Assembly (NCBI RefSeq): GCF_000317615.1 | Contig: NC_019780.1 | Coordinates: 3,493,840-3,557,839 of the forward strand | Length of the DNA: 64,000 nucleotides | Reading direction: 5' to 3' | DNA from: Dactylococcopsis salina PCC 8305 | Lineage (GTDB): Bacteria > Cyanobacteriota > Cyanobacteriia > Cyanobacteriales > Rubidibacteraceae | Part shown: positions 1 through 64,000 of the stretch, one piece after another | How the letters are laid out: every line of letters begins with the position of its first letter | Numbering within the stretch: position 1 is the stretch's first letter | Made by a program: the position numbers and the translations under genes | The notes under the pieces: model-generated | Databases searched by the model: none | Told to the model about the DNA's origin: nothing | What the model saw: the letters and a program-made list of their open reading frames with translations, nothing else

Positions 1-317
1 GGGGCGATCGCGCTTAAACGTTCTAAAATTGGATCAGGGACTCGATCATTGTACAATAAGGGGGCGGTGATGGGATAGCCCGCTCGATCGCACAGTAAAA
101 CCGTTCCCGACGTGCCATTAATTGCGATGCGAGTAATCTTGGGTCTTATATCGATCGAAATTGCCTCTAACAGAAAAAACAACGCCTCACGCCATTGTTC
201 AAGCCAGTTTTCCGCCGTATCAAAAGAACATTCCTGCTGCGTCAAAATGCTTTTATGTTCATCAATAACAACGGCTCTCGCCCCTGACGTGCCAAAATCA
301 ATTCCCAAGTAAAACAT
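1..317 (-). CDS. FGGY-family carbohydrate kinase, N-terminal part (runs off the window)
   Basis: The minus strand from the ATG at 317 reads MFYLGIDFGTSGARAVVID, the phosphate-1 loop (DxGTSGxRxxxxD) of the FGGY sugar-kinase family, which phosphorylates sugars such as xylulose or ribulose with ATP. A second family segment, INGTSGTVLLCD, followed by APLLYNDRV, matches the sugar-binding part of domain I. Only about 105 residues are inside the window; the family is usually 400-500 residues long. Cyanobacterial members with this start have been characterised as D-ribulose kinases, so that is the likeliest substrate, by inference only. The gene lies just downstream of tRNA-Leu on the same strand. 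Confidence 0.8.
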   Translation of the reverse strand, partial: MFYLGIDFGTSGARAVVIDEHKSILTQQECSFDTAENWLEQWREALFFLLEAISIDIRPKITRIAINGTSGTVLLCDRAGYPITAPLLYNDRVPDPILERLSAIA

Positions 318-338
318 GATTTCCTTGCTGTCAGTCAA

Positions 339-422
339 TGCGGAACTCGGGACTTGAACCCGAAAGTCCTTGCGAACACTAGAACCTGAATCTAGCGCGT
401 CTACCAATTCCGCCAGTTCCGC
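339..422 (-). tRNA. tRNA-Leu (anticodon CAG)
   Basis: This is an 84-nt class II tRNA on the minus strand. The acceptor strands GCGGAAC (422-416) and GTTCCGC (346-340) pair fully, with discriminator A at 339. The anticodon stem CTAGA/TCTAG encloses the loop TTCAGGT, giving anticodon CAG. A long variable arm and a GGTTCAAGTCC T-loop are present. No CCA is encoded. It reads CUG codons. Confidence 0.95.
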
Positions 423-423
423 G

Positions 424-722
424 TCTTTGGGTTCAAACAACCCAGAGAGTTATAATTACATATGCCAAGGCAGATGTCAAGTTTGACCTTGCTTTCGGTT
501 CTAAAATGGGGAAAAAATTGAATCTAATCAGAAACACTGTTTAAGATAGAGAAACCTTGAGAGTAATTTAACCCAGATTACTGGCTTTCTTCTTCTTGGC
601 TAAAGATAACAGAGAAAACCGTTAATATTGGAATTACTCAGGACGCACAGGAGCAGAAATTAACACGCTGACTGACAAAAAATCAAATCAACTCAGACAG
701 CACAGGAATCATCAAAATACAT
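424..722 (+). promoter_or_regulatory. Upstream region of glsF with an inverted repeat
   Basis: This 299-base spacer separates the divergent tRNA-Leu and glsF genes and has no coding signal. It contains an inverted repeat AGTAAT-N9-ATTACT (562-567 and 577-582), a possible transcription-factor site. I looked for the NtcA consensus GTA-N8-TAC expected for a nitrogen-assimilation gene and did not find one. No strong -10/-35 pair can be assigned by eye. Confidence 0.35.
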
Positions 723-3700
723 ATGAATAAAGGTAGCATGAATCAAGAAGCAATTAACGTGAACTCAAACAATCATCAAAATCAATCCACTCCCTATCAA
801 GGACAGTCTTGGCTGGTAGAAGAAAGAGACGCTTGTGGTGTCGGTTTTATCGCCTCAAAAAATGGCAAAGCCACCCATGAATTAGTTCAACAAGCAGTAA
901 CCGCCCTTGGTTGTTTAGAACATCGCGGCGCTTGTAGCGCTGACCGTGACTCTGGCGATGGGGCAGGTATTATGAGCGCGATTCCCTGGCAATTGTTCCA
1001 AAAATGGTTAAAGGAAAATAATCTTTTTATTCCTTCCCGTGAACATTTGGGAGTGGGAATGTTGTTTCTTCCCTTAGACGAGGAAAAAGCGCAAAAAGTG
1101 CGAGACTGTGTGGAAGCAGTTCTAAAAGAACATAGTTTATATTTGGTGGGTTGGCGACCCGTTCCCGTAAAATCAGAGGTATTAGGAGAACAAGCAAAGG
1201 CGAACCGTCCTCGCGTAGAACAAGTTTTATTCGCTTCCCCCACGCAACAAGGGGATGATTTAGAAAAAACACTCTATATCACCAGCGCAAGAATTAAACA
1301 AGCCGTGATTGCTTCAGAAGGGTTAGACAATCCTGATGACTTCTATATCTGCTCTTTCTCTAACCGTACCATTGTTTATAAAGGTATGGTGCGCTCAGTG
1401 GTACTCGGAGAATTTTATCTCGACTTGCAAAACCCAGACTTTATCAGTCCCTTTGCGATTTATCACCGTCGGTTCAGTACCAATACCATGCCGAAATGGC
1501 GACTCGCTCAACCGATGCGTTTATTGGGACATAACGGCGAAATTAATACCTTGCTCGGTAACATTAACTGGATGTTAGCACGGGTGAATGATTTAAAAGC
1601 TCCTCATTTGCAAAATGAAGAATTATCGGCTCTTCCTTTAGTGAGTCAAGACAAAAGTGATTCTGCTAACTTGGACAACGTGATGGAGCTTTTAGTACAA
1701 GCGGGACGGACACCAATGGCAGCCCTAATGATGCTTATTCCCGAAGCCTATCAGAATCAGCCTGAATTAGCCGATCGTCCTGAAATCACCGACTTTTACG
1801 AATATCATCGCGGGGTACAAGAACCTTGGGATGGACCGGCTTTAGTTGTCTTCAGTGATGGGAAGACTGTTGGGGCTAACTTAGATCGTAATGGCTTACG
1901 TCCAGCACGTTACTGTATTACCAAAGATGATTATGTCATCGTCGGTTCAGAAGCGGGAGTGCTACCGATACCCGAAGCCGATATCGTGGAAAAAGGTCGC
2001 CTCGGTCCAGGGGAAATGTTGGCGGTTGATTTAGAAGGTCATCAAATCCTGAAAAATTGGGAAATTAAAGAAAAAGTCGCCAAAGAAGCGCCCTATGGGG
2101 AATGGTTACGTCAAGAACGGAAAACGATTCCTTTACAGAATTTCCCTGATGCGCCACAAATGAATCAAACGGAATTGTTACAGAAACAGTCCGCTTTTGG
2201 TTATACCGCCGAAGATATGGAAATGATTATCCAAGCCATGGCGACTCAAGGCAAAGAACCAATTTTCTGCATGGGGGATGACATTCCTTTAGCGGTATTA
2301 TCCGATAAACCGAGGTTATTGTTTGATTACTTTAAACAACGGTTTGCTCAGGTGACAAACCCTGCAATTGATCCGTTACGGGAACAACTGGTGATGTCGT
2401 TGCAGATTTGTTTAGGGGAAAAAAGAAATTTATTACAAGCAACCCCTGAACACGCTCGGATGTTGAAATTAGAAACGCCAGTTCTCAATGATGGGGAGTT
2501 AGAAGACATTAAAAATTGTGGGTTTACCACCAGTGAACTCTCGACTTTGTTTGCGGTATCTGATGGCCCCAAAGGGTTAGAAAAAGCGATTCAACGGCTG
2601 CAAACGGAAGCAGAAACTGCTGTCAGAGAAGGAAGTAAAATTTTGGTGCTGTCTGACCGCGCTGGTTCAGGAGTTAATGAAGCGTCTAGTTATATTCCTC
2701 CCTTGTTAGCGGTGGGTGCGGTTCACCATCACTTGATTCGTCAGGGATTACGGATGAAAGCCTCATTGGTGGTCGATACAGCACAGTGCTGGAGTACCCA
2801 TCATTTCGCTTGTTTAATTGGTTATGGTGCGTCTGCGGTGTGTCCTTATTTAGTGTTGGAAAGTATCCGTCAATGGATTGCTGATGAGAAGACGCAAAAG
2901 CTCATGGCAAAAGAACGCATGGAGAAAATTTCTGCAACTGAGGCCCAGGAACAATATCGCCATGGGGTGGAGTTAGGGTTATTGAAGATTCTCTCGAAAA
3001 TGGGAATCTCTCTCTTGTCTAGTTACAATGGGGCGCAAATTTTTGAAGCCATTGGTTTAGGGGAAGATGTGATTAATCTGGCGTTTGCGGGAACAACTTC
3101 TCGTGTCGGTGGTTTGAGTGTCTCGGAAGTGGCGCAAGAGGTGATGAATTTCCATCATCGGGCTTTCCCAGAGTTACAAGGGAAGAAGTTAGAGAATTTT
3201 GGTTTCTTTAATTATCGTCCGCGTGGGGAATATCACATGAATAGCCCAGAGATGGCGAAGGCGCTACATAAGGCGGTCGCTGGTGAAGAGTATGACCATT
3301 ATGAGGTTTATACGAAGTATTTAGAGGGGCGAAAAGCGACGGCGTTACGGGATTTATTGGACTTTAGCACCGATCGCGCGTCTATTCCTTTAGAGGAAGT
3401 CGAACCCGTTGAAGAGATTGTCAAACGCTTCTGCACTGGCGCAATGTCACTGGGATCACTGTCGCGGGAAGCACACGAAACCCTCGCTGTTGCGATGAAT
3501 CGCATCGGCGGGAAATCCAATTCTGGAGAAGGGGGAGAAGACCCCGATCGATACGCAGTGGTTGATGATGCGGATACGGAGGGACATTCTGCTAAATTCC
3601 CCCATCTGAAAGGGTTACAAAATGGCGACACGGCAAGTTCTGCAACCAAACAGGTGGCTTCGGGACGGTTTGGGGTTACTCCTGAATATCTGATGAGTGG

Positions 3701-5381
3701 TCAACAAATTGAGATTAAAGTGGCGCAAGGGGCGAAACCTGGGGAAGGAGGACAACTCCCTGGGAAGAAGGTCAGCCCTTATATTGCCATGTTACGACGG
3801 TCTAAACCAGGTGTCCCTCTGATTTCTCCTCCTCCTCACCATGACATTTATTCCATTGAGGATTTATCCCAGTTAATTTTTGATTTACATCAAGTGAATC
3901 CCGAGGCAAAAGTTTCTGTGAAGTTAGTGGCGGAAATTGGCATCGGGACGATCGCCGCTGGGGTGGCAAAAGCCAACGCTGATGTGATCCAAATTTCAGG
4001 ACACGATGGCGGCACGGGTGCGTCTCCTCTCTCTTCTATTAAACACGCTGGAACGCCTTGGGAGTTAGGTGTAACGGAAGTACATCGGATGTTGTTAGAA
4101 AATCAACTGCGCGATCGGGTTTTACTCCGTGCTGACGGGGGAATTAAAACCGGTTGGGATGTGCTAATGGCGGCTCTCATGGGTGCGGAAGAATATGGTT
4201 TTGGTTCAGTGTCTATGATTGCTGAAGGGTGTATCATGGCGCGAATTTGCCATACGAATAACTGTCCCGTTGGCGTTGCCACGCAACAGGAAAAACTCCG
4301 TAAGCGCTTTACGGGAACTCCTGGTCATGTGGTGAACTTCTTCTATTTTGTCGCTCAAGAAGTGCGGATGTTGTTAGCGCGACTGGGTTATCGTCGTCTC
4401 GATGAAGTGATCGGGCGCTCAGATTTATTGACGTATCGGGAAAATGTCACCCTGACTAAAACGCAGTCTTTAAATTTAGCTTGTTTGACAAATCTTCCTG
4501 ATGTGCGAGAAAACCGCGCCTGGTTAGAACATGAGACGGTTCACAGTAATGGCCCCGTGTTGGATGATGAACTGTTGAATGATGCTGAAATTCAGCAGGC
4601 GATCGAGAATCAGACTCAGATTACGAAGTCTCTGTCAATTGTCAACACCGATCGAACCGTTGGCGCAAGAATCGCGGGTAAAATCGCCAAACAGTATGGG
4701 GATACAGGTTTCAAAGGGGAAATCAACCTCAACTTTAATGGGGCTGCCGGACAAAGTTTTGGCGCGTTTAATCTCACTGGAATGAATCTAAAACTGGTGG
4801 GAGAAGCGAACGACTATGTGGGTAAAGGAATGAATGGCGGCGAAATCGTCATTGTTCCCCCAGAAGAAGCTACTTATGAGCCTGCTAATAACGCCATTAT
4901 CGGTAATACTTGTTTGTATGGCGCAACGGGTGGTTATCTTTACGCCAACGGACAAGCTGGCGAACGGTTTGCGGTGCGGAACTCCTTTGGTTATGCGGTG
5001 ATCACTGGTGCTGGCGATCATTGTTGCGAATACATGACGGGTGGCGTTGTCGTTGTCTTAGGAAAAGTCGGACGGAATGTCGCAGCGGGAATGACAGGTG
5101 GTATTGGCTATTTCCTAGATGAAGAGAACAACTTCCCAGCGAAAGTCAACACGGAAATTGTCACTTATCAGCGTATTGCCAGTAAAGCAGGGGAAGCACA
5201 ATTAAAAGAATTAATTGCGGCTCATGCTCAACGCACTGGTAGCGAAAAATCTCGGATGATTCTGGAAAATTGGGAGACTTATCTTCCGAAATTCTGGCAG
5301 ATTGTTCCGCCTTCAGAAGCGGAAACCGCGATCGCAAATAGCGAAGTGGCTGCGGAAGAAAAGACACTGACTAGCGTTTAA
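723..5381 (+). CDS. glsF: Ferredoxin-dependent glutamate synthase (Fd-GOGAT)
   Basis: It converts glutamine and 2-oxoglutarate to two glutamates using reduced ferredoxin, closing the GS-GOGAT cycle. At 1552 residues it has full family length. A short propeptide precedes the catalytic N-terminal Cys38 (DACGVGF) of the class II amidotransferase domain. The FMN domain carries the 3Fe-4S motif [12 protein letters not shown], and a glycine-rich GXGXG beta-helix domain closes the protein. Between EDPDRY and KQVASGRFG lies an insertion ending [13 protein letters not shown], which matches the ferredoxin loop of Fd-GOGAT and is absent from NADPH-type GltB. No gltD partner is adjacent, which also favours the ferredoxin type. 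An in-frame ATG at 738 is an alternative start. Confidence 0.96.
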
Positions 5382-5412
5382 TCAATAATTGCGATCGGTG
5401 CTGTTTTTGATG

Positions 5413-5435
5413 TCGGGTGGGCGTTGTCCACCCGA
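5413..5435 (+). terminator. Hairpin downstream of glsF, likely terminator
   Basis: TCGGGTGG (5413-5420) pairs perfectly with CCACCCGA (5428-5435) around a 7-nt loop, 32 bases after the glsF stop. A moderately T-rich tract TTCTTATTCT follows. The right arm and its tail (from 5424) are repeated almost exactly at 5475-5502, as if the terminator tail had been duplicated. Confidence 0.55.
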
Positions 5436-5578
5436 TTCTTATTCTCTCTTCTTCCTATTCCCCCCTTTCCAAGTTGTCCACCCGATTCTTATTCTCTCTT
5501 ATTCCCCCCTTTCAAAGGGGGGTTAGGGGGGATTATTCGCTTCGTTCCACTAGGGCCTACTTCTCTAGGAGAGATATT

Positions 5579-5991
5579 TAGGGTTTGCTGAAAAAGTTAA
5601 TTAGTTGGTGTAGTAAGGCTTGCATGCAAGTTGCCTTAGGCAAGAGGGAAGAGGGAAGATGGGGGAGATGGGGGAGATGGGGGAGATGGGGAAGATGGGG
5701 AAGATGCGGAAGATGGGGGAGATGCGGAAGATGGGGGAGATGGGGGAGATGGGGAAGAAAAATTGTCTCCCTTGTCTCCCATTTCTCCCTTGTCTCCCAT
5801 TTCTCCCTTGTCTCCCTTGTCTCCCTTGTCTCCCTTGTCTCCCTTGTCTCCCTTGTCTCCCTTGTCTCCCTTGTCTCCCTTGTCTCCCTTGTCTCCCTTG
5901 TCTCCCTTGTCTCCATTGCACCTTTTTGAGGGGTTAAGAACCTTAAAGCCTCATTGGGTAAGGGTTTCAGTTTCCCAACAGGAAGCCCTAT
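5579..5991. repeat. MITE-like element A1 with tandem-repeat core
   Basis: The left end reads TAGGGTTTGCTGAAAAAGTT and the right end, read in reverse, TAGGGCTTCCTGTTGGGAAAC, an imperfect terminal inverted repeat. The interior is almost entirely 9-bp tandem repeats (5655-5915). A second element with the same ends and a different 7-bp core lies at 15573-15826, and a third left end is at 27567. No protein is encoded; long open frames here are artefacts of the repeats. With the flanking CCCCCCTTTCAAAGGGGGG hairpin near 5505, this accounts for the gene-free stretch 5382-6098. Confidence 0.6.
5655..5915. repeat. 9-bp tandem repeats, purine-rich then pyrimidine-rich
   Basis: The plus strand first carries about ten GGGGGAGAT/GGGGAAGAT units (5655-5757), then switches to about sixteen TTGTCTCCC or ATTTCTCCC units (5764-5915). 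The halves are partly complementary, so the segment could fold into an imperfect hairpin or a triplex-type structure. Similar arrays lie at 28155-28262 and 56680-56728. Confidence 0.85.
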
Positions 5992-6060
5992 TTAACGTGT
6001 TGGGTTTCGCTTCGCTTCACCCAACCTACTTCTTATTCCTTTCAAAGAAACGTTCCATTC

Positions 6061-6088
6061 AAAGAGACGTTCCATGGAACGTCTCTAC
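6061..6088. repeat. REP-like palindrome, copy 1
   Basis: A near-perfect 28-bp palindrome centred on AGACGTTCCATGGAACGTCT, between the repeat cluster and the chlI stop. The same palindrome recurs at 38726, 42600, 48453, 56268, 62523 and 63770, with variants at 24321, 15831 and 30692. Confidence 0.85.
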
Positions 6089-6098
6089 TGGTTACTGA

Positions 6099-7187
6099 TT
6101 AGTCTTCTTCTAATTCCAAACCAAACACCTGCGCGATCGCTTTTTCGACTTTGTAACCAGAATCGACAGACTCTAAGGGGTCTTTTCGCAGACGATGACG
6201 GAGACAGAATGGCATTACCTGACGGATATCCTCAACTGTTACCTCGGTGCGTCCTTCTAACGCTGCGAGGGCTTTTGCCGCTCGATTGGTAACAATGTCA
6301 CCGCGTAACCCATCCACATCTAATTCGCCGCAGACTTGGGAAACTTTTACCCGTAGGTCATATTCCATCTGGACTTGGGGGAGAAGGGTTTGCGCTTGCA
6401 CGATTTTTTGTTGTAATTCAGTTTGCTGTTGTTGGTATTGTGCGGTAAAGTCTTGCGGCGCTTGATCAAATTCCGATCGCTGCTCAACAATTTTTACCCG
6501 TAATTCTGGGTCTCTTACTGTTCGGACTTCTACATTCATCCCGAATCGATCGAGCAATTGCGGACGTAGTTCTCCCTCTTCTGGGTTTCCCGAACCCACC
6601 AACACAAACCGCGCTGGGTGACGAATCGAAATCCCTTCCCGTTCTACTGTATTCCAACCACTAGCAGCGGAGTCTAATAACACATCCACAAGGTGATCAT
6701 CTAATAAGTTCACCTCATCCACATATAATAAACCTCGGTTTGCTTTTGCGAGTAATCCAGGTTCAAAGGCTTTGACCCCTTCTGAAAGTGCTTTTTCAAT
6801 GTCGATCGTGCCACAAACTCGGTCTTCTGTTGCTCCTAAAGGCAGATCAATCATGGGAACTTTCTGCTGCGCTCTCGGAAGCTCTTCTTCCTCTTCCCAC
6901 TTGCTTCGCACTTCTTCACTCATCAAATCGGGATCATCTGGATGACTGTTAAACGGATCACTTGTAACAATCTCGATTTCAGGAAGCAAATCAGCTAAAG
7001 CGCGAATCGTCGTCGATTTTCCCGTTCCTCGATCGCCCATAATCATCACGCCACCGATTTTAGGATCAATGACATTGAGCAACAAGGCTAATTTCATGTC
7101 TTCCTGACCGATAATAGCGGTAAAGGGAAACACGACCCGACGGCGCATTTTTTTGGCAATAGGAGGCGTTTCTGCGGTGACTGTCAT
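6099..7187 (-). CDS. chlI: Magnesium chelatase ATPase subunit I
   Basis: ChlI is the AAA+ motor that, with ChlD, drives Mg2+ insertion into protoporphyrin IX by ChlH, the first step specific to chlorophyll. The 362-residue product has the usual length. It shows Walker [10 protein letters not shown] (51-59), Walker [12 protein letters not shown], sensor 1 [16 protein letters not shown] and the arginine-finger region [13 protein letters not shown]. The acidic insert [18 protein letters not shown] is typical of ChlI. No chlD is adjacent; the chlH partner lies about 51 kb away at 58508. Confidence 0.97.
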
Positions 7188-7275
7188 ATTAAATTATTTG
7201 ATTATCTGTTCGTTTTAATTTCAAGATCGAAGCACTAATTTTTTGCTCTAACGCAAATGAACCCCTAATTAGGGT

Positions 7276-7773
7276 TTAGCGACAACCCAGAGATTCTCTT
7301 GTGGAGACACCAGTAGTCGGATTAACCCCAGATGCTCTTTCACAAAGTCTTTTTACCTGTAATCGATCGACCACTGCGTTGGTAAAATCTACTCCTTCCA
7401 CAGTTGCGTCATTAAATGTCGAACGTAACATCATCGCTTCGGTGAGGATGGCGTTAGTAAAGTCAACCCCTGTAAAATCCGTTAAGTAAGCGATGCCATT
7501 GGTAAAATTCACCCCTTGCCAATTGGCATTGGTTAAATTCGCACCATTGAAAACCGCCGCTTCTAAATTCGCATTGTGGAAGTCAGCCCTTTCTAATTCC
7601 TCATCATAAAATTCTGCCTCAATGAGAGATTCCCCAGAAAAATCCTCAGTTTCTGCTTGTACCGCTTCATCAAAAGAACGAACCGCGCGGGGAGTGGCGG
7701 CGAAAACGGGTGAGGACATGACAAAAAGCGCGATCGCGCTCACAATTAAACTCAATTTTACAATCGTTCGCAT
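7276..7773 (-). CDS. Secreted/lumenal pentapeptide-repeat protein
   Basis: This 165-residue protein begins with a signal peptide (MRTIVKLSLIVSAIALFVMSSPVFA, cleavage likely after residue 25). Pentapeptide repeats of A(D/N)LXX type follow over residues 55-130 (ADFHNANLEAAVFNGANLTNA, then FTNAI), which form a right-handed quadrilateral beta-helix. The tail LCERASGVNPTTG..TRESLGCR carries two cysteines and recurs in thylakoid-lumen pentapeptide proteins. The compartment is inferred. The precise function is unknown. Confidence 0.8.
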   Translation of the reverse strand: MRTIVKLSLIVSAIALFVMSSPVFAATPRAVRSFDEAVQAETEDFSGESLIEAEFYDEELERADFHNANLEAAVFNGANLTNANWQGVNFTNGIAYLTDFTGVDFTNAILTEAMMLRSTFNDATVEGVDFTNAVVDRLQVKRLCERASGVNPTTGVSTRESLGCR

Positions 7774-7881
7774 CTTAAAATCCCTATGATTGTCTTCCCT
7801 TTTATCTTAATGTTTCTTTACGACTTGTGAAACCTAGAATCGAAAAATGTAAAATAAATTGCTCACGCTTAAGTTAATTCC

Positions 7882-8928
7882 ATGACGAATCCTACCGTTT
7901 GGTCAACCCTATTACAACAACTGCTCGATCGAGCTTCTCTCTCCCAAGAACAAGCCGCCGCACTGATGACAGGATGGCTCAATGAAGAAATCCCTCCTGT
8001 GCTTTCTGGTGCAATTTTAGCCGCCATTGAAGCCAAAGGCGTTTCCCCAGAAGAACTCGCAGGGATGGCGCAAGTGTTACAACAACAATCCTTACAACAA
8101 AATATAATTGCACATAATCACCCCGTTATAGATACCTGTGGGACAGGAGGCGATGGCGCATCCACCTTTAACATTTCCACCGCAGTGGCGTTTGTGGTGG
8201 CAGCAGCAGGGGTAAAAGTCGCCAAACATGGGAATCGATCGGCATCCAGCAAAGTCGGGTCAGCAGACGTTTTAGAAGGGTTAGGGGTGAATCTCAATAG
8301 TCCAATGACGCAAACCGAAAACGCCCTCGAAGCAGTGGGAATTACGTTTTTATTTGCTCCAGGTTGGCATCCCGCGATGAAAAGTGTTGTTCCCTTGCGA
8401 AAAACCTTAAAAATCCGAACAGTTTTTAATCTCATTGGCCCGTTAGTCAATCCCCTACGCCCTACTGCACAAGTGATGGGAGTCTTTGATGGTAAACTAA
8501 TTGATACAGTGACCCAAGCCTTTCAACGTTTAGGAATGGAACGGGCGATCGTGCTTCATGGGCGAGAAAACCTTGATGAAGCAGGTTTAGCCGCCCCCAC
8601 TGACTTAGGCATTTTAGATCAAGGCAAAATCGAAATCACCAGCATTAATCCCGAATCCCTTAACCTACAGTCTTTTCCCACAGAAGCCTTGCGAGGAGGA
8701 GAATTAGAGGAAAATATGAACATCCTCAAAGCGGTTTTACAAGGAAAAGGTAGCCTCCCTCAACAACAAGTGGTCGCTTTAAATGCTTCCTTAGCCCTAC
8801 AAGTGGCGGGAGTTGTTCCCCTCCAAGATCACCAAGCTGGTGTTGATCAGGCTCAAGATATTCTTAACAGTGGCGCAGCTTGGGACAAATTAGAAGCTCT
8901 CGTCAAGTTTCTTCGCGCTCGAACGTAA
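7882..8928 (+). CDS. trpD: Anthranilate phosphoribosyltransferase
   Basis: TrpD transfers the phosphoribosyl group of PRPP to anthranilate in tryptophan synthesis. The 348-residue protein matches family length. The PRPP-binding glycine loop DTCGTGGDG is at residues 84-92, the STFNIST loop at 94-100 and KHGNRS at 115-120; the later NLIGPLVNP and GRENLDE segments are also conserved. It stands alone, with no other trp gene nearby. A GGGGT..AACCCC hairpin just after the stop (8937-8957) may be a weak terminator. Confidence 0.95.
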
Positions 8929-9047
8929 CATGGTTTGGGGTAAATGTTAACCCCCCTACCAGCATTTCTACTTACGGAAAAATCCGCTAAGATAGCAACG
9001 CTAGACAACTCGCTTAAAATTGAAATGGCGAGCAAGGAGTTTTGACA

Positions 9048-10049
9048 TTGACCCAAATCGTTTATTCACCATCAACCAACGAAACCAACATTGATCTTTC
9101 TCCTTTACCGAAACAGCGTCCGTTGTTATTAATCGGTCATGGAACAAAAGACGAACAAGGACGACAAACCTTTATTGATTTTGCGGAAGCGTATCAGAAG
9201 CTCGATCGATCTCGTCCTGTGATTCCCTGTTTTTTGGAATTAACCACTCCCACGATTCAAGAAGGGGTAGAACAAGCGGTAAAACAAGGCTACACTGATT
9301 TTTCTGCACTGCCAATTTTATTATTTGCTGCCAGACATAATAAGTTTGATGTCACCAATGAACTCGATCGAGCGCGGTCAATCTATCCTGAAATTAGCTT
9401 TAACTACGGACGACATTTTGGCATTACTCCCAGTATTTTAGACCTGTGGCGCGATCGATTACAAGAACTAGATGCTCCAGAAAATAATCCTCATCAAATC
9501 CCTCGATCGGAAACCGTGTTATTATTTGTGGGACGAGGTTCGAGTGATCCTGACGCGAACGGAGACGTTTGTAAACTAGCGAGAATGGTGTGGGAAGGAA
9601 GTGGTTATAAAACAGTAGAAACCTGTTTCATTGGCATTACCCATCCCCGCTTAGAAGAAGGATTTAACCGCGCTCGTTTTTATCAACCGAAACGAATTAT
9701 TGTCCTTCCCTATTTCTTGTTTACAGGTGTTTTAGTGAAGAAAATTTTTAACATCACAGCCCAACAACAAGAACAACATCCTGAAATTTCCATGACTTGT
9801 TTACCCGAAATGGGGATTCATCCCAACCTTTTACAAGTATTAAGAGAACGGGAAATTGAAACCCAAACGGGAGAAGTCAAAATGAACTGTGAAATGTGTA
9901 AATTCCGTTTAGCTGCTGGGTCGGGAAATGTCAGTCATGGACACAGCCATGATCACGGACATCACCATCACCATGATCATAACCATGAAGCAGTTGATCC
10001 CTATGCAGACGTGGAACAGTATCATAATAAAATCTGGCAAGCCCCCTAG
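9048..10049 (+). CDS. cbiX: Sirohydrochlorin chelatase, CbiX long form, with MxCxxC and His-rich tail
   Basis: It inserts a divalent metal (iron for siroheme, or cobalt) into sirohydrochlorin. Two tandem chelatase halves are visible: [16 protein letters not shown] near the N-terminus and [16 protein letters not shown] in the middle. The C-terminus holds MNCEMC, the MxCxxC motif that binds an Fe-S cluster in Bacillus CbiX, then a His-rich run ([17 protein letters not shown]) probably used for metal storage or delivery. Both possible starts are TTG. The one at 9048 lies 8 nt after AAGGAG (9034-9039), whereas 9042 is only 2 nt away, so 9048 (333 residues) is preferred. Confidence 0.88.
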
Positions 10050-10134
10050 AGAACAGTAACCAGTGACCAGTGATCAGTTACCAGTCGTTTCTGTCACTGG
10101 TTGCCAGTTATGAGTGACAGTGCCACACGCTGGG

Positions 10135-10198
10135 AATAACAAATAACAAATAACAAATAACAAATAACAAATAACAAATAACAAATAACAAATAACCA
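10135..10198. repeat. 7-bp tandem repeats (AATAACA) abutting sipA
   Basis: About nine uninterrupted copies of AATAACA fill the space directly before the next gene; the last units mutate to AATAACCAATGACCAATGACC, which supplies that gene's ATG. It is a short tandemly repeated repetitive (STRR) array of the kind known in cyanobacteria. Confidence 0.9.
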
Positions 10199-10468
10199 AT
10201 GACCAATGACCAAACATTTTCTGTCGGAGATAAAGTCAAATTAGTTGAGTCTCCATCGTATATTAAAACAGCAGAACCAATGCCCATGTTACGTCCGCCG
10301 AATGTGGTAAAAGTAGGAGAAGAAGGAACAATTTTAGACCGCCGTCCTGGAGATTATTGGGCAGTCCGATTTAAAAATGGTGCATTTTTACTAGAAAGTC
10401 GTTATTTGGAGGTCGTTTCTTCTCAGGAAAACGCCTCTCATGTTGATTCTAATTCAGAAAATAATTAG
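10199..10468 (+). CDS. sipA: SipA-like regulator of the NblS/Hik33 sensor kinase (DUF3148)
   Basis: This 89-residue protein has an SH3-like fold signature: VGDKVKLVESPSYIKTAEPMPMLRPPNVVKVGEEG, then RPGDYWAVRFKNGAFLLESRYLE. It matches the DUF3148 family I recall as SipA/Ssl3451, which binds the ATP-binding domain of the conserved cyanobacterial histidine kinase NblS (Hik33) and stimulates its autophosphorylation. The start codon sits in the end of a 7-bp tandem-repeat array, and no Shine-Dalgarno motif is visible. Family assignment is by recollection. Confidence 0.75.
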   Translation: MTNDQTFSVGDKVKLVESPSYIKTAEPMPMLRPPNVVKVGEEGTILDRRPGDYWAVRFKNGAFLLESRYLEVVSSQENASHVDSNSENN

Positions 10469-10603
10469 TTTAATCATGACCATTTTTTTAAACTCTCAAG
10501 CCCATAGCGCGATCGTTGATGATCCCAAAGGAGAAAGTCTTCCTTCGCGATACGATAAAATTAGGGGTTGTTAACAGGTTAGCATAAAGGTGGTGTTGAT
10601 AAA

Positions 10604-10870
10604 ATGCAAATTACCATTGAAATTCCCGATGACTTTGCTCAAAGACTAGACCAAACCGCAGGAAACCTGTCTCAACGTCTCTTAGAGCTTATGGTTGCTG
10701 ATGCTTATAGCCAGGGCAAAATCAACACGGCAGAAGTCCGTCAAATTCTCCAATTGCCAACTCGTCTGAGTGTTCATTCTTTTCTGAAGCAGATGAATAT
10801 TTACTTAAACTATGATGAAACTGAACTAAAACAAGATATTCAAACGCTTAATCAAGTCAGAGAAAAATGA
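10604..10870 (+). CDS. UPF0175-family antitoxin
   Basis: An 88-residue protein beginning MQITIEIPDDFAQRL, with a helix-turn-helix-like middle (AYSQGKINTAEVRQILQLPTR) that fits the UPF0175 antitoxin family. It overlaps the following PIN-domain gene by four bases (ATGA), the usual coupling of a toxin-antitoxin pair. AAAGGTGGT lies 9 nt before the ATG. It probably represses its own operon and neutralises the downstream nuclease. Confidence 0.8.
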   Translation: MQITIEIPDDFAQRLDQTAGNLSQRLLELMVADAYSQGKINTAEVRQILQLPTRLSVHSFLKQMNIYLNYDETELKQDIQTLNQVREK

Positions 10871-11337
10871 TCATTGTTTCTGACACTTCTCCAATTTGTT
10901 ACCTGTTACTAATTGACCAAATCGATGTTTTCTACGATCTCTACAAAAATGTCATTATTCCTCAAACTGTTGCCAATGAATTAAGAGCATCTGAATCTCC
11001 TTCTGTAGTCAAAAGCTGGATCGCTAAACCTCCTAGCTGGCTAAAGATACAATCCGTTAAATATTCCAAAAATGTTAAACTGGAAAAACTTGACCCCGGT
11101 GAACAAGAAGCAATTTTACTAGCTGAACAACTGAAGGCAGATTTAGTAATTTTGGATGACAAAGCAGCTAGACGCATTGCAGTGGAACGGGGCTTAAAAA
11201 TTATTGGTCTTCTCGGCATTCTCAAAGATGCTGCTAGAGCAGAATTGCTAGATTTAGAAACCACCTTTGAACAGTTGCGAGATGCTGGATTTTGGGTTGC
11301 ACCCAGTTTGCTGGAACGATTACTCGCTGAGGAGTAA
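10867..11337 (+). CDS. DUF3368 PIN-domain toxin (putative RNase)
   Basis: The 156-residue product starts MIIVSDTSPICYLLLI, the first PIN acidic motif (SDTSP). It has LDPGEQEAILLAEQLKADLVILDDKAARRIA, carrying the GE and DD acidic positions, and GLLGIL, all typical of DUF3368 PIN proteins. Such proteins are metal-dependent ribonucleases paired with UPF0175 antitoxins. The putative acidic site is intact, so the toxin is probably functional. A small inverted-repeat element begins at its stop codon. Confidence 0.82.
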   Translation: MIIVSDTSPICYLLLIDQIDVFYDLYKNVIIPQTVANELRASESPSVVKSWIAKPPSWLKIQSVKYSKNVKLEKLDPGEQEAILLAEQLKADLVILDDKAARRIAVERGLKIIGLLGILKDAARAELLDLETTFEQLRDAGFWVAPSLLERLLAEE

Positions 11338-11453
11338 TACCATTTCGATCAACTAGCGCTACACACCAATCCACTAAAGCCCCCCAATCATCGGGCCGGA
11401 GCGAAGTGAGGATTGGGGGGATAAACTGTAACCTAACTTCTTAGAAATGGTAT
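11337..11453. repeat. Small inverted-repeat element after the toxin gene
   Basis: The ends ATACCATTTC (11337-11346) and GAAATGGTAT (11444-11453) form a 10-bp terminal inverted repeat. Inside, CCCCCCAATC (11384-) pairs with GATTGGGGGG (11411-11420). The left end overlaps the toxin stop codon. A similar G/C hairpin plus AAATGGTATAAT end occurs near 53240-53310. Confidence 0.6.
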
Positions 11454-11469
11454 AAATATAATCATGTTT

Positions 11470-13611
11470 TTAACATAAATAATTCTGTTGATTATTTTCT
11501 CTACGCCACCACGCACGAACTAATTTAATCGGTTCATAATCATAGGATTCTCCCAACGTTTCTCGAATCGTTTTTAAAGATTGATCACCCACAATACTGA
11601 TCACTTCCCAGATGGCTTCTTGGTCTTCTTTAGAAACAAATTGCTCTAATTTAATCGCCTGATTCATTTCAATTAATTCCGAAAGATGCTCACTAATGGT
11701 GCTGCTTTTCATTCCTCTGGTTTCTGCTATCTCTTCAATTCCGTAACCTTGTTGAGCCAAAAGTAACGTTTTCATTTTCGTTTGCGAGGGAACAGGAATC
11801 GGTAATCTTTTTTCGTTGAGAAATGCTTGTATTTCGGAAACAAAAGACTGTCCATATTCATTAAGTTTATGCTCAGTTACGCCTGAAATGTTAGTCATCT
11901 TATTAATCTGAGTTGGCTTTAATCTTGCCATTTCTTTAAGAGTTTGGTCAGAAAAAATCATGTAAGGTGCGGTGTTTTGCATATCTGCTAATCCCTTACG
12001 CTTTTTTCGTAATCGCACTAATAACTGTTGAGTTTCTATATCAAGATTTGCGCTACTTACACTTTTTTCAGATGCACTTTTAACAACAGCAATATAAACC
12101 GTTCGTTTATGACGTAGAATCTCCCAACTGCGTTGATTTAATTTTAAAACACGATAACCATCGGTGGTTTCTGTAATTAAGTTCTGATGGAGTAAAGAAC
12201 GAGCTAAGTTGCGCCACTCTTCTGTTGTTTTCTCTTTACCAATGCCATAAGTTGATAACAAATGATGCCCATTTTTTTCGATTTTCTTGTTTTTAGAACC
12301 GCGCAAAATATCAATAATATGACTCATGCCAAAACGCTCTCGACAACGAGCAACACAGGATAAAAATTTTTGTGCTTCAACTGTCCAATCTTCGATCGGT
12401 TTCGGGTTTAAACAATTATCACAGTTGCCACAATTCCCAGCAAAATGTTCTCCAAAATAACTCAATTGAATGGTTCGCCGACAGTCTGTTCCTTCAGCAT
12501 AATCAATCATTTTCCGCAGTTGTTGTCGAGCGAGACGTTGTGATTTTTCCTCCTCTTTTTGTGAGATTAAATACTCGATCGTGTGAATATCTTTTGCACC
12601 AAATAAAAGTAAACATTGCGCTGGTTCATTATCTCTTCCCGCTCGGCCAGCTTCTTGATAATAATTTTCTAAATTACGAGGTAAATCATAATGAGCAACA
12701 AAACGAATATCAGGTTTATCAATTCCCATCCCAAACGCGATAGTTGCGACCATAACTTGGACATCATCTCTTAAGAAACGAGTTTGATAATCGCGACGAT
12801 TCCCATCAGTCATTCCCGCGTGATAAGGAAGCGCAGAAATGCCATCTTTTTCGAGACGAAATGCTACTTCTTCCACCCGACGACGACTGAGACAATAAAC
12901 AATTCCCGAGCCGTTTTGATGACGAATAAACTTAAATAATTGATTGTAATGTTGTCGCTGTTTCGGTTGAACTTCATAATATAAATTAGGGCGATCGAAG
13001 CTGGTAATTTGTATTTTTGGCGGCTTCAGCTTCAGTTGACGTATAATATCCCCACGCACTTGTTCCGTTGCGGTAGCAGTGAGGGCGATTGTCGGTACTT
13101 CTGGAAATTGTTGACGTAAGGTTTCTAACTGGCGATATTCAGGACGAAAATCATGTCCCCATTCCGAAATACAATGTGCTTCATCAACCGCAAAAAGAGA
13201 TAATCCTTGTTTCTCAGAAACCGCTTGTAGGAATTTTTTTGCCCCAGAACTCACTAATTTTTCGGGAGCAAGATAAAGTAATTTTATATTTCCTTGTAAA
13301 ATTGAAAGGCGGCGCGATCGAGCTTCATTTGGGTTTAAGCTACTATTTAAAAATGTGGCAGCAATGCCATTTTTCTGTAAACTTTCCACCTGATCTTGCA
13401 TCAAAGCAATCAACGGCGAAACCACCACAGCCAAGCCAGGTTTAAGCAAAGCAGGAAGCTGATAACAGAGAGACTTTCCGCCACCAGTGGGCATCACAAC
13501 GAGAACATCCTGTTGATTGCAAACAGCCTGAATCACATCTTTTTGTCCAGGGCGAAATTGATCATAACCGAAGTATTGTTTAAGAGAAGTTTCTAGAGGC
13601 AACATGATCAT
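11470..13611 (-). CDS. recQ: ATP-dependent DNA helicase RecQ
   Basis: RecQ is a 3'-5' SF2 helicase of recombination and fork repair. The 713-residue protein shows the zero motif FGYDQFRPGQ, motif I MPTGGGKS, motif II VDEAHCISEWGHDFRPEY, motif III ALTATAT and motif VI QEAGRAGRD. A zinc site follows (C-RR, then CGNCDNC), then the winged-helix RQC domain, an HRDC domain (QQLLVRLRKKRKGLA.. to ..IQAFL) and a C-terminal HTH_40-type segment (GYGIEEIAETRGMKSSTISEHL). Starts at 13611 and 13605 are both possible. Confidence 0.96.
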   Translation of the reverse strand: MIMLPLETSLKQYFGYDQFRPGQKDVIQAVCNQQDVLVVMPTGGGKSLCYQLPALLKPGLAVVVSPLIALMQDQVESLQKNGIAATFLNSSLNPNEARSRRLSILQGNIKLLYLAPEKLVSSGAKKFLQAVSEKQGLSLFAVDEAHCISEWGHDFRPEYRQLETLRQQFPEVPTIALTATATEQVRGDIIRQLKLKPPKIQITSFDRPNLYYEVQPKQRQHYNQLFKFIRHQNGSGIVYCLSRRRVEEVAFRLEKDGISALPYHAGMTDGNRRDYQTRFLRDDVQVMVATIAFGMGIDKPDIRFVAHYDLPRNLENYYQEAGRAGRDNEPAQCLLLFGAKDIHTIEYLISQKEEEKSQRLARQQLRKMIDYAEGTDCRRTIQLSYFGEHFAGNCGNCDNCLNPKPIEDWTVEAQKFLSCVARCRERFGMSHIIDILRGSKNKKIEKNGHHLLSTYGIGKEKTTEEWRNLARSLLHQNLITETTDGYRVLKLNQRSWEILRHKRTVYIAVVKSASEKSVSSANLDIETQQLLVRLRKKRKGLADMQNTAPYMIFSDQTLKEMARLKPTQINKMTNISGVTEHKLNEYGQSFVSEIQAFLNEKRLPIPVPSQTKMKTLLLAQQGYGIEEIAETRGMKSSTISEHLSELIEMNQAIKLEQFVSKEDQEAIWEVISIVGDQSLKTIRETLGESYDYEPIKLVRAWWRRENNQQNYLC

Positions 13612-13717
13612 TCATTATTTCTCGATTTAGCTGGAAAAGTGCTACAAATTAACTGTAGCGTGACCGAATAAAGTATTCTCTTTTTTCTTGAGAACATTAC
13701 ATTACGAATTAAATCTG

Positions 13718-14182
13718 ATGAATTATTGGCTACTCAAATCTGAACCTAACGATTATAGTATCAACGATCTAGAAAGAGAAAAAACCGTTATTTGGGATGG
13801 TGTGCGTAACTATCAAGCTCGAAACTTTCTCCGTGAGATGCAACCTTCTGATGTCGCCTTTTTCTATCATTCTAATGTTAAACCTCCTGCAATTGTTGGT
13901 TTAGCTCGTATTATTGAAAGCCAAATTGCTGATCCCACACAATTCGCTCCGAAAAGTAAGTATTATGACCCAAAAGCAACCGCAGATCAGCCGCGTTGGC
14001 AAACCGTGAGGGTAGAATTTTTAGAAAAATTTAAGGAAACTCTCTCTTTACCGCAGTTAAAAGCCATGTTCAGCCCCGAAGAATTTGCGGTGGTGAAAAA
14101 AGGAAACCGTCTCTCCGTGATGCCAGTAATTCCAGAAGTTGCCCAGCGTATTCTCCAGACCTCCTCGATGATGTTAAAATAA
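13718..14182 (+). CDS. EVE-domain protein
   Basis: A single-domain PUA-like EVE protein: MNYWLLKSEPNDYSINDLER, then WDGVRNYQARNFLREMQPSDVAFFYHSN and IVGLARI are diagnostic. EVE domains bind modified bases in DNA or RNA, and some act in restriction or RNA biology. The family normally starts at MNYWLLKSEP, so the ATG at 13718 (154 residues) is chosen over an upstream TTG at 13688. It follows the divergent recQ. The biological role is not established. Confidence 0.9.
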   Translation: MNYWLLKSEPNDYSINDLEREKTVIWDGVRNYQARNFLREMQPSDVAFFYHSNVKPPAIVGLARIIESQIADPTQFAPKSKYYDPKATADQPRWQTVRVEFLEKFKETLSLPQLKAMFSPEEFAVVKKGNRLSVMPVIPEVAQRILQTSSMMLK

Positions 14183-14257
14183 TCTGTATCCCCCAGGGGG
14201 GGATAAAACGATATGATATATTAAAATAAGTAAAGATTAGTTAAGAAGATTAAAACA

Positions 14258-14974
14258 TTGTTTAATAGTTTCTGGTTTCCCCCATCAATTTCACAACTTG
14301 GCGAACGTCTCCCCATTTATGCTAGGGCGTTCCTAATCAAACAAAAGCATTGGCTAGTTTTTGCAGCATCGGGTTTTCTGGTGTCCATCCCCGTTTTTGC
14401 ACAAGCGCCAATGGTGCGAGAGTTTCCTGTGATGAGTTTAATTCTGACTCTTGGCTGGATTGCCTTGGGTTGGGTTTGGTTTAAAAACCCTAAAGCTAAT
14501 ATTTGGGGAGATTTAATTCTAGGATTTAGTTGGAGTTGGCTTGCTGGCTCAATTTATTGGGGCTGGTTTCGTTGGGAACCCATTATTCATCTTCCGATCG
14601 AAGCCATTGGTTTACCCTTTGCTTTCTTCGCCTTAGCGAAAGGATGGGGACAAGTGGGAAACCTCTTCTATCTGGGATCATTATTTGGAACAGCGTTAAC
14701 AGATGTTTATTTCTATCTAACGGGTTTAATGCCGCATTGGCGGGAACTGATGCGTGTTGATCCTGCTTTGTATAAACCAATTTTTCAAGATGCGCTGGTA
14801 CAAATGCAAACGCCCTGGAGTGCGCTGTGCGCGATCGTTATTGTCAGTGTTCTTTCAGGAATGGGAATTTTCGGCATCAAACAGAATACCCTACCCTGGT
14901 GGGCGTTTAGTGGCGCGGTTTTAAGTACCCTTTTCGTCGATGGTTTATTCTGGGTGGCGGCGAAAATGGCTTAA
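14258..14974 (+). CDS. DUF3120 cyanobacterial membrane protein
   Basis: This 238-residue protein has about six hydrophobic segments (for example SLILTLGWIALGWVWF, LILGFSWSWLAGSIYWGWF and a C-terminal AFSGAVLSTLFVDGLFWVAA). The FRWEPIIHLPIEAIGLPFAFFAL and GLMPHWRELMRVDP segments match the cyanobacteria-specific DUF3120 family as I recall it. No ATG lies near the conserved N-terminus, so a TTG at 14258 is the probable start. The function is unknown; it is a predicted plasma- or thylakoid-membrane protein. Confidence 0.72.
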   Translation: MFNSFWFPPSISQLGERLPIYARAFLIKQKHWLVFAASGFLVSIPVFAQAPMVREFPVMSLILTLGWIALGWVWFKNPKANIWGDLILGFSWSWLAGSIYWGWFRWEPIIHLPIEAIGLPFAFFALAKGWGQVGNLFYLGSLFGTALTDVYFYLTGLMPHWRELMRVDPALYKPIFQDALVQMQTPWSALCAIVIVSVLSGMGIFGIKQNTLPWWAFSGAVLSTLFVDGLFWVAAKMA

Positions 14975-15038
14975 TTGCCAGCCTCTACCTTCTAGTAAGG
15001 TGGGCAAAGCCCACCAAATATCATAATTTTTAAGTCAA

Positions 15039-15479
15039 ATGAAAGACGGACGCATTGAAGCAATCTGGATCAAGCGCTTTAAACGCGGTCCGATGGATGC
15101 TGTACCAGAAGCCACAATGATTAAAGGACGAGGCTTAGTGGGAAATGCGGATCAAGGAACACGGCGACAAGTGACCATCATTGATGCGGCGGTGTGGGAA
15201 CAAGTGATGGCGGAATTAGGTGTCGAAATTGATCCCTCGCAACGGCGGGCTAATTTGATGTTACGGGGTGTGGATTTAGCTTATAGTCGTAAACGCATCT
15301 TACAACTTGGAGACTGTCGGGTTAGGATTTTTAACGAAACGAAACCCTGTGAGCGCATGGATGAGGTGAAATCAGGGTTACAAAAGGCACTTTATGACCA
15401 TTGGCGCGGCGGAGCTTTTGGGGTGGTGATTGATGGGGGAGTTTTGCGAGTGGGAGACTTAGCCAGATGGGAATCTTGA
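15039..15479 (+). CDS. MOSC-domain protein
   Basis: This 146-residue protein contains VPEATMIKGRGLVGNADQG.RRQVTIIDAAVWEQV, RRANLMLRGVDL and, further on, CERMDEV, the MOSC pattern (molybdenum cofactor sulfurase C-terminal). The single conserved cysteine (KPCERM) is the expected sulfur-carrier or cofactor-binding residue. Stand-alone bacterial MOSC proteins are thought to handle sulfur or bind pterin cofactor, but the substrate of this one is unknown. Confidence 0.85.
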   Translation: MKDGRIEAIWIKRFKRGPMDAVPEATMIKGRGLVGNADQGTRRQVTIIDAAVWEQVMAELGVEIDPSQRRANLMLRGVDLAYSRKRILQLGDCRVRIFNETKPCERMDEVKSGLQKALYDHWRGGAFGVVIDGGVLRVGDLARWES

Positions 15480-15572
15480 TGCTTTCTGTTTTCATTTTTC
15501 AATTTCCCTCAACCAATAATCCAAAGTAGGCCCAAGTGGAGTTTACGAAACCCAACAAAATTTGTCATTAGG

Positions 15573-15826
15573 TAGGGGTTGCTGAAAAAGTCCATTGGTT
15601 GGTTAAGTAAGGCAAGAGGCAAGAGGCAAAAGGCAAGAGGCAAAAGGCAAGAGGCAAAAGGCAAGAGGCAAGAGGCAAGTTGCCTTAGGGTTGATTGATC
15701 GGTAGGAGGGGAAGGTTTTGATGCAAGGTGTGTGACGATTGAACAATCAATGAACTTGCATTTTTATCTGAACTGAATCGCCTCAAATCCTTATTTGGTA
15801 AGACTTTCAGTTTTCTTCAGCAAGCT
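15573..15826. repeat. MITE-like element A2 with 7-bp tandem-repeat core
   Basis: The left end GGGGTTGCTGAAAAAG and right end (inverted) TAGCTTGCTGAAGAAAAC match those of the element at 5579. The core (about 15607-15679) is a run of GGCAAGA/GGCAAAA heptamers ending in the palindrome GGCAAGTTGCC. It lies in the gene-free stretch 15480-16041, which also holds a REP variant and the operator of the next gene. Confidence 0.6.
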
Positions 15827-15830
15827 ATAG

Positions 15831-15879
15831 GTAGAGACGTTCCATACTTCGACAAGCTCAGTAACAGGAACGTCTCCAC
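15831..15879. repeat. REP palindrome variant with inserted inner hairpin
   Basis: The arms GTAGAGACGTTCC and GGAACGTCTCCAC are separated by ATACTTCGACAAGCTCAGTAACA instead of the usual AT. The identical 49-bp arrangement occurs at 30692-30740. It is followed by GAAACCCAACA, half of the companion GTTGGGT repeat. Confidence 0.85.
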
Positions 15880-15997
15880 GCGAAACCCAACACAAATTAT
15901 AAGCAATTACCTAAACCTGATCTAACCCCAAGTCTGGGGGAACTACGAGGAAGTCTCACGAATGAAAACATATTGCTATAAATGATAGGATCAATAT

Positions 15998-16013
15998 GTA
16001 CAGGATTCTGTAC
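15998..16013. promoter_or_regulatory. Candidate operator of the Phd/YefM antitoxin
   Basis: GTACAG-GATT-CTGTAC is a perfect 6-4-6 inverted repeat 28 bases before the antitoxin ATG. It includes TGTACA (15997-16002), the core hexamer known from the E. coli yefM-yoeB operator, so it is probably an autoregulatory site. Confidence 0.6.
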
Positions 16014-16041
16014 GTTTATTAGATGATTATATCGAGTTGCC

Positions 16042-16314
16042 ATGTTAGAACCGATAAACTACACCCAGACCCGTGACAACCTTGGTAAAATTCTTGATGA
16101 AGTGGTAGAGAATGGAAAGGTTTACGCCATTTCTCGGAGAGGAGAACAACAAGCGGTGTTAATGTCCGTAGAAGATTATTCTAGCTTGATGACTACCCTT
16201 CATCTGCTGCGATCGCGCAAAAACGCATCACGATTATTCGACGCGCTGGAGGCTTCAGAAAACAACCCCACAAAAAAAGCAAGTTCTCTGTTGTCAGAAA
16301 ACCTGCTCTTTTAA
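16042..16314 (+). CDS. Phd/YefM-family antitoxin, no adjacent toxin
   Basis: The 90-residue protein begins MLEPINYTQTRDNLGKILDEVVENGKVYAISRRGEQQAVLMSVEDYSSL, the complete DNA-binding N-terminal fold of Phd/YefM antitoxins. Its C-terminus (SRLFDALEASEN..) would normally wrap a RelE/YoeB toxin. No toxin follows: 23 bases downstream the convergent FKBP gene ends. It is therefore an orphan antitoxin, perhaps a regulator or an anti-addiction remnant. An intact TGTACA-type operator lies upstream. Confidence 0.85.
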   Translation: MLEPINYTQTRDNLGKILDEVVENGKVYAISRRGEQQAVLMSVEDYSSLMTTLHLLRSRKNASRLFDALEASENNPTKKASSLLSENLLF

Positions 16315-16337
16315 AGTTGCCAATTAAATTGAGAGAG

Positions 16338-16769
16338 TTATCCTCCCACTTTGACAAGCTCAATATCAAACGTTAAGTCTTGACCAGCTAAGGGATGATT
16401 TGCATCCAGAGTCACTTTCGACTCAGCAACTCCCGTAACCACCACTGGAATTTGTTGTCCACTGGGATGTTGAACTTGTAACTGTTGACCGGTTTCTACT
16501 TCAATGTCTTCGGGAATTTGCTCACGGTCAACTTCCAAGACCATTTCTGGACGATGGGGCCCGTATGCTTCCTCGGAGGGGATTTCCGCAGTTTTGGACT
16601 CACCTGGAGCCATACCAATGACAGCTTGTTCAAAACCAGGGATAATTTGACCTTCCCCAATGGCAAATTCTAGCGGATCACGACCCTCTGAAGAATCAAA
16701 CACAGTGCCATCTGCTAATTTCCCTTTGTAATGAACTTTGACGGTATCGCCCGATTTTGCTTGTACCAT
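16338..16769 (-). CDS. FKBP-type peptidyl-prolyl isomerase, SlyD-like
   Basis: A 143-residue cytoplasmic proline isomerase/chaperone. The FKBP half shows GDTVKVHYKGKLADGTVFDSS and EFAIGEGQIIPGFEQAVIGM, followed by the insert-in-flap domain (PHRPEMVLEVDREQIPEDIEVETGQQL) and the returning strand NHPLAGQDLTFDIELV. This is SlyD architecture without the His-rich tail. It begins 18 bases after the rpsU stop on the same strand and is probably cotranscribed with it. Confidence 0.92.
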   Translation of the reverse strand: MVQAKSGDTVKVHYKGKLADGTVFDSSEGRDPLEFAIGEGQIIPGFEQAVIGMAPGESKTAEIPSEEAYGPHRPEMVLEVDREQIPEDIEVETGQQLQVQHPSGQQIPVVVTGVAESKVTLDANHPLAGQDLTFDIELVKVGG

Positions 16770-16787
16770 TTTACTCCTTGTGGAATT

Positions 16788-16988
16788 TTACTTCTTATTT
16801 CTACGATTGCGAAATCTACGACGTTCTCGGTGTCGATTGATTTCTTTCCGTTTGCGCTTCTGAGCAGGGGTTTCAAAATGCCGATTTTTCTTCATATCGG
16901 CAAAGATTCCGGCTTGAGAAACTTTTCGTTTAAAGCGACGCAGTGCCGACTCGATCTGCTCATTATTATTGAGAACTACTTTCGTCAT
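16788..16988 (-). CDS. rpsU: 30S ribosomal protein S21
   Basis: This 66-residue basic protein starts [28 protein letters not shown] and continues [22 protein letters not shown], the complete bS21 sequence pattern. It binds the small subunit near the anti-Shine-Dalgarno end. It leads a likely two-gene transcript with the FKBP isomerase. Confidence 0.95.
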
Positions 16989-17298
16989 CCAATTTTTTAC
17001 CTAATTTAAAGATTTGAGAGAACGATCGCGCCAAGATTAGGAAACCGACAATATATTTCTGAAATATGGCTCAATTGCCGCAGGAAAGTGACTTTCGCCA
17101 CACCCAACCACAGCAATAATTACCCAGATTGCAGTTTCCCTTCTGATCAAACCATATTCATGGCTAAGGTTTGGGCTTTTTTTATGGAGTTAAGTTAATC
17201 CTCCGAGGTTCGGTTCTCCCGTGCCTACTCCTCTAATTAATTGATGCAAACTGCAAATTACATCCTAACACAAGTAGTGGCAAATGAACAATTAATCC
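16989..17298. other. Non-coding spacer upstream of rpsU
   Basis: About 310 bases between the hydrolase stop (17299) and rpsU, which are both on the minus strand; the spacer should therefore contain the rpsU promoter and leader. Short self-complementary pieces are visible (CCGAGGTTCGG near 17203), and an A/T-rich run follows AAGGTTTGGGC near 17170. I see no coding signal and no recognisable riboswitch. Confidence 0.4.
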
Positions 17299-18150
17299 TT
17301 ATTGATTCTTGGCTAAAATGTCTTTGAGAATTTGACTGACTTCCTGCGGTTGCTCTACCATCGAAAGATGACCACAGTTAGAAATTTCAATAAGATTATC
17401 CCCTCGACATTGAAAAAGATAATGAAAACTGGCTAAGTGTCCCACATATTTCGGTTCCATAATTAAATCTTTTTCTCCAGCAATAAAATAAACGGGTTGT
17501 TGTAGTTGTGACACTAACTGGGGAAGTTGATGCACTTCCGCTTCTGTGGTTGACTCTAACAGTGATCCCACTGCTGCGACGGCATCAGCTTTAACAAAAT
17601 CGATCACCCGTTGGCGACCCCAACGTCGAGGGAGAGGCGTGGCGACCATTGCTCTGGCAAAAAGGAAGTCAATCAAAGGAACATAGGGCAGCCATTGCGG
17701 TCTATATTTGATGAGTTGCTGTCCCGCTTGGCGAAATCGATCGAACTCTTCTTTTAGATAAACCCCGCCTCCCGCATTGAGACAAATCACTCCTCGCACT
17801 CTTTCCGAGCAGGATTTTGCTCCCCAAAGCGCAATACTCCCTCCTAAAGAATGTCCCACTAACCAAGCCTCTTTAATGTCTAGTTTCTCTAGTAAACTGA
17901 TGAGGTCTTGAGCGTAGCTGTTTAAGCTATAAGCGGCTCGATCGGGGTTGGTTTTACAGGAGTCACCAAACCCTCGCAAGTCGTAACACAGACAGGAATA
18001 ATCAGAAGCAAGTTCCTCGACGATCGGTTGCCAATATTGACGGCTCATTAACCAACCATGGATCAACACTAAAACAGGAGCATTAGCTGGAGAGCGAGCG
18101 GGAAGAAAATCATAGGTGTGAGCGACACGAGAAATTTCAATTGAGGGCAT
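17299..18150 (-). CDS. Alpha/beta-hydrolase
   Basis: The protein shows LVLIHGWLMSRQYW (oxyanion region), the nucleophile elbow VGHSLGG, an acid in GEKDLI and a terminal NCGHLSMVEQP histidine, so the Ser-Asp-His triad is complete. The ATG at 18150 (MPSIEISRVAHTYDFLP, 283 residues) is preferred over an upstream TTG at 18228 because homology-like sequence begins there. The substrate cannot be told. Confidence 0.8.
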   Translation of the reverse strand: MPSIEISRVAHTYDFLPARSPANAPVLVLIHGWLMSRQYWQPIVEELASDYSCLCYDLRGFGDSCKTNPDRAAYSLNSYAQDLISLLEKLDIKEAWLVGHSLGGSIALWGAKSCSERVRGVICLNAGGGVYLKEEFDRFRQAGQQLIKYRPQWLPYVPLIDFLFARAMVATPLPRRWGRQRVIDFVKADAVAAVGSLLESTTEAEVHQLPQLVSQLQQPVYFIAGEKDLIMEPKYVGHLASFHYLFQCRGDNLIEISNCGHLSMVEQPQEVSQILKDILAKNQ

Positions 18151-18365
18151 AATTGCACAGAAAGCGCGATGACTCAAAAAAATTAGAATGGGGATTCCCT
18201 CACCTATTTTAACCGATGACAGAACCAAGAAAGAGTGAAAAGATCATCAATCGCAGGATATGTTATTATTTTTTAGGGGGCTTTAAAAGATAAAGCGAAC
18301 TTCAATTTCAAACAGGATTTGTACCTGATTATTCAACGAATTAAGAAGCGATAATAGCAGACCGC

Positions 18366-18890
18366 ATGGCATTTTGGAAAGGTTTATTTAATAATAGCTC
18401 AAACGCGATCGCGCCTTCATCAACTTCATCAAAGGAAGAAGTTTTGCTTAAAAAAGGTGAGACGCAACCAGAAACAAAAATTCTTTTTAGTACCACGCGC
18501 TCAATTGATCTTTATGAGCTAGAAGAGTTGTGTGATGCGGTTGGTTGGTCTCGCCGTCCTTTGCGAAAAGTTCGTAAAGCGATGCAACATAGCTTTTTAG
18601 TGGTGTCGATGTGGGAAGAAAAAGGCGCAAGTAGGCGTTTAATTGGTTTCGCACGAGCCACCTCGGATCATGCGTTTAATGCAACGATTTGGGATGTTGT
18701 GGTTCATCCTCGATCGCAAGGGAAAGGTTTAGGAAAAGCTCTGATCAATTATCTGATTAAATGCCTCCGTCAAGAAGATATTAGCAACATTACTCTTTTT
18801 GCTGATGCCGAAGTTGTCCAATTTTACAATCGTCTTGGCTTTGTTCCTGATCCAGAAGGGATTAAAGGGATGTTCTGGTATCCAGATTGA
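18366..18890 (+). CDS. GNAT acetyltransferase, Ycf52/chloroplast-NSI-like
   Basis: A 174-residue GNAT protein. Residues from about 45 ([32 protein letters not shown]) to the acetyl-CoA loop [19 protein letters not shown] and the final [28 protein letters not shown] closely resemble the cyanobacterial/chloroplast Ycf52 group. Plant NSI/SNAT enzymes of this group acetylate lysines or serotonin. The N-terminal 40 residues are low-complexity. The substrate here is unproven. Confidence 0.82.
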
Positions 18891-18953
18891 AAATTTTTTC
18901 GCGATCGCCCTTCCCAATTACAACAAGTTACGTTATAGTAGTTGAGTGTTCAA

Positions 18954-19027
18954 CGGGATGTAGCGCAGCTTGGTAGCGCGCCTGCTTTGGGAGCAGGATG
19001 TCGTAGGTTCAAATCCTGCCATCCCGA
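18954..19027 (+). tRNA. tRNA-Pro (anticodon TGG)
   Basis: A 74-nt cloverleaf: acceptor CGGGATG (18954-18960) pairs with CATCCCG (19020-19026), discriminator A at 19027. The anticodon arm CCTGC-TTTGGGA-GCAGG gives TGG, and the T-arm holds GGTTCAAATCC. No CCA is encoded. A small inverted-repeat element begins two bases downstream. Confidence 0.96.
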
Positions 19028-19028
19028 T

Positions 19029-19134
19029 TTATGGTCATTCCAATTAATTTCCGTAGTGCGACCGTCTCGGTCGCTACTAGGGAGCGAGACGCTCCCACTA
19101 CAAATCGAATGGTTTTTATTTGGAATCACCATAA
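19029..19134. repeat. 106-bp inverted-repeat element (MITE-like) next to tRNA-Pro
   Basis: The left end TTATGGTCATTCCAATTAA and the inverted right end TTATGGTGATTCCAAATAA match at 17 of 19 positions. Internally GCGACCGTCTCGGTCGC and GGGAGCGAGACGCTCCC form two further hairpins. The element lies between tRNA-Pro and the 3' end of the FtsK-nuclease gene, whose C-terminus looks shortened. Confidence 0.7.
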
Positions 19135-19162
19135 CTGAAAACAATTTCAGGCAAACCGCCGT

Positions 19163-21121
19163 CTAAGAAGCAAGCAGACTTTGCAGACGTGACAGGTTGC
19201 CACTGGTGAGATAAAGCAAGTCTCCTTTTCCGAGTAAATAGGTGGCTTGGCTGTGGTTTCCCCCTAAAATGATTTTAGAGTCTCCTTCACTGCTCGTTTT
19301 TAAGGCGACTCTGGCGGGAAGGTTAGAACGGATGATCGGAGTGACAATCTTCGCTTCTGGGCGCTGAGTGGAGATAATCAGATGAATCCCTGCGGCTCTT
19401 GCCATTCCCCCTAAACGCTTAATACTCGATTCTAACTGTTTGGCGATTTCTTGATCAGCCATAAAATCTGCATATTCGTCAAAGACACAAACTAAATGGG
19501 GGATTGGTGATTTTCCCTGTTGAATCAACTGTTGGTTATAGGTTTTTAAGTCAGAACATTTCCCTTTTTCTAAAAGTTGATAACGTTGCTCCATTTTCGT
19601 TACTAATTCTTCCATAAATTCAAGAGCGCGATCGCTCTCTTTGATAATTGGACAAAGTAACCAATTACTCTTTTCAAAAGCAGTAAAAGTCACCCGTTTT
19701 GGATCAACTAACGCAATTTTAACTTGCTCGATCGTATGGCGTTCTATTAAACTTAAAACCAACGACTTTAAGAACTCACTTTTACCACTTCCGGTTGTTC
19801 CGCCAATTAAGAAATGACAGGTATTAGCGTCAGATAAATCAGCTTCAATCAGTTTTCCCTCTAAATCAATCCCGATCGCAATTTTAATGTCAAAACCATT
19901 ATTTGTCTTTTGAATATAATCTTTAAAAGGAACTGCTTTTCGGTCTTTTCTGGGTAAATCAACACTAATATAACCCGCTTGTGGAGAAATTAATGGTAAA
20001 TTAGGAAGCCCCATTTGCACTTGGATATCTGTCGATCGATTGACTACAGAAACCACTTTTACCCCTAAATGAGGCTTTAATTTAAAGCGAATAAAAGATG
20101 CGCCAACGATCGCGTCTTGATAATCTACTCCTACCCCATAGGCTTGTAAAATCGTTTCGAGTTGCTTCCCTAATTCTTCAGTTTGAATGGCATCATCAGT
20201 GGTATTTTTTGGGGTTGCTCGATCGAGTGGAAGCGGAGGAAAATAACGCTGACAAGTTTCTTGCTGTGGACAAATTGGACAAAGTTTTTCTGGCTGATTC
20301 GTTTCAGGAGGCGGATCAGGTTGTGAAGGTTTCCACTGTAACCAATCTCGCATTTGTTGAAGTTTTAAAGGGGTTAATTCGTGTACAGTGTCCTTAAGTT
20401 CTTCCCAAGTATAGTAATAAACTTTAAACTCAGGTAAAACACAATAAACAGCACTATCAACGGGTTGTTGTTTATGTAAATATAAAATATAACTGTATAG
20501 AGCCACCTGTGCTAATTGAGAAGCGGAATCAATGGGAGCATAAGTTTTATACTCGACCATACAAAGCCGATCTTTTTTCAAATCACGGATTAAGCTATCA
20601 AATTTTCCTTCAATTTTTTGAGCTTTCTGTTTCGGTAGAGGATAATCACAAGTTACCGAAAGTTCCTGAGAGAAAAACGTTTCGCTAATCACATTATTAT
20701 AATTAGCGTAAAAGCAATTTGTCACTAATAACCCACTCCAATGGTTAATTAAACCTCTTAACCCTTCCCACACTTGTTGCAAAGCAGGGACATTTTCGGG
20801 CTTATTTGTCGCCACTTTCTGTAAAGCTGGAAAGAACACTTCTTTATAAAAAATACGTTGCATTTCTAGAGAAATACTTTCTCTATCTAAGGTTTTAGCA
20901 TTGGGTTTAAATAGGGACTTAAATTTAGGATTTGTTTTAGCGAGTTCAATAAATTTAGAGGCAAAATGATGAAAAGGTTTACCAATTCCTCTTGGTTGAT
21001 CTGGAGGAATAAATAATGTCTTACCACCAAAATGTTTACTTAAATAAAATAAGCGCGGACATTCAAACGCAACGCGAACATCGGTAACTGTAAATTTCGG
21101 AGAATGAGTTTGATTTGACAT
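19163..21121 (-). CDS. Fe-S PD-(D/E)XK nuclease fused to an FtsK-type DNA translocase
   Basis: A 652-residue two-domain protein, start taken at MSNQTHSPKF (21121). Residues 10-300 are a RecB/Cas4/AddB-like nuclease: GKFD (D175), E190-Y-K192 and Q202..LYSY form the PD-(D/E)XK active site, and Cys21 with CPICPQQETC (C281, C284, C290) fits the one-plus-three cysteine 4Fe-4S clasp of AddB/Cas4. Residues 330-652 are an FtsK/HerA-like motor: Walker A GTTGSGKS (440-447), LVDPKR, Walker B VCVFDEYADF and STQRPEAKIVTPIIRSN. The protein stops soon after GDLLYLTSGNLSRLQS, so the C-terminal end may be shortened. It is the last gene of the cassette running down from 24212. Coupled DNA translocation and cutting is inferred. 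Confidence 0.85.
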   Translation of the reverse strand: MSNQTHSPKFTVTDVRVAFECPRLFYLSKHFGGKTLFIPPDQPRGIGKPFHHFASKFIELAKTNPKFKSLFKPNAKTLDRESISLEMQRIFYKEVFFPALQKVATNKPENVPALQQVWEGLRGLINHWSGLLVTNCFYANYNNVISETFFSQELSVTCDYPLPKQKAQKIEGKFDSLIRDLKKDRLCMVEYKTYAPIDSASQLAQVALYSYILYLHKQQPVDSAVYCVLPEFKVYYYTWEELKDTVHELTPLKLQQMRDWLQWKPSQPDPPPETNQPEKLCPICPQQETCQRYFPPLPLDRATPKNTTDDAIQTEELGKQLETILQAYGVGVDYQDAIVGASFIRFKLKPHLGVKVVSVVNRSTDIQVQMGLPNLPLISPQAGYISVDLPRKDRKAVPFKDYIQKTNNGFDIKIAIGIDLEGKLIEADLSDANTCHFLIGGTTGSGKSEFLKSLVLSLIERHTIEQVKIALVDPKRVTFTAFEKSNWLLCPIIKESDRALEFMEELVTKMEQRYQLLEKGKCSDLKTYNQQLIQQGKSPIPHLVCVFDEYADFMADQEIAKQLESSIKRLGGMARAAGIHLIISTQRPEAKIVTPIIRSNLPARVALKTSSEGDSKIILGGNHSQATYLLGKGDLLYLTSGNLSRLQSLLAS

Positions 21122-21387
21122 AACCTTAAAGTTCAGTAGATACTGATGAACATGAGTTAAATAGACAACATCCATTCCAGCATAATGTAACTGTTTTTCA
21201 CTCAGGGGGCGTTTAAAATATAAGCCTGATCTCCTGATGTTGCTTGCGGATCACTCAACACCTGAATGAGAGAGAGTTTAGGATTAGCGGTTTGCCAAGC
21301 GGCGATTTCTGTATCTAACCAGAGAACAGAAAATTCCTGTAGCTTATTGATGATCTCTTTAATGGTTTCAGGATGATTAACATACAT
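21122..21387 (-). pseudogene. Decayed RNase D-like 3'-5' exonuclease
   Basis: From the ATG at 21387 the first 61 codons read MYVNHPETIKEIINKLQEFS then VLWLDTEIAAWQTANPKLSLIQV, the first DEDD motif (DxE) of the short RNase D-like proteins of cyanobacteria. A stop follows AYILNAP. In a shifted frame the next bases read LSEKQLHYAGMDVVYLTHVHQYLL, the last motif (YxxxD) of the same family, running into the start of the FtsK-nuclease gene. About 130 residues with the middle catalytic motifs are missing, so a deletion plus frameshift destroyed the gene. Confidence 0.75.
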
Positions 21388-21402
21388 TTATTTTTTTACC
21401 TT

Positions 21403-23391
21403 TTATGTGGGTAAGCAAATGCTTTGTTCTTCTGGTTTTGCTTGCGGATTAACAATTCTAATTTGCTGTTTCTCAATTAAAGTTTTGATAGCGCGATCGA
21501 CCTCTTCTTCACTTACTTCCTTATTAAATTGGCTTAAAGTTCTCTCAATTAACATTTTCCTACCCATAAAGAATTGAATTTTAATTAAGTTTAATAGAAA
21601 CTCTTTAATTTTCTCTCGATCGGGTTTATTATCATCATGTTCCTGATGATAATCCTGATCATCATCATCGCTAGATTCGTTATCTTTCTGAATAATATTT
21701 AATTCTTCGAGCAAATCACAATTTTCTAAAACTTTAGCTTGACGACATAATTCTTGTAATCTAGTTATATCTGGAGTTTCGTAACCGACTGTTAAATTTT
21801 TATTAGTTGCATAGCTATAGAGACTATGATAAGTTGCTAAAATATGGATTGATTCTAAATTAGGAATTAGATGACGGTTCGGATCGGTTTGGAATATCTG
21901 CTGATAAAGCTGATAACCTTTATTTTTTGGATTACCAACCGTTTGAGAACGAATTAAAATTAACTGTTGATACGCTTCTTGACTCAACAAGTTTTTACAA
22001 GACTTCATTAGAGTGCAAAAACTACCTAAATTAGATTGATCATACCAAATTACTCCGATTCTTTTTCCGTTATTATCGAGATAATGAAAAGACCTCACTG
22101 CTGATGAGTTTCCTTTCTTAAAAATGTTAAACTCGATCGAGTTCACTTGTAATGCTTCCATTACCTGTTTAAGCATATTCGCCAATTCCGCAGAAGAAAG
22201 TTGACTAATTTGTGTTATATTAGTTTTGTTTTTTGTTATTTCCTCTTGCCATTGTAATTGGAAAGATGCAATGGGATCAGGATCAATGATTTGACCCGTT
22301 TTATATTTTTGAATAAGTTGATGACCTACTTTTAAGGCACTTCTAGGGTTAGCTTTTCCACTGGGGAAATAATATCTTAAATCTTGTTCGGTTAAAGGAG
22401 CAATGTTAGACTTTGGCTTCAGTTTTACTTGCTGATGTAACGCATTAAGACGGCTTGACCATAATAATTTTATCTGTTCTGATGTGAGTGGTTTCAGGCT
22501 AATATTTTGATTAATTGGAGATTTTAGTGATGACTCAATCAAGCCCTCATAAGATTGCCATGTATCAGTAATTACGCTAATAATAACCAGAAAATCTTTT
22601 AATTTCTGGGTTTTAATGATCATGTTTAATTTCAGGATTGATTCTAGTAAATCTTTTCGATTGTTACTGATATCAATCTCATCAAAACATAATACAATCG
22701 GCAAAGTTGAGCCTGAAATCCGACTAAAACTAGCAAGAACATCGATCGCATTCTGTTCGGTTTTAATCCTTTCTTTTGTTCCTAATAACTTAGCATCTTT
22801 GTCATCCAGATCATCTCCTTTTAACCATTCGCAAGCAAGATAATATAATTCAGGTTGTGTCAAAGCGTATAAAACACTAAAAAACGCATTTGGTTTCCAA
22901 ATTCCAGTGGGATAAGCTGCTTTCATGTTACCAACAAAGGCTTTTCTTTGTCCTTGTATTTTTTGCAACAATCCCTGATCTTGCTGATTAATGATATTTT
23001 TTAACCATAATAATAATTGTGACTCTTTTTCCCCTTCTGGAATGAACATTAAGCTCTCAATTGTTTTGCGAAGGGTATATTGAAAAATGTAGTCATTTTG
23101 AATGGAAGCAATAATATGAGTAAAAAAGGCTTTATTACTTAATTTCTTTTTAATTTGACCTAAAAGATGGGTTTTTCCTGAACCGCTATCTCCTTTTAAT
23201 AAGATAGTACGACTGTTTTTATCTTTGGCGACTTGTGCTAAAATTCGTGCAATTAATTTGAGTTCATCTTGATGAATGGAATTAACGGTTAAACTCTCTG
23301 ATTGATCTTCTTCCCAAAAATTTCCTTGCTTGAAGCTAACGGTATCAAAAGGGTTAATAGATTGTTGAATTATTGTTTCTAAGTCTCGCAT
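21403..23391 (-). CDS. P-loop ATPase (AAA/ORC-like) of the FtsK-nuclease cassette
   Basis: A 662-residue protein not assignable to a named family by eye. Walker A GDSGSGKTH is near residue 70 and Walker B IVLCFDEIDI near 233; a long helical region and an acidic Asp-rich linker (SSDDDDQDYHQEHDD) follow. The C-terminal 90 residues (MLIERTLSQFNKEVSEEEVDRAIKTLIEKQQIRI) look like a winged helix. ATPase plus winged helix resembles ORC/Cdc6-type or BREX BrxC/D-like loaders, in a general sense only. The start lies 11 bases after the preceding gene and the stop 15 bases before the exonuclease remnant, so it is in one operon. Confidence 0.7.
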   Translation of the reverse strand: MRDLETIIQQSINPFDTVSFKQGNFWEEDQSESLTVNSIHQDELKLIARILAQVAKDKNSRTILLKGDSGSGKTHLLGQIKKKLSNKAFFTHIIASIQNDYIFQYTLRKTIESLMFIPEGEKESQLLLWLKNIINQQDQGLLQKIQGQRKAFVGNMKAAYPTGIWKPNAFFSVLYALTQPELYYLACEWLKGDDLDDKDAKLLGTKERIKTEQNAIDVLASFSRISGSTLPIVLCFDEIDISNNRKDLLESILKLNMIIKTQKLKDFLVIISVITDTWQSYEGLIESSLKSPINQNISLKPLTSEQIKLLWSSRLNALHQQVKLKPKSNIAPLTEQDLRYYFPSGKANPRSALKVGHQLIQKYKTGQIIDPDPIASFQLQWQEEITKNKTNITQISQLSSAELANMLKQVMEALQVNSIEFNIFKKGNSSAVRSFHYLDNNGKRIGVIWYDQSNLGSFCTLMKSCKNLLSQEAYQQLILIRSQTVGNPKNKGYQLYQQIFQTDPNRHLIPNLESIHILATYHSLYSYATNKNLTVGYETPDITRLQELCRQAKVLENCDLLEELNIIQKDNESSDDDDQDYHQEHDDNKPDREKIKEFLLNLIKIQFFMGRKMLIERTLSQFNKEVSEEEVDRAIKTLIEKQQIRIVNPQAKPEEQSICLPT

Positions 23392-23402
23392 CTTTAAGGA
23401 TT

Positions 23403-24212
23403 TTACCTAATGACTTGTATAAAAAATAAAGAGCCGCCAATCGGTTGAGAAATACCCGCTTGTAGTTGCTCTCTCGTATAGTTTTCTGCTTCGGTTAGAG
23501 AACTTAATTGGATTTTTTCGTTCTCTTCTAACCGATAAAGGGTTTGATCAACTTCTTCTCTGCTTAGAGGAGGTTGTAGTTTTTCCCGTAACTGAAAAAT
23601 CGGTAAATAATTATTAGTGTTGTGTTCTCGATCGAGTTTAATAATTAATTCTAAAATTTCTTGATCACTGATTTCCTGATTTTCGGGAGTTTCTGGTTGG
23701 GAAGAAGATTGATTTTTCCGTAAGAATGTAATATAATTATTCAGTAGGTTTAAGGTTAAAGTCGGGTTGTTTCCACTGGGATTATATTCTTCTAAGAGGA
23801 ATGTTTTTCCAGTTTCATTAAGGGTAATGGTTTCGGGTTTCGCTTGTGCAATTTCAATAAAGCCTCGATCGATTAAACTGTTAATTAGCTGATTGCGTTC
23901 TGTCGCTGACTTGATTTTAATCTCAGTAATTTTAATTGTTCCTGATTGACAGCCGTTGAGAATTGCGAGTTCTTTTTTACTAATAGGAAGTTCGGAAGGA
24001 TCAACTTTGAGGATTGCTTTTCCCGATGGTGTTATTTTGATTTTTTCGATTTTTTCAGTTAAATTAACCCAACCTCGATCGCGCAACTGGTAACAAATCC
24101 GATTACATTCTGGAATCGTGCTTTTAGTGTTAGGTTTTACGCTTCCGATTTTGGCGTGATAGCCCGCAATTCCTAACAGTTTCAGTAATAGTTTTAATTG
24201 TTTCGCTTCCAT
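23403..24212 (-). CDS. Winged-helix protein, first gene of the FtsK-nuclease cassette
   Basis: A 269-residue protein with no recognised name. It seems to be built of repeated wHTH-like units: residues 1-80 (LLKLLGIAGYHAKI.. RICYQLRDRGWVNLTEKIEKIKITPSGKAIL), 85-150 (ELAILNGCQSGTI.. LINSLIDRGFIEIAQAKPETITLNETGKTFL) and 185-245 (LREKLQPPLSREEVDQTLYRLEENEKIQL). The recurring pattern helix-helix-RGW/RGF-wing-TxxGK suggests DNA or protein binding. It may regulate the cassette or load the ATPase; both are inference. Confidence 0.6.
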   Translation of the reverse strand: MEAKQLKLLLKLLGIAGYHAKIGSVKPNTKSTIPECNRICYQLRDRGWVNLTEKIEKIKITPSGKAILKVDPSELPISKKELAILNGCQSGTIKITEIKIKSATERNQLINSLIDRGFIEIAQAKPETITLNETGKTFLLEEYNPSGNNPTLTLNLLNNYITFLRKNQSSSQPETPENQEISDQEILELIIKLDREHNTNNYLPIFQLREKLQPPLSREEVDQTLYRLEENEKIQLSSLTEAENYTREQLQAGISQPIGGSLFFIQVIR

Positions 24213-24320
24213 AATTATTCTTGTGGGTTGTGACTAATATAACATTTCTTGGTAAATTTGAATCATTACTTAAATTGTAGTCATCTGCTAAGAGAAATTG
24301 CTCAATTCAGTTTCGCTGGG

Positions 24321-24340
24321 AGACGTGCCATGGCACGTCT
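24321..24340. repeat. Variant REP palindrome
   Basis: AGACGTGCCATGGCACGTCT is a perfect 20-bp palindrome. It is a compensated variant of the AGACGTTCCATGGAACGTCT family: both arms changed together, which argues for selection or transposition acting on the hairpin. Confidence 0.8.
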
Positions 24341-24393
24341 TTAACATCTAACCGACTCCAATTGATGTTGGGTTTTGTCACTCTGTGATTGAG

Positions 24394-24723
24394 CTATTCT
24401 GGAGATACGGTTTCTCCAATCCAGTTTAAATAAGGGGCTAATCCGCTTTGAATCGGAAGGGCAATAATTTCGGGAACATCATAGGAATGAAGTTCATTGA
24501 TTCGCGTCTCTAGTTGGGAATAATAAGCGAGATCGGTTTTAATGAGTAATTGCCATTCGGAATCACTCTGTACTTCATTTTCCCAAGTGTAAACGGAATG
24601 AACGGGCATTAAACTAACACAAGCGGCGTATTTTTCTTTAACTAAAGCTGATGCGATCGAGCGGGCTTGTGTTTCAGATTCTGCGGTAACAAAAACCACA
24701 CCATACTGTTTATTTTCACTCAT
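24394..24723 (-). CDS. cutA: Divalent-cation tolerance protein CutA
   Basis: The 109-residue product shows VVFVTAESETQARSIASALVKEKYAACVSLMPVHSVYTWENEVQSDSEWQLLIKT, then LHSYDVPEIIALPI, the complete CutA1 pattern. CutA forms a trimer with a PII-like fold; a link to copper tolerance has been proposed, but its physiological role in cyanobacteria is uncertain. It flanks the FtsK-nuclease cassette as an ordinary chromosomal gene. Confidence 0.95.
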   Translation of the reverse strand: MSENKQYGVVFVTAESETQARSIASALVKEKYAACVSLMPVHSVYTWENEVQSDSEWQLLIKTDLAYYSQLETRINELHSYDVPEIIALPIQSGLAPYLNWIGETVSPE

Positions 24724-24811
24724 TTTTTAATTCGATCAATAACTCATAATAGGCGACACATCTGATCATTTTACTGTAATCTTGTGTTTAAGCAATTAAC
24801 CTTAATTCTCT

Positions 24812-25669
24812 TCACAACGCGATCGAATAAGCGATATTTTGATGACGGTAACGATTCTTTCTCGTCAGATTTATTGGTGCTAAGGACAAATGATTTTGCT
24901 CAGAATTGTTCGGTAAAATTGCCTGGTCTAAATTACTTTGCTCCCAGTTGGCTTCTTGTAGATTCGTTTCTTGTAAGTCAGCTTCTCGTAAATTTGCCTG
25001 ATCAAAATTGACTCGTTTTAAACTGGTATAATTGAGGCGCGATCGAGCTAATTTCGCTTGCGATAAATTTCCCCCTTCTAAATTTGAGCCATTGAGTTTA
25101 GCCTCTACTAAATTTCCTCCTGACAAATCCACTTCTTGTAAATCTACCTCTTTCAAAAAGGCTCTTTGTAAATTAACATCTCTTAAAAAAGCTCCATTTA
25201 AACAAGCACCTGTTAATCTGGCTTCTAATAAATTTGCCCAATTGAAGTTAGCTTGTTTCAAATTAGTTTCTCGCAAATTTGCCTTATAAGCATTAACGCC
25301 ACAAAAATTCCCCCCTTCTAAGTTCGATTTTTTCAAATTAGCATAAGATAAATTGCCACCACTAATTTTAGCTCCCATTAAGCGAGAATTCATCATAAAT
25401 GCTCCCTGAAACGTTGCTTTAGTTAATTCCGCATTTTGGAAGCTACTATCGCTCAATTTCGCATAGGTGAAGTTTGTCCAATTTAATTTTGCTTCGTTGA
25501 AAACAGAATTGGTTAAAAAAGCGCGAGTAAAGTTCACCCCCATTAAATTCGCTTCTGTGAAATCAACCGCAATGAGAGTAATCCCAGATAAATCTAACCC
25601 CCTTAGATCAACACCGCGAAAGTCTCTCTCTCCCAGATCATAAAGTCTTAGCAAATCCCTTAGTCTCAT
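24812..25669 (-). CDS. Cytosolic pentapeptide-repeat protein
   Basis: A 285-residue protein made almost wholly of A(D/N)LXX pentapeptides: from DFRGVDLRGLDLSGI at about residue 17 to NLREADLQETNLQEANWEQSNLDQ near 255, roughly 45 repeats forming a long quadrilateral beta-helix. There is no signal peptide. The N-terminal MRLRDLLRLYDLGERDF cap is common in cyanobacterial members. The function is unknown. Confidence 0.88.
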   Translation of the reverse strand: MRLRDLLRLYDLGERDFRGVDLRGLDLSGITLIAVDFTEANLMGVNFTRAFLTNSVFNEAKLNWTNFTYAKLSDSSFQNAELTKATFQGAFMMNSRLMGAKISGGNLSYANLKKSNLEGGNFCGVNAYKANLRETNLKQANFNWANLLEARLTGACLNGAFLRDVNLQRAFLKEVDLQEVDLSGGNLVEAKLNGSNLEGGNLSQAKLARSRLNYTSLKRVNFDQANLREADLQETNLQEANWEQSNLDQAILPNNSEQNHLSLAPINLTRKNRYRHQNIAYSIAL

Positions 25670-25830
25670 CTTTGTTAATTCCTTACCTCAGTTCGGTTCA
25701 GCGAGTGGCATCCAGTGGCAATTGGATCAACTCTTAATATTGATTTTAGATTTTGTCTCTAAGGAGTATGAGGGCTTGTTAATTTATGTAAAGTGATTTA
25801 ACAAAACTTAATCTATTATCCAATTTAATA

Positions 25831-26718
25831 CTAAGAAATCATATAAACTTTTCCATCCATCAACAGACGCTTAATTCCTTTTGCTTCTAATTGTTCCCTT
25901 GTTTTTCTAATTATTTTGCCATCAGGAACTTTAATCACTTTTTGAGAACGATTAGAAAACCGTCTTGCGACACGATGATTGTCAAAAATCGGGAGAGTTT
26001 TTTGTTGCGTTTCGACGCTGGGAATTTTCCCTAGATCATTAAACTCTTTCAGGGGTTTCGTAATTAAATTTGAGCCTCGATCGATCACTAAATAACAAGT
26101 TTTAGGAAATTTAGCTTGAGAAAACGGTAAAACTTCTACCTGATCGGATTTTTTTTGCTCTTTTTTCTGATTGCTTTCTTCTTCTTCTTCCCAGTCTTCT
26201 TCCTCTGTGTCGTCGATATCATCATCACTGACATCTTCCCCAAACATGGTTTGAATCGCTGTAAAGTCTATCTCCTCAAGATTTTCTGCTTCATCTTGTT
26301 CGGGAGATAAACTCATTTTTGGGGAACTTTCATCGGGAATAAAAGATAATTCTATTTGCTGACTCGATGTTGAATCATTCTCATTATCAGGTTCAGAAAT
26401 TTTCTTTTTCGGTTCTCCTTTTTTCGGAGAACTCGATTTTTCTGATTGCTGGTTGTCCGTCGTTTCTTCTGATAAGGAAGCGGTTTTTTCTTGAGTTTGA
26501 CTAGAGGTAGATTTGGCGCGTTTCTTTTGCCGATTATTCCGTTTTCTCTGAATTAAATTCACATATTCTTCGCTAGATAAAGCATTTTTCAAAACCCGAC
26601 CTACAGTCGAATTACTAACATGGAATCGATCGGCTAAAGTAGCGGTAGTTTCATCAGTTTGACGATACAAACGGATCAGTTCTGTTTTTTCTTCGTCGGA
26701 GAGTTTGCGAGGACTCAT
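25831..26718 (-). CDS. HTH protein with acidic linker (conserved in cyanobacteria)
   Basis: Residues 1-60 (MSPRKLSDEEKTELIRLYRQ, then TDETTATLADRFHVSNSTVGRVLKNAL) form a homeodomain-like helix-turn-helix like that of transposases and Hin recombinases. A basic patch (RKRNNRQKKRAK), a Ser/Glu-rich linker and a very acidic stretch (SDDDIDDTEEEDWEEEEE) follow. The last 100 residues form a compact conserved block (CYLVIDRGSNLITKPLKEF; RVARRFSNRSQKVIKVPDGK). There is no DDE or HUH catalytic core, so despite frequent transposase labels it is probably a DNA-binding regulator. Confidence 0.65.
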   Translation of the reverse strand: MSPRKLSDEEKTELIRLYRQTDETTATLADRFHVSNSTVGRVLKNALSSEEYVNLIQRKRNNRQKKRAKSTSSQTQEKTASLSEETTDNQQSEKSSSPKKGEPKKKISEPDNENDSTSSQQIELSFIPDESSPKMSLSPEQDEAENLEEIDFTAIQTMFGEDVSDDDIDDTEEEDWEEEEESNQKKEQKKSDQVEVLPFSQAKFPKTCYLVIDRGSNLITKPLKEFNDLGKIPSVETQQKTLPIFDNHRVARRFSNRSQKVIKVPDGKIIRKTREQLEAKGIKRLLMDGKVYMIS

Positions 26719-26829
26719 AAATTAGGTGAGATGATTGGATTTAATCTAAATTAAGAGGATTTGCTCTCACCATCCTACTATTGATCTGGCAAGGGTTGCT
26801 AGTGCTATGATAGGATATGATCCAAGCAG

Positions 26830-26902
26830 GGGTGTGTAACTCAGTGGATAGAGTAGCTGCCTTCTAAGCAGCGAGTCGCAGGTTCAAATCCTGCCACACC
26901 CG
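26830..26902 (+). tRNA. tRNA-Arg (anticodon TCT)
   Basis: A 73-nt cloverleaf: acceptor GGGTGTG (26830-26836) pairs with CACACCC (26895-26901), discriminator G at 26902. The anticodon arm GCTGC-CTTCTAA-GCAGC gives TCT, and the T-arm carries GGTTCAAATCC. No CCA is encoded. Confidence 0.96.
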
Positions 26903-26963
26903 TTCTGATTCGATTTTCGCTAATTGTTAAATTAAAGGGGAATATCTCTAATTCTGATCAGAA

Positions 26964-27569
26964 ATGACTGTTACTAACTCTAAATCTGTTCTTAGGTTTC
27001 AAATTTCTCCTTTAATTCGCATTACCTTACTGAGTCTTTATGTGGCGCTCACCGCTCCTTTACCTTTTCTCGCTACCGTAAGCTCAGTTACAATTCCCGT
27101 TACTTTGTTAATTGTTGGCTTATTACTGGGTTTTGTGCTTTTATACGGAGCGCTGAGTCAAAGGGTGATTTTAGATGACGAGCAAATCACTGTGGCTTAC
27201 CCGCGCTGGTTTCCGTCTTGGTTACAGAAAGGATGGTCGCTGTCTTGGGGGGAAATTGAACAGTTAAAAGTTCGTACTACTGGACAAGGAGGACTCGTTT
27301 ATTATTTTATCACTCCAGAGCGCGATGTCGCAAAGCGACTGCCCTTCGGGCATCGAGCTTACTTGCTACCGATGCGAATTGCTGGGTTTGCGCGGCTGGT
27401 GAAAGTGGTAGAAGAAAAGACTGGAATTGATACTCGTGATGTTCGTCCCTTAGCCCAGCCTTGGATGTATTTTATCTTACTCGGATTTACTTTGCTGTTA
27501 CTGTTAGTGGATACTTGGACAATTTGGACAGCAACCACTCAAGGGTTGCTTTTTTCAGTTATTAAGTAG
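26964..27569 (+). CDS. Conserved cyanobacterial membrane protein with in-frame repeat insertion
   Basis: A 201-residue protein with two N-terminal membrane segments (about 16-65), a PH-like soluble middle (QRVILDDEQITVAYPRWFPSWLQKGWSLSWGEIEQLKVRTTGQGG) and a C-terminal membrane helix (MYFILLGFTLLLLLVDTW). It resembles a conserved cyanobacterial family without assigned function. Residues RDVAKRLPFGHRA are encoded by a copy of a dispersed palindromic repeat (27320-27358), inserted in frame between FITPE and YLLPMRI. It starts 61 bases after tRNA-Arg. Confidence 0.7.
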   Translation: MTVTNSKSVLRFQISPLIRITLLSLYVALTAPLPFLATVSSVTIPVTLLIVGLLLGFVLLYGALSQRVILDDEQITVAYPRWFPSWLQKGWSLSWGEIEQLKVRTTGQGGLVYYFITPERDVAKRLPFGHRAYLLPMRIAGFARLVKVVEEKTGIDTRDVRPLAQPWMYFILLGFTLLLLLVDTWTIWTATTQGLLFSVIK

Positions 27570-28306
27570 GGCTTACTGAAAAAGTTCATCCATCGGTGAA
27601 GACGGTTATTCGTTATTTGGTACTTGTTATTTGTTATTTATCACTGGTAACTGGTCACTGGAAAACCTAACAACATCTCTCCCCATCTCCCTACAGACAA
27701 GTTGATTTCATTCATAATGAAACCACCCTGTGTGGAAGTTGGGGATGATTTTTGATTCAACTTGCAACCCTGCTTGCATACCACATTTACTCAATTTCAC
27801 CCACTGCTTTTACTTATGATTACTGTTCGATAACCCTTGATTTTTTTATGCTCGATCGAGGCTTGTCAATACGGGGAGGGGGGATATAGAGAACGAATTT
27901 CCTTGCTTTTAGGGACGTTTTCTAAAATTGGCAACACTTCCTATTATATAGGAATACTCTATCAGAAAACTCGATCGAGCGCAACCCTTGAAAAAAAATT
28001 TCGCCCTTTTCTGGCTTCTCTCGGTGTGGGGTGGGTAGGGCTGTTTCATTCTCACCCTTAAATTTACACCGCAAACTTCTGAAAGCGTTTTGAGGGCTTT
28101 AATCGATACTTTTGATCTTACTTTTTGACTAATTAATCAGAAAAAAGAGTCCTGAAATCTCCCCCATCTCCCCCATCTCCCCCATCTCCCCCATCTCCCT
28201 TGTCTCCCTTGTCTCCCTTGTCTCCCTTGTCTCCCTTGTCTCCCTTGTCTCCCCCATCTCCCTTGATTTCATTCATAATGAAACAACCCTGTCCAAAATT
28301 GGTGGA
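27570..28306. repeat. Nested repeats between a membrane-protein gene and ribH
   Basis: This gene-free stretch begins with a third MITE-A left end (27567-27587, TAGGGCTTACTGAAAAAGTT). A segment at 27663-27733 reappears inverted at 37853-37925. Next comes the roughly 300-bp element at 27729-28022, also present inverted near 38316-38611. Last is MITE-B (28036-28290) with TAGGGCTGTTTCATTCTC and AATGAAACAACCCTG ends and a core of CTCCCCCAT/CTCCCTTGT 9-mers. Small open frames here are repeat artefacts. Confidence 0.7.
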
Positions 28307-28894
28307 CTAACTTGATGATTCCTGATGAAGGTTTGAAGAATGAATGGTTTCTTCTGATTGAGGGAATTGATTCTCATCAGAATGAGGTAAGGCTTGAGTT
28401 TGCTTGTAGGGCTGTGCATTTTGGACTTGTTGCATTAAGTTTGCCATTTCCAGAGCATTTAAAGCATAATTCCAGCCGAGGTTACTTTTAATTCCAGCAC
28501 GTTCGAGAGCTTGCTGCATATTTTCGGCGGTAATCACGCCAAACACAACGGGAACGCCAGTTTGGAAGCTAGTCGCTGCGACTCCTTTCGCCGCTTCACT
28601 GGCGACATAATCAAAGTGAGCGGTTTGTCCGCGAATAATTGCTCCTAGACAGATGATAGCATCATAGCGACCCGTTAAAGCCATTTGTCGCGCCATCATA
28701 GGTAATTCAAAACTACCTGGCACCCAAACATAATCAACTTGTGTTCCGTGAGGATCAGAATTAACACCGTGACGTTTTAAGCAATCTTGACATCCGGCTA
28801 AAAGTTTCTCTGTAATCAGGTCATTAAATCGCCCAATTACGATCGCAAAACGTAAAGATGAGGTGTTAGCAAATGTCCCTTCAAAGACTGCCAT
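28307..28894 (-). CDS. ribH: 6,7-dimethyl-8-ribityllumazine synthase
   Basis: RibH condenses the ribityl-pyrimidinedione with 3,4-dihydroxybutanone phosphate in riboflavin synthesis and forms icosahedral shells. The 195-residue protein shows [55 protein letters not shown] (catalytic His) and [19 protein letters not shown]. About 35 residues of low-complexity C-terminal tail extend beyond the usual domain. psbZ lies upstream on the same strand, a pairing seen in other cyanobacteria. Confidence 0.95.
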
Positions 28895-29050
28895 AATTAT
28901 TAATTGTTGTTATTGGTTGATGGTTATTTGTAGTATAGCGTTTCGCAAGATCAATGATTAAGATAGAATTGGCAAAACTCCCCACCCATTAGGATGAGGA
29001 GCGATAGTAAGCCTCGATCGAGGCGATTGAAAAACGAGATTCGAGGAAAA

Positions 29051-29239
29051 TTAAACCACAAAAAAGTTTAAAATTCCCACAGCTACCACTAAGATTAACC
29101 AAGCACCAGAGCCAACAAAAATGAGATTTTTTGATTGCTCCCAGTTTTGGTTAGAGGCATAAGCGACTGGGACACCAATCACCATGATAAAAGATAGAAA
29201 CACTAACGCACCTAATGCTAATTGAAACAAAATCGTCAT
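29051..29239 (-). CDS. psbZ: Photosystem II protein Z
   Basis: The 62-residue product has exact family length and two transmembrane helices: [20 protein letters not shown] and a second beginning [17 protein letters not shown], joined by [15 protein letters not shown]. PsbZ (Ycf9) is a peripheral PSII subunit near CP43 that stabilises the supercomplex. AGAATT precedes the ATG as a weak ribosome-binding site. Confidence 0.95.
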
Positions 29240-29285
29240 TTTTTAATTCTCCCAAGACAGCAATTTTTTAAATCTAAATTTAATC

Positions 29286-29332
29286 GGGGGGATAAATCAC
29301 TGATTAATTTATATTTTATCAGTTTTCCCCCC
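29286..29332 (-). terminator. Hairpin between glpX and psbZ
   Basis: Read on the minus strand, GGGGGG pairs with CCCCCC at the ends of a 47-base element, with ACTGAT/ATCAGT pairing inside. It lies 60 bases after the glpX stop and is followed by an A/T-rich stretch without a strong U run. It is probably a terminator or processing hairpin of glpX. Confidence 0.45.
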
Positions 29333-29391
29333 ACTAGGGATGAAAGTACAATTACTTATCACTGTTTTCCCTAACGTTTAATCACAATAAA

Positions 29392-30432
29392 TTAATGCAA
29401 TTGAATCATTTTCGGCTGTTCAAATAAGTGAACCGTATCCACAAAACGCGCCGTCATGGACTGACTAGAAACCACTAAAGACTGAGTTCGTGCGCCACCA
29501 TGGAAGAAACGAACGCCTTCCATTAACGTTCCTGGAGTAATGCCACAAGCCGCAAACAAGACGGTTTCACCTCGTGCGAGGTCTTCTGCATTATAAACCG
29601 CATCGGGGTCTTCAATGCCCATTGATTTCAGACGATCGAGGTTGCTTTCTTTGCTTTCACCAATTAATCCTGTTTTCACCACTTCAGGATCATAAATCAA
29701 TTGTCCTTGGAAGTGACCACCTAAACAGCGCATTGCGGCTGCGGAAATCACCCCTTCTGGTGCGGCTCCAATTCCCATTAAAGCATGAACATTTGTTCCC
29801 ACAAAAGCGCAGGAAAGAGCAGCAGATACGTCACCATCCCCAATGAGACGCACTCTTGCGCCAGCTTCTCGAATTTCCTTAATTAGGGTTTCATGGCGAG
29901 AACGATCCATCACCACTACCACTAACTCTTCTACCGATCGATCGAGGCATTCAGCGATAATTTTTAAGTTTTCAGTAGGAGACTTCCGAATATCCACATG
30001 ACCCCGCGCTGCAGGTGGAGCAGCGAGTTTTTTCATATAGAAATCTGGCGCAGCAAACAGCCCCCCTTTTTCCGAAATTGCTAACACCGCCATCGAGCCA
30101 TTTTGTCCTTTAGCGACGAGGTTTGTTCCTTCGCAAGGATCAACAGCGATATCAATCTCAATTAGCTCATCAGGGTTACAATAATTTTTAGCATCAGGAC
30201 GGGTGCAAATGCCCACTTCTTCCCCAATGTAAAGCATCGGAGCGTCATCGCGTTCTCCTTCTCCGATAACAATGCGTCCGCGCATATTTATTTCATTCAT
30301 GCGTTCGCGCATTGCTTCTACCGCTACATGGTCGGCTTCATCTTTCAGTCCTTTTCCCATCAAACGGGATGAGGCGATCGCGGCTTGTTCGACCACTTCA
30401 ATAATTTCTAAACCCAGTGTTTTTTCTAACAA
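29392..30432 (-). CDS. glpX: Class II fructose-1,6-/sedoheptulose-1,7-bisphosphatase
   Basis: In cyanobacteria the GlpX-type enzyme performs both F1,6BP and S1,7BP dephosphorylation in the Calvin cycle. The 346-residue protein shows [45 protein letters not shown] (metal and substrate site), [12 protein letters not shown] and [20 protein letters not shown]. All are intact. The promoter should lie in the first 100 bases of the repeat-rich spacer upstream. Confidence 0.95.
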
Positions 30433-31301
30433 TTTTATTTCTCCCGTGCAAGCTCTACAGTCTGCGGTCTTAATTCGTCTCTGAGTTTATCAGAAAACAA
30501 TTCCTTATTGGTTAATTCTTTATAAAAGTAGGTTAGGTGGAAAGTAGCTTTCCAGTAGGTTGGGTGGAGAGTAGCGAAACCCAACATAAATTAGTCATTA
30601 GTCATTGGTCATTGGTCATTAGAAAACAAAGGACGAAGGTGTTCCTGAGCCTGTCGAAGGACGAAAGACAAAGGACAACCATGTAGGTTGGGTAGAGACG
30701 TTCCATACTTCGACAAGCTCAGTAACAGGAACGTCTCCACGTGAAACCCAACATCAATCAGTTACCAGTTACCAGTTAAGCAGTTACCGCTAGTTCTAAA
30801 TCAGACTTATACCATATCAAGCCAGCGAGAATTCTCTCAAGTTGCATTAGTAAAACTAATTTTTTTAGTAGATTCAATTAGGTTTTTATATCAAACCGCC
30901 TTCTTTACATTTCTTAACCATTTTTCAAGGTAGCAAAATATTGACGAGATTACGCCTTTTCAGGTATTATAATCGAAACAATAATCCCACGGGATGGTCT
31001 GTCTTTTACTCAATTTATACGACCAAAATCCCCATTCCTTCGTATGCGTTCCTAAAATCTTGTCAAGTTTTTTGAGATCAGTTTAAACCAATTTTGGGGA
31101 GTCAATTTTAACTTTTGTAACGAGGTCTTGACGTAAAATTCTTTTTGTGCAGCGAACCCATCTGGTAACGGAAGTACCCGAAGTAAAGCGATTATAACAA
31201 AAATTATCAACGCGGCGACATAATCACTTATAAACTTTACGAGATAAAATGCGAATCAATGATTGCAGTTTTATTTAAATCTTGAACAACCATTTGCTTT
31301 T
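30433..31301. repeat. Spacer upstream of glpX: REP repeats, then AT-rich sequence
   Basis: From 30532 to 30760 it holds GTAGGTTGGGT..GAAACCCAACA repeats, a CATTGGTCATT run and the long REP variant (30692-30740). From 30780 to about 31300 the sequence is AT-rich and unique; I see neither a gene, an RNA nor a repeat in it. Confidence 0.5.
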
Positions 31302-31678
31302 GTGTCTAGAACGCCATTTGATCAACTTGCCAAACAACTATTCGAGGAACTTCTGCAACCCTTCGGAGAAGTGCAAATCTCCTTAGAAGTGCCAGGAGAA
31401 TCCCATTTGGTTGATATTTATCAAACTGGAAGATGATCATTGAAACTGTCCCTCAAATTGAACAGGAAGAAGGAGCGTTAACAATGGCACTATCACAAGC
31501 GTTTTTGGAATGGGAAGAAAAGACTAAGCGGAAAAGTGAACAACGGGGAGAAGAAAAAGCAAAGCAAGAAATTGCTCTTAATCTTCTCCGTGCTGGGATG
31601 AGTGCTGAACAGATTTCCCAATTCACAGGACTAAGCGCAGATGTTGTAGAAGACTTGCGCCAACAAATTGGGGAATGA
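31302..31678 (+). pseudogene. Remnant of an Rpn-type PD-(D/E)XK transposase-like gene
   Basis: The first frame (GTG at 31302 to TGA at 31436) gives RTPFDQLAKQLFEELLQPFG, then EVQISLEVPGESHLVDIY, the N-terminal signature of cyanobacterial Rpn/DUF4351-type proteins. A second frame (31433-31678) gives the family C-terminus (FLEWEEKTKRKSEQRGEEKA; LLRAGMSAEQISQFTGLSADVV). The central nuclease core is deleted and the two parts are in different frames, so the gene is dead. Confidence 0.7.
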
Positions 31679-31712
31679 AAAAATCATTACTATAAACTAT
31701 CGATCGCGGTTT

Positions 31713-32975
31713 TTATTGACCTTGTACCACTTGTTTAAATGTGGTTAAACTCTCCAACCCAATTAATCCCCGTCGGTATCCCTTTTGATTAGAAACTCCT
31801 AAAAAGATGCTATCTCCGTTCGCTGCGTAACGGAAGAAACGAGGGGAAGCATTGATATAAACTAAAGCACTGTCAACCGTTTGAGCAAACTGACGAGTTT
31901 CGCGATAAGATTGACTAATGATGCAGTCAGCGTGACCACTACTGTGACGGTTAATCCAAGCGATCGCGCTTCCGATATCATCTACCCAACGAAAGGCAAC
32001 AATTTTGTCGATGTAGCTTTCAGACCATTCTTGATCTTGAACTGGATTTAAATATTGTCCATATTCTTCCACAATGCTGGCTTCTCCCCGTAGGGTAAAG
32101 CCTTTTTCCTGTAAGCCATGAAAGAGATTAATCAAGATTGAGGCTTTGATGTTGCGATTGATCAAGACTTTCTCAATGGCATTGACGGGATCAGGTTCAC
32201 TGGCATGACTATCAACAATTACCGATTTTACTTTCTCAGCGCTGCCACTGGTTGACCAGTATAAATAACAATTCCCGATCGCAGTGCGTAAAATAGGAAC
32301 ATTAGCGCTACGAGCCGTCTGTTGAACTAAACTAGGACGACCATAGGGAATAACTAATTTGGTGTAAGGTTCTTGTCTCACTAAATCTAGCACAGAACAC
32401 CCTTGATCGCAGGGTAGGAGTTGCAGGGTATGTTGAGGGAGTTTCGTCTCTTCTAGGGCAAAATTTAAGGCGTTGACGATCGCTTCGTTGGAGTGGCTGG
32501 CTTCGCTTCCTCCCCGTAAGACGAGACTATTGCCAGTTTTGACACATAATCCCGCGGCGATCGCGCTTAATTCGGGAAATGCCTCATAAATTAAAGTGAT
32601 CACACCCAGTGGCATCCGTTGACAATAAGTTTGAGCAGGATCAAGGGGATAAGGAGCATGACTCACTTTTTGAATCGGATCAGCGATCGTGCCGAGACGT
32701 TCTAAAATTTTTATCGCAATTTCTAAGCGTTGTGGAGTTAATTTCAACCATTCTAAAATCAACGGCGGAATTGCCATTTCCCGACAAGTTTCCAAGTCGA
32801 GGGTATTCGCTTCTAAAATCTCATCAAAAGCCTCTCGCAGTGCATTTGCCATGGCTTCCAATGCGTCAGAACGTTGGCTACCTTGAGTAATCGCTAACTT
32901 CTCACTGGCTTGATGAGACTGTTTAACCACTGTCTCAATCAAGTTTCGGTTTTCATCGGACTCATCATGTTTCAT
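31713..32975 (-). CDS. proA: Gamma-glutamyl phosphate reductase
   Basis: ProA reduces gamma-glutamyl phosphate to the semialdehyde with NADPH in proline synthesis. The 420-residue protein shows RMPLGVITLIYEAFPELSAIAAGLCVKTGNSLVLRGGSEA, the active-site cysteine region IGNCYLY, and HASEPDPVNAIEKVLIN. The ATG at 32975 (MKHDESDENRNLIETV) is chosen; the frame stays open far upstream, but that sequence has no family resemblance. Confidence 0.93.
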   Translation of the reverse strand: MKHDESDENRNLIETVVKQSHQASEKLAITQGSQRSDALEAMANALREAFDEILEANTLDLETCREMAIPPLILEWLKLTPQRLEIAIKILERLGTIADPIQKVSHAPYPLDPAQTYCQRMPLGVITLIYEAFPELSAIAAGLCVKTGNSLVLRGGSEASHSNEAIVNALNFALEETKLPQHTLQLLPCDQGCSVLDLVRQEPYTKLVIPYGRPSLVQQTARSANVPILRTAIGNCYLYWSTSGSAEKVKSVIVDSHASEPDPVNAIEKVLINRNIKASILINLFHGLQEKGFTLRGEASIVEEYGQYLNPVQDQEWSESYIDKIVAFRWVDDIGSAIAWINRHSSGHADCIISQSYRETRQFAQTVDSALVYINASPRFFRYAANGDSIFLGVSNQKGYRRGLIGLESLTTFKQVVQGQ

Positions 32976-33022
32976 CAATGGAGGCTTAAATTGTGATTGT
33001 TGTTCATTGGTAACACAATTGT

Positions 33023-33433
33023 TTAACGTCGCCAGTAGGCTAACCACACCATGAAGGCGGGTAATAATGCTAATAATAAAGCAAGTAAAGCCCAAAATAA
33101 AATAGTTACCTCGAAAGAAGATTGTAAGGTCAATGGTAGCCACACCACTAAAAGCACGACAATTATTCCCAAGGTGAGTGGTAAATAAATTTCTCCCCAG
33201 CGAGAATGAATGGCAATCCAGCGCTGACCATTCCAAAACCAGGCACGTTTGTAGGGATAAGCGCCACTGAGTTGTTCCAGTTCCTGATCATGATTTTTCG
33301 TGACAAAAATCTGTTGGCATCGATCGCATCCGAATGCCTCGGTGAGCATGATCGGTTTGAGACATCCTTCTCGACGACAAGGACAAGGATACTCTGAGTC
33401 GAGGTCAATTTTCCAACCTTTGTGTCCTGACAC
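33023..33433 (-). CDS. Small zinc-ribbon-like membrane protein
   Basis: A 136-residue protein. The N-terminal half has cysteines PCPCRREGCLKPI and FGCDRCQQIF that could bind zinc. The C-terminal half has two hydrophobic helices (LPLTLGIIVVLLVVWLPLTL; VTILFWALLALLLALLPAFM). It resembles an uncharacterised cyanobacterial family. It starts upstream of proA on the same strand, and the two could be cotranscribed (47-base gap). Confidence 0.65.
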   Translation of the reverse strand: MSGHKGWKIDLDSEYPCPCRREGCLKPIMLTEAFGCDRCQQIFVTKNHDQELEQLSGAYPYKRAWFWNGQRWIAIHSRWGEIYLPLTLGIIVVLLVVWLPLTLQSSFEVTILFWALLALLLALLPAFMVWLAYWRR

Positions 33434-33533
33434 GATACCTTTACTATAGAGAGTGCAATTTCTGTTTAATTTTTTATTGTAATGGTTAGAGCAGACTGAT
33501 CGCCGTGTCTTTAGCTAAGAATCAGGTTAATTT

Positions 33534-36500
33534 ATGTTCATTTATCGAACGGATTGGTTTGAACAAAAACTGAAAGCACAAAATAGCCTCTATGAACATT
33601 TTGATCGCCTTTGTGAACAATTGGCGCAAATGTCTGTAGAGGAAGTACAATCTCGCTTTGAACGGATTTATCCTTTTCTGAAACGGAAAGAGGGAAATTT
33701 ACGGCTGATTGCTCGCATTTATCGCGTTGATCGAAAAAATATTTTGTGTTGGTTAACTCTGTTTCGACGCGGCGATCGAGCTTATGAGGAATTTTTGCGC
33801 GATCGAGAAAATTATGCCCATCAATCTTGGTCGGAAGAAGTAGAAAAAACTCGCTTAAAACAGTGGCTTAAACAACAGAAAGCACCCGAAAAAAATAGTA
33901 ATTCTCCCTCGTTACCGCCTCATTTAAGAGGGTGGTTACATCCCCCGAATTGGAAAATTGACCCCGATCGATTACTGATTTATGAAACCTCAATTTGGGT
34001 GCAACAGTTCCAGACTAACATCATTCGCCAACACTGGGAACAATATCATCAATTAATTTTGGATTTAGTTGATTCTTATGAGCCACCAGGGGATTTATAT
34101 TCACAGTGGGGAGTGAGACTTTATGGGGAAGGAAAGCATTTTCTTTTGTCGGCACATTTGATTACTCAAGATGAGTCGCCACGAGAGATTTTATTTTTAA
34201 TTTGTCCTTTTTTCCAGCGCCCGACTGATTCCGAAATTACTTATCTCCTCAATCATCATCAACTCAATTTTAAGCAACAGTTATCGTTAGATCATTTGAC
34301 GAATTGGGCGCAACGATCGTATCCTAGCGAGTTAATTATTGCGGAAGAATCTTGGTTGTCGATCGAAGATGAAGCAGACACCAACCTTGCTTTATCCGCA
34401 GAAGAAGAAGCGATTTTACATTCAGTTTCCACTGCTTCTCCCTCTCTCCCTTTATTCCTCAATGGTCAAGCGGGAAGCGGTAAATCAACTCTATTATTTC
34501 ATATCTTTTCCGACTATTGTTATCGACACTTTTTGCTAAATCCAGAAGCGGAAACAGCAAGCAAACCGCATCCTTTGTTTCTGGCTTATAATGAGCGTTT
34601 ACTGGAAGTGGCGAAAGCACAAATTACCACCCTCCTGAAATATCATCACCGTTTTAACGAACAGGAAACCATTGCTAATCCTCGTAGCAAAATTAATCCG
34701 TTTTTCCAAACCTTTCGTCAGTTTCTCCATCGTTTACTCCCTCCCGAAGACAAAGAGAAATTTCCGCTCGATCGATACATTTCTTTTCATCAATTCCGTC
34801 AGCTTTTAATCCAGCGACATTTACAAAAGTATTCTCCCGAAAAATGTTGGTTAGTGATTCGGACATTTATCAAAGGGTATCATTTAGACGAGCGAGAAAA
34901 CTATTTAACCGTTGAAGACTATCAGGAAATTCCCAATAAAGAAAAAGCCGTCAGTGATCAAGAATTTGCTGAGATTTATAATCAAGTTTGGTATTGGTAT
35001 TATAAACACACTCAAGCCACAGGATTATGGGATGATCAAGACTTAATTCGTTGGGTATTACATCATCAATATTATTCCCCTGATTATACAGCGATTTTCT
35101 GCGATGAAGCTCAAGATTTTACTCGTTTAGAATTACAATTGATCATGCGCCTATCGGTATTTTCTCAATATGATTTAGAACATGAATATGTTCCCAGTTT
35201 ACCCTTTGCGTTTGCGGGTGATCCGCTGCAAACTTTAAATCCGACAGGGTTTCGTTGGGCGAGTTTGAAAGCAACGTTTTATAATGAAGTTTTGACGGTT
35301 TTATCGCCGACAGGAAATCTGAATTTAGAGATGAATTTTCAGGAATTAGTGTGTAATTATCGCTCTTTTCCTGCAATTGTTGGCGTAAATAATTTGATTC
35401 AGTTATGGCGCAAACATTTATTTGAATGGCAAGAAATTGAACCGCAAACCGCGAGAAAAATCGGCGATCGCGCTCCTCAGAAGTTTATTTTAGGAACAAA
35501 TATCGCGCCAGATATTGCTAAAACTTATTTAGAAAATGCGTTGATTATTTTGCCTTGTGATGAAGCGGGAGAACAAGATTATGTGCGAAATGATGACTTA
35601 CTAAATGAATTGTTTTTAGGGAATGAAAACGAAAGTCAACCCTGGAATATGTTAAGCGCGATCGCAGCGAAAGGATTAGAATTTGAACAAGTAATCCTCT
35701 ATAAATTTGGCGATTGTAGCCCCAATAATTTATTTCAAAATCCTGATTATGCTTCAGAAGAAATCAAGTATTTCCTGAACAAACTTTATGTCGCAGTTAG
35801 TCGCGCCACCGAACAACTTTTAATCGTTGATACAGCCAAAGGAGAAGAAAACTTATGGCAATATGCAACTGATCTCAGCGCGATCGAAAACTTAATGCAA
35901 TCCACTTTAGAAAACTCAGAAAAATGGCTCAATAAAATCAACTATATTCAGTGGGGAAACTCACCAGAAAACTTAGGAAAAGATGATCCGAGACAGTTAG
36001 CAGAAACCTTTACGAAAGAAGGATTAAAACAGAATAATCCTGATCTACTGTGGCGAGCGCAACAAGCATATAAACGACTCCAAGAAGAAGCAAAAGCAAC
36101 CTATTGTCAAGGAGAAGCGCTCAAACTAGAAGGGAAACTGATCGCAGCTGGAAACTGTTTCTTAAAACAGCCTAATCCTGAAGCAGCTTGGGATTGTTTT
36201 TGGCAAGGAATGGCTTGGGAAGAATTAAGAAAACTCGCCCAAGATATCAAACAAAATGTCGTCCAAGTTAGCGAAACAACTCGGCTTAAACTTGAAGATA
36301 ATTATCCCTTAATTGCCTACATGGCGCAAGAGGAAACTACGACAGAAGCAGATCAGATTTCCCAATTAGAAAAATTGACCCAATTTATTTTATCTTATTT
36401 TAAAACTGAAGACAGCCAACAACTTGAGCAAACCATCCAAACGCCACAATGGCAAACTGTCTTAAAAAGATATAACGAACAAATTAGTGAGATTCTGCAA

Positions 36501-37811
36501 ACCGAGAGTGATCAAACAACAAAATTATCTTGGCAAAACTACGCTCAAGTTTTAGAAACCATTGGCAGAAAAATTCACAAAACTTCCTTCCTCAAAAATG
36601 CAGGTGAATGTTACTTCAAAATTGAAAACTATCAACAAGCGACTATTTGTTGGGAAACAGCAAACGAAACCAGTCAACCGCAATACTACCGCGCTAAAGC
36701 CTATAGTTTAGGAATGCCAAAAGGCTTAGAATATTTGGTAAGATTAGGAGCAAATCAAGAGATTGTCAGAGAGTGGGAAAAAGCGAATAAACCGTTTCAG
36801 CAAGAATGGTTAATTTATGTCGCCCCTGTTTTAGAAGCTAACGGGAATTATTCGTTGGCGTTACGCAGTTATGCTTACTTAAACTATAAGGAGAAAGTAG
36901 AAAACAGTTTTCAACAAGTTACTAATCCTGATCCGAAACTGATCTTATTTTTAATCACTTACTATCTCTACTTCCAACATTGGGAAGAAATGATTGTAAT
37001 GATGGAAACTTATCTTTCTGAAATCATCAAAGACTCAAATAAAAGTTATTTTTCACTAATTACTCGTCTCGCTGACTCGAAACTTACTCCCGAAATTCTC
37101 AGCTTCCAACAACGCCAACGTCTAGAAAGTTTATTCAAACAATCAGTTATTCCGAATCCTTCAGAAACCGATTTTCCCTATTATCACTGGGGTGTTGTTT
37201 TAGAAAAAATTGGCTCTTTTGGGGAGTCACTACAGTATTATCAAAATTATGTCTTTACTCAAAATCCGTCGAAGTTACGAAATTTTGCTCGTCAGCGTTG
37301 GCTTGCTGTGAAGAAGAAACAAGCGCTTTATTTGCAAAAACAAGGAGAAAAAGATCAAGCTAAAAATCTAGAAAAAGAGTTTAATCGTCGTGCGAAAAGT
37401 TGGCAAATTGATCCTCGAAAGGTTAATCTTACACCACCGCAATTAGTTAAGGAAGAATTGTCATCCCAGAAAAAGCAAAAACCTTCTTTGAAACTTCCTC
37501 CCAATACAAAAGTTACCTCTCCTTCGCAAGGGATACTCCAGTTACGAGTGCGTCATTTAAGTATCAAAATTATGGAAAAAGCCAAGCAAGTTTTAATTAC
37601 AGATGAATTAAGCGAACAAACGTTTCGTGTTGATGGTTTAACTCATCAGGTGATGGTGGGAGATATGATTTTGAAGTCTCAAGGAAATGAAGGGTTATCG
37701 TTTATTTCTCCTTCTGGAAGTTTTGCAGGTCGTGTGATTTATCCTCAAGGAGGGTGTCAGTTAGAGCTTCGGATTCAGGGAATTAATGATAGAATACAGA
37801 TTAGTTTTTAG
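33534..37811 (+). CDS. Large UvrD/Rep-like SF1 helicase with RelE-like N-terminus and TPR-like C-terminus
   Basis: A 1425-residue protein. Residues 1-90 (DWFEQKLKAQNSLYEHFDRL, then KRKEGNLRLIARIYRVDRKN and LTLFRRGDRAYEEFL) resemble a RelE/ParE toxin fold. SF1A motifs follow: Walker A FLNGQAGSGKST near 312, motif II IFCDEAQDF near 522, motif III FAGDPLQTLNPTGFRW, motif IV NFQELVCNYRSF, motif V AIAAKGLEFEQVIL and motif VI LYVAVSRATEQL near 755, all intact. The C-terminal 600 residues are helical and TPR-like (AAGNCFLKQPNPEAAWDCFW; NAGECYFKIENYQQATICWE). The layout resembles TRANK1-like helicases. The role may be repair or defence; it stands alone between repeats. Confidence 0.8.
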   Translation: MFIYRTDWFEQKLKAQNSLYEHFDRLCEQLAQMSVEEVQSRFERIYPFLKRKEGNLRLIARIYRVDRKNILCWLTLFRRGDRAYEEFLRDRENYAHQSWSEEVEKTRLKQWLKQQKAPEKNSNSPSLPPHLRGWLHPPNWKIDPDRLLIYETSIWVQQFQTNIIRQHWEQYHQLILDLVDSYEPPGDLYSQWGVRLYGEGKHFLLSAHLITQDESPREILFLICPFFQRPTDSEITYLLNHHQLNFKQQLSLDHLTNWAQRSYPSELIIAEESWLSIEDEADTNLALSAEEEAILHSVSTASPSLPLFLNGQAGSGKSTLLFHIFSDYCYRHFLLNPEAETASKPHPLFLAYNERLLEVAKAQITTLLKYHHRFNEQETIANPRSKINPFFQTFRQFLHRLLPPEDKEKFPLDRYISFHQFRQLLIQRHLQKYSPEKCWLVIRTFIKGYHLDERENYLTVEDYQEIPNKEKAVSDQEFAEIYNQVWYWYYKHTQATGLWDDQDLIRWVLHHQYYSPDYTAIFCDEAQDFTRLELQLIMRLSVFSQYDLEHEYVPSLPFAFAGDPLQTLNPTGFRWASLKATFYNEVLTVLSPTGNLNLEMNFQELVCNYRSFPAIVGVNNLIQLWRKHLFEWQEIEPQTARKIGDRAPQKFILGTNIAPDIAKTYLENALIILPCDEAGEQDYVRNDDLLNELFLGNENESQPWNMLSAIAAKGLEFEQVILYKFGDCSPNNLFQNPDYASEEIKYFLNKLYVAVSRATEQLLIVDTAKGEENLWQYATDLSAIENLMQSTLENSEKWLNKINYIQWGNSPENLGKDDPRQLAETFTKEGLKQNNPDLLWRAQQAYKRLQEEAKATYCQGEALKLEGKLIAAGNCFLKQPNPEAAWDCFWQGMAWEELRKLAQDIKQNVVQVSETTRLKLEDNYPLIAYMAQEETTTEADQISQLEKLTQFILSYFKTEDSQQLEQTIQTPQWQTVLKRYNEQISEILQTESDQTTKLSWQNYAQVLETIGRKIHKTSFLKNAGECYFKIENYQQATICWETANETSQPQYYRAKAYSLGMPKGLEYLVRLGANQEIVREWEKANKPFQQEWLIYVAPVLEANGNYSLALRSYAYLNYKEKVENSFQQVTNPDPKLILFLITYYLYFQHWEEMIVMMETYLSEIIKDSNKSYFSLITRLADSKLTPEILSFQQRQRLESLFKQSVIPNPSETDFPYYHWGVVLEKIGSFGESLQYYQNYVFTQNPSKLRNFARQRWLAVKKKQALYLQKQGEKDQAKNLEKEFNRRAKSWQIDPRKVNLTPPQLVKEELSSQKKQKPSLKLPPNTKVTSPSQGILQLRVRHLSIKIMEKAKQVLITDELSEQTFRVDGLTHQVMVGDMILKSQGNEGLSFISPSGSFAGRVIYPQGGCQLELRIQGINDRIQISF

Positions 37812-38789
37812 AAGTCTTTCTTATGGGGAAAATTCCCCCTAACCCCTTTGAAAGTAGGGTTGTTTCCTTATGAATGAAATCAACTCGCTAGGGTGGAGAT
37901 GGGGAGAGATGTTGTTAGGTTTTTTTGACGATTAATTGTTATTTATTGCTTTGCTACATTATTCTTAACATTTAACGAATTTTCGCCATTCCAGGACGCT
38001 GCTCTTGCCAAATGACGTATCACGTTATAAAATAACCGTACCATGATGGGAAGTAGTGCCAATTTTAAAATTATTGCTATCAAACTCTTATGGTTTCGTT
38101 GGTTGCTTGCGATTTCCTCTTCTTTGGTTAGGGGTCGAAATGAACATTAAGTTAGATTAAGCTGACGAAAAAAAAATCATTAACTGTGGGCAAAAATCTA
38201 GAAATGTGGTATGCAAGCAGCTTTTAAGTTGAATTAAACATCATTCCCATTCCACGATACCTTTTTTGCCAATACCAAATACCAAATAACAAATAACAAA
38301 TAACCAATAACCAATCAAGAGAAGCAAGAAAAGGGCGAATTTTTTTTCAGGGGTTGCGCTCGATCGAGTTTCCTGATAAAGTATTCTTAGACAATGGGAA
38401 GTGTTGCCAATTTTAGAAAAAGCCCCTGAAAGCAAGGAAATTCGTTTTCTATATCCCCCCTCCCCGTATTGACAAGCGTCGATCGAGCATGAGATTTTCC
38501 AAGATAATTAAACAGCAAACATAAGAAAAACCAGTGGGTGGAATTGAGAAAATGTGGTATGCAAACCGATTTGAGGTTGAATCAAAAATCATCCCCAACC
38601 GCCACACCATGAAGCATAAAGAGATCAGTTTTCCCAATGACTAATGACTAATTGGTGTTGGGTTTCGCGGTAGCTCCACAAGGGCCTACTTTTGATCTAA
38701 GATCAGGTTCAGTGTTGGGTTTCGCGTAGAGACGTTCCATGGAACGTCTCTACCCAACCTACTTGGGATTGGTGATTGACCAATGCTGA
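37812..38789. repeat. Repeat-rich spacer with two copies of a roughly 300-bp element
   Basis: No gene is visible. 37853-37925 is the inverse of 27663-27733. One degenerate (37978-38262) and one better-preserved (about 38316-38611) copy of the 300-bp element lie in the same direction, separated by AATAACA heptamers (38280-38310). The GTGTTGGGTTTCGC repeat and a REP palindrome (38726-38753) close the spacer. Short open frames in both copies encode a shared FSKIGNTS..LYQ(E/K)TRSSAT peptide, which I take as repeat sequence rather than a gene. Confidence 0.7.
38726..38753. repeat. REP-like palindrome nested in the GTTGGGT repeat
   Basis: A perfect 28-bp palindrome centred on AGACGTTCCATGGAACGTCT, enclosed by GTGTTGGGTTTCGC on the left and ACCCAACCTAC on the right. 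The composite shows one repeat nested inside another. Confidence 0.88.
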
Positions 38790-39674
38790 TTAATGGTTGT
38801 TTAACCAAGAGATGATGAAGTTGTTGACGGATTCTGGTTTTTCATCATGGGGACAATGTCCGGCTTTGGGAATGGGATGAAATTCTACCTCTGATTGATT
38901 TTCGCTGAGGTTTTGATAAATTTTCGCCCCTTTGATGGGTGTCCAAGGATCATCTTCTCCCCATAAAATAAGTAGAGGACATTTCCGCTGCGGTAATAAG
39001 TCTTCTGGTTTCGGTCCGGGAGGGGCGGTTAAAACGGATGCAAATACTTTTTGTGCGCCAAGATCACAGGAAGGTTGGTAAAGTAAATCGACTAATTCGT
39101 CGGTAATGGCGGCGCGATCGCGGTAAACTTGTTTTAAGGTGTTCCGAATGCGAGATTTACTCCGCACTTGGTTAAAGACAAATTCACCGATTTTAGGGGT
39201 ACTCACGAGTTTAGTAAATGTTCCCATGACGACATTGAGAGGAAACTGTAACTCTTCAGGGCGATGATTTAATCCCCCTGCGCTATTGATTAAGACTCCT
39301 CCCGCGCTGATTTCTGGATAGTCTGTTATCATCATTAGTGCGAGTAGCCCGCCGATCGAGTTGCCAACAAAGACAGTTGGTTGATTGATGTGAGCTTGCC
39401 AAAAATCATAGAGTTGCTGTTGCCATAATTCAACGCTATAGTCTAAAGCAGGTTTGTCTGAGCCACCAAATCCTAACAAATCGACGGCGAAGACTTGATA
39501 ACCCGCATCGGCTAAGATAGGGATGTTTTTTCGCCAATGCCCGATCGATGCGCCAAAACCATGAATTAACAGTAATGGTAATCCTTTTCCCTGTACTGTA
39601 TAAACGGTGTTGTAGCCTTGCCATTGCCAAGTATAGCGAGTTAAAGCAGTGGTGGGAGTGAGAGATTGAGTCAT
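38790..39674 (-). CDS. Alpha/beta-hydrolase
   Basis: A 294-residue hydrolase. The motifs LLLIHGFGASIGHWRKNIPIL, VDLLGFGGSDKP, the nucleophile FVGNSIGGLLALM (Ser in GNSIGG), LILWGEDDPWTP (acid) and AGHCPHDEKPE (His) complete the catalytic triad. The GNS(I/L)GG elbow and overall layout resemble the plastid/cyanobacterial pheophytinase-like group, so a chlorophyll-related ester is one possible substrate, by inference only. Confidence 0.82.
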   Translation of the reverse strand: MTQSLTPTTALTRYTWQWQGYNTVYTVQGKGLPLLLIHGFGASIGHWRKNIPILADAGYQVFAVDLLGFGGSDKPALDYSVELWQQQLYDFWQAHINQPTVFVGNSIGGLLALMMITDYPEISAGGVLINSAGGLNHRPEELQFPLNVVMGTFTKLVSTPKIGEFVFNQVRSKSRIRNTLKQVYRDRAAITDELVDLLYQPSCDLGAQKVFASVLTAPPGPKPEDLLPQRKCPLLILWGEDDPWTPIKGAKIYQNLSENQSEVEFHPIPKAGHCPHDEKPESVNNFIISWLNNH

Positions 39675-39770
39675 AATTGTCTTTATAACGGATTGTTAAT
39701 TTTTTTCCATCATATCTAAAATCGGTGATGGGGTTAGCAACAATCAATTACCAATAACGAGTTATAAAAT

Positions 39771-41687
39771 ATGTCTATTTTTACTCTCAAATCAGTTAAA
39801 AAAGACTTTGGCATTAAAGAGATTCTCCGCGACGCAACCTTTAGCATTGATGAAACGGAAAAAGTCGGATTAATTGGAACAAATGGATCAGGAAAATCAA
39901 CCTTACTTAAAATGTTAGCTGGTTTAGAACCGATCGATGCGGGAGAATTTAAAGTTAATCAGAACGTTCGATCGGTGTATCTTCCCCAACAGCCAGAAGT
40001 TGATGAAAATAATACCATTTTAGAGCAAGTTTTAGCCAGTAGTGGTGAACAAGTAGAACTGATTAAAGAATATGAAACCCTTTCGGAAAAACTCGCCACT
40101 GATCCCAATAATAATCAACTTTTATCTCGCTTTTCTACTGTCACCCAAAAAATGGACGCGATGGGAACATGGGATTTAGACACCAAAGCTAAAATTATTT
40201 TAGATAAACTTGGCTTACCGAATCATCAAGCTGCGGTGAAAAATTTGTCGGGTGGAGAAAGAAAACGAGTCGCTTTGACGGCGGCTTTATTATCAGAACC
40301 AGATGCGTTATTAATGGATGAACCAACCAACCATTTGGATGCGGATTCGGTGGAATGGTTACAAGATTATTTAAAAAACTTTCGTGGTGCGTTATTGTTA
40401 GTCACTCACGATCGATATTTTTTGGATCGAGTCACCGATCGGATTTTAGAAATCGATCGCGCTGATTTGTATTCCTACAGTGGGAACTACTCTTATTATC
40501 TCGAAAAAAAGGCAGAAATTGAAGCAGCAGAAGCCAGTAGTTTGCAAAAATATAAAAGTGTTTTAAGACGAGAATTAGCTTGGTTAAAACAAGGGCCAAA
40601 AGCCAGAGGAACAAAACAGAAAGCACGGATTCAAGCAATTGATGAACTGCAAAATCAAGAGTTCAAAGAAGCAAAAGGTAATGTAGAAATTTCTACCCCT
40701 AGCCGTCGTATTGGTAAGAAAGTAATTGAAGCAGAAAATGTTAGTAAGTCTTATAACGATCGAGTTTTAATTCAAAACTTTACCTACGAATTTAGTCCCA
40801 ACGATCGCATCGGAATTATTGGCGAAAATGGGGCGGGAAAATCAACCCTAATGGATATTGTAACGGGAAGACTAGAACCCGATTTGGGGAAAGTAGAAAT
40901 TGGTGCAACGGTTCATATTGGTTATTTTGACCAACATTCTGAAAATCTTCTCAAAGCAAAAAATGAAGAACAAAGAGTGATTGAATATCTCAAAGATGTA
41001 GCAGAATATGTCAAAACAGGAGACGGAACATTAATCACCGCTTCACAAATGTTGGAGCGATTTTTATTCCCTCCTAATCAACAATATCTCCCCTTACATA
41101 AACTTTCTGGCGGTGAAAAACGACGTTTATTTCTACTCAAAGTTTTGATGAGTGCGCCTAATGTTTTAATTCTGGATGAACCAACGAATGATTTAGATGT
41201 ACAAACGCTAAGTATTTTAGAAGATTATTTGGAAGAATTTAATGGTTGTGTCATTACTGTATCCCACGATCGATATTTTTTAGACCGAACTGTTAAACAA
41301 ATTTTTGCTTTTTCTGAAGGAGGAGAAATCAAGTTTTATCCTGGGAATTATTCCACTTATTTAGACTATAAAGAAGCGGAAGAAGCAGCACAAGAAAAGA
41401 CCGCTCCCAAACCACAAAAAACGAAAGCGGAGACGAACGGAAAAGCGAAAAAAACATCATCAAATAAAACGCGCCGACTTTCTAATTGGGAACGAAAAGA
41501 GTTGGAAAAATTAGAGACGAAAATTCCACAATTGGAAACCGAAAAAGCGGAATTAGAAAAGACACTTTATGAAACATCTTCTCAGAAATATAGTGACTTA
41601 CAAAAAATCTCAGAACAGGTGGCAACTTTAGAACAACAGATTGAAGAAGCAACCGATCGCTGGTTAGAATTAGCAGAAATGGAGTGA
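39771..41687 (+). CDS. uup: ABC-F family ATPase, Uup-like
   Basis: A 638-residue soluble protein with two ABC domains: Walker A GTNGSGKST (about 36-44) and GENGAGKST, signatures LSGGERKRVAL and LSGGEKRRLFL, Walker B DALLMDEPTNHLD and NVLILDEPTNDLD. An inter-domain linker carries the arm with KQGPKARGTKQKARIQ. The C-terminal 80 residues form a coiled coil (WERKELEKLETKIPQLETEK) typical of Uup, which acts on ribosomes and binds branched DNA. No transmembrane partner is present. Confidence 0.9.
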   Translation: MSIFTLKSVKKDFGIKEILRDATFSIDETEKVGLIGTNGSGKSTLLKMLAGLEPIDAGEFKVNQNVRSVYLPQQPEVDENNTILEQVLASSGEQVELIKEYETLSEKLATDPNNNQLLSRFSTVTQKMDAMGTWDLDTKAKIILDKLGLPNHQAAVKNLSGGERKRVALTAALLSEPDALLMDEPTNHLDADSVEWLQDYLKNFRGALLLVTHDRYFLDRVTDRILEIDRADLYSYSGNYSYYLEKKAEIEAAEASSLQKYKSVLRRELAWLKQGPKARGTKQKARIQAIDELQNQEFKEAKGNVEISTPSRRIGKKVIEAENVSKSYNDRVLIQNFTYEFSPNDRIGIIGENGAGKSTLMDIVTGRLEPDLGKVEIGATVHIGYFDQHSENLLKAKNEEQRVIEYLKDVAEYVKTGDGTLITASQMLERFLFPPNQQYLPLHKLSGGEKRRLFLLKVLMSAPNVLILDEPTNDLDVQTLSILEDYLEEFNGCVITVSHDRYFLDRTVKQIFAFSEGGEIKFYPGNYSTYLDYKEAEEAAQEKTAPKPQKTKAETNGKAKKTSSNKTRRLSNWERKELEKLETKIPQLETEKAELEKTLYETSSQKYSDLQKISEQVATLEQQIEEATDRWLELAEME

Positions 41688-41763
41688 TAAAATAATACGG
41701 AGACGCTCGATCGCGCGCGATCGCCACAGCACAACATCGCCTTTCCTTTCGCCCTTGCGCTGA

Positions 41764-42231
41764 AGCAAGATTATAGATGTAGCCCCTGCTATCATCGAAC
41801 CTTACCGCAATCCGATTAATGTCGATGAAGTGCGTAAATGTTTGCAGAAATCCCTGGATATAGAAGCCGCGCTTAAGCGTCGTTCTAGACGAGAGAAAAC
41901 TTCTTTAATTGAGGAGTTGCAAACCCTGCCGAAAAATGACAGGTTTCGAGATGATATTCTTGAGATTGTGTCCAACATGATTGCTATTTTAGAAGTAAGA
42001 AGGCAAGAACAGGAAACTTTAGAAATTGAAGAGAGGGAATTTCTCATGCAATTATCAACTGTTTACACGCAACGTTTAGAAGAGGCGGAACAACGGGGTG
42101 AACAGCGCGCACAACGCAATATCGCCCGAAACCTCCTCATTCAGGGAATGGAAATCGATCGAGTTGCTGAACTCACCGCACTTTCTGTTGAAGAAGTCGC
42201 CAAATTGAGGGAAAATCCCTCGAATGACTAA
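41764..42231 (+). pseudogene. Truncated Rpn-type transposase-like gene (C-terminal part)
   Basis: The frame opens at 41764 (SKIIDVAPAIIEPYRNPINV) and runs to 42231; the first usable start is GTG 41830. The C-terminal segment TVYTQRLEEAEQRGEQRAQR then NLLIQGMEIDRVAELTALSVEEVAKL matches the helical tail of Rpn/PD-(D/E)XK family proteins. The N-terminal nuclease part is missing. It is followed directly by REP repeats. It is more probably a decayed fragment than a functional small gene. Confidence 0.6.
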
Positions 42232-42774
42232 TGACTAATTAGTGTTGGGTTTCGCTTCGCTTCACCCAACCTACTTGTGATCTTATCACTTAGTTAGTAG
42301 CCCCCTAGCCCCCAACTTTGAACTTAGTTAGTGTTGGGTTTCGCTTCGCTTCACCCAACCTACTTGTGATCTTATCACTTAGTTAGTAGCCCCCTAGCCC
42401 CCAATTTTGGGGGAACAATGACCAGTAGGTTCGGTGGAGGTAACGAAACCCAACACCAATCATTGGTCATTGGTCATTGGAAAACAAAGAACAAAAATGT
42501 AGGTTGGGTGGAGGTAACGAAACCCAACACCAATCATTGGTCATTGGTCATTGGTCATTGGAAAACAAAGGACGAAGGACGAAAGACAAAGTAGGTTGGG
42601 TAGAGACGTTCCATGGAACGTCTCTACCCGTTATGGAACGTCTCTACCCGTTATGGAACGTCTCTACCCGTTATGGAACGTCTCTACCCGTTATGGAACG
42701 TCTCTACCCGTTATGGAACGTCTCTACCCGAAACCCAACATCAATCAGTGACCAGTTACCAGTAGTTTTCAAAC
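42232..42774. repeat. Cluster of GTTGGGT and REP repeats
   Basis: The spacer has a roughly 75-base direct duplication: GTGTTGGGTTTCGCTTCG..CACCCAACCTACTTGTGATC occurs at 42241 and 42329. AATCATTGGTCATT and GGACGAAAGACAAAG runs follow, then a REP palindrome (42600-42627) whose right half is amplified in tandem. No gene or RNA is visible. Confidence 0.8.
42611..42730. repeat. Six tandem 20-bp units derived from a REP palindrome
   Basis: TTATGGAACGTCTCTACCCG occurs five times without a mismatch (42631-42730), preceded by CCATGGAACGTCTCTACCCG (42611-42630), the right half of the palindrome. The array is a recent expansion of half a REP. Confidence 0.95.
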
Positions 42775-44262
42775 TTAGTTAGTAAAATTTGATAAAAGGG
42801 CGTTTCTGGCTTGTTCGCGATCGTCAAAATGGATTTTTTCTGTGCCTAAAATTTGATAGTCTTCGTGACCTTTTCCCGCAATTAAAACCCCGTCCCCCGA
42901 TCGCGCCATTTTGATCGCTTCTGCAATCGCAACGGCTCGATCGCGCTCAACAATCGGCTTCACCCCTTCTGTCATTCCCCCTAATATATCATCAATAATC
43001 TGCTGCGGGTCTTCCGTGCGTGGATTATCGGAAGTAACAACCGCCACATCAGCCAGCTGCCCCGCAATTTTCCCCATCATCGGGCGTTTGCTGCGATCGC
43101 GATCCCCTCCACATCCAAACACACAAATCATCCTTCCTGCAATAAAAGGACGGGCTGCGGTTAATAAATTCTCTAAACTATCAGGAGTATGGGCATAGTC
43201 AACAATCACACTAATTTCCTGTTTCGGATCAATTTCCACTCGTTCCATCCGTCCAGGAACCCCTGAGAACTGCGGTAAACACTGGGCGATCGTGCTTAAA
43301 TCCACACCCAAATGTAACGCCGCGCCCACGGCTGCCAACAGATTCGATAAATTAAACTCTCCCACCAAGGGCGATCGAAACTCAATTTCCCCTTGAGGTG
43401 TTTTTAAGGTCCCTTGTACCCCATTGGCTTCATAACGCAAATTTTCCGTGTATAAATCCGCACTGCTATCCGTGATACTATAACGCCAAACCTGCTCAAA
43501 AGTCAGTTCTGCAAGCAACCGTTTGCCATAGAGATCATCTTGATTAATCACAGCGCGGTTTTTTAGATATTCAGGACGGAATAACAAGGCTTTCGCTTGA
43601 AAATAATCCTCCATTGTGGGATGGAAATCCAGATGATCTTGGGTTAAATTCGTGAACACAGACACCTCAAATGCACAGCCTTTCACTCGTCCTTGCGCCA
43701 AAGCATGGGAACTCACTTCTAACACCCCATATTGATTACCAGCTTGTTCCGCTGCCGCTAATTGTTCCTGAAGCTCGATCGCAAACGGAGTGGTATGAGT
43801 CGCCACTTGATGATATCCTTGCCAACGCGCGTAAAGCGTCCCAAACAGCGCTGTCGTCGGAGATTGTTGAGACAGAAAAAACTCAATCAGGTGAGTCGTC
43901 GTCGTTTTCCCGTTTGTTCCTGTCACCCCGACTAAATCCAGCTTTTGTGAAGGATAATCATAAAACTTCGCTCCGATTTGAGCGCAAACCTCGACGATAT
44001 TCTCCACAGGAAGCACACAAACCTCATCAGAAGGCGGATAACGTTTCGCCGCTTCTGTACTGATAATAGCAGCTATTGCACCCGCTTCGATCGCGCTGCG
44101 CCAAAAATCCCCACCATCAACCCTTGTTCCCGGAAGACCAATAAAAACATTTCCAGGCTGACATTTATGGGAATTAGTAGTGATTCCAGTGACAGTTTCC
44201 TCCAAGAAAGTAGGATGAGAACACAGGATGGAAAGAGGATCGAGTAATTCACGTAATTTCAT
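42775..44262 (-). CDS. murE: UDP-N-acetylmuramoyl-tripeptide synthetase
   Basis: MurE adds the third amino acid of the peptidoglycan stem in the cytoplasm. The 495-residue protein shows the Mur ligase ATP loop GVTGTNGKTTTTHL (113-126), VLEVSSHAL, FTNLTQDHLDFH and, near 415, SDNPRTEDP. The DNPR motif marks meso-diaminopimelate ligases, matching cyanobacterial peptidoglycan. The N-terminal UDP-binding part (SHKCQPGNVFIGLPGTRVDGGDF) is intact. Confidence 0.95.
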   Translation of the reverse strand: MKLRELLDPLSILCSHPTFLEETVTGITTNSHKCQPGNVFIGLPGTRVDGGDFWRSAIEAGAIAAIISTEAAKRYPPSDEVCVLPVENIVEVCAQIGAKFYDYPSQKLDLVGVTGTNGKTTTTHLIEFFLSQQSPTTALFGTLYARWQGYHQVATHTTPFAIELQEQLAAAEQAGNQYGVLEVSSHALAQGRVKGCAFEVSVFTNLTQDHLDFHPTMEDYFQAKALLFRPEYLKNRAVINQDDLYGKRLLAELTFEQVWRYSITDSSADLYTENLRYEANGVQGTLKTPQGEIEFRSPLVGEFNLSNLLAAVGAALHLGVDLSTIAQCLPQFSGVPGRMERVEIDPKQEISVIVDYAHTPDSLENLLTAARPFIAGRMICVFGCGGDRDRSKRPMMGKIAGQLADVAVVTSDNPRTEDPQQIIDDILGGMTEGVKPIVERDRAVAIAEAIKMARSGDGVLIAGKGHEDYQILGTEKIHFDDREQARNALLSNFTN

Positions 44263-44589
44263 TTTGTTATTTTGTTATGGCAGCAACAGTTTTTTGATAA
44301 GTTGTTTTCAATTGTGCCATCAATGTAGCTGGAGGAAAAGGATCGTCCCGAATCGGAGATCAACGCGAAAAAATAGAGGAAGGTTAAAATAGTTGCCAGC
44401 GATCGCAACTAGAGTTAATAAAAACAGAATCACGCGCGATCGCGCCCGTTAATTTCATAAGAATTAATACGTGGTAAGAGACGGTTTACTCAGAATTTTA
44501 TTGATCATCAAAACACTTTCTATGATATCAAGTAGTCAATCCTGAAAACCTGTGTTATTCTAATGAAAGGTTGTTAATTAAATAACCGT
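44263..44589. other. Divergent spacer between murE and the leader RNA
   Basis: AT-rich non-coding sequence that should hold the murE promoter (leftward) and the promoter of the leader RNA (rightward). TATTCTAAT near 44554 is a plausible -10 for the rightward transcript. GGTTGTTAATTAAATAACC (44567-44585) is a near-palindrome and may be an operator. HIP1 octamers are present near 44400 and 44448. Assignments are tentative. Confidence 0.35.
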
Positions 44590-44595
44590 TTAGGG

Positions 44596-44609
44596 AGAAA
44601 GGAGGTGAT
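44596..44609 (+). promoter_or_regulatory. Unusually complete Shine-Dalgarno of the 24-codon ORF
   Basis: AGAAAGGAGGTGAT is complementary to essentially the whole 3' end of 16S rRNA (ATCACCTCCTTT). AGGAGG lies 8 nt before the ATG at 44614. No other gene in the window has so strong a site. Confidence 0.8.
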
Positions 44610-44613
44610 GCCC

Positions 44614-44688
44614 ATGAGTATAAGTGATAAACCTATGGGTCACCTGATTGAAAAATGCCGGCTGTGTGCCGGGGCTGTTCTCAAATAG
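44614..44688 (+). CDS. 24-residue leader-type peptide within the structured RNA
   Basis: ATG 44614 to TAG 44688 encodes 24 residues that include KPMGHLIEKCRLCAGAVLK. It has a CxxC pair (CRLC), a basic tail and no signal peptide. Its codons form the 5' strand of the long helix described for the RNA, so ribosomes translating it would open that helix. It may be a true micro-protein or only a translation sensor. The exceptional Shine-Dalgarno is the main reason to believe it is translated. It is not recognised from any family. Confidence 0.55.
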   Translation: MSISDKPMGHLIEKCRLCAGAVLK

Positions 44689-44772
44689 TCAGTTGACTCC
44701 TCCCTGTGAGGAATAACTAGCTGTACGAGTTCCTCTCGGCAGTCAGGTTTCAATCAGATGTGACCCGCTAGA

Positions 44773-44826
44773 CCGCTCTCGTCTTCAAGTGTGAAAGCAC
44801 TCCCAGATGAGAGCGGATAGTTTTTT
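44773..44826 (+). terminator. Intrinsic terminator/attenuator before the photolyase gene
   Basis: CCGCTCTCGTCT (44773-44784) pairs with AGATGAGAGCGG (44805-44816), 12 bp with one G-U, capped by AGTG/CACT around TGAAAG. ATAGTTTTTT follows. It lies 27 bases before the photolyase ATG, so readthrough would control that gene. Confidence 0.75.
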
Positions 44827-44852
44827 AAGGTGAAATATTCGGGGAATTATCA

Positions 44853-46361
44853 ATGATTGGAATTTGGGTTTTAGGAACACAGCTTTCTTTAGATCAAAGC
44901 GCCGTAAAAAGTTGTGAAAATCAGAAAGAAAAAACAAACGTTATTCTCATTGAGTCTCAGGAATACGCCAAACAACGACGGTATCATCAACAAAAATTAG
45001 TCTTAGTTTGGTCGGCGATGCGTCACTTTTCAGAAACTCTAAAAGAGGAAGGCTGGAAGGTGAATTATGAAACAGCAACGGATTTTTTGACTCCCTTAAA
45101 AGCATGGGTGAAGGAAAATCAAATCACTGAGTTACGGGTGATGACTCCCAATGATCGATCGGTCTCTAATTTTATCAAAAACTTAGACCTTGCTTGTGAA
45201 ATTGTTCTTTTTCCAGACAACCATTTTTTATGGTCAACAGAAGCGTTTCAACAGTGGACAACTAACCGTAAACGGATTTTATTAGAAGACTTTTATCGAG
45301 AGGGAAGAAAGCGGTTTAAAGTTTTAGTAGAAGACAATAAACCCATCGGGGGAAAATGGAATTATGATCAAGAAAACCGCAAACCTCCGAAGAAAAATTT
45401 AAATCCTCCCTCACCTCTAAATTTCCCCCCAGACTCAATTACGACTGAAGTTATAGAAACCGTAAAGTCTCTATCTTTCCCCACTTATGGCGAGATTGAT
45501 AATTTTAATTGGGGAGTAACTAGAGAAGACGCAAAAAACGTTCTTTCCCATTTTATCGAAACCAATTTACCCAATTTTGGCACTTATCAAGATGCGATGG
45601 TGACTGGAGAAAATACGCTTTGGCATTCTTTAATTTCTCCTTATATTAATCTGGGTTTATTACATCCTTTGGAGGTAATTAAGGCGGTAGAAAATGCTTA
45701 CTACAAGCAAGATTTACCTTTAAATAGTGTCGAGGGATTGATTCGACAGGTTTTAGGATGGCGAGAATTTTTACATGGAATTTATCATTGGGTTGATGTT
45801 GATTATGGTCAGGGAAATTGGTTTAATCATACCCAACCCTTACCGCATTTTTTCTGGGATAGTCGTGAAACTGATCTCAATTGTTTAAAGCAAGTTTTAC
45901 AACAAGTGGAAAATACGGGTTATGCTCATCATATTCAACGGCTGATGATTTTGAGTAATTTTGCTCTGATTGTTGGGGTTTCTCCACAGGAATTAAAAGA
46001 CTGGTTTCATGCTGCTTTTATTGATGCGTATGATTGGGTAATGGAAACTAATGTTATCGGAATGGGACAATTTGCTGATGGTGGCGTGTTTGCTTCTAAA
46101 CCTTATGCCTCTTCTGCGAATTATGTTAACAAAATGAGTGATTATTGTGCCGATTGTTGTTATAATCCCAAGCATCGATCGCAGGGTGATGCTTGTCCAT
46201 TTAACTTTTTCTACTGGGATTTTATCGCTCGTCAGCGCGATCGACTTCAGTCTTTAGGACGCATGAATTTAGTTTTGGCAAATTTGCGGAAAATTGATGC
46301 TGATGAATTGGCGCAAATACAGGGGTTAGCGGACAATTGGCGAGATCAACATTGTCCTTAA
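44853..46361 (+). CDS. Fe-S bacterial cryptochrome/photolyase (FeS-BCP, PhrB/CryPro type)
   Basis: The 502-residue protein has the FeS-BCP N-terminus (WVLGTQLSLDQSAV) and FAD-domain segments (VEGLIRQVLGWREFLHGIYHW; NFALIVGVSPQELKDWF; NVIGMGQFADGG..KPYASSANYVNKMSDYC). Four cysteines, C344, C432, C435 and C448, have spacings 88-3-13, identical to the 4Fe-4S ligands of Agrobacterium PhrB (C350, C438, C441, C454). That enzyme repairs (6-4) photoproducts, so the same activity is likely. The gene is preceded by an attenuator-like RNA. Confidence 0.93.
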   Translation: MIGIWVLGTQLSLDQSAVKSCENQKEKTNVILIESQEYAKQRRYHQQKLVLVWSAMRHFSETLKEEGWKVNYETATDFLTPLKAWVKENQITELRVMTPNDRSVSNFIKNLDLACEIVLFPDNHFLWSTEAFQQWTTNRKRILLEDFYREGRKRFKVLVEDNKPIGGKWNYDQENRKPPKKNLNPPSPLNFPPDSITTEVIETVKSLSFPTYGEIDNFNWGVTREDAKNVLSHFIETNLPNFGTYQDAMVTGENTLWHSLISPYINLGLLHPLEVIKAVENAYYKQDLPLNSVEGLIRQVLGWREFLHGIYHWVDVDYGQGNWFNHTQPLPHFFWDSRETDLNCLKQVLQQVENTGYAHHIQRLMILSNFALIVGVSPQELKDWFHAAFIDAYDWVMETNVIGMGQFADGGVFASKPYASSANYVNKMSDYCADCCYNPKHRSQGDACPFNFFYWDFIARQRDRLQSLGRMNLVLANLRKIDADELAQIQGLADNWRDQHCP

Positions 46362-46762
46362 TCTTAACTTAACGTTAAATTTGCAATTCTTATCTTTAAC
46401 CTTTGTTTTCCACTGACTATTCCCCAGTTTTTCCACAGCTTTTTGGGAAGTTTTCCACAGTTTCCCCCCTAGTTTTCCACAGTTAGTGACGAGAGAATCA
46501 AGGGTAGAACAGATTTAAATCTCCAAGCGGGTTTTCTCGATCAAAAATCCGTATGTACTGAGTTTAGATGAAGTAATGTAACAAAAAAGAGATTCAAAGC
46601 CTTATTACTCCGTTTAGGTTGAGATCAAGCCCAGAAATCTGTAACATTTCTCAGCATTGACAAAATGCCCCCCTCTTAGACGACAATGGAGCGACTAAGC
46701 GTAAATCTAAAACAACCAACGCGCTTGGATTGGTAACTCATTTATTGGAGGGTAAAGTCGCT
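46362..46762. other. Spacer with four clustered DnaA boxes (candidate oriC or DnaA-binding locus)
   Basis: Within 76 bases there are TTTTCCACT (46406-46414) and three exact TTTTCCACA boxes (46429-46437, 46451-46459, 46473-46481), all in the same direction. TTTTCCACA is the DnaA-box form described for the Synechococcus origin. An AT-rich stretch (46362-46405) lies next to the boxes and could act as an unwinding element. No dnaA or dnaN is in the window. The rest of the spacer shows no gene. Confidence 0.6.
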
Positions 46763-46978
46763 GTGAGAACGAACGTTAACCTTTCGACAGAAATTCCCCA
46801 AGAGCTTCACGACTCCTTACAACGCTATCTCGATGAACATCCCACATGGAATCAAGATCGTGTATTGGCGGCGGCTCTATCGCTGTTTCTGTTGCAAAAT
46901 AGCCAAAATAAGGTGGAACAGAGTGCGAAGACTTATCGCAGTTGCGCTCAGGTTTATCTCGAAACGTTATTTCAGTAA
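46763..46978 (+). CDS. DUF2811 small cyanobacterial protein
   Basis: A 71-residue protein (RTNVNLSTEIPQELHDSLQR, YLDEHPTWNQDRVLAAALSL, then FLLQ) with the ribbon-helix-helix-like layout of DUF2811 and the terminal YLETLF motif. The GTG at 46763 has GGAGGG 10 bases upstream and is preferred over a TTG at 46730. It lies 30 bases before the PPOX gene. It may bind DNA; the function is unknown. Confidence 0.75.
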   Translation: MRTNVNLSTEIPQELHDSLQRYLDEHPTWNQDRVLAAALSLFLLQNSQNKVEQSAKTYRSCAQVYLETLFQ

Positions 46979-47008
46979 AATGGTTCTGTAAGTTAGGAAA
47001 CGGGGAAG

Positions 47009-48394
47009 ATGGTAGAGACTTTAATTGTCGGAGCAGGAATTAGTGGTTTGACCACTGCTTATCGGTTACATGAGCAACAACATGAGGTGATGGTAGCCGA
47101 AAAGAACGATCGAGCAGGGGGAAACATTACCAGCAAAGCCAGTGGGGGTTTCCTCTGGGAAGAAGGACCCAATAGCTTTTCCCCGACCCCAGAATTGCTA
47201 AAACTGGCGGTAGATGTGGGGTTAAAAGATGAGTTCGTATTTGCCGATCCGACGCTTCCCCGTTATGTTTATTGGCAGGGGAAACTACTTCCTGTTCCCA
47301 TGAGTCCCCCAGCGGCGGTAAAATCGCAACTACTGAGTCCATTGGGGAAACTGCGAGCGTTAACGGGTGCGATCGGGTTTGTTCCCCCAAAGGTGGCGAC
47401 TGAAGAAGAAACAGTGGCGGAATTTTTCACCCGTCATTTAGGCTCGGAAGTGGCGCAGCGATTGGTGAGTCCTTTTGTTTCTGGGGTGTATGCTGGAGAT
47501 GTGGCAAACTTGAGCGCTTCGGCAGCTTTTGCACGAGTGACGCAATTGGCGGATGTGGGAGGCGGATTGGTTGCTGGGGCAATTTTATCTCGTGGCAAGA
47601 AAAAAAAGGCAACCACTGAGGTTAATTCAGAGATTCCCAAAACGCGATCGGGAGAATTAGGATCATTTCGAGAAGGGTTACAGCAATTACCAAGCTCGAT
47701 CGCCCGTAAATTAGGAGAGGCGGTAAAATTCAATTGGGAACTAAAACAGATTTCCCAGACTTCAGAAGCGGGCTACATTGCCACTTTTTCCACCCCAGAA
47801 GGAGAACAAAACGTGGAAGCGCAGCAAATCATCCTCACGACTCCTGCTTATGTTAACGCTCCAATTTTACAAGACTTATCCCCAGAAGCGAGTCAAGCGC
47901 TGAGAGAAATTGATTATCCGCCAGTGGCTTGTGTGGTTCTCGCGTATCCCGATGAAGCCTTCAGTGTGCCATTAGACGGGTTTGGTAATCTCAATCCGCG
48001 TAGTGAAGGAGTCCGTACTTTAGGAACAATTTGGTCTTCTACTTTGTTTTCTGGACGTACTCCTCAAGGTTGGCAGATTCTGACTAATTTTATCGGCGGC
48101 GCAACTGATCCTGAAATTGCTCAACTCAGTGAAGAAGAGATTGTTCAACAAGTCCATCAAGACTTACAGAAAACCATAGTTAAACCGAATACGACACCGA
48201 AACCCCTAGCGGTTCATTTATGGTCGCAAGCGATTCCTCAATATACCCTTGGACATCTCGATCGAATCGCGAGAATTAAAGAGAGTTTGAAACCGTTTTC
48301 GGGGCTATTTTTATCCAGCAACTATCTTGATGGCGTTGCGTTAGGAGATTGTGTGCGGCGCGGGGAAGAAACAGCAGCCCAGATTCTTAGATAA
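47009..48394 (+). CDS. hemY: Protoporphyrinogen IX oxidase (oxygen-dependent type)
   Basis: It oxidises protoporphyrinogen IX to protoporphyrin IX, the branch point of heme and chlorophyll. The 461-residue FAD protein begins VETLIVGAGISGLTTAYRLHEQQHEVMVAEKNDRAGGNI (Rossmann dinucleotide fold), with GFLWEEGPNSFSP, FVSGVYAGDVANLSASAAF and the C-terminal FLSSNYLDGVALGDCVRRG that closes the FAD site. This matches the HemY/PPX class (often annotated hemG in cyanobacteria). Confidence 0.93.
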   Translation: MVETLIVGAGISGLTTAYRLHEQQHEVMVAEKNDRAGGNITSKASGGFLWEEGPNSFSPTPELLKLAVDVGLKDEFVFADPTLPRYVYWQGKLLPVPMSPPAAVKSQLLSPLGKLRALTGAIGFVPPKVATEEETVAEFFTRHLGSEVAQRLVSPFVSGVYAGDVANLSASAAFARVTQLADVGGGLVAGAILSRGKKKKATTEVNSEIPKTRSGELGSFREGLQQLPSSIARKLGEAVKFNWELKQISQTSEAGYIATFSTPEGEQNVEAQQIILTTPAYVNAPILQDLSPEASQALREIDYPPVACVVLAYPDEAFSVPLDGFGNLNPRSEGVRTLGTIWSSTLFSGRTPQGWQILTNFIGGATDPEIAQLSEEEIVQQVHQDLQKTIVKPNTTPKPLAVHLWSQAIPQYTLGHLDRIARIKESLKPFSGLFLSSNYLDGVALGDCVRRGEETAAQILR

Positions 48395-48452
48395 ACCGTA
48401 GGTTGGGTGGAGAAGACGAAACCCAACACTAATCAGACAAACCGTAGGTTGG

Positions 48453-48480
48453 GTAGAGACGTTCCATGGAACGTCTCCAC
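48453..48480. repeat. REP-like palindrome
   Basis: GTAGAGAC-type palindrome centred on AGACGTTCCATGGAACGTCT with one arm mismatch (CTCCAC), flanked by GTAGGTTGGGT and GAAACCCAACA. It occupies most of the 133-base spacer between hemY and pth. Confidence 0.88.
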
Positions 48481-48527
48481 ACGAAACCCAACACCAATCA
48501 GTAACCAGTTATCAAAAATCAATCAGA

Positions 48528-49100
48528 ATGTCAGAGATTAAATTAATTGTGGGTTTAGGAAACCCAGGAGATAAATATGATAAAACTCGCCATAATATCG
48601 GGTTTGAGGTGGTCGATGCGATCGCCAAAGATTGGGGACTAGAATGGCGAGAAAATAATCGTTTTAAGGGAAATTACAGTGAGGGATTTGTCCCTAACCT
48701 CGGAAAAATAAGATTGTTGAAGCCAACCACTTACATGAATCATTCTGGACAAGCCGTTCGATCGGTGTGTGATTGGTATAAAATCGCTCCTGAATCAGTT
48801 TTAATTATCTATGATGATCTTGATCTACCAGTGGGAAAACTACGTTTGCGCCTTTCTGGATCGGCTGGAGGACATAATGGTATCAAATCAATTATTGCTC
48901 ATTTAGGAACGCAGCAATTTCCTCGACTTCGCATTGGGATTAAAAAAACCGATACAGTTAAGGATACAATCAGCCATGTTTTAGGGAAGTTTTCTCCTGA
49001 TGAACAGCCTTATATTAAAGAAGCGTTAGCCATTGCGCCAAAAGTGTTGGAAACAGTGTTAAGTGATGGTTTCGAGAAAGCCATGAATCTGTATAACTAA
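48528..49100 (+). CDS. pth: Peptidyl-tRNA hydrolase
   Basis: Pth frees tRNA from peptidyl-tRNA dropped by ribosomes. The 190-residue protein has IVGLGNPGDKYDKTRHNIGFEVVD (catalytic H22), KPTTYMNHSGQAV, IYDDLDLPVGKLRLR and GGHNGIKSIIAHLGTQQFPRLRIGI, the complete family pattern. Its last four bases overlap the convergent plmA stop. Confidence 0.96.
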   Translation: MSEIKLIVGLGNPGDKYDKTRHNIGFEVVDAIAKDWGLEWRENNRFKGNYSEGFVPNLGKIRLLKPTTYMNHSGQAVRSVCDWYKIAPESVLIIYDDLDLPVGKLRLRLSGSAGGHNGIKSIIAHLGTQQFPRLRIGIKKTDTVKDTISHVLGKFSPDEQPYIKEALAIAPKVLETVLSDGFEKAMNLYN

Positions 49101-50116
49101 GAACTTGTGCTTTCAGATTTTCCTAATCCTAATTCTTGTCGTAGCAGACGAATCGACTCAGCACTGATATAATTATCGCTACAGATCACTTGTGGCAATC
49201 GAATCAGATCATCTGAAATTTCCTGAACCGTGCGTTTGACTTGGGAATAACTACCTTGATCGCAGACAATGGTTTGTGCGGTGCGAACTAACGCTTTCAG
49301 TCTGGGAAAATCAGTGGTTTGGGCGCTCATTACCAGTAGTTCGTCTCCCCGTAAACTATGAATAATCCGTTCGGCGGCATCCAAAAATCCAGAACTGAGG
49401 CTGACAATCCCTAAACAGGTGTTGGCTTTAAGTTGAGTAATAATTTTAATTTCCTCCGCATAGTTATAAATATCAACAGGAATGACGCGCACTGATTTGG
49501 GAGCGGCGATCGCTTCCACATCTTTGATAAAATAACGGCTAGTGACGATCGTTGCCGAGTCTGTCTCTTCTAACACTTCCGCCAGTTGTTCAATTAGCAC
49601 TAATTGAGTAGGAACGCCTAACGTCGGTTCGAGGTCTTGTAGAATTAATTGTCCCGCACCGAAATCGCTTTCGGGAACACTTACCAAAACTTGAGCGCTA
49701 CATTGTAATCGCCAGTTAATTTCGGAGAGAAAAATCTCTCGTATTTGCGGTAAGGAATAACCTAAACTGAGCAGTTCATTAATCCCATTTTGCACCGCTT
49801 GTTCTGTCTTTTCGGGGAAATCATCAGCTTCAGAAGCAACTGGCTGAGAGAGGTGTCGGTTTCCCGCTTCGTGACCTTGGGCCTTCACATAAATCCCAGA
49901 ACCAGCGAGAGATTCGACTAATCCAGTTTCTTCCAGTTGGCGATAGACTTTGCTGATGGTGTTGCGATGTAATCCTGTCATCATCGCCAGTTGTCGGGTA
50001 CTCGGAAGACGATGACCTGGGGGATACTGTCGGGAGGCGATCGCAAATTGAATTTGATCAAAAAGCTGTTTGGAGGCGGGAATTTCGCTGTCCAGTTTGA
50101 TGTGAAATTTAACCAT
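49097..50116 (-). CDS. plmA: GntR-family regulator PlmA
   Basis: A 339-residue protein. Residues 1-80 (FHIKLDSEIPASKQLFDQIQ, FAIASRQYPPGHRLPSTRQL, then AMMTGLHRNTISKVYRQLEETGLVESLAGSGIYV) form a GntR winged helix. The C-terminal 230 residues are the cyanobacteria-specific effector domain. PlmA was first linked to plasmid maintenance and later shown to bind the PII-PipX complex, so it probably connects nitrogen/energy status to expression. It is convergent with pth and overlaps it by four bases. Confidence 0.88.
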   Translation of the reverse strand: MVKFHIKLDSEIPASKQLFDQIQFAIASRQYPPGHRLPSTRQLAMMTGLHRNTISKVYRQLEETGLVESLAGSGIYVKAQGHEAGNRHLSQPVASEADDFPEKTEQAVQNGINELLSLGYSLPQIREIFLSEINWRLQCSAQVLVSVPESDFGAGQLILQDLEPTLGVPTQLVLIEQLAEVLEETDSATIVTSRYFIKDVEAIAAPKSVRVIPVDIYNYAEEIKIITQLKANTCLGIVSLSSGFLDAAERIIHSLRGDELLVMSAQTTDFPRLKALVRTAQTIVCDQGSYSQVKRTVQEISDDLIRLPQVICSDNYISAESIRLLRQELGLGKSESTSS

Positions 50117-50274
50117 CTGCTCAATTACTCCCTCGATCGCGCTTTCAATTCTAATCCTAGTTTAAGTGATTTCCAGAATTTTTGGTTTTAAGACTTGCAT
50201 AATCTTAATTGTCGTGCTTTAATGGAAAAGCTGAGGAAATAAATATTCTTGGTGAAATTGTTTTCCCTTTTTTC

Positions 50275-50358
50275 GGGGGTGTGGCGGAATGGTAGACGCT
50301 GCGGACTTAAAATCCGTTGACCGTAAAGGTCGTGAGAGTTCAAGTCTCTCCACCCCCA
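50275..50358 (+). tRNA. tRNA-Leu (anticodon TAA), intronless
   Basis: An 84-nt class II tRNA: acceptor GGGGGTG (50275-50281) pairs with CACCCCC (50351-50357), discriminator A at 50358. The anticodon arm GCGGA-CTTAAAA-TCCGT gives TAA. The long variable arm is ACCGTAAAGGT and the T-arm carries GTTCAAGTC. The group I intron found here in many cyanobacteria is absent. The 3' end directly abuts a decayed foreign gene. Confidence 0.96.
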
Positions 50359-50713
50359 TCAGTTTCAGAAAATTCCCAAAACGGGCTACGACAACATTGG
50401 CTTAGATTTGGCTGAATTTTCCTTAAATGAAAACCTTGTAAACGATGGGAAACAGCGACGGAAGGGGTCACAAAATGAAACCGAACGCTATACAACTGAG
50501 CTTGTTTTGAAACTATTAAAAAAGCGGTTGTTTTCCTCTCCTGCTGCGTTTTTAAGCATCCTCGAACAGCATGAAAGCAGTTTAAAACAAGCACAGAAAC
50601 GCCCTTCCCGTCAGTTGATGAAACCCACTGTGGAGATTTTACAGCGTCAGTTAGATGCGAATGAGGAATATGAAGAATTTACAGAAAGCGCGATCGCAGC
50701 CACTTCTCCCTGA
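50359..50713 (+). pseudogene. Fragment of a SNF2-type helicase (DISARM DrmD-like)
   Basis: The open stretch 50408-50713 contains NETERYTTELVLKLLKKRLF then SSPAAFLSILEQHESSLKQA, a block seen in the helicase C-terminal half of large SNF2-family proteins such as DISARM DrmD. Neither the ATPase motifs nor the rest of the gene is present. It starts without a ribosome-binding site right after the tRNA 3' end and stops after about 100 codons, so it is a remnant. The match is from memory and moderate. Confidence 0.5.
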
Positions 50714-50764
50714 TTTCGGGAATTATCTGCAGAAGAACAGCACAATCTCGATCGAATCTCAATC

Positions 50765-51670
50765 ATGCAGAATCTTATTTATTCTAACTTTAGCCTCGCT
50801 GCCTTGTTTGTTTTACTTTGGAATTCTGGCTTTATTGGTGCTGAGTATGGTTTACCTTACACAGGAACATTTACCTTATTATTTTGGCGTTATGGCGCAC
50901 TGACGCTAGTTTTATTCGCCTATCTACTTCTCACCAAACAGTTAGCCCGACAACCCTTAAAAACGATTCTTCACACCTCTTTAGTGGGAGTTTTAGCTCA
51001 TGGGGTGTGGCTCAGTTGTGCTTTACTTGCCTTAGAACAAAATGTTCCAGCGGGAATTGTTGCTCTGGTTGTGGCGTTACAACCCCTTGCTACTGGTGCT
51101 TTTTCTGGGTTAGTGGTGGGAGAACAAGCCAGTCGATGGCAATGGTTAGGATTAATTACGGGATTTCTAGGCGTTGCGATCGCGGTGGGAACTCGTATTC
51201 AGGTTAATGACGAAGCCTCATTCTTTGGTTATTTTATCCCCTTTGGTTCGGTAATCGCAATTACGATCGCCAGTTTACTACAAAGGCGACGAGAAACTTC
51301 ATCCCAGAATTATCCTCGTCTTTCTGTTGCCGAAACCTTGTTTTATCAAAGTTTTGCCACTGTTTTAATCCTTACTTTACCTGCGGTTAGTATAGAAAAA
51401 TTAGAGATTCAGTGGAATTTAGCACTGATAGCAACTTTAAGCTGGTTAATTCTCGGTGTTTCTCTTGCTTCCTACGGTTTAATGTGGAAACTCCTTTCTC
51501 GTCTTGATGCTACCCGCGTCGCCAGTTTATTTTATCTCGGCCCACCAGTAACCATGGCGATGGCTTGGGTGGCTTTTGGGGATACCCCACAACTGGCAGA
51601 TATAATCGGTTTATTGGTGGTAACGGCGGGGGTGATGTTTGTACAGTTTCCTCAACTTCGCCCTCGTTGA
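50765..51670 (+). CDS. DMT-superfamily transporter (EamA/RhaT)
   Basis: A 301-residue membrane protein with ten predicted helices in two EamA repeats: FVLLWNSGFIGAEYGLPYTG, FTLLFWRYGALTLVL, and GLITGFLGVAIAVGTRIQV at the end of repeat one; the second repeat ends VASLFYLGPPVTMAMAWVAFGDT and IIGLLVVTAGVMF. Such proteins export metabolites or amino acids; the substrate is unknown. Confidence 0.88.
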   Translation: MQNLIYSNFSLAALFVLLWNSGFIGAEYGLPYTGTFTLLFWRYGALTLVLFAYLLLTKQLARQPLKTILHTSLVGVLAHGVWLSCALLALEQNVPAGIVALVVALQPLATGAFSGLVVGEQASRWQWLGLITGFLGVAIAVGTRIQVNDEASFFGYFIPFGSVIAITIASLLQRRRETSSQNYPRLSVAETLFYQSFATVLILTLPAVSIEKLEIQWNLALIATLSWLILGVSLASYGLMWKLLSRLDATRVASLFYLGPPVTMAMAWVAFGDTPQLADIIGLLVVTAGVMFVQFPQLRPR

Positions 51671-51737
51671 TCATCTTTTGGCATTTGTCATATAGGCTAG
51701 AGGTGAAGATCGAATCAATTGCGGAGTCGTTAATACT

Positions 51738-51995
51738 ATGCCAGAATCTAACCCCAGTAAAGATGATTTTCTCTATCCCCATTATTCTTATCATGGGGAG
51801 GCGAAACCAGAAAACATCGTTTTTAATGCTAATTTACAGGAGTTTGCTCAACGGGTGAATTATATCTGTAATTTGGAAACTGGCGGCAAAATTACCAGTA
51901 ATGAAGCATATCAGCAAATTAAAGAATTATGGCAACAGTTGGATTCTTCACGGGAAGGTTTAGGGATTAGTGAGGAATCAGATGGCCCTGAATGA
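51738..51995 (+). CDS. Small conserved cyanobacterial protein (DUF7219-like)
   Basis: An 85-residue acidic protein: DDFLYPHYSYHGEAKPENIV, FNANLQEFAQRVNYICNLE and TGGKITSNEAYQQIKELWQQL. It has a single helical domain and no membrane segment. I recall this FNANLQEFAQRV pattern from a widespread cyanobacterial family but know no function. It lies 62 bases before the next small gene in the same direction. Confidence 0.65.
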   Translation: MPESNPSKDDFLYPHYSYHGEAKPENIVFNANLQEFAQRVNYICNLETGGKITSNEAYQQIKELWQQLDSSREGLGISEESDGPE

Positions 51996-52057
51996 TTGAC
52001 AGATTACAATTCTTATTAAGAGCAAGACACGATTTAAGAGAATTGAAAAGATAAGTT

Positions 52058-52426
52058 ATGAGTGATCCTATATTTTGGCTGGCGTTGTCCTTGTTTCTCG
52101 TTGCGATTAGTTTAACCGCCGTGTTAGTGGCGGCGTTTCCTGTCTTTTTGGAGTTAGCAAGGGTGGCGCGTAGTGCAGAAAAAATTTTGGATATGCTACA
52201 GCAAGAGTTACCTGCAATTTTAAAGTCCCTTCGTCTGACTGGAGAGGAAGTAACGGAACTCACTAATGATGTTAATGGTAGCGTGAAAAGTGCAACGAAA
52301 GTGATTCAACAGTTCGATCGAGGCGTGACGACGGCAAAAAATCAAGCGCAAGGGGTAAAAAAACAGACTCGTGGGGTGATTACAGGGATTAAAGTGGCTT
52401 GGAAAACCTGGCGCGATCGAGCCTAG
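52058..52426 (+). CDS. DUF948-like membrane-anchored protein
   Basis: A 122-residue protein with one N-terminal membrane helix (FWLALSLFLVAISLTAVLVAAFPVF) followed by a long amphipathic coiled coil (ILDMLQQELPAILKSLRLTGEEVTELTNDVNG..) and a basic tail. The layout is that of DUF948-type proteins in cyanobacteria. The function is unknown; it may scaffold at the membrane. Confidence 0.65.
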   Translation: MSDPIFWLALSLFLVAISLTAVLVAAFPVFLELARVARSAEKILDMLQQELPAILKSLRLTGEEVTELTNDVNGSVKSATKVIQQFDRGVTTAKNQAQGVKKQTRGVITGIKVAWKTWRDRA

Positions 52427-52438
52427 TTTCCCATTTTC

Positions 52439-53203
52439 CTAGTCAGCATCAGGATCAATCCCCATCGCACGAAGTTTCGCTTCTAATCTGCTTTTTTCCG
52501 CTTGTGCTTGTTGGGCTTCTGTTCGCGCTTGTTGGGCTTCTGCTTGCGCTTGTTGGGCTTCTGCTTGCGCTTGTTGGGCTTCTGCTTGCGCTGCGAGTGC
52601 GATTTCTCCTCTAGTTGGCAACACATTCCCCTCAAGATCAGCCCATCTCAACCAAGTGGTTGTTACTCCTTCATAATCACCCGTCCATCGAGTTAAATAG
52701 AGTTGTAATCCTTGGCAAAAATAGCCTTTTTCTTCCCAGGTTAAAGGTTGATACATTCTTCCATTCAAGCGAAAACCAGCAAAATCTTCGGGATTAAAGG
52801 GATCATACCAAAAGTATTCGGGAATACGCATTTGGTCTTGATAAACATCTTTTTTTGTGGTTTTATCATATCTGGCGGTACTTTCGGAAAGTAATTCTAC
52901 AATTACATCAGGAGTTTTCCCTTCTTCCCAAACGACCCAACTTTTTCGTTCCACTTTTGGAACATCTAACACGGCAAAAAAATCAGGTCCTTTGAAATCT
53001 TCATTTTTCAGTTGTACTGCACTGTAATAAATAAACATATTACCGCCAATGTATCCCTGATCTTGTTTTTCGATCCATGGATATAAAGCATGAATTAATA
53101 AATCCATTTGCATTTTATGTCGTTGAGTTTCCATAGGAATACCATCATCACAAGGGAGTTGATCTTGAGTCGGTAGTGCGATCGATTCGGTTGTAGAAAT
53201 CAT
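52439..53203 (-). CDS. Uma2-family putative PD-(D/E)XK endonuclease
   Basis: A 254-residue member of the Uma2/DUF820 family, which is highly amplified in cyanobacteria. The nuclease signature is PDVIVELLSESTARYDKTTKKDVYQDQMRIPEYFWYDP. The C-terminal 45 residues are AQAEAQQ heptapeptides (DNA 21-mers at 52505-52592) forming a coiled coil. The ATG at 53203 has AGGAGAA upstream and starts the conserved part; an upstream ATG would add 46 residues encoded by a repeat. The role is unproven. Confidence 0.85.
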   Translation of the reverse strand: MISTTESIALPTQDQLPCDDGIPMETQRHKMQMDLLIHALYPWIEKQDQGYIGGNMFIYYSAVQLKNEDFKGPDFFAVLDVPKVERKSWVVWEEGKTPDVIVELLSESTARYDKTTKKDVYQDQMRIPEYFWYDPFNPEDFAGFRLNGRMYQPLTWEEKGYFCQGLQLYLTRWTGDYEGVTTTWLRWADLEGNVLPTRGEIALAAQAEAQQAQAEAQQAQAEAQQARTEAQQAQAEKSRLEAKLRAMGIDPDAD

Positions 53204-53236
53204 AACTTTTATTCTCCTGTTAATTGCCATAAAATG

Positions 53237-53310
53237 ATCGATTAAGCCCCCCTTAATAAGGGGGGTTTGGGGGGATCGACTGTTACCTGAATTGTTGAAA
53301 ATGGTATAAT
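53237..53310. repeat. G/C-hairpin repeat upstream of the Uma2 gene
   Basis: CCCCCCTTAATAAGGGGGG is a palindromic hairpin, followed by TTTGGGGGGATCGAC and, near 53305, AAATGGTATAAT. It resembles the right half of the element at 11337-11453. Confidence 0.6.
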
Positions 53311-53342
53311 AATGACGATTATCCCCAATTAGGAAAATCATT

Positions 53343-53756
53343 TTAACGCCAATAACGACGACCTTTCCAAAATACTCCCACCATAATTCCGAGTAAGGCG
53401 GGATAGGAAAATTGGACTAGAAAACTCGGTAAAGGAAGCAAACCCGTTAAGGCTAAAGCAATCACTAAACACAGCACTAGCGCCCACAAACTACCAGCAT
53501 TTAAAAACACTTGTGAACGGAATTGATCACAGATATAAACCCCTAAAATGCCAATACCGCCAGCAACGGCTAAGGGAATTAACATTCCTAAAGGTGGGGA
53601 AAATAAAAAGGAAATGCTCGATCGAAACGGTTCAGAATTAGCGAGTAAAAAAATTAATAAATAGTCGATCGCGCTAACAATGGCGACAGTTGTTAACGCA
53701 ATCAGAGAAAGGGGTTTCCAGGGTTGAGATTTAAACCGACGTAGGGGATCATTCAT
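53343..53756 (-). CDS. Small cyanobacterial membrane protein
   Basis: A 137-residue protein with four hydrophobic helices (LSLIALTTVAIVSAIDYLLIFLL; GMLIPLAVAGGIGILGVYI; ALVLCLVIALALTGLLP; YPALLGIMVGVFW). The start is the ATG at 53756. It is the last of four closely spaced minus-strand genes beginning with a cysteine desulfurase. I do not recognise a function. Confidence 0.65.
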   Translation of the reverse strand: MNDPLRRFKSQPWKPLSLIALTTVAIVSAIDYLLIFLLANSEPFRSSISFLFSPPLGMLIPLAVAGGIGILGVYICDQFRSQVFLNAGSLWALVLCLVIALALTGLLPLPSFLVQFSYPALLGIMVGVFWKGRRYWR

Positions 53757-53769
53757 AATCAATCATCCG

Positions 53770-54222
53770 TTAACTTGAAGGCGCTTCGGTGGTTTCTGAG
53801 GGCTTAAAAAATCGTTCTGTAATTCTAGCGGTAATAATGTGAGATAGTAAACCAATGGGGCCAGCAAACAGACATAAAATAATAGAATGGACAGTAAAAA
53901 TGCCTTTTTCTTGTCCTTGCCAATAAACCCATGTTCCCACAAATAAATCCATAACTAAAAAATGCGCCCAACCCGTAGCGGCGGCACTTTCTTCGGAAAA
54001 GAGTTTGGTAATTGTTGGCAGATCAGGGTTAGATAAAGCGGCGCCTGATTCTGCGTTTAAGGTATTCGTAAAGAAGAAAACATAAAATCCTACTAATACG
54101 ATAAAGGGGAGGAAAGAGGACATTACTTTTTTAGTAAATCCCCAATTGGGAAGAAAAATAATTAATGTCCAAAAGGGTAAGACGAATAAGTTGGCAATGT
54201 TAAAGACGAGATTGAGATTCAT
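53770..54222 (-). CDS. ABA4-like (DUF4281) membrane protein
   Basis: A 150-residue protein with about four membrane helices and the conserved block ATGWAHFLVMDLFVGTWVYW followed by HSIILCLFAGPIGLLSHI. This matches the ABA4-like family; plant ABA4 is needed for neoxanthin formation, but its cyanobacterial homologues have no settled role. Gaps of 25 and 13 bases link it to its operon neighbours. Confidence 0.85.
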   Translation of the reverse strand: MNLNLVFNIANLFVLPFWTLIIFLPNWGFTKKVMSSFLPFIVLVGFYVFFFTNTLNAESGAALSNPDLPTITKLFSEESAAATGWAHFLVMDLFVGTWVYWQGQEKGIFTVHSIILCLFAGPIGLLSHIITARITERFFKPSETTEAPSS

Positions 54223-54247
54223 TTTTTTTGTTATGTTGGGTTAATGA

Positions 54248-55009
54248 TTACTGACTGAGTGCTTTTAAGAAGCGTTGTAAGTTACTAAAAATTCCTTGCT
54301 TTTTGTAAGACTTTTTAGCAAAAACGGGGGTTTCTTCTTCTGAAACATCTTCTCCTGCTGCTTTTCTTAAGAGACGATCGAGGTCATCTCCGACGGGTTT
54401 TTCTACTTCTTCACAGAAAAATTCATATTGATTTTCTCCTTTTTCGATCCAAAGTTGCCAACCAGAAGGATAACGTTTAAGTAAAGCGGCTTCATCAAGA
54501 GGTTGTAGATAAAAACAACTTTCTAAGGTGCTTAAAAAACGCTCTCGCAGTTGACGGGCGGCGTAACCAATGCCAACCGTGGCAACATCTTCTAGTTGCG
54601 GAATTAGCAAAATAACGGGGCGATCGCCAGCAAGATTACAGAGTTTTTCGACTTTTTGCACTTCCACTGCTGAAGGAGAAACGACCAAGAAAATTTGATC
54701 TTCCTCCGCAACTTTTTTCTCGATCGGTGTGTTGCGGCTGCCTAAATCATTAACATTAAACTCCACATCTGACCAATTTCTTCTTGCTAAAGCTGCCGCG
54801 CCACTATCAGGAAATAATACTTTTAATCCTGAACCATAATCATCAGCAAATAAATCCGTAAATTCTTTGGCAATAGATTCGGCTTTTAACGCAATTTCAG
54901 GAACTTTTAATTCTACCTGTAAGCGAGTTAATCCCGCTTCGAGTGCGGCGACAGTTGATTGTTTTGCTTGCGCGATCGCGCTTTCTAACGTATTAGGAAA
55001 CTCCATCAT
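54248..55009 (-). CDS. DUF1995 family protein
   Basis: A 253-residue soluble protein: FPNTLESAIAQAKQSTVAAL, then LTRLQVELKVPEI, GLKVLFPDSGAAALARRNW, LVVSPSAVEVQKVEKLCNLA, RPVILLIPQLEDVATVGIGY and AARQLRERFL, the DUF1995 pattern shared with the chloroplast PSII-assembly factor LPA3. A photosystem assembly or protein-interaction role is inferred from that homology. It starts four bases after the cysteine desulfurase stop, implying translational coupling. Confidence 0.82.
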   Translation of the reverse strand: MMEFPNTLESAIAQAKQSTVAALEAGLTRLQVELKVPEIALKAESIAKEFTDLFADDYGSGLKVLFPDSGAAALARRNWSDVEFNVNDLGSRNTPIEKKVAEEDQIFLVVSPSAVEVQKVEKLCNLAGDRPVILLIPQLEDVATVGIGYAARQLRERFLSTLESCFYLQPLDEAALLKRYPSGWQLWIEKGENQYEFFCEEVEKPVGDDLDRLLRKAAGEDVSEEETPVFAKKSYKKQGIFSNLQRFLKALSQ

Positions 55010-55013
55010 TTAT

Positions 55014-56183
55014 TTATGTTGTTAAAACCAAATTGGATGCTTTTATTAATCGTTGTAACACTTGTTTCAAAACCATTGCTGTCCATTTTATATCAGCTTC
55101 GGTGGTACTGCGTCCCAGTGTTAATCGAATTCCTGCTAACGCCATGGTTTCTGAATATCCCATTGCTGATAAAATTGGGCTAGGCTTGAGTTTACCACTA
55201 TCACAAGCTGACCCAGCACTAATCCCGATTCCTGCTAAATTTAATTCACGGACTAGGGTTTTCCCTGTGATGGTTTCTTCTGGTGTTTTGACACAAAAAC
55301 TGACATGATGGGGGAGGCGTTGCGTCCGATCGCCCGTGGGAATCAAATAAGGACAATCGGCGAGTAAATCAAACAATTGTTCCCGTAACTTCTCTAAACG
55401 AGGGGTTTCTGTAGTCATTTCTGCTTTCGCCAGTTGCGCGGCGACTCCTAACCCCGCGATCGCGCCGACAGCTTGTGTTCCCGATCGCAATTGTCGCTCT
55501 TGTCCGCCTCCCGTCAATAACGGTTTCAGGTCGATGCCCGATCGAACATACAACGCACCTGCCCCCTGCATTCCATAGAACTTGTGACCAGAAAGCGAGA
55601 GGAAATCAACTGGAAGCTGTTGGACATCGATCGGCAATTTTCCCGTCACTTGTACCGCATCAGTATGGAATAAAACCCCTTTTTGATGAGCAATTCTACT
55701 TAATTCAGCAATGGGTTGTAACGTTCCCACCTCGCTTTGTCCATAGATAATGGAAACCAAAACAGTATTACTTTGGATCGCTGTTTCTAAATCCCAGGGA
55801 TGAATCCGTCCTTTCGTATCCACAGGAAGACGAGTCACTTCCCAGCCTCTAGTTTCTAGTCGTTTTGCCGTTTGCTCGATCGCGGAATGTTCCACACTAG
55901 AAATAATCAGATGTTGAGGAGACGAATATTGAGCAACGACTCCCAATAAAGCAAGATTATCAGATTCCGTGCCACCAGACGTAAACAGAATCGTCTCTGG
56001 GGTGGCTGCATTGATTAATTGAGCCACTTCCCCCCGTGCGATTTCGATTTCTGTGGCGGCGCGATTTCCCCAACTATGGAGACTAGAGGGATTTCCCCAC
56101 TGTTGGCTTAAAACAGTTTGCACCTTAGTAATAACATCAGGATGAGGGGGAGTGGTCGCACTGTGATCGAGATAGATTTGCAT
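55014..56183 (-). CDS. Cysteine desulfurase (NifS/IscS-like)
   Basis: This PLP enzyme takes sulfur from cysteine for Fe-S clusters and thio-cofactors. The 389-residue protein starts MQIYLDHSATTPPHPDV and shows ILFTSGGTESDNLALLG, the PLP lysine in LSGHKFYGMQGAGALYV, and the mobile catalytic loop AGSACDSG. The ATG at 56183 is the family start. It leads a four-gene run (DUF1995, ABA4-like, small membrane protein) on the minus strand. Confidence 0.93.
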   Translation of the reverse strand: MQIYLDHSATTPPHPDVITKVQTVLSQQWGNPSSLHSWGNRAATEIEIARGEVAQLINAATPETILFTSGGTESDNLALLGVVAQYSSPQHLIISSVEHSAIEQTAKRLETRGWEVTRLPVDTKGRIHPWDLETAIQSNTVLVSIIYGQSEVGTLQPIAELSRIAHQKGVLFHTDAVQVTGKLPIDVQQLPVDFLSLSGHKFYGMQGAGALYVRSGIDLKPLLTGGGQERQLRSGTQAVGAIAGLGVAAQLAKAEMTTETPRLEKLREQLFDLLADCPYLIPTGDRTQRLPHHVSFCVKTPEETITGKTLVRELNLAGIGISAGSACDSGKLKPSPILSAMGYSETMALAGIRLTLGRSTTEADIKWTAMVLKQVLQRLIKASNLVLTT

Positions 56184-56267
56184 TTTTCTGCTTGAACAAT
56201 ACATCATTCCGATGTTCGGATTTATATCTATCTTAATGTCTGTAAAAAGTAGTAAAAAGTAGGTTGG

Positions 56268-56295
56268 GTAGAGACGTTCCATGGAACGTCTCCAC
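56268..56295. repeat. REP-like palindrome
   Basis: AGACGTTCCATGGAACGTCT core with a CTCCAC right arm, flanked by GTAGGTTGGG and GAAACCCAACAC. It lies in the gene-free stretch 56184-56812. Confidence 0.88.
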
Positions 56296-56331
56296 GCGAA
56301 ACCCAACACCGATCAGTTACAAGTTACAATC

Positions 56332-56773
56332 AATCCCCCCTAACCCCCCAGGGCTGTTTCATTCTCGGTGTAAAATTATAAAAGTAAAGCGCGATGTCGC
56401 GAAGCGACCGCCCTTCGGACCTCGGGCTGATCAATCAGTCGCTCGATCGCGCTCCGCGCACCGATGCGAAGCCTCGATCGCGCATTTTTAGAAAGGTTTC
56501 TAATATGTCTAGTTTAATCAGTTACTGAAGCCCGAAGATGGCTTGGAGAAAGGCTTTGGCTACTACCCATTCTCGGTGTTAAAATCGAAAGCGATCGCCT
56601 GAACCTCTTACGGTACGTTCGATCGAGACGTTTTTCCTACTTTTTGGCTTTTTCATAAGAAAAAAGAGTCCTGAAATCTCCCCCATCTCCCTTGTCTCCC
56701 TTGTCTCCCCCATCTCCCTACCTCCCTTAATTTTAAAAGAATGAAACAGCCCTGGGGGGGGCTAGGGGGGATT
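56332..56773. repeat. MITE-like element B with long terminal inverted repeats
   Basis: CAGGGCTGTTTCATTCT (56349-56365) is exactly inverted at 56738-56754. Outside it AATCCCCCCTAACCCCCC and GGGGGGCTAGGGGGGATT extend the pairing to about 34 bp with one mismatch and one extra base. Inside are a palindromic repeat (GCGATGTCGCGAAGCGAC.., 56391-) and 9-bp CTCCCTTGT units after AAAAAAGAGTCCTGAAATC. Related elements: 28036-28290 and from 63954 to beyond the window end. Confidence 0.75.
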
Positions 56774-56812
56774 CTTTTTCCAGTAACCCACCCCACCTAC
56801 GTTTAAGCGATA

Positions 56813-58114
56813 CTATAGAGAAGCCATGACCTCATCTGCTGCTTTTAAGGTTTTGTCAATATCCTCATCGGTGTGAGCTAAAGAGGTGAAACCTGCTTCA
56901 AACTGAGACGGGGCTAAATAAATTCCTCGTTCTAACATTCCCCGATGATAGCGAGCAAACTTCTGTAAATCTGAGGTTTTTGCATCCTCAAAGCTATGAA
57001 CGGGACGGTCAGTAAAGAAAACCCCAAACATGGCGCTAATCTGTCCCACAGAAACCGCATGACCATGTTTTTGAGCAATCTCTTTTAAGCCATCGGTTAG
57101 TTTTTTCGTCATTTGATCCAATTGTTCGTAAACCCCTGGACGCTGTAACAATTCTAGGGTTTTAATGCCAGCAGTCATCGCTAAAGGATTTCCTGATAGT
57201 GTTCCTGCTTGATACATGGGACCTGCTGGGGCGACAACTTCCATGATCTCTTTTTTACCGCCATAAGCGCCCACTGGCAAGCCACCACCGATGATTTTAC
57301 CGAGTGTGGTTAAATCGGGGGTTACGCCAAATTTTTCTTGTGCGCCACCGTAACTAATGCGGAAACCCGTCATTACTTCATCAAATACCAGTAACGCACC
57401 GTTATCAGCAGTAATTTCTCGTAATCCTTCTAAAAAGCCAGCATCAGGAGGAACAAAACCAGAATTTCCCACAACAGGCTCTAAAATCACTCCTGCAATT
57501 TCTCCAGGATTATCTTCAAACAGTTTCTTCACTGCTTCTAAATCATTGTAAGGGGCAGCGAGGGTGTTACTGGTGGCGGCTTTGGGAACACCTGGAGAGT
57601 CGGGTAAGCCTAATGTCGCAACGCCAGAACCCGCTTGCACGAGGAACATATCACCGCTTCCGTGATAGCAACCTTGGAATTTAATTACTTTATCGCGTCC
57701 CGTATAAGCTCGCATTAGGCGCAAGGTTGCCATACAAGCCTCGGTTCCTGAGTTCACAAAACGCACCATTTCAATGCTCGGAACGGCGTTAATGACCATT
57801 TCCGCCAAGACGTTTTCTTGGACACAAGGCGCACCAAAACTTGTTCCTTTGTCTAAGGTTTCGTGAAGGGCTTTGATTACTTCTGGGTGAGCGTGACCAC
57901 AAATGGCGGGTCCCCAAGTGCCAACATAATCAATATATTCGTTACCATCCACATCCCAAACATGAGACCCTTCTACTTTATCGAAAACGATCGGTTGACC
58001 GCCGACGGAACTAAAGGCGCGAACAGGAGAACTTACGCCACCTGGCATCAAGTCTTTGGCGTTGCTAAAAATTTCTTCTGATTGTGTGGTGTTAAATGCG
58101 GTTGCTGAAGTCAT
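56813..58114 (-). CDS. hemL: Glutamate-1-semialdehyde 2,1-aminomutase
   Basis: HemL makes 5-aminolevulinate, the first committed tetrapyrrole precursor. The 433-residue PLP enzyme shows [84 protein letters not shown] and [17 protein letters not shown], which contains the PLP lysine. All are intact. It is divergent from chlH, putting an early and a late chlorophyll enzyme around one 393-base control region. Confidence 0.96.
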
Positions 58115-58507
58115 AGCTTTAACTCAAATTGGTTTTTGTTCAAAATTTAGGTTCAAAATTACCATCTCACAGAGACGGGTGACTTTACTATCTTCCCCTA
58201 CTTTGACAAAGTTTTTTCGATCGAACCAAGTTTGATCCTAATCAACGATGATGCTTCCTGTCTTTGCGATCAAGAAAACTTAATCCGTTACATAAGTTTA
58301 TAGTTTTTGCAGTAAATACTTTTGATTTTGTAAATAAATGTTACGAAATCAAGGTCGTTTTTTGTCAAATTATGTCGAATCATCGTAAATTCGTACTCTG
58401 GGAAGCATTTTTTTGATACAAAACATAAAGGGCGAGGCAATTGGTGGCAATCCATTTTTTGCCTTCCCATCGAAAGAAGTTATTGCTTATCGAAGGAGAA
58501 ACTGTGA
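58115..58507. promoter_or_regulatory. Divergent control region of hemL and chlH
   Basis: This 393-base spacer has no coding signal. It is AT-rich from 58290 to 58400 and should hold both promoters. AAGGAG at 58493-58498 is the chlH ribosome-binding site (9-base spacing). I could not assign an operator. Confidence 0.45.
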
Positions 58508-61500
58508 ATGTTCACTAACGTCAAGTCCACCATTCGCCACATTTCACCAGACTCGATCGGGGATCGGTCTCTTGTTAAGGTGGTCTATGTCGTGCTTGAG
58601 CCTCAATATCAGAGCGCTCTCTCAGCATCGGTTCGATCGATCAACGCCAATAATCCCAATGTTGCGATCGAGATTAGCGGTTACTTAATTGAAGAACTCC
58701 GTGATCCTGAGAATTACGAGGCATTTAAGCACGATGTAGCCGAAGCCAACCTGTTTATTGGTTCATTAATTTTCATTGAAGATTTAGCAGATAAAGTCGT
58801 AGAAGCGGTACAACCGCACCGCGACAATTTAGATGCGGCGATCGTCTTCCCTTCTATGCCCCAAGTGATGCGTCTCAACAAGTTGGGAAGTTTCTCCATG
58901 GCGCAATTAGGGCAAAGCAAAAGCGCGATCGCGCAATTTATGAGAAAACGCAAGGAGAAACAAGGCGCATCCTTCCAAGACGGGATGTTAAAACTCCTGC
59001 AAACCTTACCAAAAGTTTTAAAATACCTTCCTTTAGATAAAGCCCAAGATGCTCGTAACTTCATGTTATCGTTCCAGTATTGGCTAGGCGGTTCTCAGGA
59101 CAACTTAGAGAACTTCTTGCTGATGCTGACGGATAAATATGTTTTACAACAAGAACACCAACAAGAAGTTAACTACGGTGAACCGGTTGTCTATCCTGAT
59201 ATGGGAATTTGGCATCCTCTCGCCCCAAAAATGTTTGAGGATGTTAAAGAATACCTCAGTTGGTATAACAATCGCAGTGATATCTCAGACGACTTGAAAG
59301 ACCCCTTAAATCCCTGTATTGGTTTAGTTTTACAACGGACGCACTTAATCACAGGTGATGATGCCCACTATGTGGCTGTGGTTTCAGAATTAGAAGCCAT
59401 GGGCGCGAGAGTGATTCCAATTTTTGCTGGTGGTTTAGACTTCTCCAAACCCGTAGATGAGTATTTCTGGGATACAGCAGCCCAAGGCGTAGAAGCGTTA
59501 CCGATTGTGGATGCTGTGGTTTCTTTAACCGGATTTGCCTTAGTAGGCGGCCCCGCGCGTCAAGACCATCCGAAAGCCATTGAATCCCTCAAACGCATTA
59601 ATCGCCCCTATATGGTAGCGTTACCCCTTGTTTTCCAGACAACAGAAGAATGGGAAGAAAGTGAGTTAGGATTGCATCCCGTACAGGTCGCACTACAGAT
59701 TGCAATTCCAGAACTCGACGGTGGTATTGAACCGATCATCCTTTCAGGACGAGATGGCGCAACAGGTCGCGCGATCGCCCTCCAAGATCGAGTCGAAACC
59801 ATTGCCCAACGGGCGATGAAATGGGCAAAATTGCGCCGTAAACCGAAACTCGATAAAAAAGTCGCCATTACCGTCTTTAGCTTCCCTCCCGATAAAGGAA
59901 ACGTGGGAACTGCCGCTTATCTCGATGTGTTTGGCAGCATTTACCAGGTTTTACAGGGACTCCGTAACAACGGCTACGACGTGGGAGACTTACCCGAATC
60001 CTCAAAAGAACTGATGGAACTGGTGTTACACGACGCACAAGCGCAATATGCCAGCCCAGAATTAAATATCGCCTATCGGATGTCCGTTCCCGAATACGAA
60101 CGACTCACCCCCTACTCCGAAAATCTCCACGAAAACTGGGGTCCCCCACCCGGAGAACTGAACAGCGACGGCGAAAACCTCCTCATCTACGGAAAACAAT
60201 TCGGAAATGTCTTCATCGGCGTTCAACCCACCTTTGGTTACGAAGGTGATCCGATGCGTCTCCTCTTCTCTCGTTCTGCTTCTCCCCATCATGGTTTTGC
60301 TGCCTACTACACCTACTTAGAAAAAGTCTGGGGTGCCGATGCAGTGTTACATTTCGGAACACATGGTTCTCTGGAGTTTATGCCAGGCAAACAAATGGGA
60401 ATGTCTGGAGATTGCTATCCCGACAGTCTCATTGGTAGCATTCCTAACCTGTACTACTACGCCGCCAATAATCCCAGTGAGGCGACCATTGCCAAACGTC
60501 GCAGCTACGCCGAAACCATTTCTTATCTCACCCCTCCTGCGGAAAATGCAGGGCTTTATAAAGGCTTACAGGAATTACAAGACTTGATTGGGTCTTATCA
60601 GAGTCTTAAAGATAACGGTCGCGCTGTGCAAATTGTGAATACAATCATGGATCAAGCGCGGATTGTGAATCTGGATAAAGATGTTCACATTCCCGACCAA
60701 GATGCGGGAGAAATGACCCCAGAAGAACGGGATACTCTCGTCGGTTTGCTTTATAAACAGTTAATGGAAATTTCCTCTCGTTTGCTTCCTTGTGGGTTGC
60801 ACGTCATTGGACAGCCACCGACTGCAGAAGAAGCGATCGCAACGTTAGTGAATATTGCGTCACTCGATCGCGAAGAAGAGGACATCCAAGGTCTTCCCCG
60901 TAGCATCGCCGAAAGTCTCGGACGAGACATTGAGGAAATTTACCGCAATAATGACAAAGGGGTTTTAAGTGATGTGCAACTGTTACAAGACATCACCGCT
61001 GCCGTCCAAGACGCAGTCGCCGCCTTAGTTCACGCCCAAGCTGATGCCAACGGACGGGTTTCTCAAGTCTCCAAATTGAACTTCTTTAACATGGGGAAAA
61101 AAGAACCCTGGCTGAAAGCCCTCCATGACCTCGGTTATACGAAGGTCGATCGCGAAAAAATGAAACCCCTGTTTGAATATCTGGAGTTTTGCTTAGAACA
61201 AGTTATCGCTGATAACGAACTCGGTGGACTCTTACGCGGTTTAGAAGGAGAATATATCTTACCTGGACCCGGTGGCGATCCGATTCGGAATCCCAATGTT
61301 TTACCCACAGGAAAAAATATTCATGCCCTTGATCCGCAGTCCATTCCCACAGCTGCCGCCGTCAAATCAGCAAAAGTCGTGATCGATCGACTCTTAGATC
61401 GTCACCGCGCCGAAAATGGGGGACAACTTCCCGAAACGATCGCCTCTGTACTTTGGGGAACGGATAACATTAAGACTTATGGGGAATCTCTCGCACAAAT

Positions 61501-62497
61501 CCTTTGCTTAATCGGTGTGAAGCCTGTTCCCGACTCTCTCGGACGCATCAACAAATTAGAATTGATGTCCTTAGAGGAACTGGGTCGTCCTCGCATTGAT
61601 GTGGTTGTTAACTGTTCTGGGGTTTTCCGTGACCTGTTTATTAACCAAATGGCGCTGTTAGACCAAGGGGTGAAAATGGCAGCCGAAGCAGACGAACCCT
61701 TAGAGATGAATTTTGTTCGTAAACACGCCATGGAACAAGCAAAAGAAAACGGCATTAACCTCCGTCAAGCAGCGACGCGGATTTTCTCTAATGCGTCCGG
61801 TTCTTATGCGTCTAACGTTAACCTCGCCGTGGAAAACAGTTCTTGGGAAGACGAATCTGAGTTACGAGATATGTATCTCAATCGGAAGTCCTTTGCTTTC
61901 GATGCGGATAACCCAGGGATTATGAGTGAAAATCGGAAAATCTTTGAATCGGCATTAAAAACCGCCGATGTCACTTATCAAAACTTAGATTCTTCTGAAA
62001 TCAGTCTCAGTGACGTTTCCCACTATTTTGACTCTGATCCCACTAAAGTTGTGAGTAGTCTTCGGGAAGATGGCAAACAACCCGCCGCTTACATTGCGGA
62101 TACCACTACAGCAAACGCCCAAGTGCGGAGTTTATCGGAAACCGTGCGTCTTGATGCGCGGACGAAGATGTTAAACCCGAAATGGTATGAGGGAATGCTG
62201 AGTCACGGTTATGAAGGCGTGCGCGAGTTATCTAAGCGTTTAGTGAATACAATGGGCTGGAGTGCGACTGCTGGCGCTGTGGATAACTGGGTGTATGAAG
62301 ACACCAACGATACCTTCATCAAAGACAAGGAAATGCAGGAACGTTTATTAAACCTGAATCCGAATTCCTTCCGTCGCATGGTGACAACCCTGTTGGAAGC
62401 CAACGGACGCGGTTACTGGGAAACCAGCGAAGAAAACCTCGATCGTCTGCGTGAATTGTATCAAGAAGCAGAAGACCGCATCGAAGGGATTGAATAA
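58508..62497 (+). CDS. chlH: Magnesium chelatase porphyrin-binding subunit H
   Basis: ChlH binds protoporphyrin IX and inserts Mg2+ with the ChlI-ChlD motor. The 1329-residue protein is typical of cyanobacterial ChlH. Segments include [121 protein letters not shown] and [18 protein letters not shown]-like [19 protein letters not shown]. It shares a divergent control region with hemL; the I subunit is at 6099-7187. Confidence 0.97.
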
Positions 62498-62522
62498 ACT
62501 GGTGTAATTAATATCCCATAAT

Positions 62523-62550
62523 GTAGAGACGTTCCATGGAACGTCTCTAC
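62523..62550. repeat. REP-like palindrome upstream of the RAYT remnant
   Basis: A perfect 28-bp palindrome centred on AGACGTTCCATGGAACGTCT, 25 bases after chlH. Its central ATG is in frame with the following transposase fragment. Confidence 0.9.
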
Positions 62551-62895
62551 ATCGTTTGCGGGGAAACTTATGTGATTATGCCCAATCATGTTCATGGGAT
62601 TGTGGTTATTGATCAACCCATTCCTGAACCTAAAAATAGAGATATTCCATCAAACGTCTCTGCAAGCCATATTTCACCAAAACCGAATTCTCTCAGCGTA
62701 ATTATTCGTTCCTATAAATCATCAGTAACCCGTTGGTGTCGTCAAAACGGTTATAAAAACTTTCAATGGCAGTCTCGGTTTTATGAAAACATTATTCGAC
62801 AGGATGATTCATTAGAACGGATTCAAAACTATATTTTTAATAATCCGAAAAAATGGCATCAAGATAGAAAGAATCTGCCAAGTCTTTTGATGTAA
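62536..62895 (+). pseudogene. Truncated REP-associated tyrosine transposase (RAYT, TnpA_REP)
   Basis: After ten codons the frame reads TYVIMPNHVHGIVVI, the HUH motif (HVH) of IS200-like Y1 transposases of the REP-associated type. It continues SLSVIIRSYKSSVTRWCRQN then GYKNFQWQSRFYENIIRQDD and IQNYIFNNPKKW, the catalytic-tyrosine helix (FYENII) and family C-terminus. The N-terminal 80 or so residues are missing: the frame begins inside a REP palindrome. It is a decayed copy of the likely mobiliser of the REP palindromes. Confidence 0.85.
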
Positions 62896-62986
62896 AAGGA
62901 TTAGTTATTTTCGTTAAGTATAACAAAGAAAATATCAAAGCGATCGCCAGAACCTGATCGAACACGCTCAAGTCTTACCAATTTAA

Positions 62987-63670
62987 TTAAATCCTCCCAT
63001 AATCAGCAATTAGAGGGGACGACAAACACTTTTGAGAGTTTAACCAGACCCACATTTGATCCCCTAAAGAAAAATGCCACCATTCTTCAGGATGTTGGCA
63101 AAAGTTCGCACTGAACATAACTTCTTTTAACAATTCTCGTCGTTGATGATACCCTTGTTCCGAAGCGATCGTTGCGTTTTGATAAAAATTGGGATGCGAT
63201 CGAGCAGAAATTTCATCAATCTCTCCACCTAAATCAAGCGTTTCTTGTTTTTCATTGACAAGAGTTAAATCGATCGCCGCGCCAGTGCTATGAGGGGGAG
63301 GAGTATCAGGATTATTGCTTGGTTGCGCCCAAAATTGCGCCACTTGTTGCTCGATTTCGCTTTTAGAAGCATTAACCCACCGTTTTCTCAAGATTTGAAA
63401 CGTATAATCCACCATAAACTGTTGGACAGCGATCGGGCGATAAGCATCAAAAATCTTTAAACGCCAACCAGGCCGTCTCAATTCTAATTGTTTTTGCGAT
63501 CGTTTTAACGCCTCTAAAACCCCCTCCCGTAACAGATAAGGAGAAACCTCCCCATAAGGAGCGCCAAGTTTTTGGTAAGGATGAGGAGTTTCAAACGCGA
63601 ACATCTCAGTGGGAATGGGAACTAAACCTTCTCCACAATCTTGAATCGAAATCATTTGATAGGGTTTCAT
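62987..63670 (-). CDS. D-alanyl-D-alanine dipeptidase (VanX/DdpX, M15D)
   Basis: A 227-residue zinc dipeptidase that hydrolyses D-Ala-D-Ala. LKIFDAYRPIAVQQFM, PPPHSTGAAIDLTLV (zinc His and Asp in SxHxxGxAxD form), the FSANFCQHPEEWWHFSLGDQ segment (catalytic Glu and third zinc ligand, ExxH) are complete. There is no signal peptide, so it probably acts in the cytoplasm in peptidoglycan recycling or D-Ala use rather than in glycopeptide resistance. Confidence 0.88.
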   Translation of the reverse strand: MKPYQMISIQDCGEGLVPIPTEMFAFETPHPYQKLGAPYGEVSPYLLREGVLEALKRSQKQLELRRPGWRLKIFDAYRPIAVQQFMVDYTFQILRKRWVNASKSEIEQQVAQFWAQPSNNPDTPPPHSTGAAIDLTLVNEKQETLDLGGEIDEISARSHPNFYQNATIASEQGYHQRRELLKEVMFSANFCQHPEEWWHFSLGDQMWVWLNSQKCLSSPLIADYGRI

Positions 63671-64000
63671 CTAGTTTTCGCGCTACTACTTTCTCTTCGA
63701 TCGAATCGAGGTTAAATTTTAAATGATTTAAGCTCTCTTTAATCAACTTTTTTTTAGTCGTAGGTTGGGGTAGAGACGTTCCATGGAAGGTCTCCACGCG
63801 AAACCCAACATTCCTTAATCAGTAGTTGTAGTTGTAGGTTGGGTGAAGAGTAGCGAAACCCAACATTTCATCCCCCCAACCCCCCTTAAAAAGGGGGGCT
63901 TAGAAGAAACCCAACATTTCATCCCCCCAACCCCCCTTAAAAAGGGCAGGGCTGTTTCATTCTATTTTTTGCTTGTTCCAGATGTTAGGAATAACAGGGG
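63671..64000. repeat. Terminal repeat cluster
   Basis: No gene is visible. It holds a REP palindrome (63770-63797, one arm mismatch), GTAGGTTGGGT..GAAACCCAACATT repeats, and two copies of CATCCCCCCAACCCCCCTTAAAAAGGG (63870 and 63932). At 63954 the start of a MITE-B element (CAGGGCTGTTTCATTCTA) interrupts the second G run. The element continues past the window end. Confidence 0.75.

What the first reader, a model, noticed from the sequence alone, without database searches (positions are those of the whole stretch)
44567..44852. Switch-like leader RNA: one segment can pair either with a Shine-Dalgarno region or with a distal strand, then a terminator, then a photolyase gene
GGGTCACC (44637-44644) pairs in one fold with GGTGATGCCCAT (10 bp with a 2-nt bulge), hiding an exceptionally complete Shine-Dalgarno, and in the other fold with TTTCAATCAGATGTGACCC (17 bp). 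The exclusive helices, a 24-codon CxxC ORF overlapping the switching strand, and a 12-bp terminator with T tract 27 bases before an Fe-S photolyase gene are the layout of an attenuator. A metal, redox or translation signal is conceivable given CRLC and the Fe-S enzyme downstream, but that is speculation.
Basis: partly seen in the sequence, partly recalled or inferred. Interest (0 to 1): 0.78.

Follow-up and report, generated by a model that had tools for sequence, protein, structure and literature searches.

The report
Phylum-wide cyanobacterial micro-ORF structured RNA
The 'switch' is one copy of an RNA found in many cyanobacteria that carries a tiny gene of about 23 codons folded onto its own tail; it is not a private switch of the DNA-repair gene that happens to sit behind it here, and its job is still unknown.

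Summary
The sequence features are real, but the interpretation changes. Window 44567-44826 looks like a stand-alone RNA gene: extended -10 motif, 5' hairpin, 12-nt Shine-Dalgarno, 24-codon ORF, long-range fold, terminator hairpin with T6. It occurs in 9/9 genomes of the family, 97/104 of the order and 139/386 of the phylum sample, nearly always once. Rfam 15 has no match. It fits the description of 'ncl0160', a conserved predicted sRNA with a 23-25-aa peptide (PMC4734099); identity is inferred, since the supplement could not be opened. A second long-range helix (P3/P3b), not in the finding, pairs ORF codons 16-21 with the 3'UTR and is even better kept. Photolyase lies downstream in 4/111 loci; an iron-uptake porin in 71, a pterin dehydratase in 44. 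Best reading: an independently transcribed, translated micro-mRNA/sRNA whose read-through may also feed the gene behind it ('actuaton' layout). How RNA or peptide acts is unknown.

The parts
44551..44561 (+). extended -10 like element TGTGTTATTCT of the RNA (TSS expected near 44567, inferred)
   Evidence: read directly; a TG.TA...T motif lies within 80 nt upstream of the core in 75 of 112 hits against 12.1 +/- 3.3 in single-base shuffles (hits are related, so not independent). The generic sigma-70 scan did not list it.
44569..44587 (+). 5' hairpin GGTTGTTA..TAACC
   Evidence: -5.9 kcal/mol
44598..44609 (+). extended Shine-Dalgarno AAAGGAGGTGAT
   Evidence: AAGGAGGTGATG occurs twice in the 3.78-Mb genome, the other copy inside an ORF of about 600 codons
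44614..44688 (+). micro-ORF, 24 codons, MSISDKPMGHLIEKCRLCAGAVLK
44637..44650 (+). P1 5' strand (ORF codons 8-13)
   Evidence: covariation
44751..44766 (+). P1 3' strand
   Evidence: covariation
44660..44663 (+). P3b 5' strand (pairs 44741-44744)
   Evidence: 99.5% of cells paired; 8 G-C to A-U double changes at one pair
44668..44674 (+). P3 5' strand (pairs 44734-44740); 44668-44672 is also the 3' arm of the local hairpin P2 (44658-44672)
   Evidence: P3; P2 only weakly supported:
44734..44744 (+). P3/P3b 3' strand TCTCGGCAGTC
44768..44820 (+). terminator-like hairpin with conserved arms CTAGACCGC / GCGGATAG
   Evidence: -28.3 kcal/mol with the tail; 3' arm in 89 of 112 and 5' arm in 87 of 112 hits; not listed by the simple scan
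44821..44826 (+). T tract of the terminator
44853..46361 (+). downstream photolyase-related gene (DPRP); neighbour, not a conserved part of the element

Best explanation
The locus is the local orthologue of the cyanobacterial RNA described as ncl0160: an independently transcribed, terminated RNA of about 260 nt that is a micro-mRNA for a peptide of about 23 aa. Its fold pairs the second half of the ORF (codons 8-21) with the region downstream of the stop codon (P1 and P3/P3b). [Shown by comparison: promoter-like and terminator-like motifs, single-copy conservation, open frame, covarying fold.] [Inferred:] a very strong SD loads ribosomes, translation must melt P1 and P3, and the fold re-forms behind them, so ribosome occupancy sets the state of the RNA. 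The product acts in trans as peptide, RNA or both. Incomplete termination may also give a longer transcript for whichever sense gene lies just behind it (the photolyase-related gene here, pterin dehydratase in other lineages), the layout called an actuaton in Synechocystis.
For: Conservation: 9/9 family genomes; 119 of 386 genomes at E <= 8.5e-22. Fold: 23 pairs, 93.8% of cells paired against 22.5-53.1% for slid partners; 99 double-change cells against 28.0 +/- 5.7 shuffled, 0/500. ORF: frame open over 22 codons in 92/92 of the main set, other frames 8/92 and 0/92; lengths 23 (84), 24 (7), 22 (1), ATG in all 92; codons 16-23 synonymous fraction 0.44 against 0.20 and 0.19 in the other frames. 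Stand-alone: terminator 3' arm in 89/112, neighbours vary. Read-through layout: nearest downstream ORF in sense in 97/111 against 176 of 261 adjacent pairs elsewhere in the loci, Fisher p 6e-5 (loci are related, so too small); 12 of 81 sense neighbours start within 50 nt of the T tract. Print: PMC4734099 section 15 gives the same peptide length, RBS and stop-codon pattern; PMC5386190 passages define actuatons.
Against: Identity with ncl0160 rests on description, not on an alignment with the published sequence. No expression or ribosome data for this genome; the simple scan lists neither promoter nor terminator. Codons 2-8 show no coding signature (synonymous fraction 0.09 against 0.14 and 0.13) and the P1 strand little (0.29 against 0.18 and 0.28); AGTAGTAAA is nearly invariant as RNA. 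Six weaker hits have a 17-codon ORF lacking CAGAVL, so that end is not universal. For the window alone thermodynamics prefers the local hairpin P2 over P3 by 2.8 kcal/mol. The nearest upstream ORF is also mostly in sense (74 of 95), so the downstream sense bias is not by itself proof of read-through; 50 of 81 sense neighbours start 150 nt or more away. Toggling by ribosomes is inference.
Confidence: 0.6

Rival explanations
1. One reading: cis-acting attenuator of the photolyase gene, switching between an SD-hiding helix and the distal helix.
For: Both helices can be drawn; photolyase starts 26 nt behind the T tract, little room for its own promoter; a photolyase gene follows in 4 genomes of the genus.
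Against: Photolyase in 4/111 loci; SD helix without covariation; terminator arm has no conserved competitor, mean longest complement 6.5 against 6.8 for shuffled arms, 86 loci.
Confidence: 0.07
2. Ancestral cis-regulatory leader (transcription attenuation) of a pterin dehydratase - porin gene pair; photolyase took over the position in this genus.
For: Sense-strand porin in 71/111 and pterin dehydratase in 44/111 loci across distant families (example proteins PF01329, NF033921); the first possible start of the dehydratase lies 8-40 nt after the T tract in 13 loci.
Against: In 11 of 71 porin loci a TG-TATAAT box lies within 120 nt of the porin start, so there the porin looks independently transcribed; the RNA is kept where neither gene was found and where the next ORF is antisense (14/111); no antiterminator.
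Confidence: 0.16
3. Plain micro-mRNA: only the peptide matters; the fold merely protects the message.
For: Open frame 92/92, length differences in threes, C-terminal synonymous bias.
Against: 3'UTR strands, terminator arms and AGTAGTAAA are conserved at nucleotide level, and the 23-pair fold joining ORF and UTR covaries.
Confidence: 0.13
4. Purely non-coding trans-acting sRNA; the ORF is a by-product of conserved sequence.
For: Codons 2-8 lack a coding signature; ORF length shrinks to 17 codons in six weaker hits.
Against: Frame kept in 92/92 with length differences in threes; near-invariant SD and ATG.
Confidence: 0.1

Closest known systems
ncl0160 (predicted sRNA of Synechocystis and Nostoc; Brenes-Alvarez et al. 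2016, PMC4734099)
   Same: Conserved RNA in 83 homologues, 23-25-aa peptide, RBS before the start codon, mostly ATG, TAA more common than TAG
   Different: Published as a prediction with alignment, peptide logo and fold in supplementary figures that could not be opened here; the Prochlorococcus/Synechococcus lineage was not examined there; P1/P3 covariation and neighbours are not in the text read
Actuaton (PMC5386190, passages read)
   Same: Discrete RNA with terminator followed by a sense gene with little room for its own promoter
   Different: No TSS or Northern data for this locus; this RNA was not named in the passages seen
Leader-peptide attenuators (trp/tna type, recalled)
   Same: Short ORF overlapping pairing strands, terminator before a gene
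   Different: No competing antiterminator found, downstream gene not conserved
Rfam families, including cyanobacterial ones such as cyano-1/cyano-2 and Yfr (names recalled)
   Same: Structured RNAs
   Different: Besides four tRNAs, no match in the window at gathering score; only weak eukaryotic snoRNA families up to E 10 for 44300-45000

Membership tests
ncl0160 RNA | conserved 23-25-aa peptide with RBS, mostly ATG start | tested here: met
   of 92 main-set hits 84 at 23 aa, 7 at 24, 1 at 22; ATG 92/92
ncl0160 RNA | stop codons TAA > TAG > TGA (47/34/2 in print) | tested here: met
   TAA 57, TAG 35, TGA 0 of 92; print values
ncl0160 RNA | wide occurrence in cyanobacteria | tested here: met
   139/386 in the phylum sample, 97/104 of the order; Synechocystis salina and Microcystis named
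ncl0160 RNA | sequence identity with the annotated Synechocystis 6803 / Nostoc 7120 transcript | not testable with these tools
   Table S3 and Figs S1-S2 not available
ncl0160 RNA | transcribed from its own TSS to a Rho-independent terminator | tested here: inconclusive
   promoter-like and terminator-like motifs only; simple scan negative on the + strand
photolyase attenuator | regulated gene conserved downstream | tested here: not met
   4/111
photolyase attenuator | conserved SD-hiding helix as the alternative fold | tested here: not met
   1 of 510 cells with a double change; one pair unpaired in 25 of 51; the 5' strand hardly varies, so the test is weak
photolyase attenuator | antiterminator competing with the terminator | tested here: not met
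   86 loci
known Rfam family | score at or above gathering threshold | tested here: not met
   20 related loci
actuaton | sense gene behind the sRNA without its own TSS | tested here: inconclusive
   26 nt from T tract to photolyase ATG; no TSS data
actuaton | abundant discrete sRNA plus read-through mRNA | not testable with these tools
   needs RNA-seq/Northern
dual-function sRNA | regulates targets in trans | not tested
   no target search was run

The most novel reading that the evidence does not exclude
A phylum-wide translation-gated RNA: a near-invariant, over-long Shine-Dalgarno holds ribosomes on a 17-25-codon ORF, and whether they pass codons 8-21 decides if the ORF-3'UTR fold (P1/P3) exists. 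The RNA or its peptide would then report translation status and act in trans on a core process (psbD and outer-membrane porin genes are its commonest neighbours), while its leaky terminator lends the same promoter to neighbouring genes.
Probability: 0.22. Interest if true: 0.8.

Novelty: new member of a known kind. Interest (0 to 1): 0.52.

Why it matters
A small RNA conserved over much of the cyanobacteria has no function assigned in the papers I could search and no Rfam family that matches it. A covariation-backed fold in which a micro-ORF is base-paired to its own 3'UTR gives precise mutations to test in Synechocystis or Nostoc, and a model that can find it in new genomes. It also warns that a striking leader-like layout before one gene can be an old stand-alone RNA with changing neighbours.

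Tried and rejected
Rfam: besides tRNAs no match at gathering score in the window; up to E 10 only weak eukaryotic snoRNA families for 44300-45000; one tRNA in 20 related loci. Phages and plasmids: no blastn match.

A three-strand switch P2/P3 (local hairpin 44658-44672 against P3) looked attractive by eye and P2 wins energetically in the window, but support for P2 is weak: 6 double-change cells against 3.1 +/- 1.4 shuffled (23/500 shuffles as high), although its percentage of paired cells (4/500) and covariation score (12/500) exceed most shuffles. At one shared column, 8 of 8 sequences with A keep the P3b pair and 3 of 8 keep the P2 pair. I do not claim it. Antiterminator. Leader of the porin: a TG-TATAAT box of its own in 11 of 71 porin loci, so undecided for the rest.

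The pattern scan listed neither the -10 motif nor the + strand terminator. 16S 3'-end patterns had no match in the held genome, so the 16S complementarity of the SD rests on recalled knowledge. The weak hit L122 (G093) was treated as doubtful and left out of A8 and the synteny count, but it is among the 112 and the 111. Literature searches.

Rows dropped: of 129 genomes hit, 109 were analysed plus 3 (112 in all); the 20 left out are near duplicates or weak. Alignment A8 holds 51 of 54 representatives under 87% identity; L121, L125 and L126 (weak f25 forms) were left out.

Full report
What is there. Window 44551-44826 (+) has the parts of a small RNA gene. In order: an extended -10 like element TGTGTTATTCT (44551-44561), a 5' hairpin (44569-44587), the Shine-Dalgarno AAAGGAGGTGAT (44598-44609), a 24-codon ORF (44614-44688), structured downstream sequence, and a hairpin with T6 of -28.3 kcal/mol (44768-44826). 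The whole folds at z -6.3. A photolyase-related gene (PF04244) starts 26 nt further on. The simple pattern scan lists neither the promoter motif nor this terminator.

It is conserved far beyond this locus. blastn found it in 9 of 9 genomes of the family. A covariance model (R1, 9 sequences) found it in 129 of 386 genomes of the phylum sample. A second model built on 51 diverse sequences found 139 of 386 at E <= 0.01, of which 119 at E <= 8.5e-22; one of the 139 has a second, weak match. In the window's order 97 of 104 sampled genomes have it; the seven without include both sampled members of one genus, g14. Family f25 (1.8-3.3-Mb genomes among the hits, picocyanobacteria by recall) gives 18 weak hits (E 2.6e-5 to 5e-3); their homology is probable, not proven. 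A pattern scan of named genomes put it in Synechocystis salina and seven Microcystis records. Rfam 15 has no match there.

The fold. On a structure-blind MAFFT alignment of 51 representatives (A8) I tested named helices. P1 (44637-44650 with 44751-44766), P3b (44660-44663 with 44741-44744) and P3 (44668-44674 with 44734-44740) together: 23 pairs, 93.8% of cells paired, 99 cells changed on both sides against 28.0 +/- 5.7 in shuffles, and sliding the partners drops pairing to 22.5-53.1%. The alignment was not fitted to this structure; the hits were found with R1, which contains P1 but not P3. P3b is paired in 99.5%, P3 in 96.3%, the two parts of P1 in 96.4% and 86.0% of cells. So the second half of the ORF pairs with sequence behind the stop codon across the set. 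The local hairpin P2 has weak support.

The ORF. All 92 main-set sequences keep an ATG ORF of 22-24 codons with TAA (57) or TAG (35). The other two frames are open through the same 22 codons in 8 and 0 of 92. Length differences are in threes. Codons 16-23 (RLCAGAVL) show a synonymous fraction of 0.44 against 0.20 and 0.19 in the other frames; codons 2-8 show none (0.09 against 0.14 and 0.13), the P1 strand little (0.29 against 0.18 and 0.28), the whole ORF 0.27 against 0.16 and 0.21 (82 distinct 23-codon sequences, pairs not independent). Of the 20 weaker hits the script found a start in 19: 13 have 23-24 codons (one is the doubtful L122) and 6 have 17; it missed L125, whose ATG lies closer to the SD. 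CxxC is in 9 of 111 peptides.

Neighbours. Across 111 loci (ORFs of 70 or more residues, called by script), the three nearest downstream ORFs include a sense-strand porin in 71 and photolyase in 4; the three nearest upstream ORFs include a psbD-like gene in 41 and a cobB/cbiA-like gene in 12 (the last name recalled). A profile search puts pterin-4a-carbinolamine dehydratase within 3 kb downstream in 44. One example protein each was identified: PF01329, iron uptake porin NF033921/OprB, PF00124. Contig ends cut some loci, so these are lower bounds. The nearest downstream ORF is in sense in 97 of 111, more than adjacent ORFs elsewhere in the same loci (176 of 261, p 6e-5, loci related), but the nearest upstream ORF is also mostly in sense (74 of 95). 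Of 81 loci with the canonical terminator and a sense neighbour, 12 have it within 50 nt of the T tract, 19 at 50-150 nt and 50 further away. In 11 of 71 porin loci the porin has a TG-TATAAT box of its own within 120 nt.

What is in print. PMC4734099 (outline, passages and section 15 read) describes ncl0160: 83 homologues, conserved 23-25-aa peptide, RBS, stops 47 TAA/34 TAG/2 TGA. This fits so closely that I file the locus as its orthologue, by inference. A full-text search for the name found only this paper. PMC5386190 (passages) defines actuatons: sRNAs from which read-through makes the mRNA of a sense gene lacking its own TSS, including cassettes fused to different genes. Term searches inside PMC5126843, PMC2662882 and PMC3610870 showed no passage on this RNA.

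How it most likely works. Shown by comparison: a discrete conserved RNA with promoter-like and terminator-like motifs, an ORF under frame constraint, and a fold joining ORF and 3'UTR. Inferred: ribosomes recruited by the long SD melt the fold, and peptide and/or RNA act in trans. A fraction of transcripts may read through into whichever gene sits behind, which would explain the photolyase at this locus without making it the RNA's purpose. The trans target and the signal are unknown.

Verdict. Observation confirmed; interpretation partly supported. A new copy of a known but unexplained RNA, with a fold and gene context that I did not find in print (the supplement of the 2016 paper was not available). 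On checking I lowered the main confidence from 0.62 to 0.60 and raised the leader rival from 0.15 to 0.16, because an own porin promoter is seen in only 11 of 71 loci and the upstream neighbour is also mostly in sense.

Noticed in passing
L066, L089, L091, L103, L113 and others (porin 5' regions): GGTGTGAGGA lies near the porin start in 60 of 71 porin loci; it is complementary to part of the Yfr1 motif CACUCCUCACACC quoted in PMC4734099, so the neighbouring porin looks like a Yfr1 target.
   Followed up: partly
L109, L111, L119, L120 (core regions): In some lineages the ORF stops after 17 codons (..RL* or ..QL*), near the loop of the local hairpin P2.
   Followed up: partly
L121:3001-3126, L125:3001-3122, L126:3001-3127: Compact, weakly matching forms in family f25 with GGGTC/GACCC and GCCGGCTGA kept; the one in L121 lies 108 nt upstream of a porin ORF.
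   Followed up: partly
genomes G059 and G237 (genus g14); G114, G165, G167 and others of genus g64: No match in the two sampled genomes of a 3.8-4.1-Mb genus of the order, nor in the listed 1.6-1.7-Mb genomes of g64: possible losses.
   Followed up: no
window 44768-44820: Terminator arms CTAGACCGC / GCGGATAG are conserved in sequence, not only in pairing (87 and 89 of 112), unusual for a simple terminator.
   Followed up: partly
window 42477-42782: Short tandem repeats behind the 495-codon ORF upstream of the RNA, visible as repeated peptide in the listed ORFs.
   Followed up: no
whole genome G000: Two 16S 3'-end patterns gave no match in the held genome; rRNA may be masked or differ.
   Followed up: no
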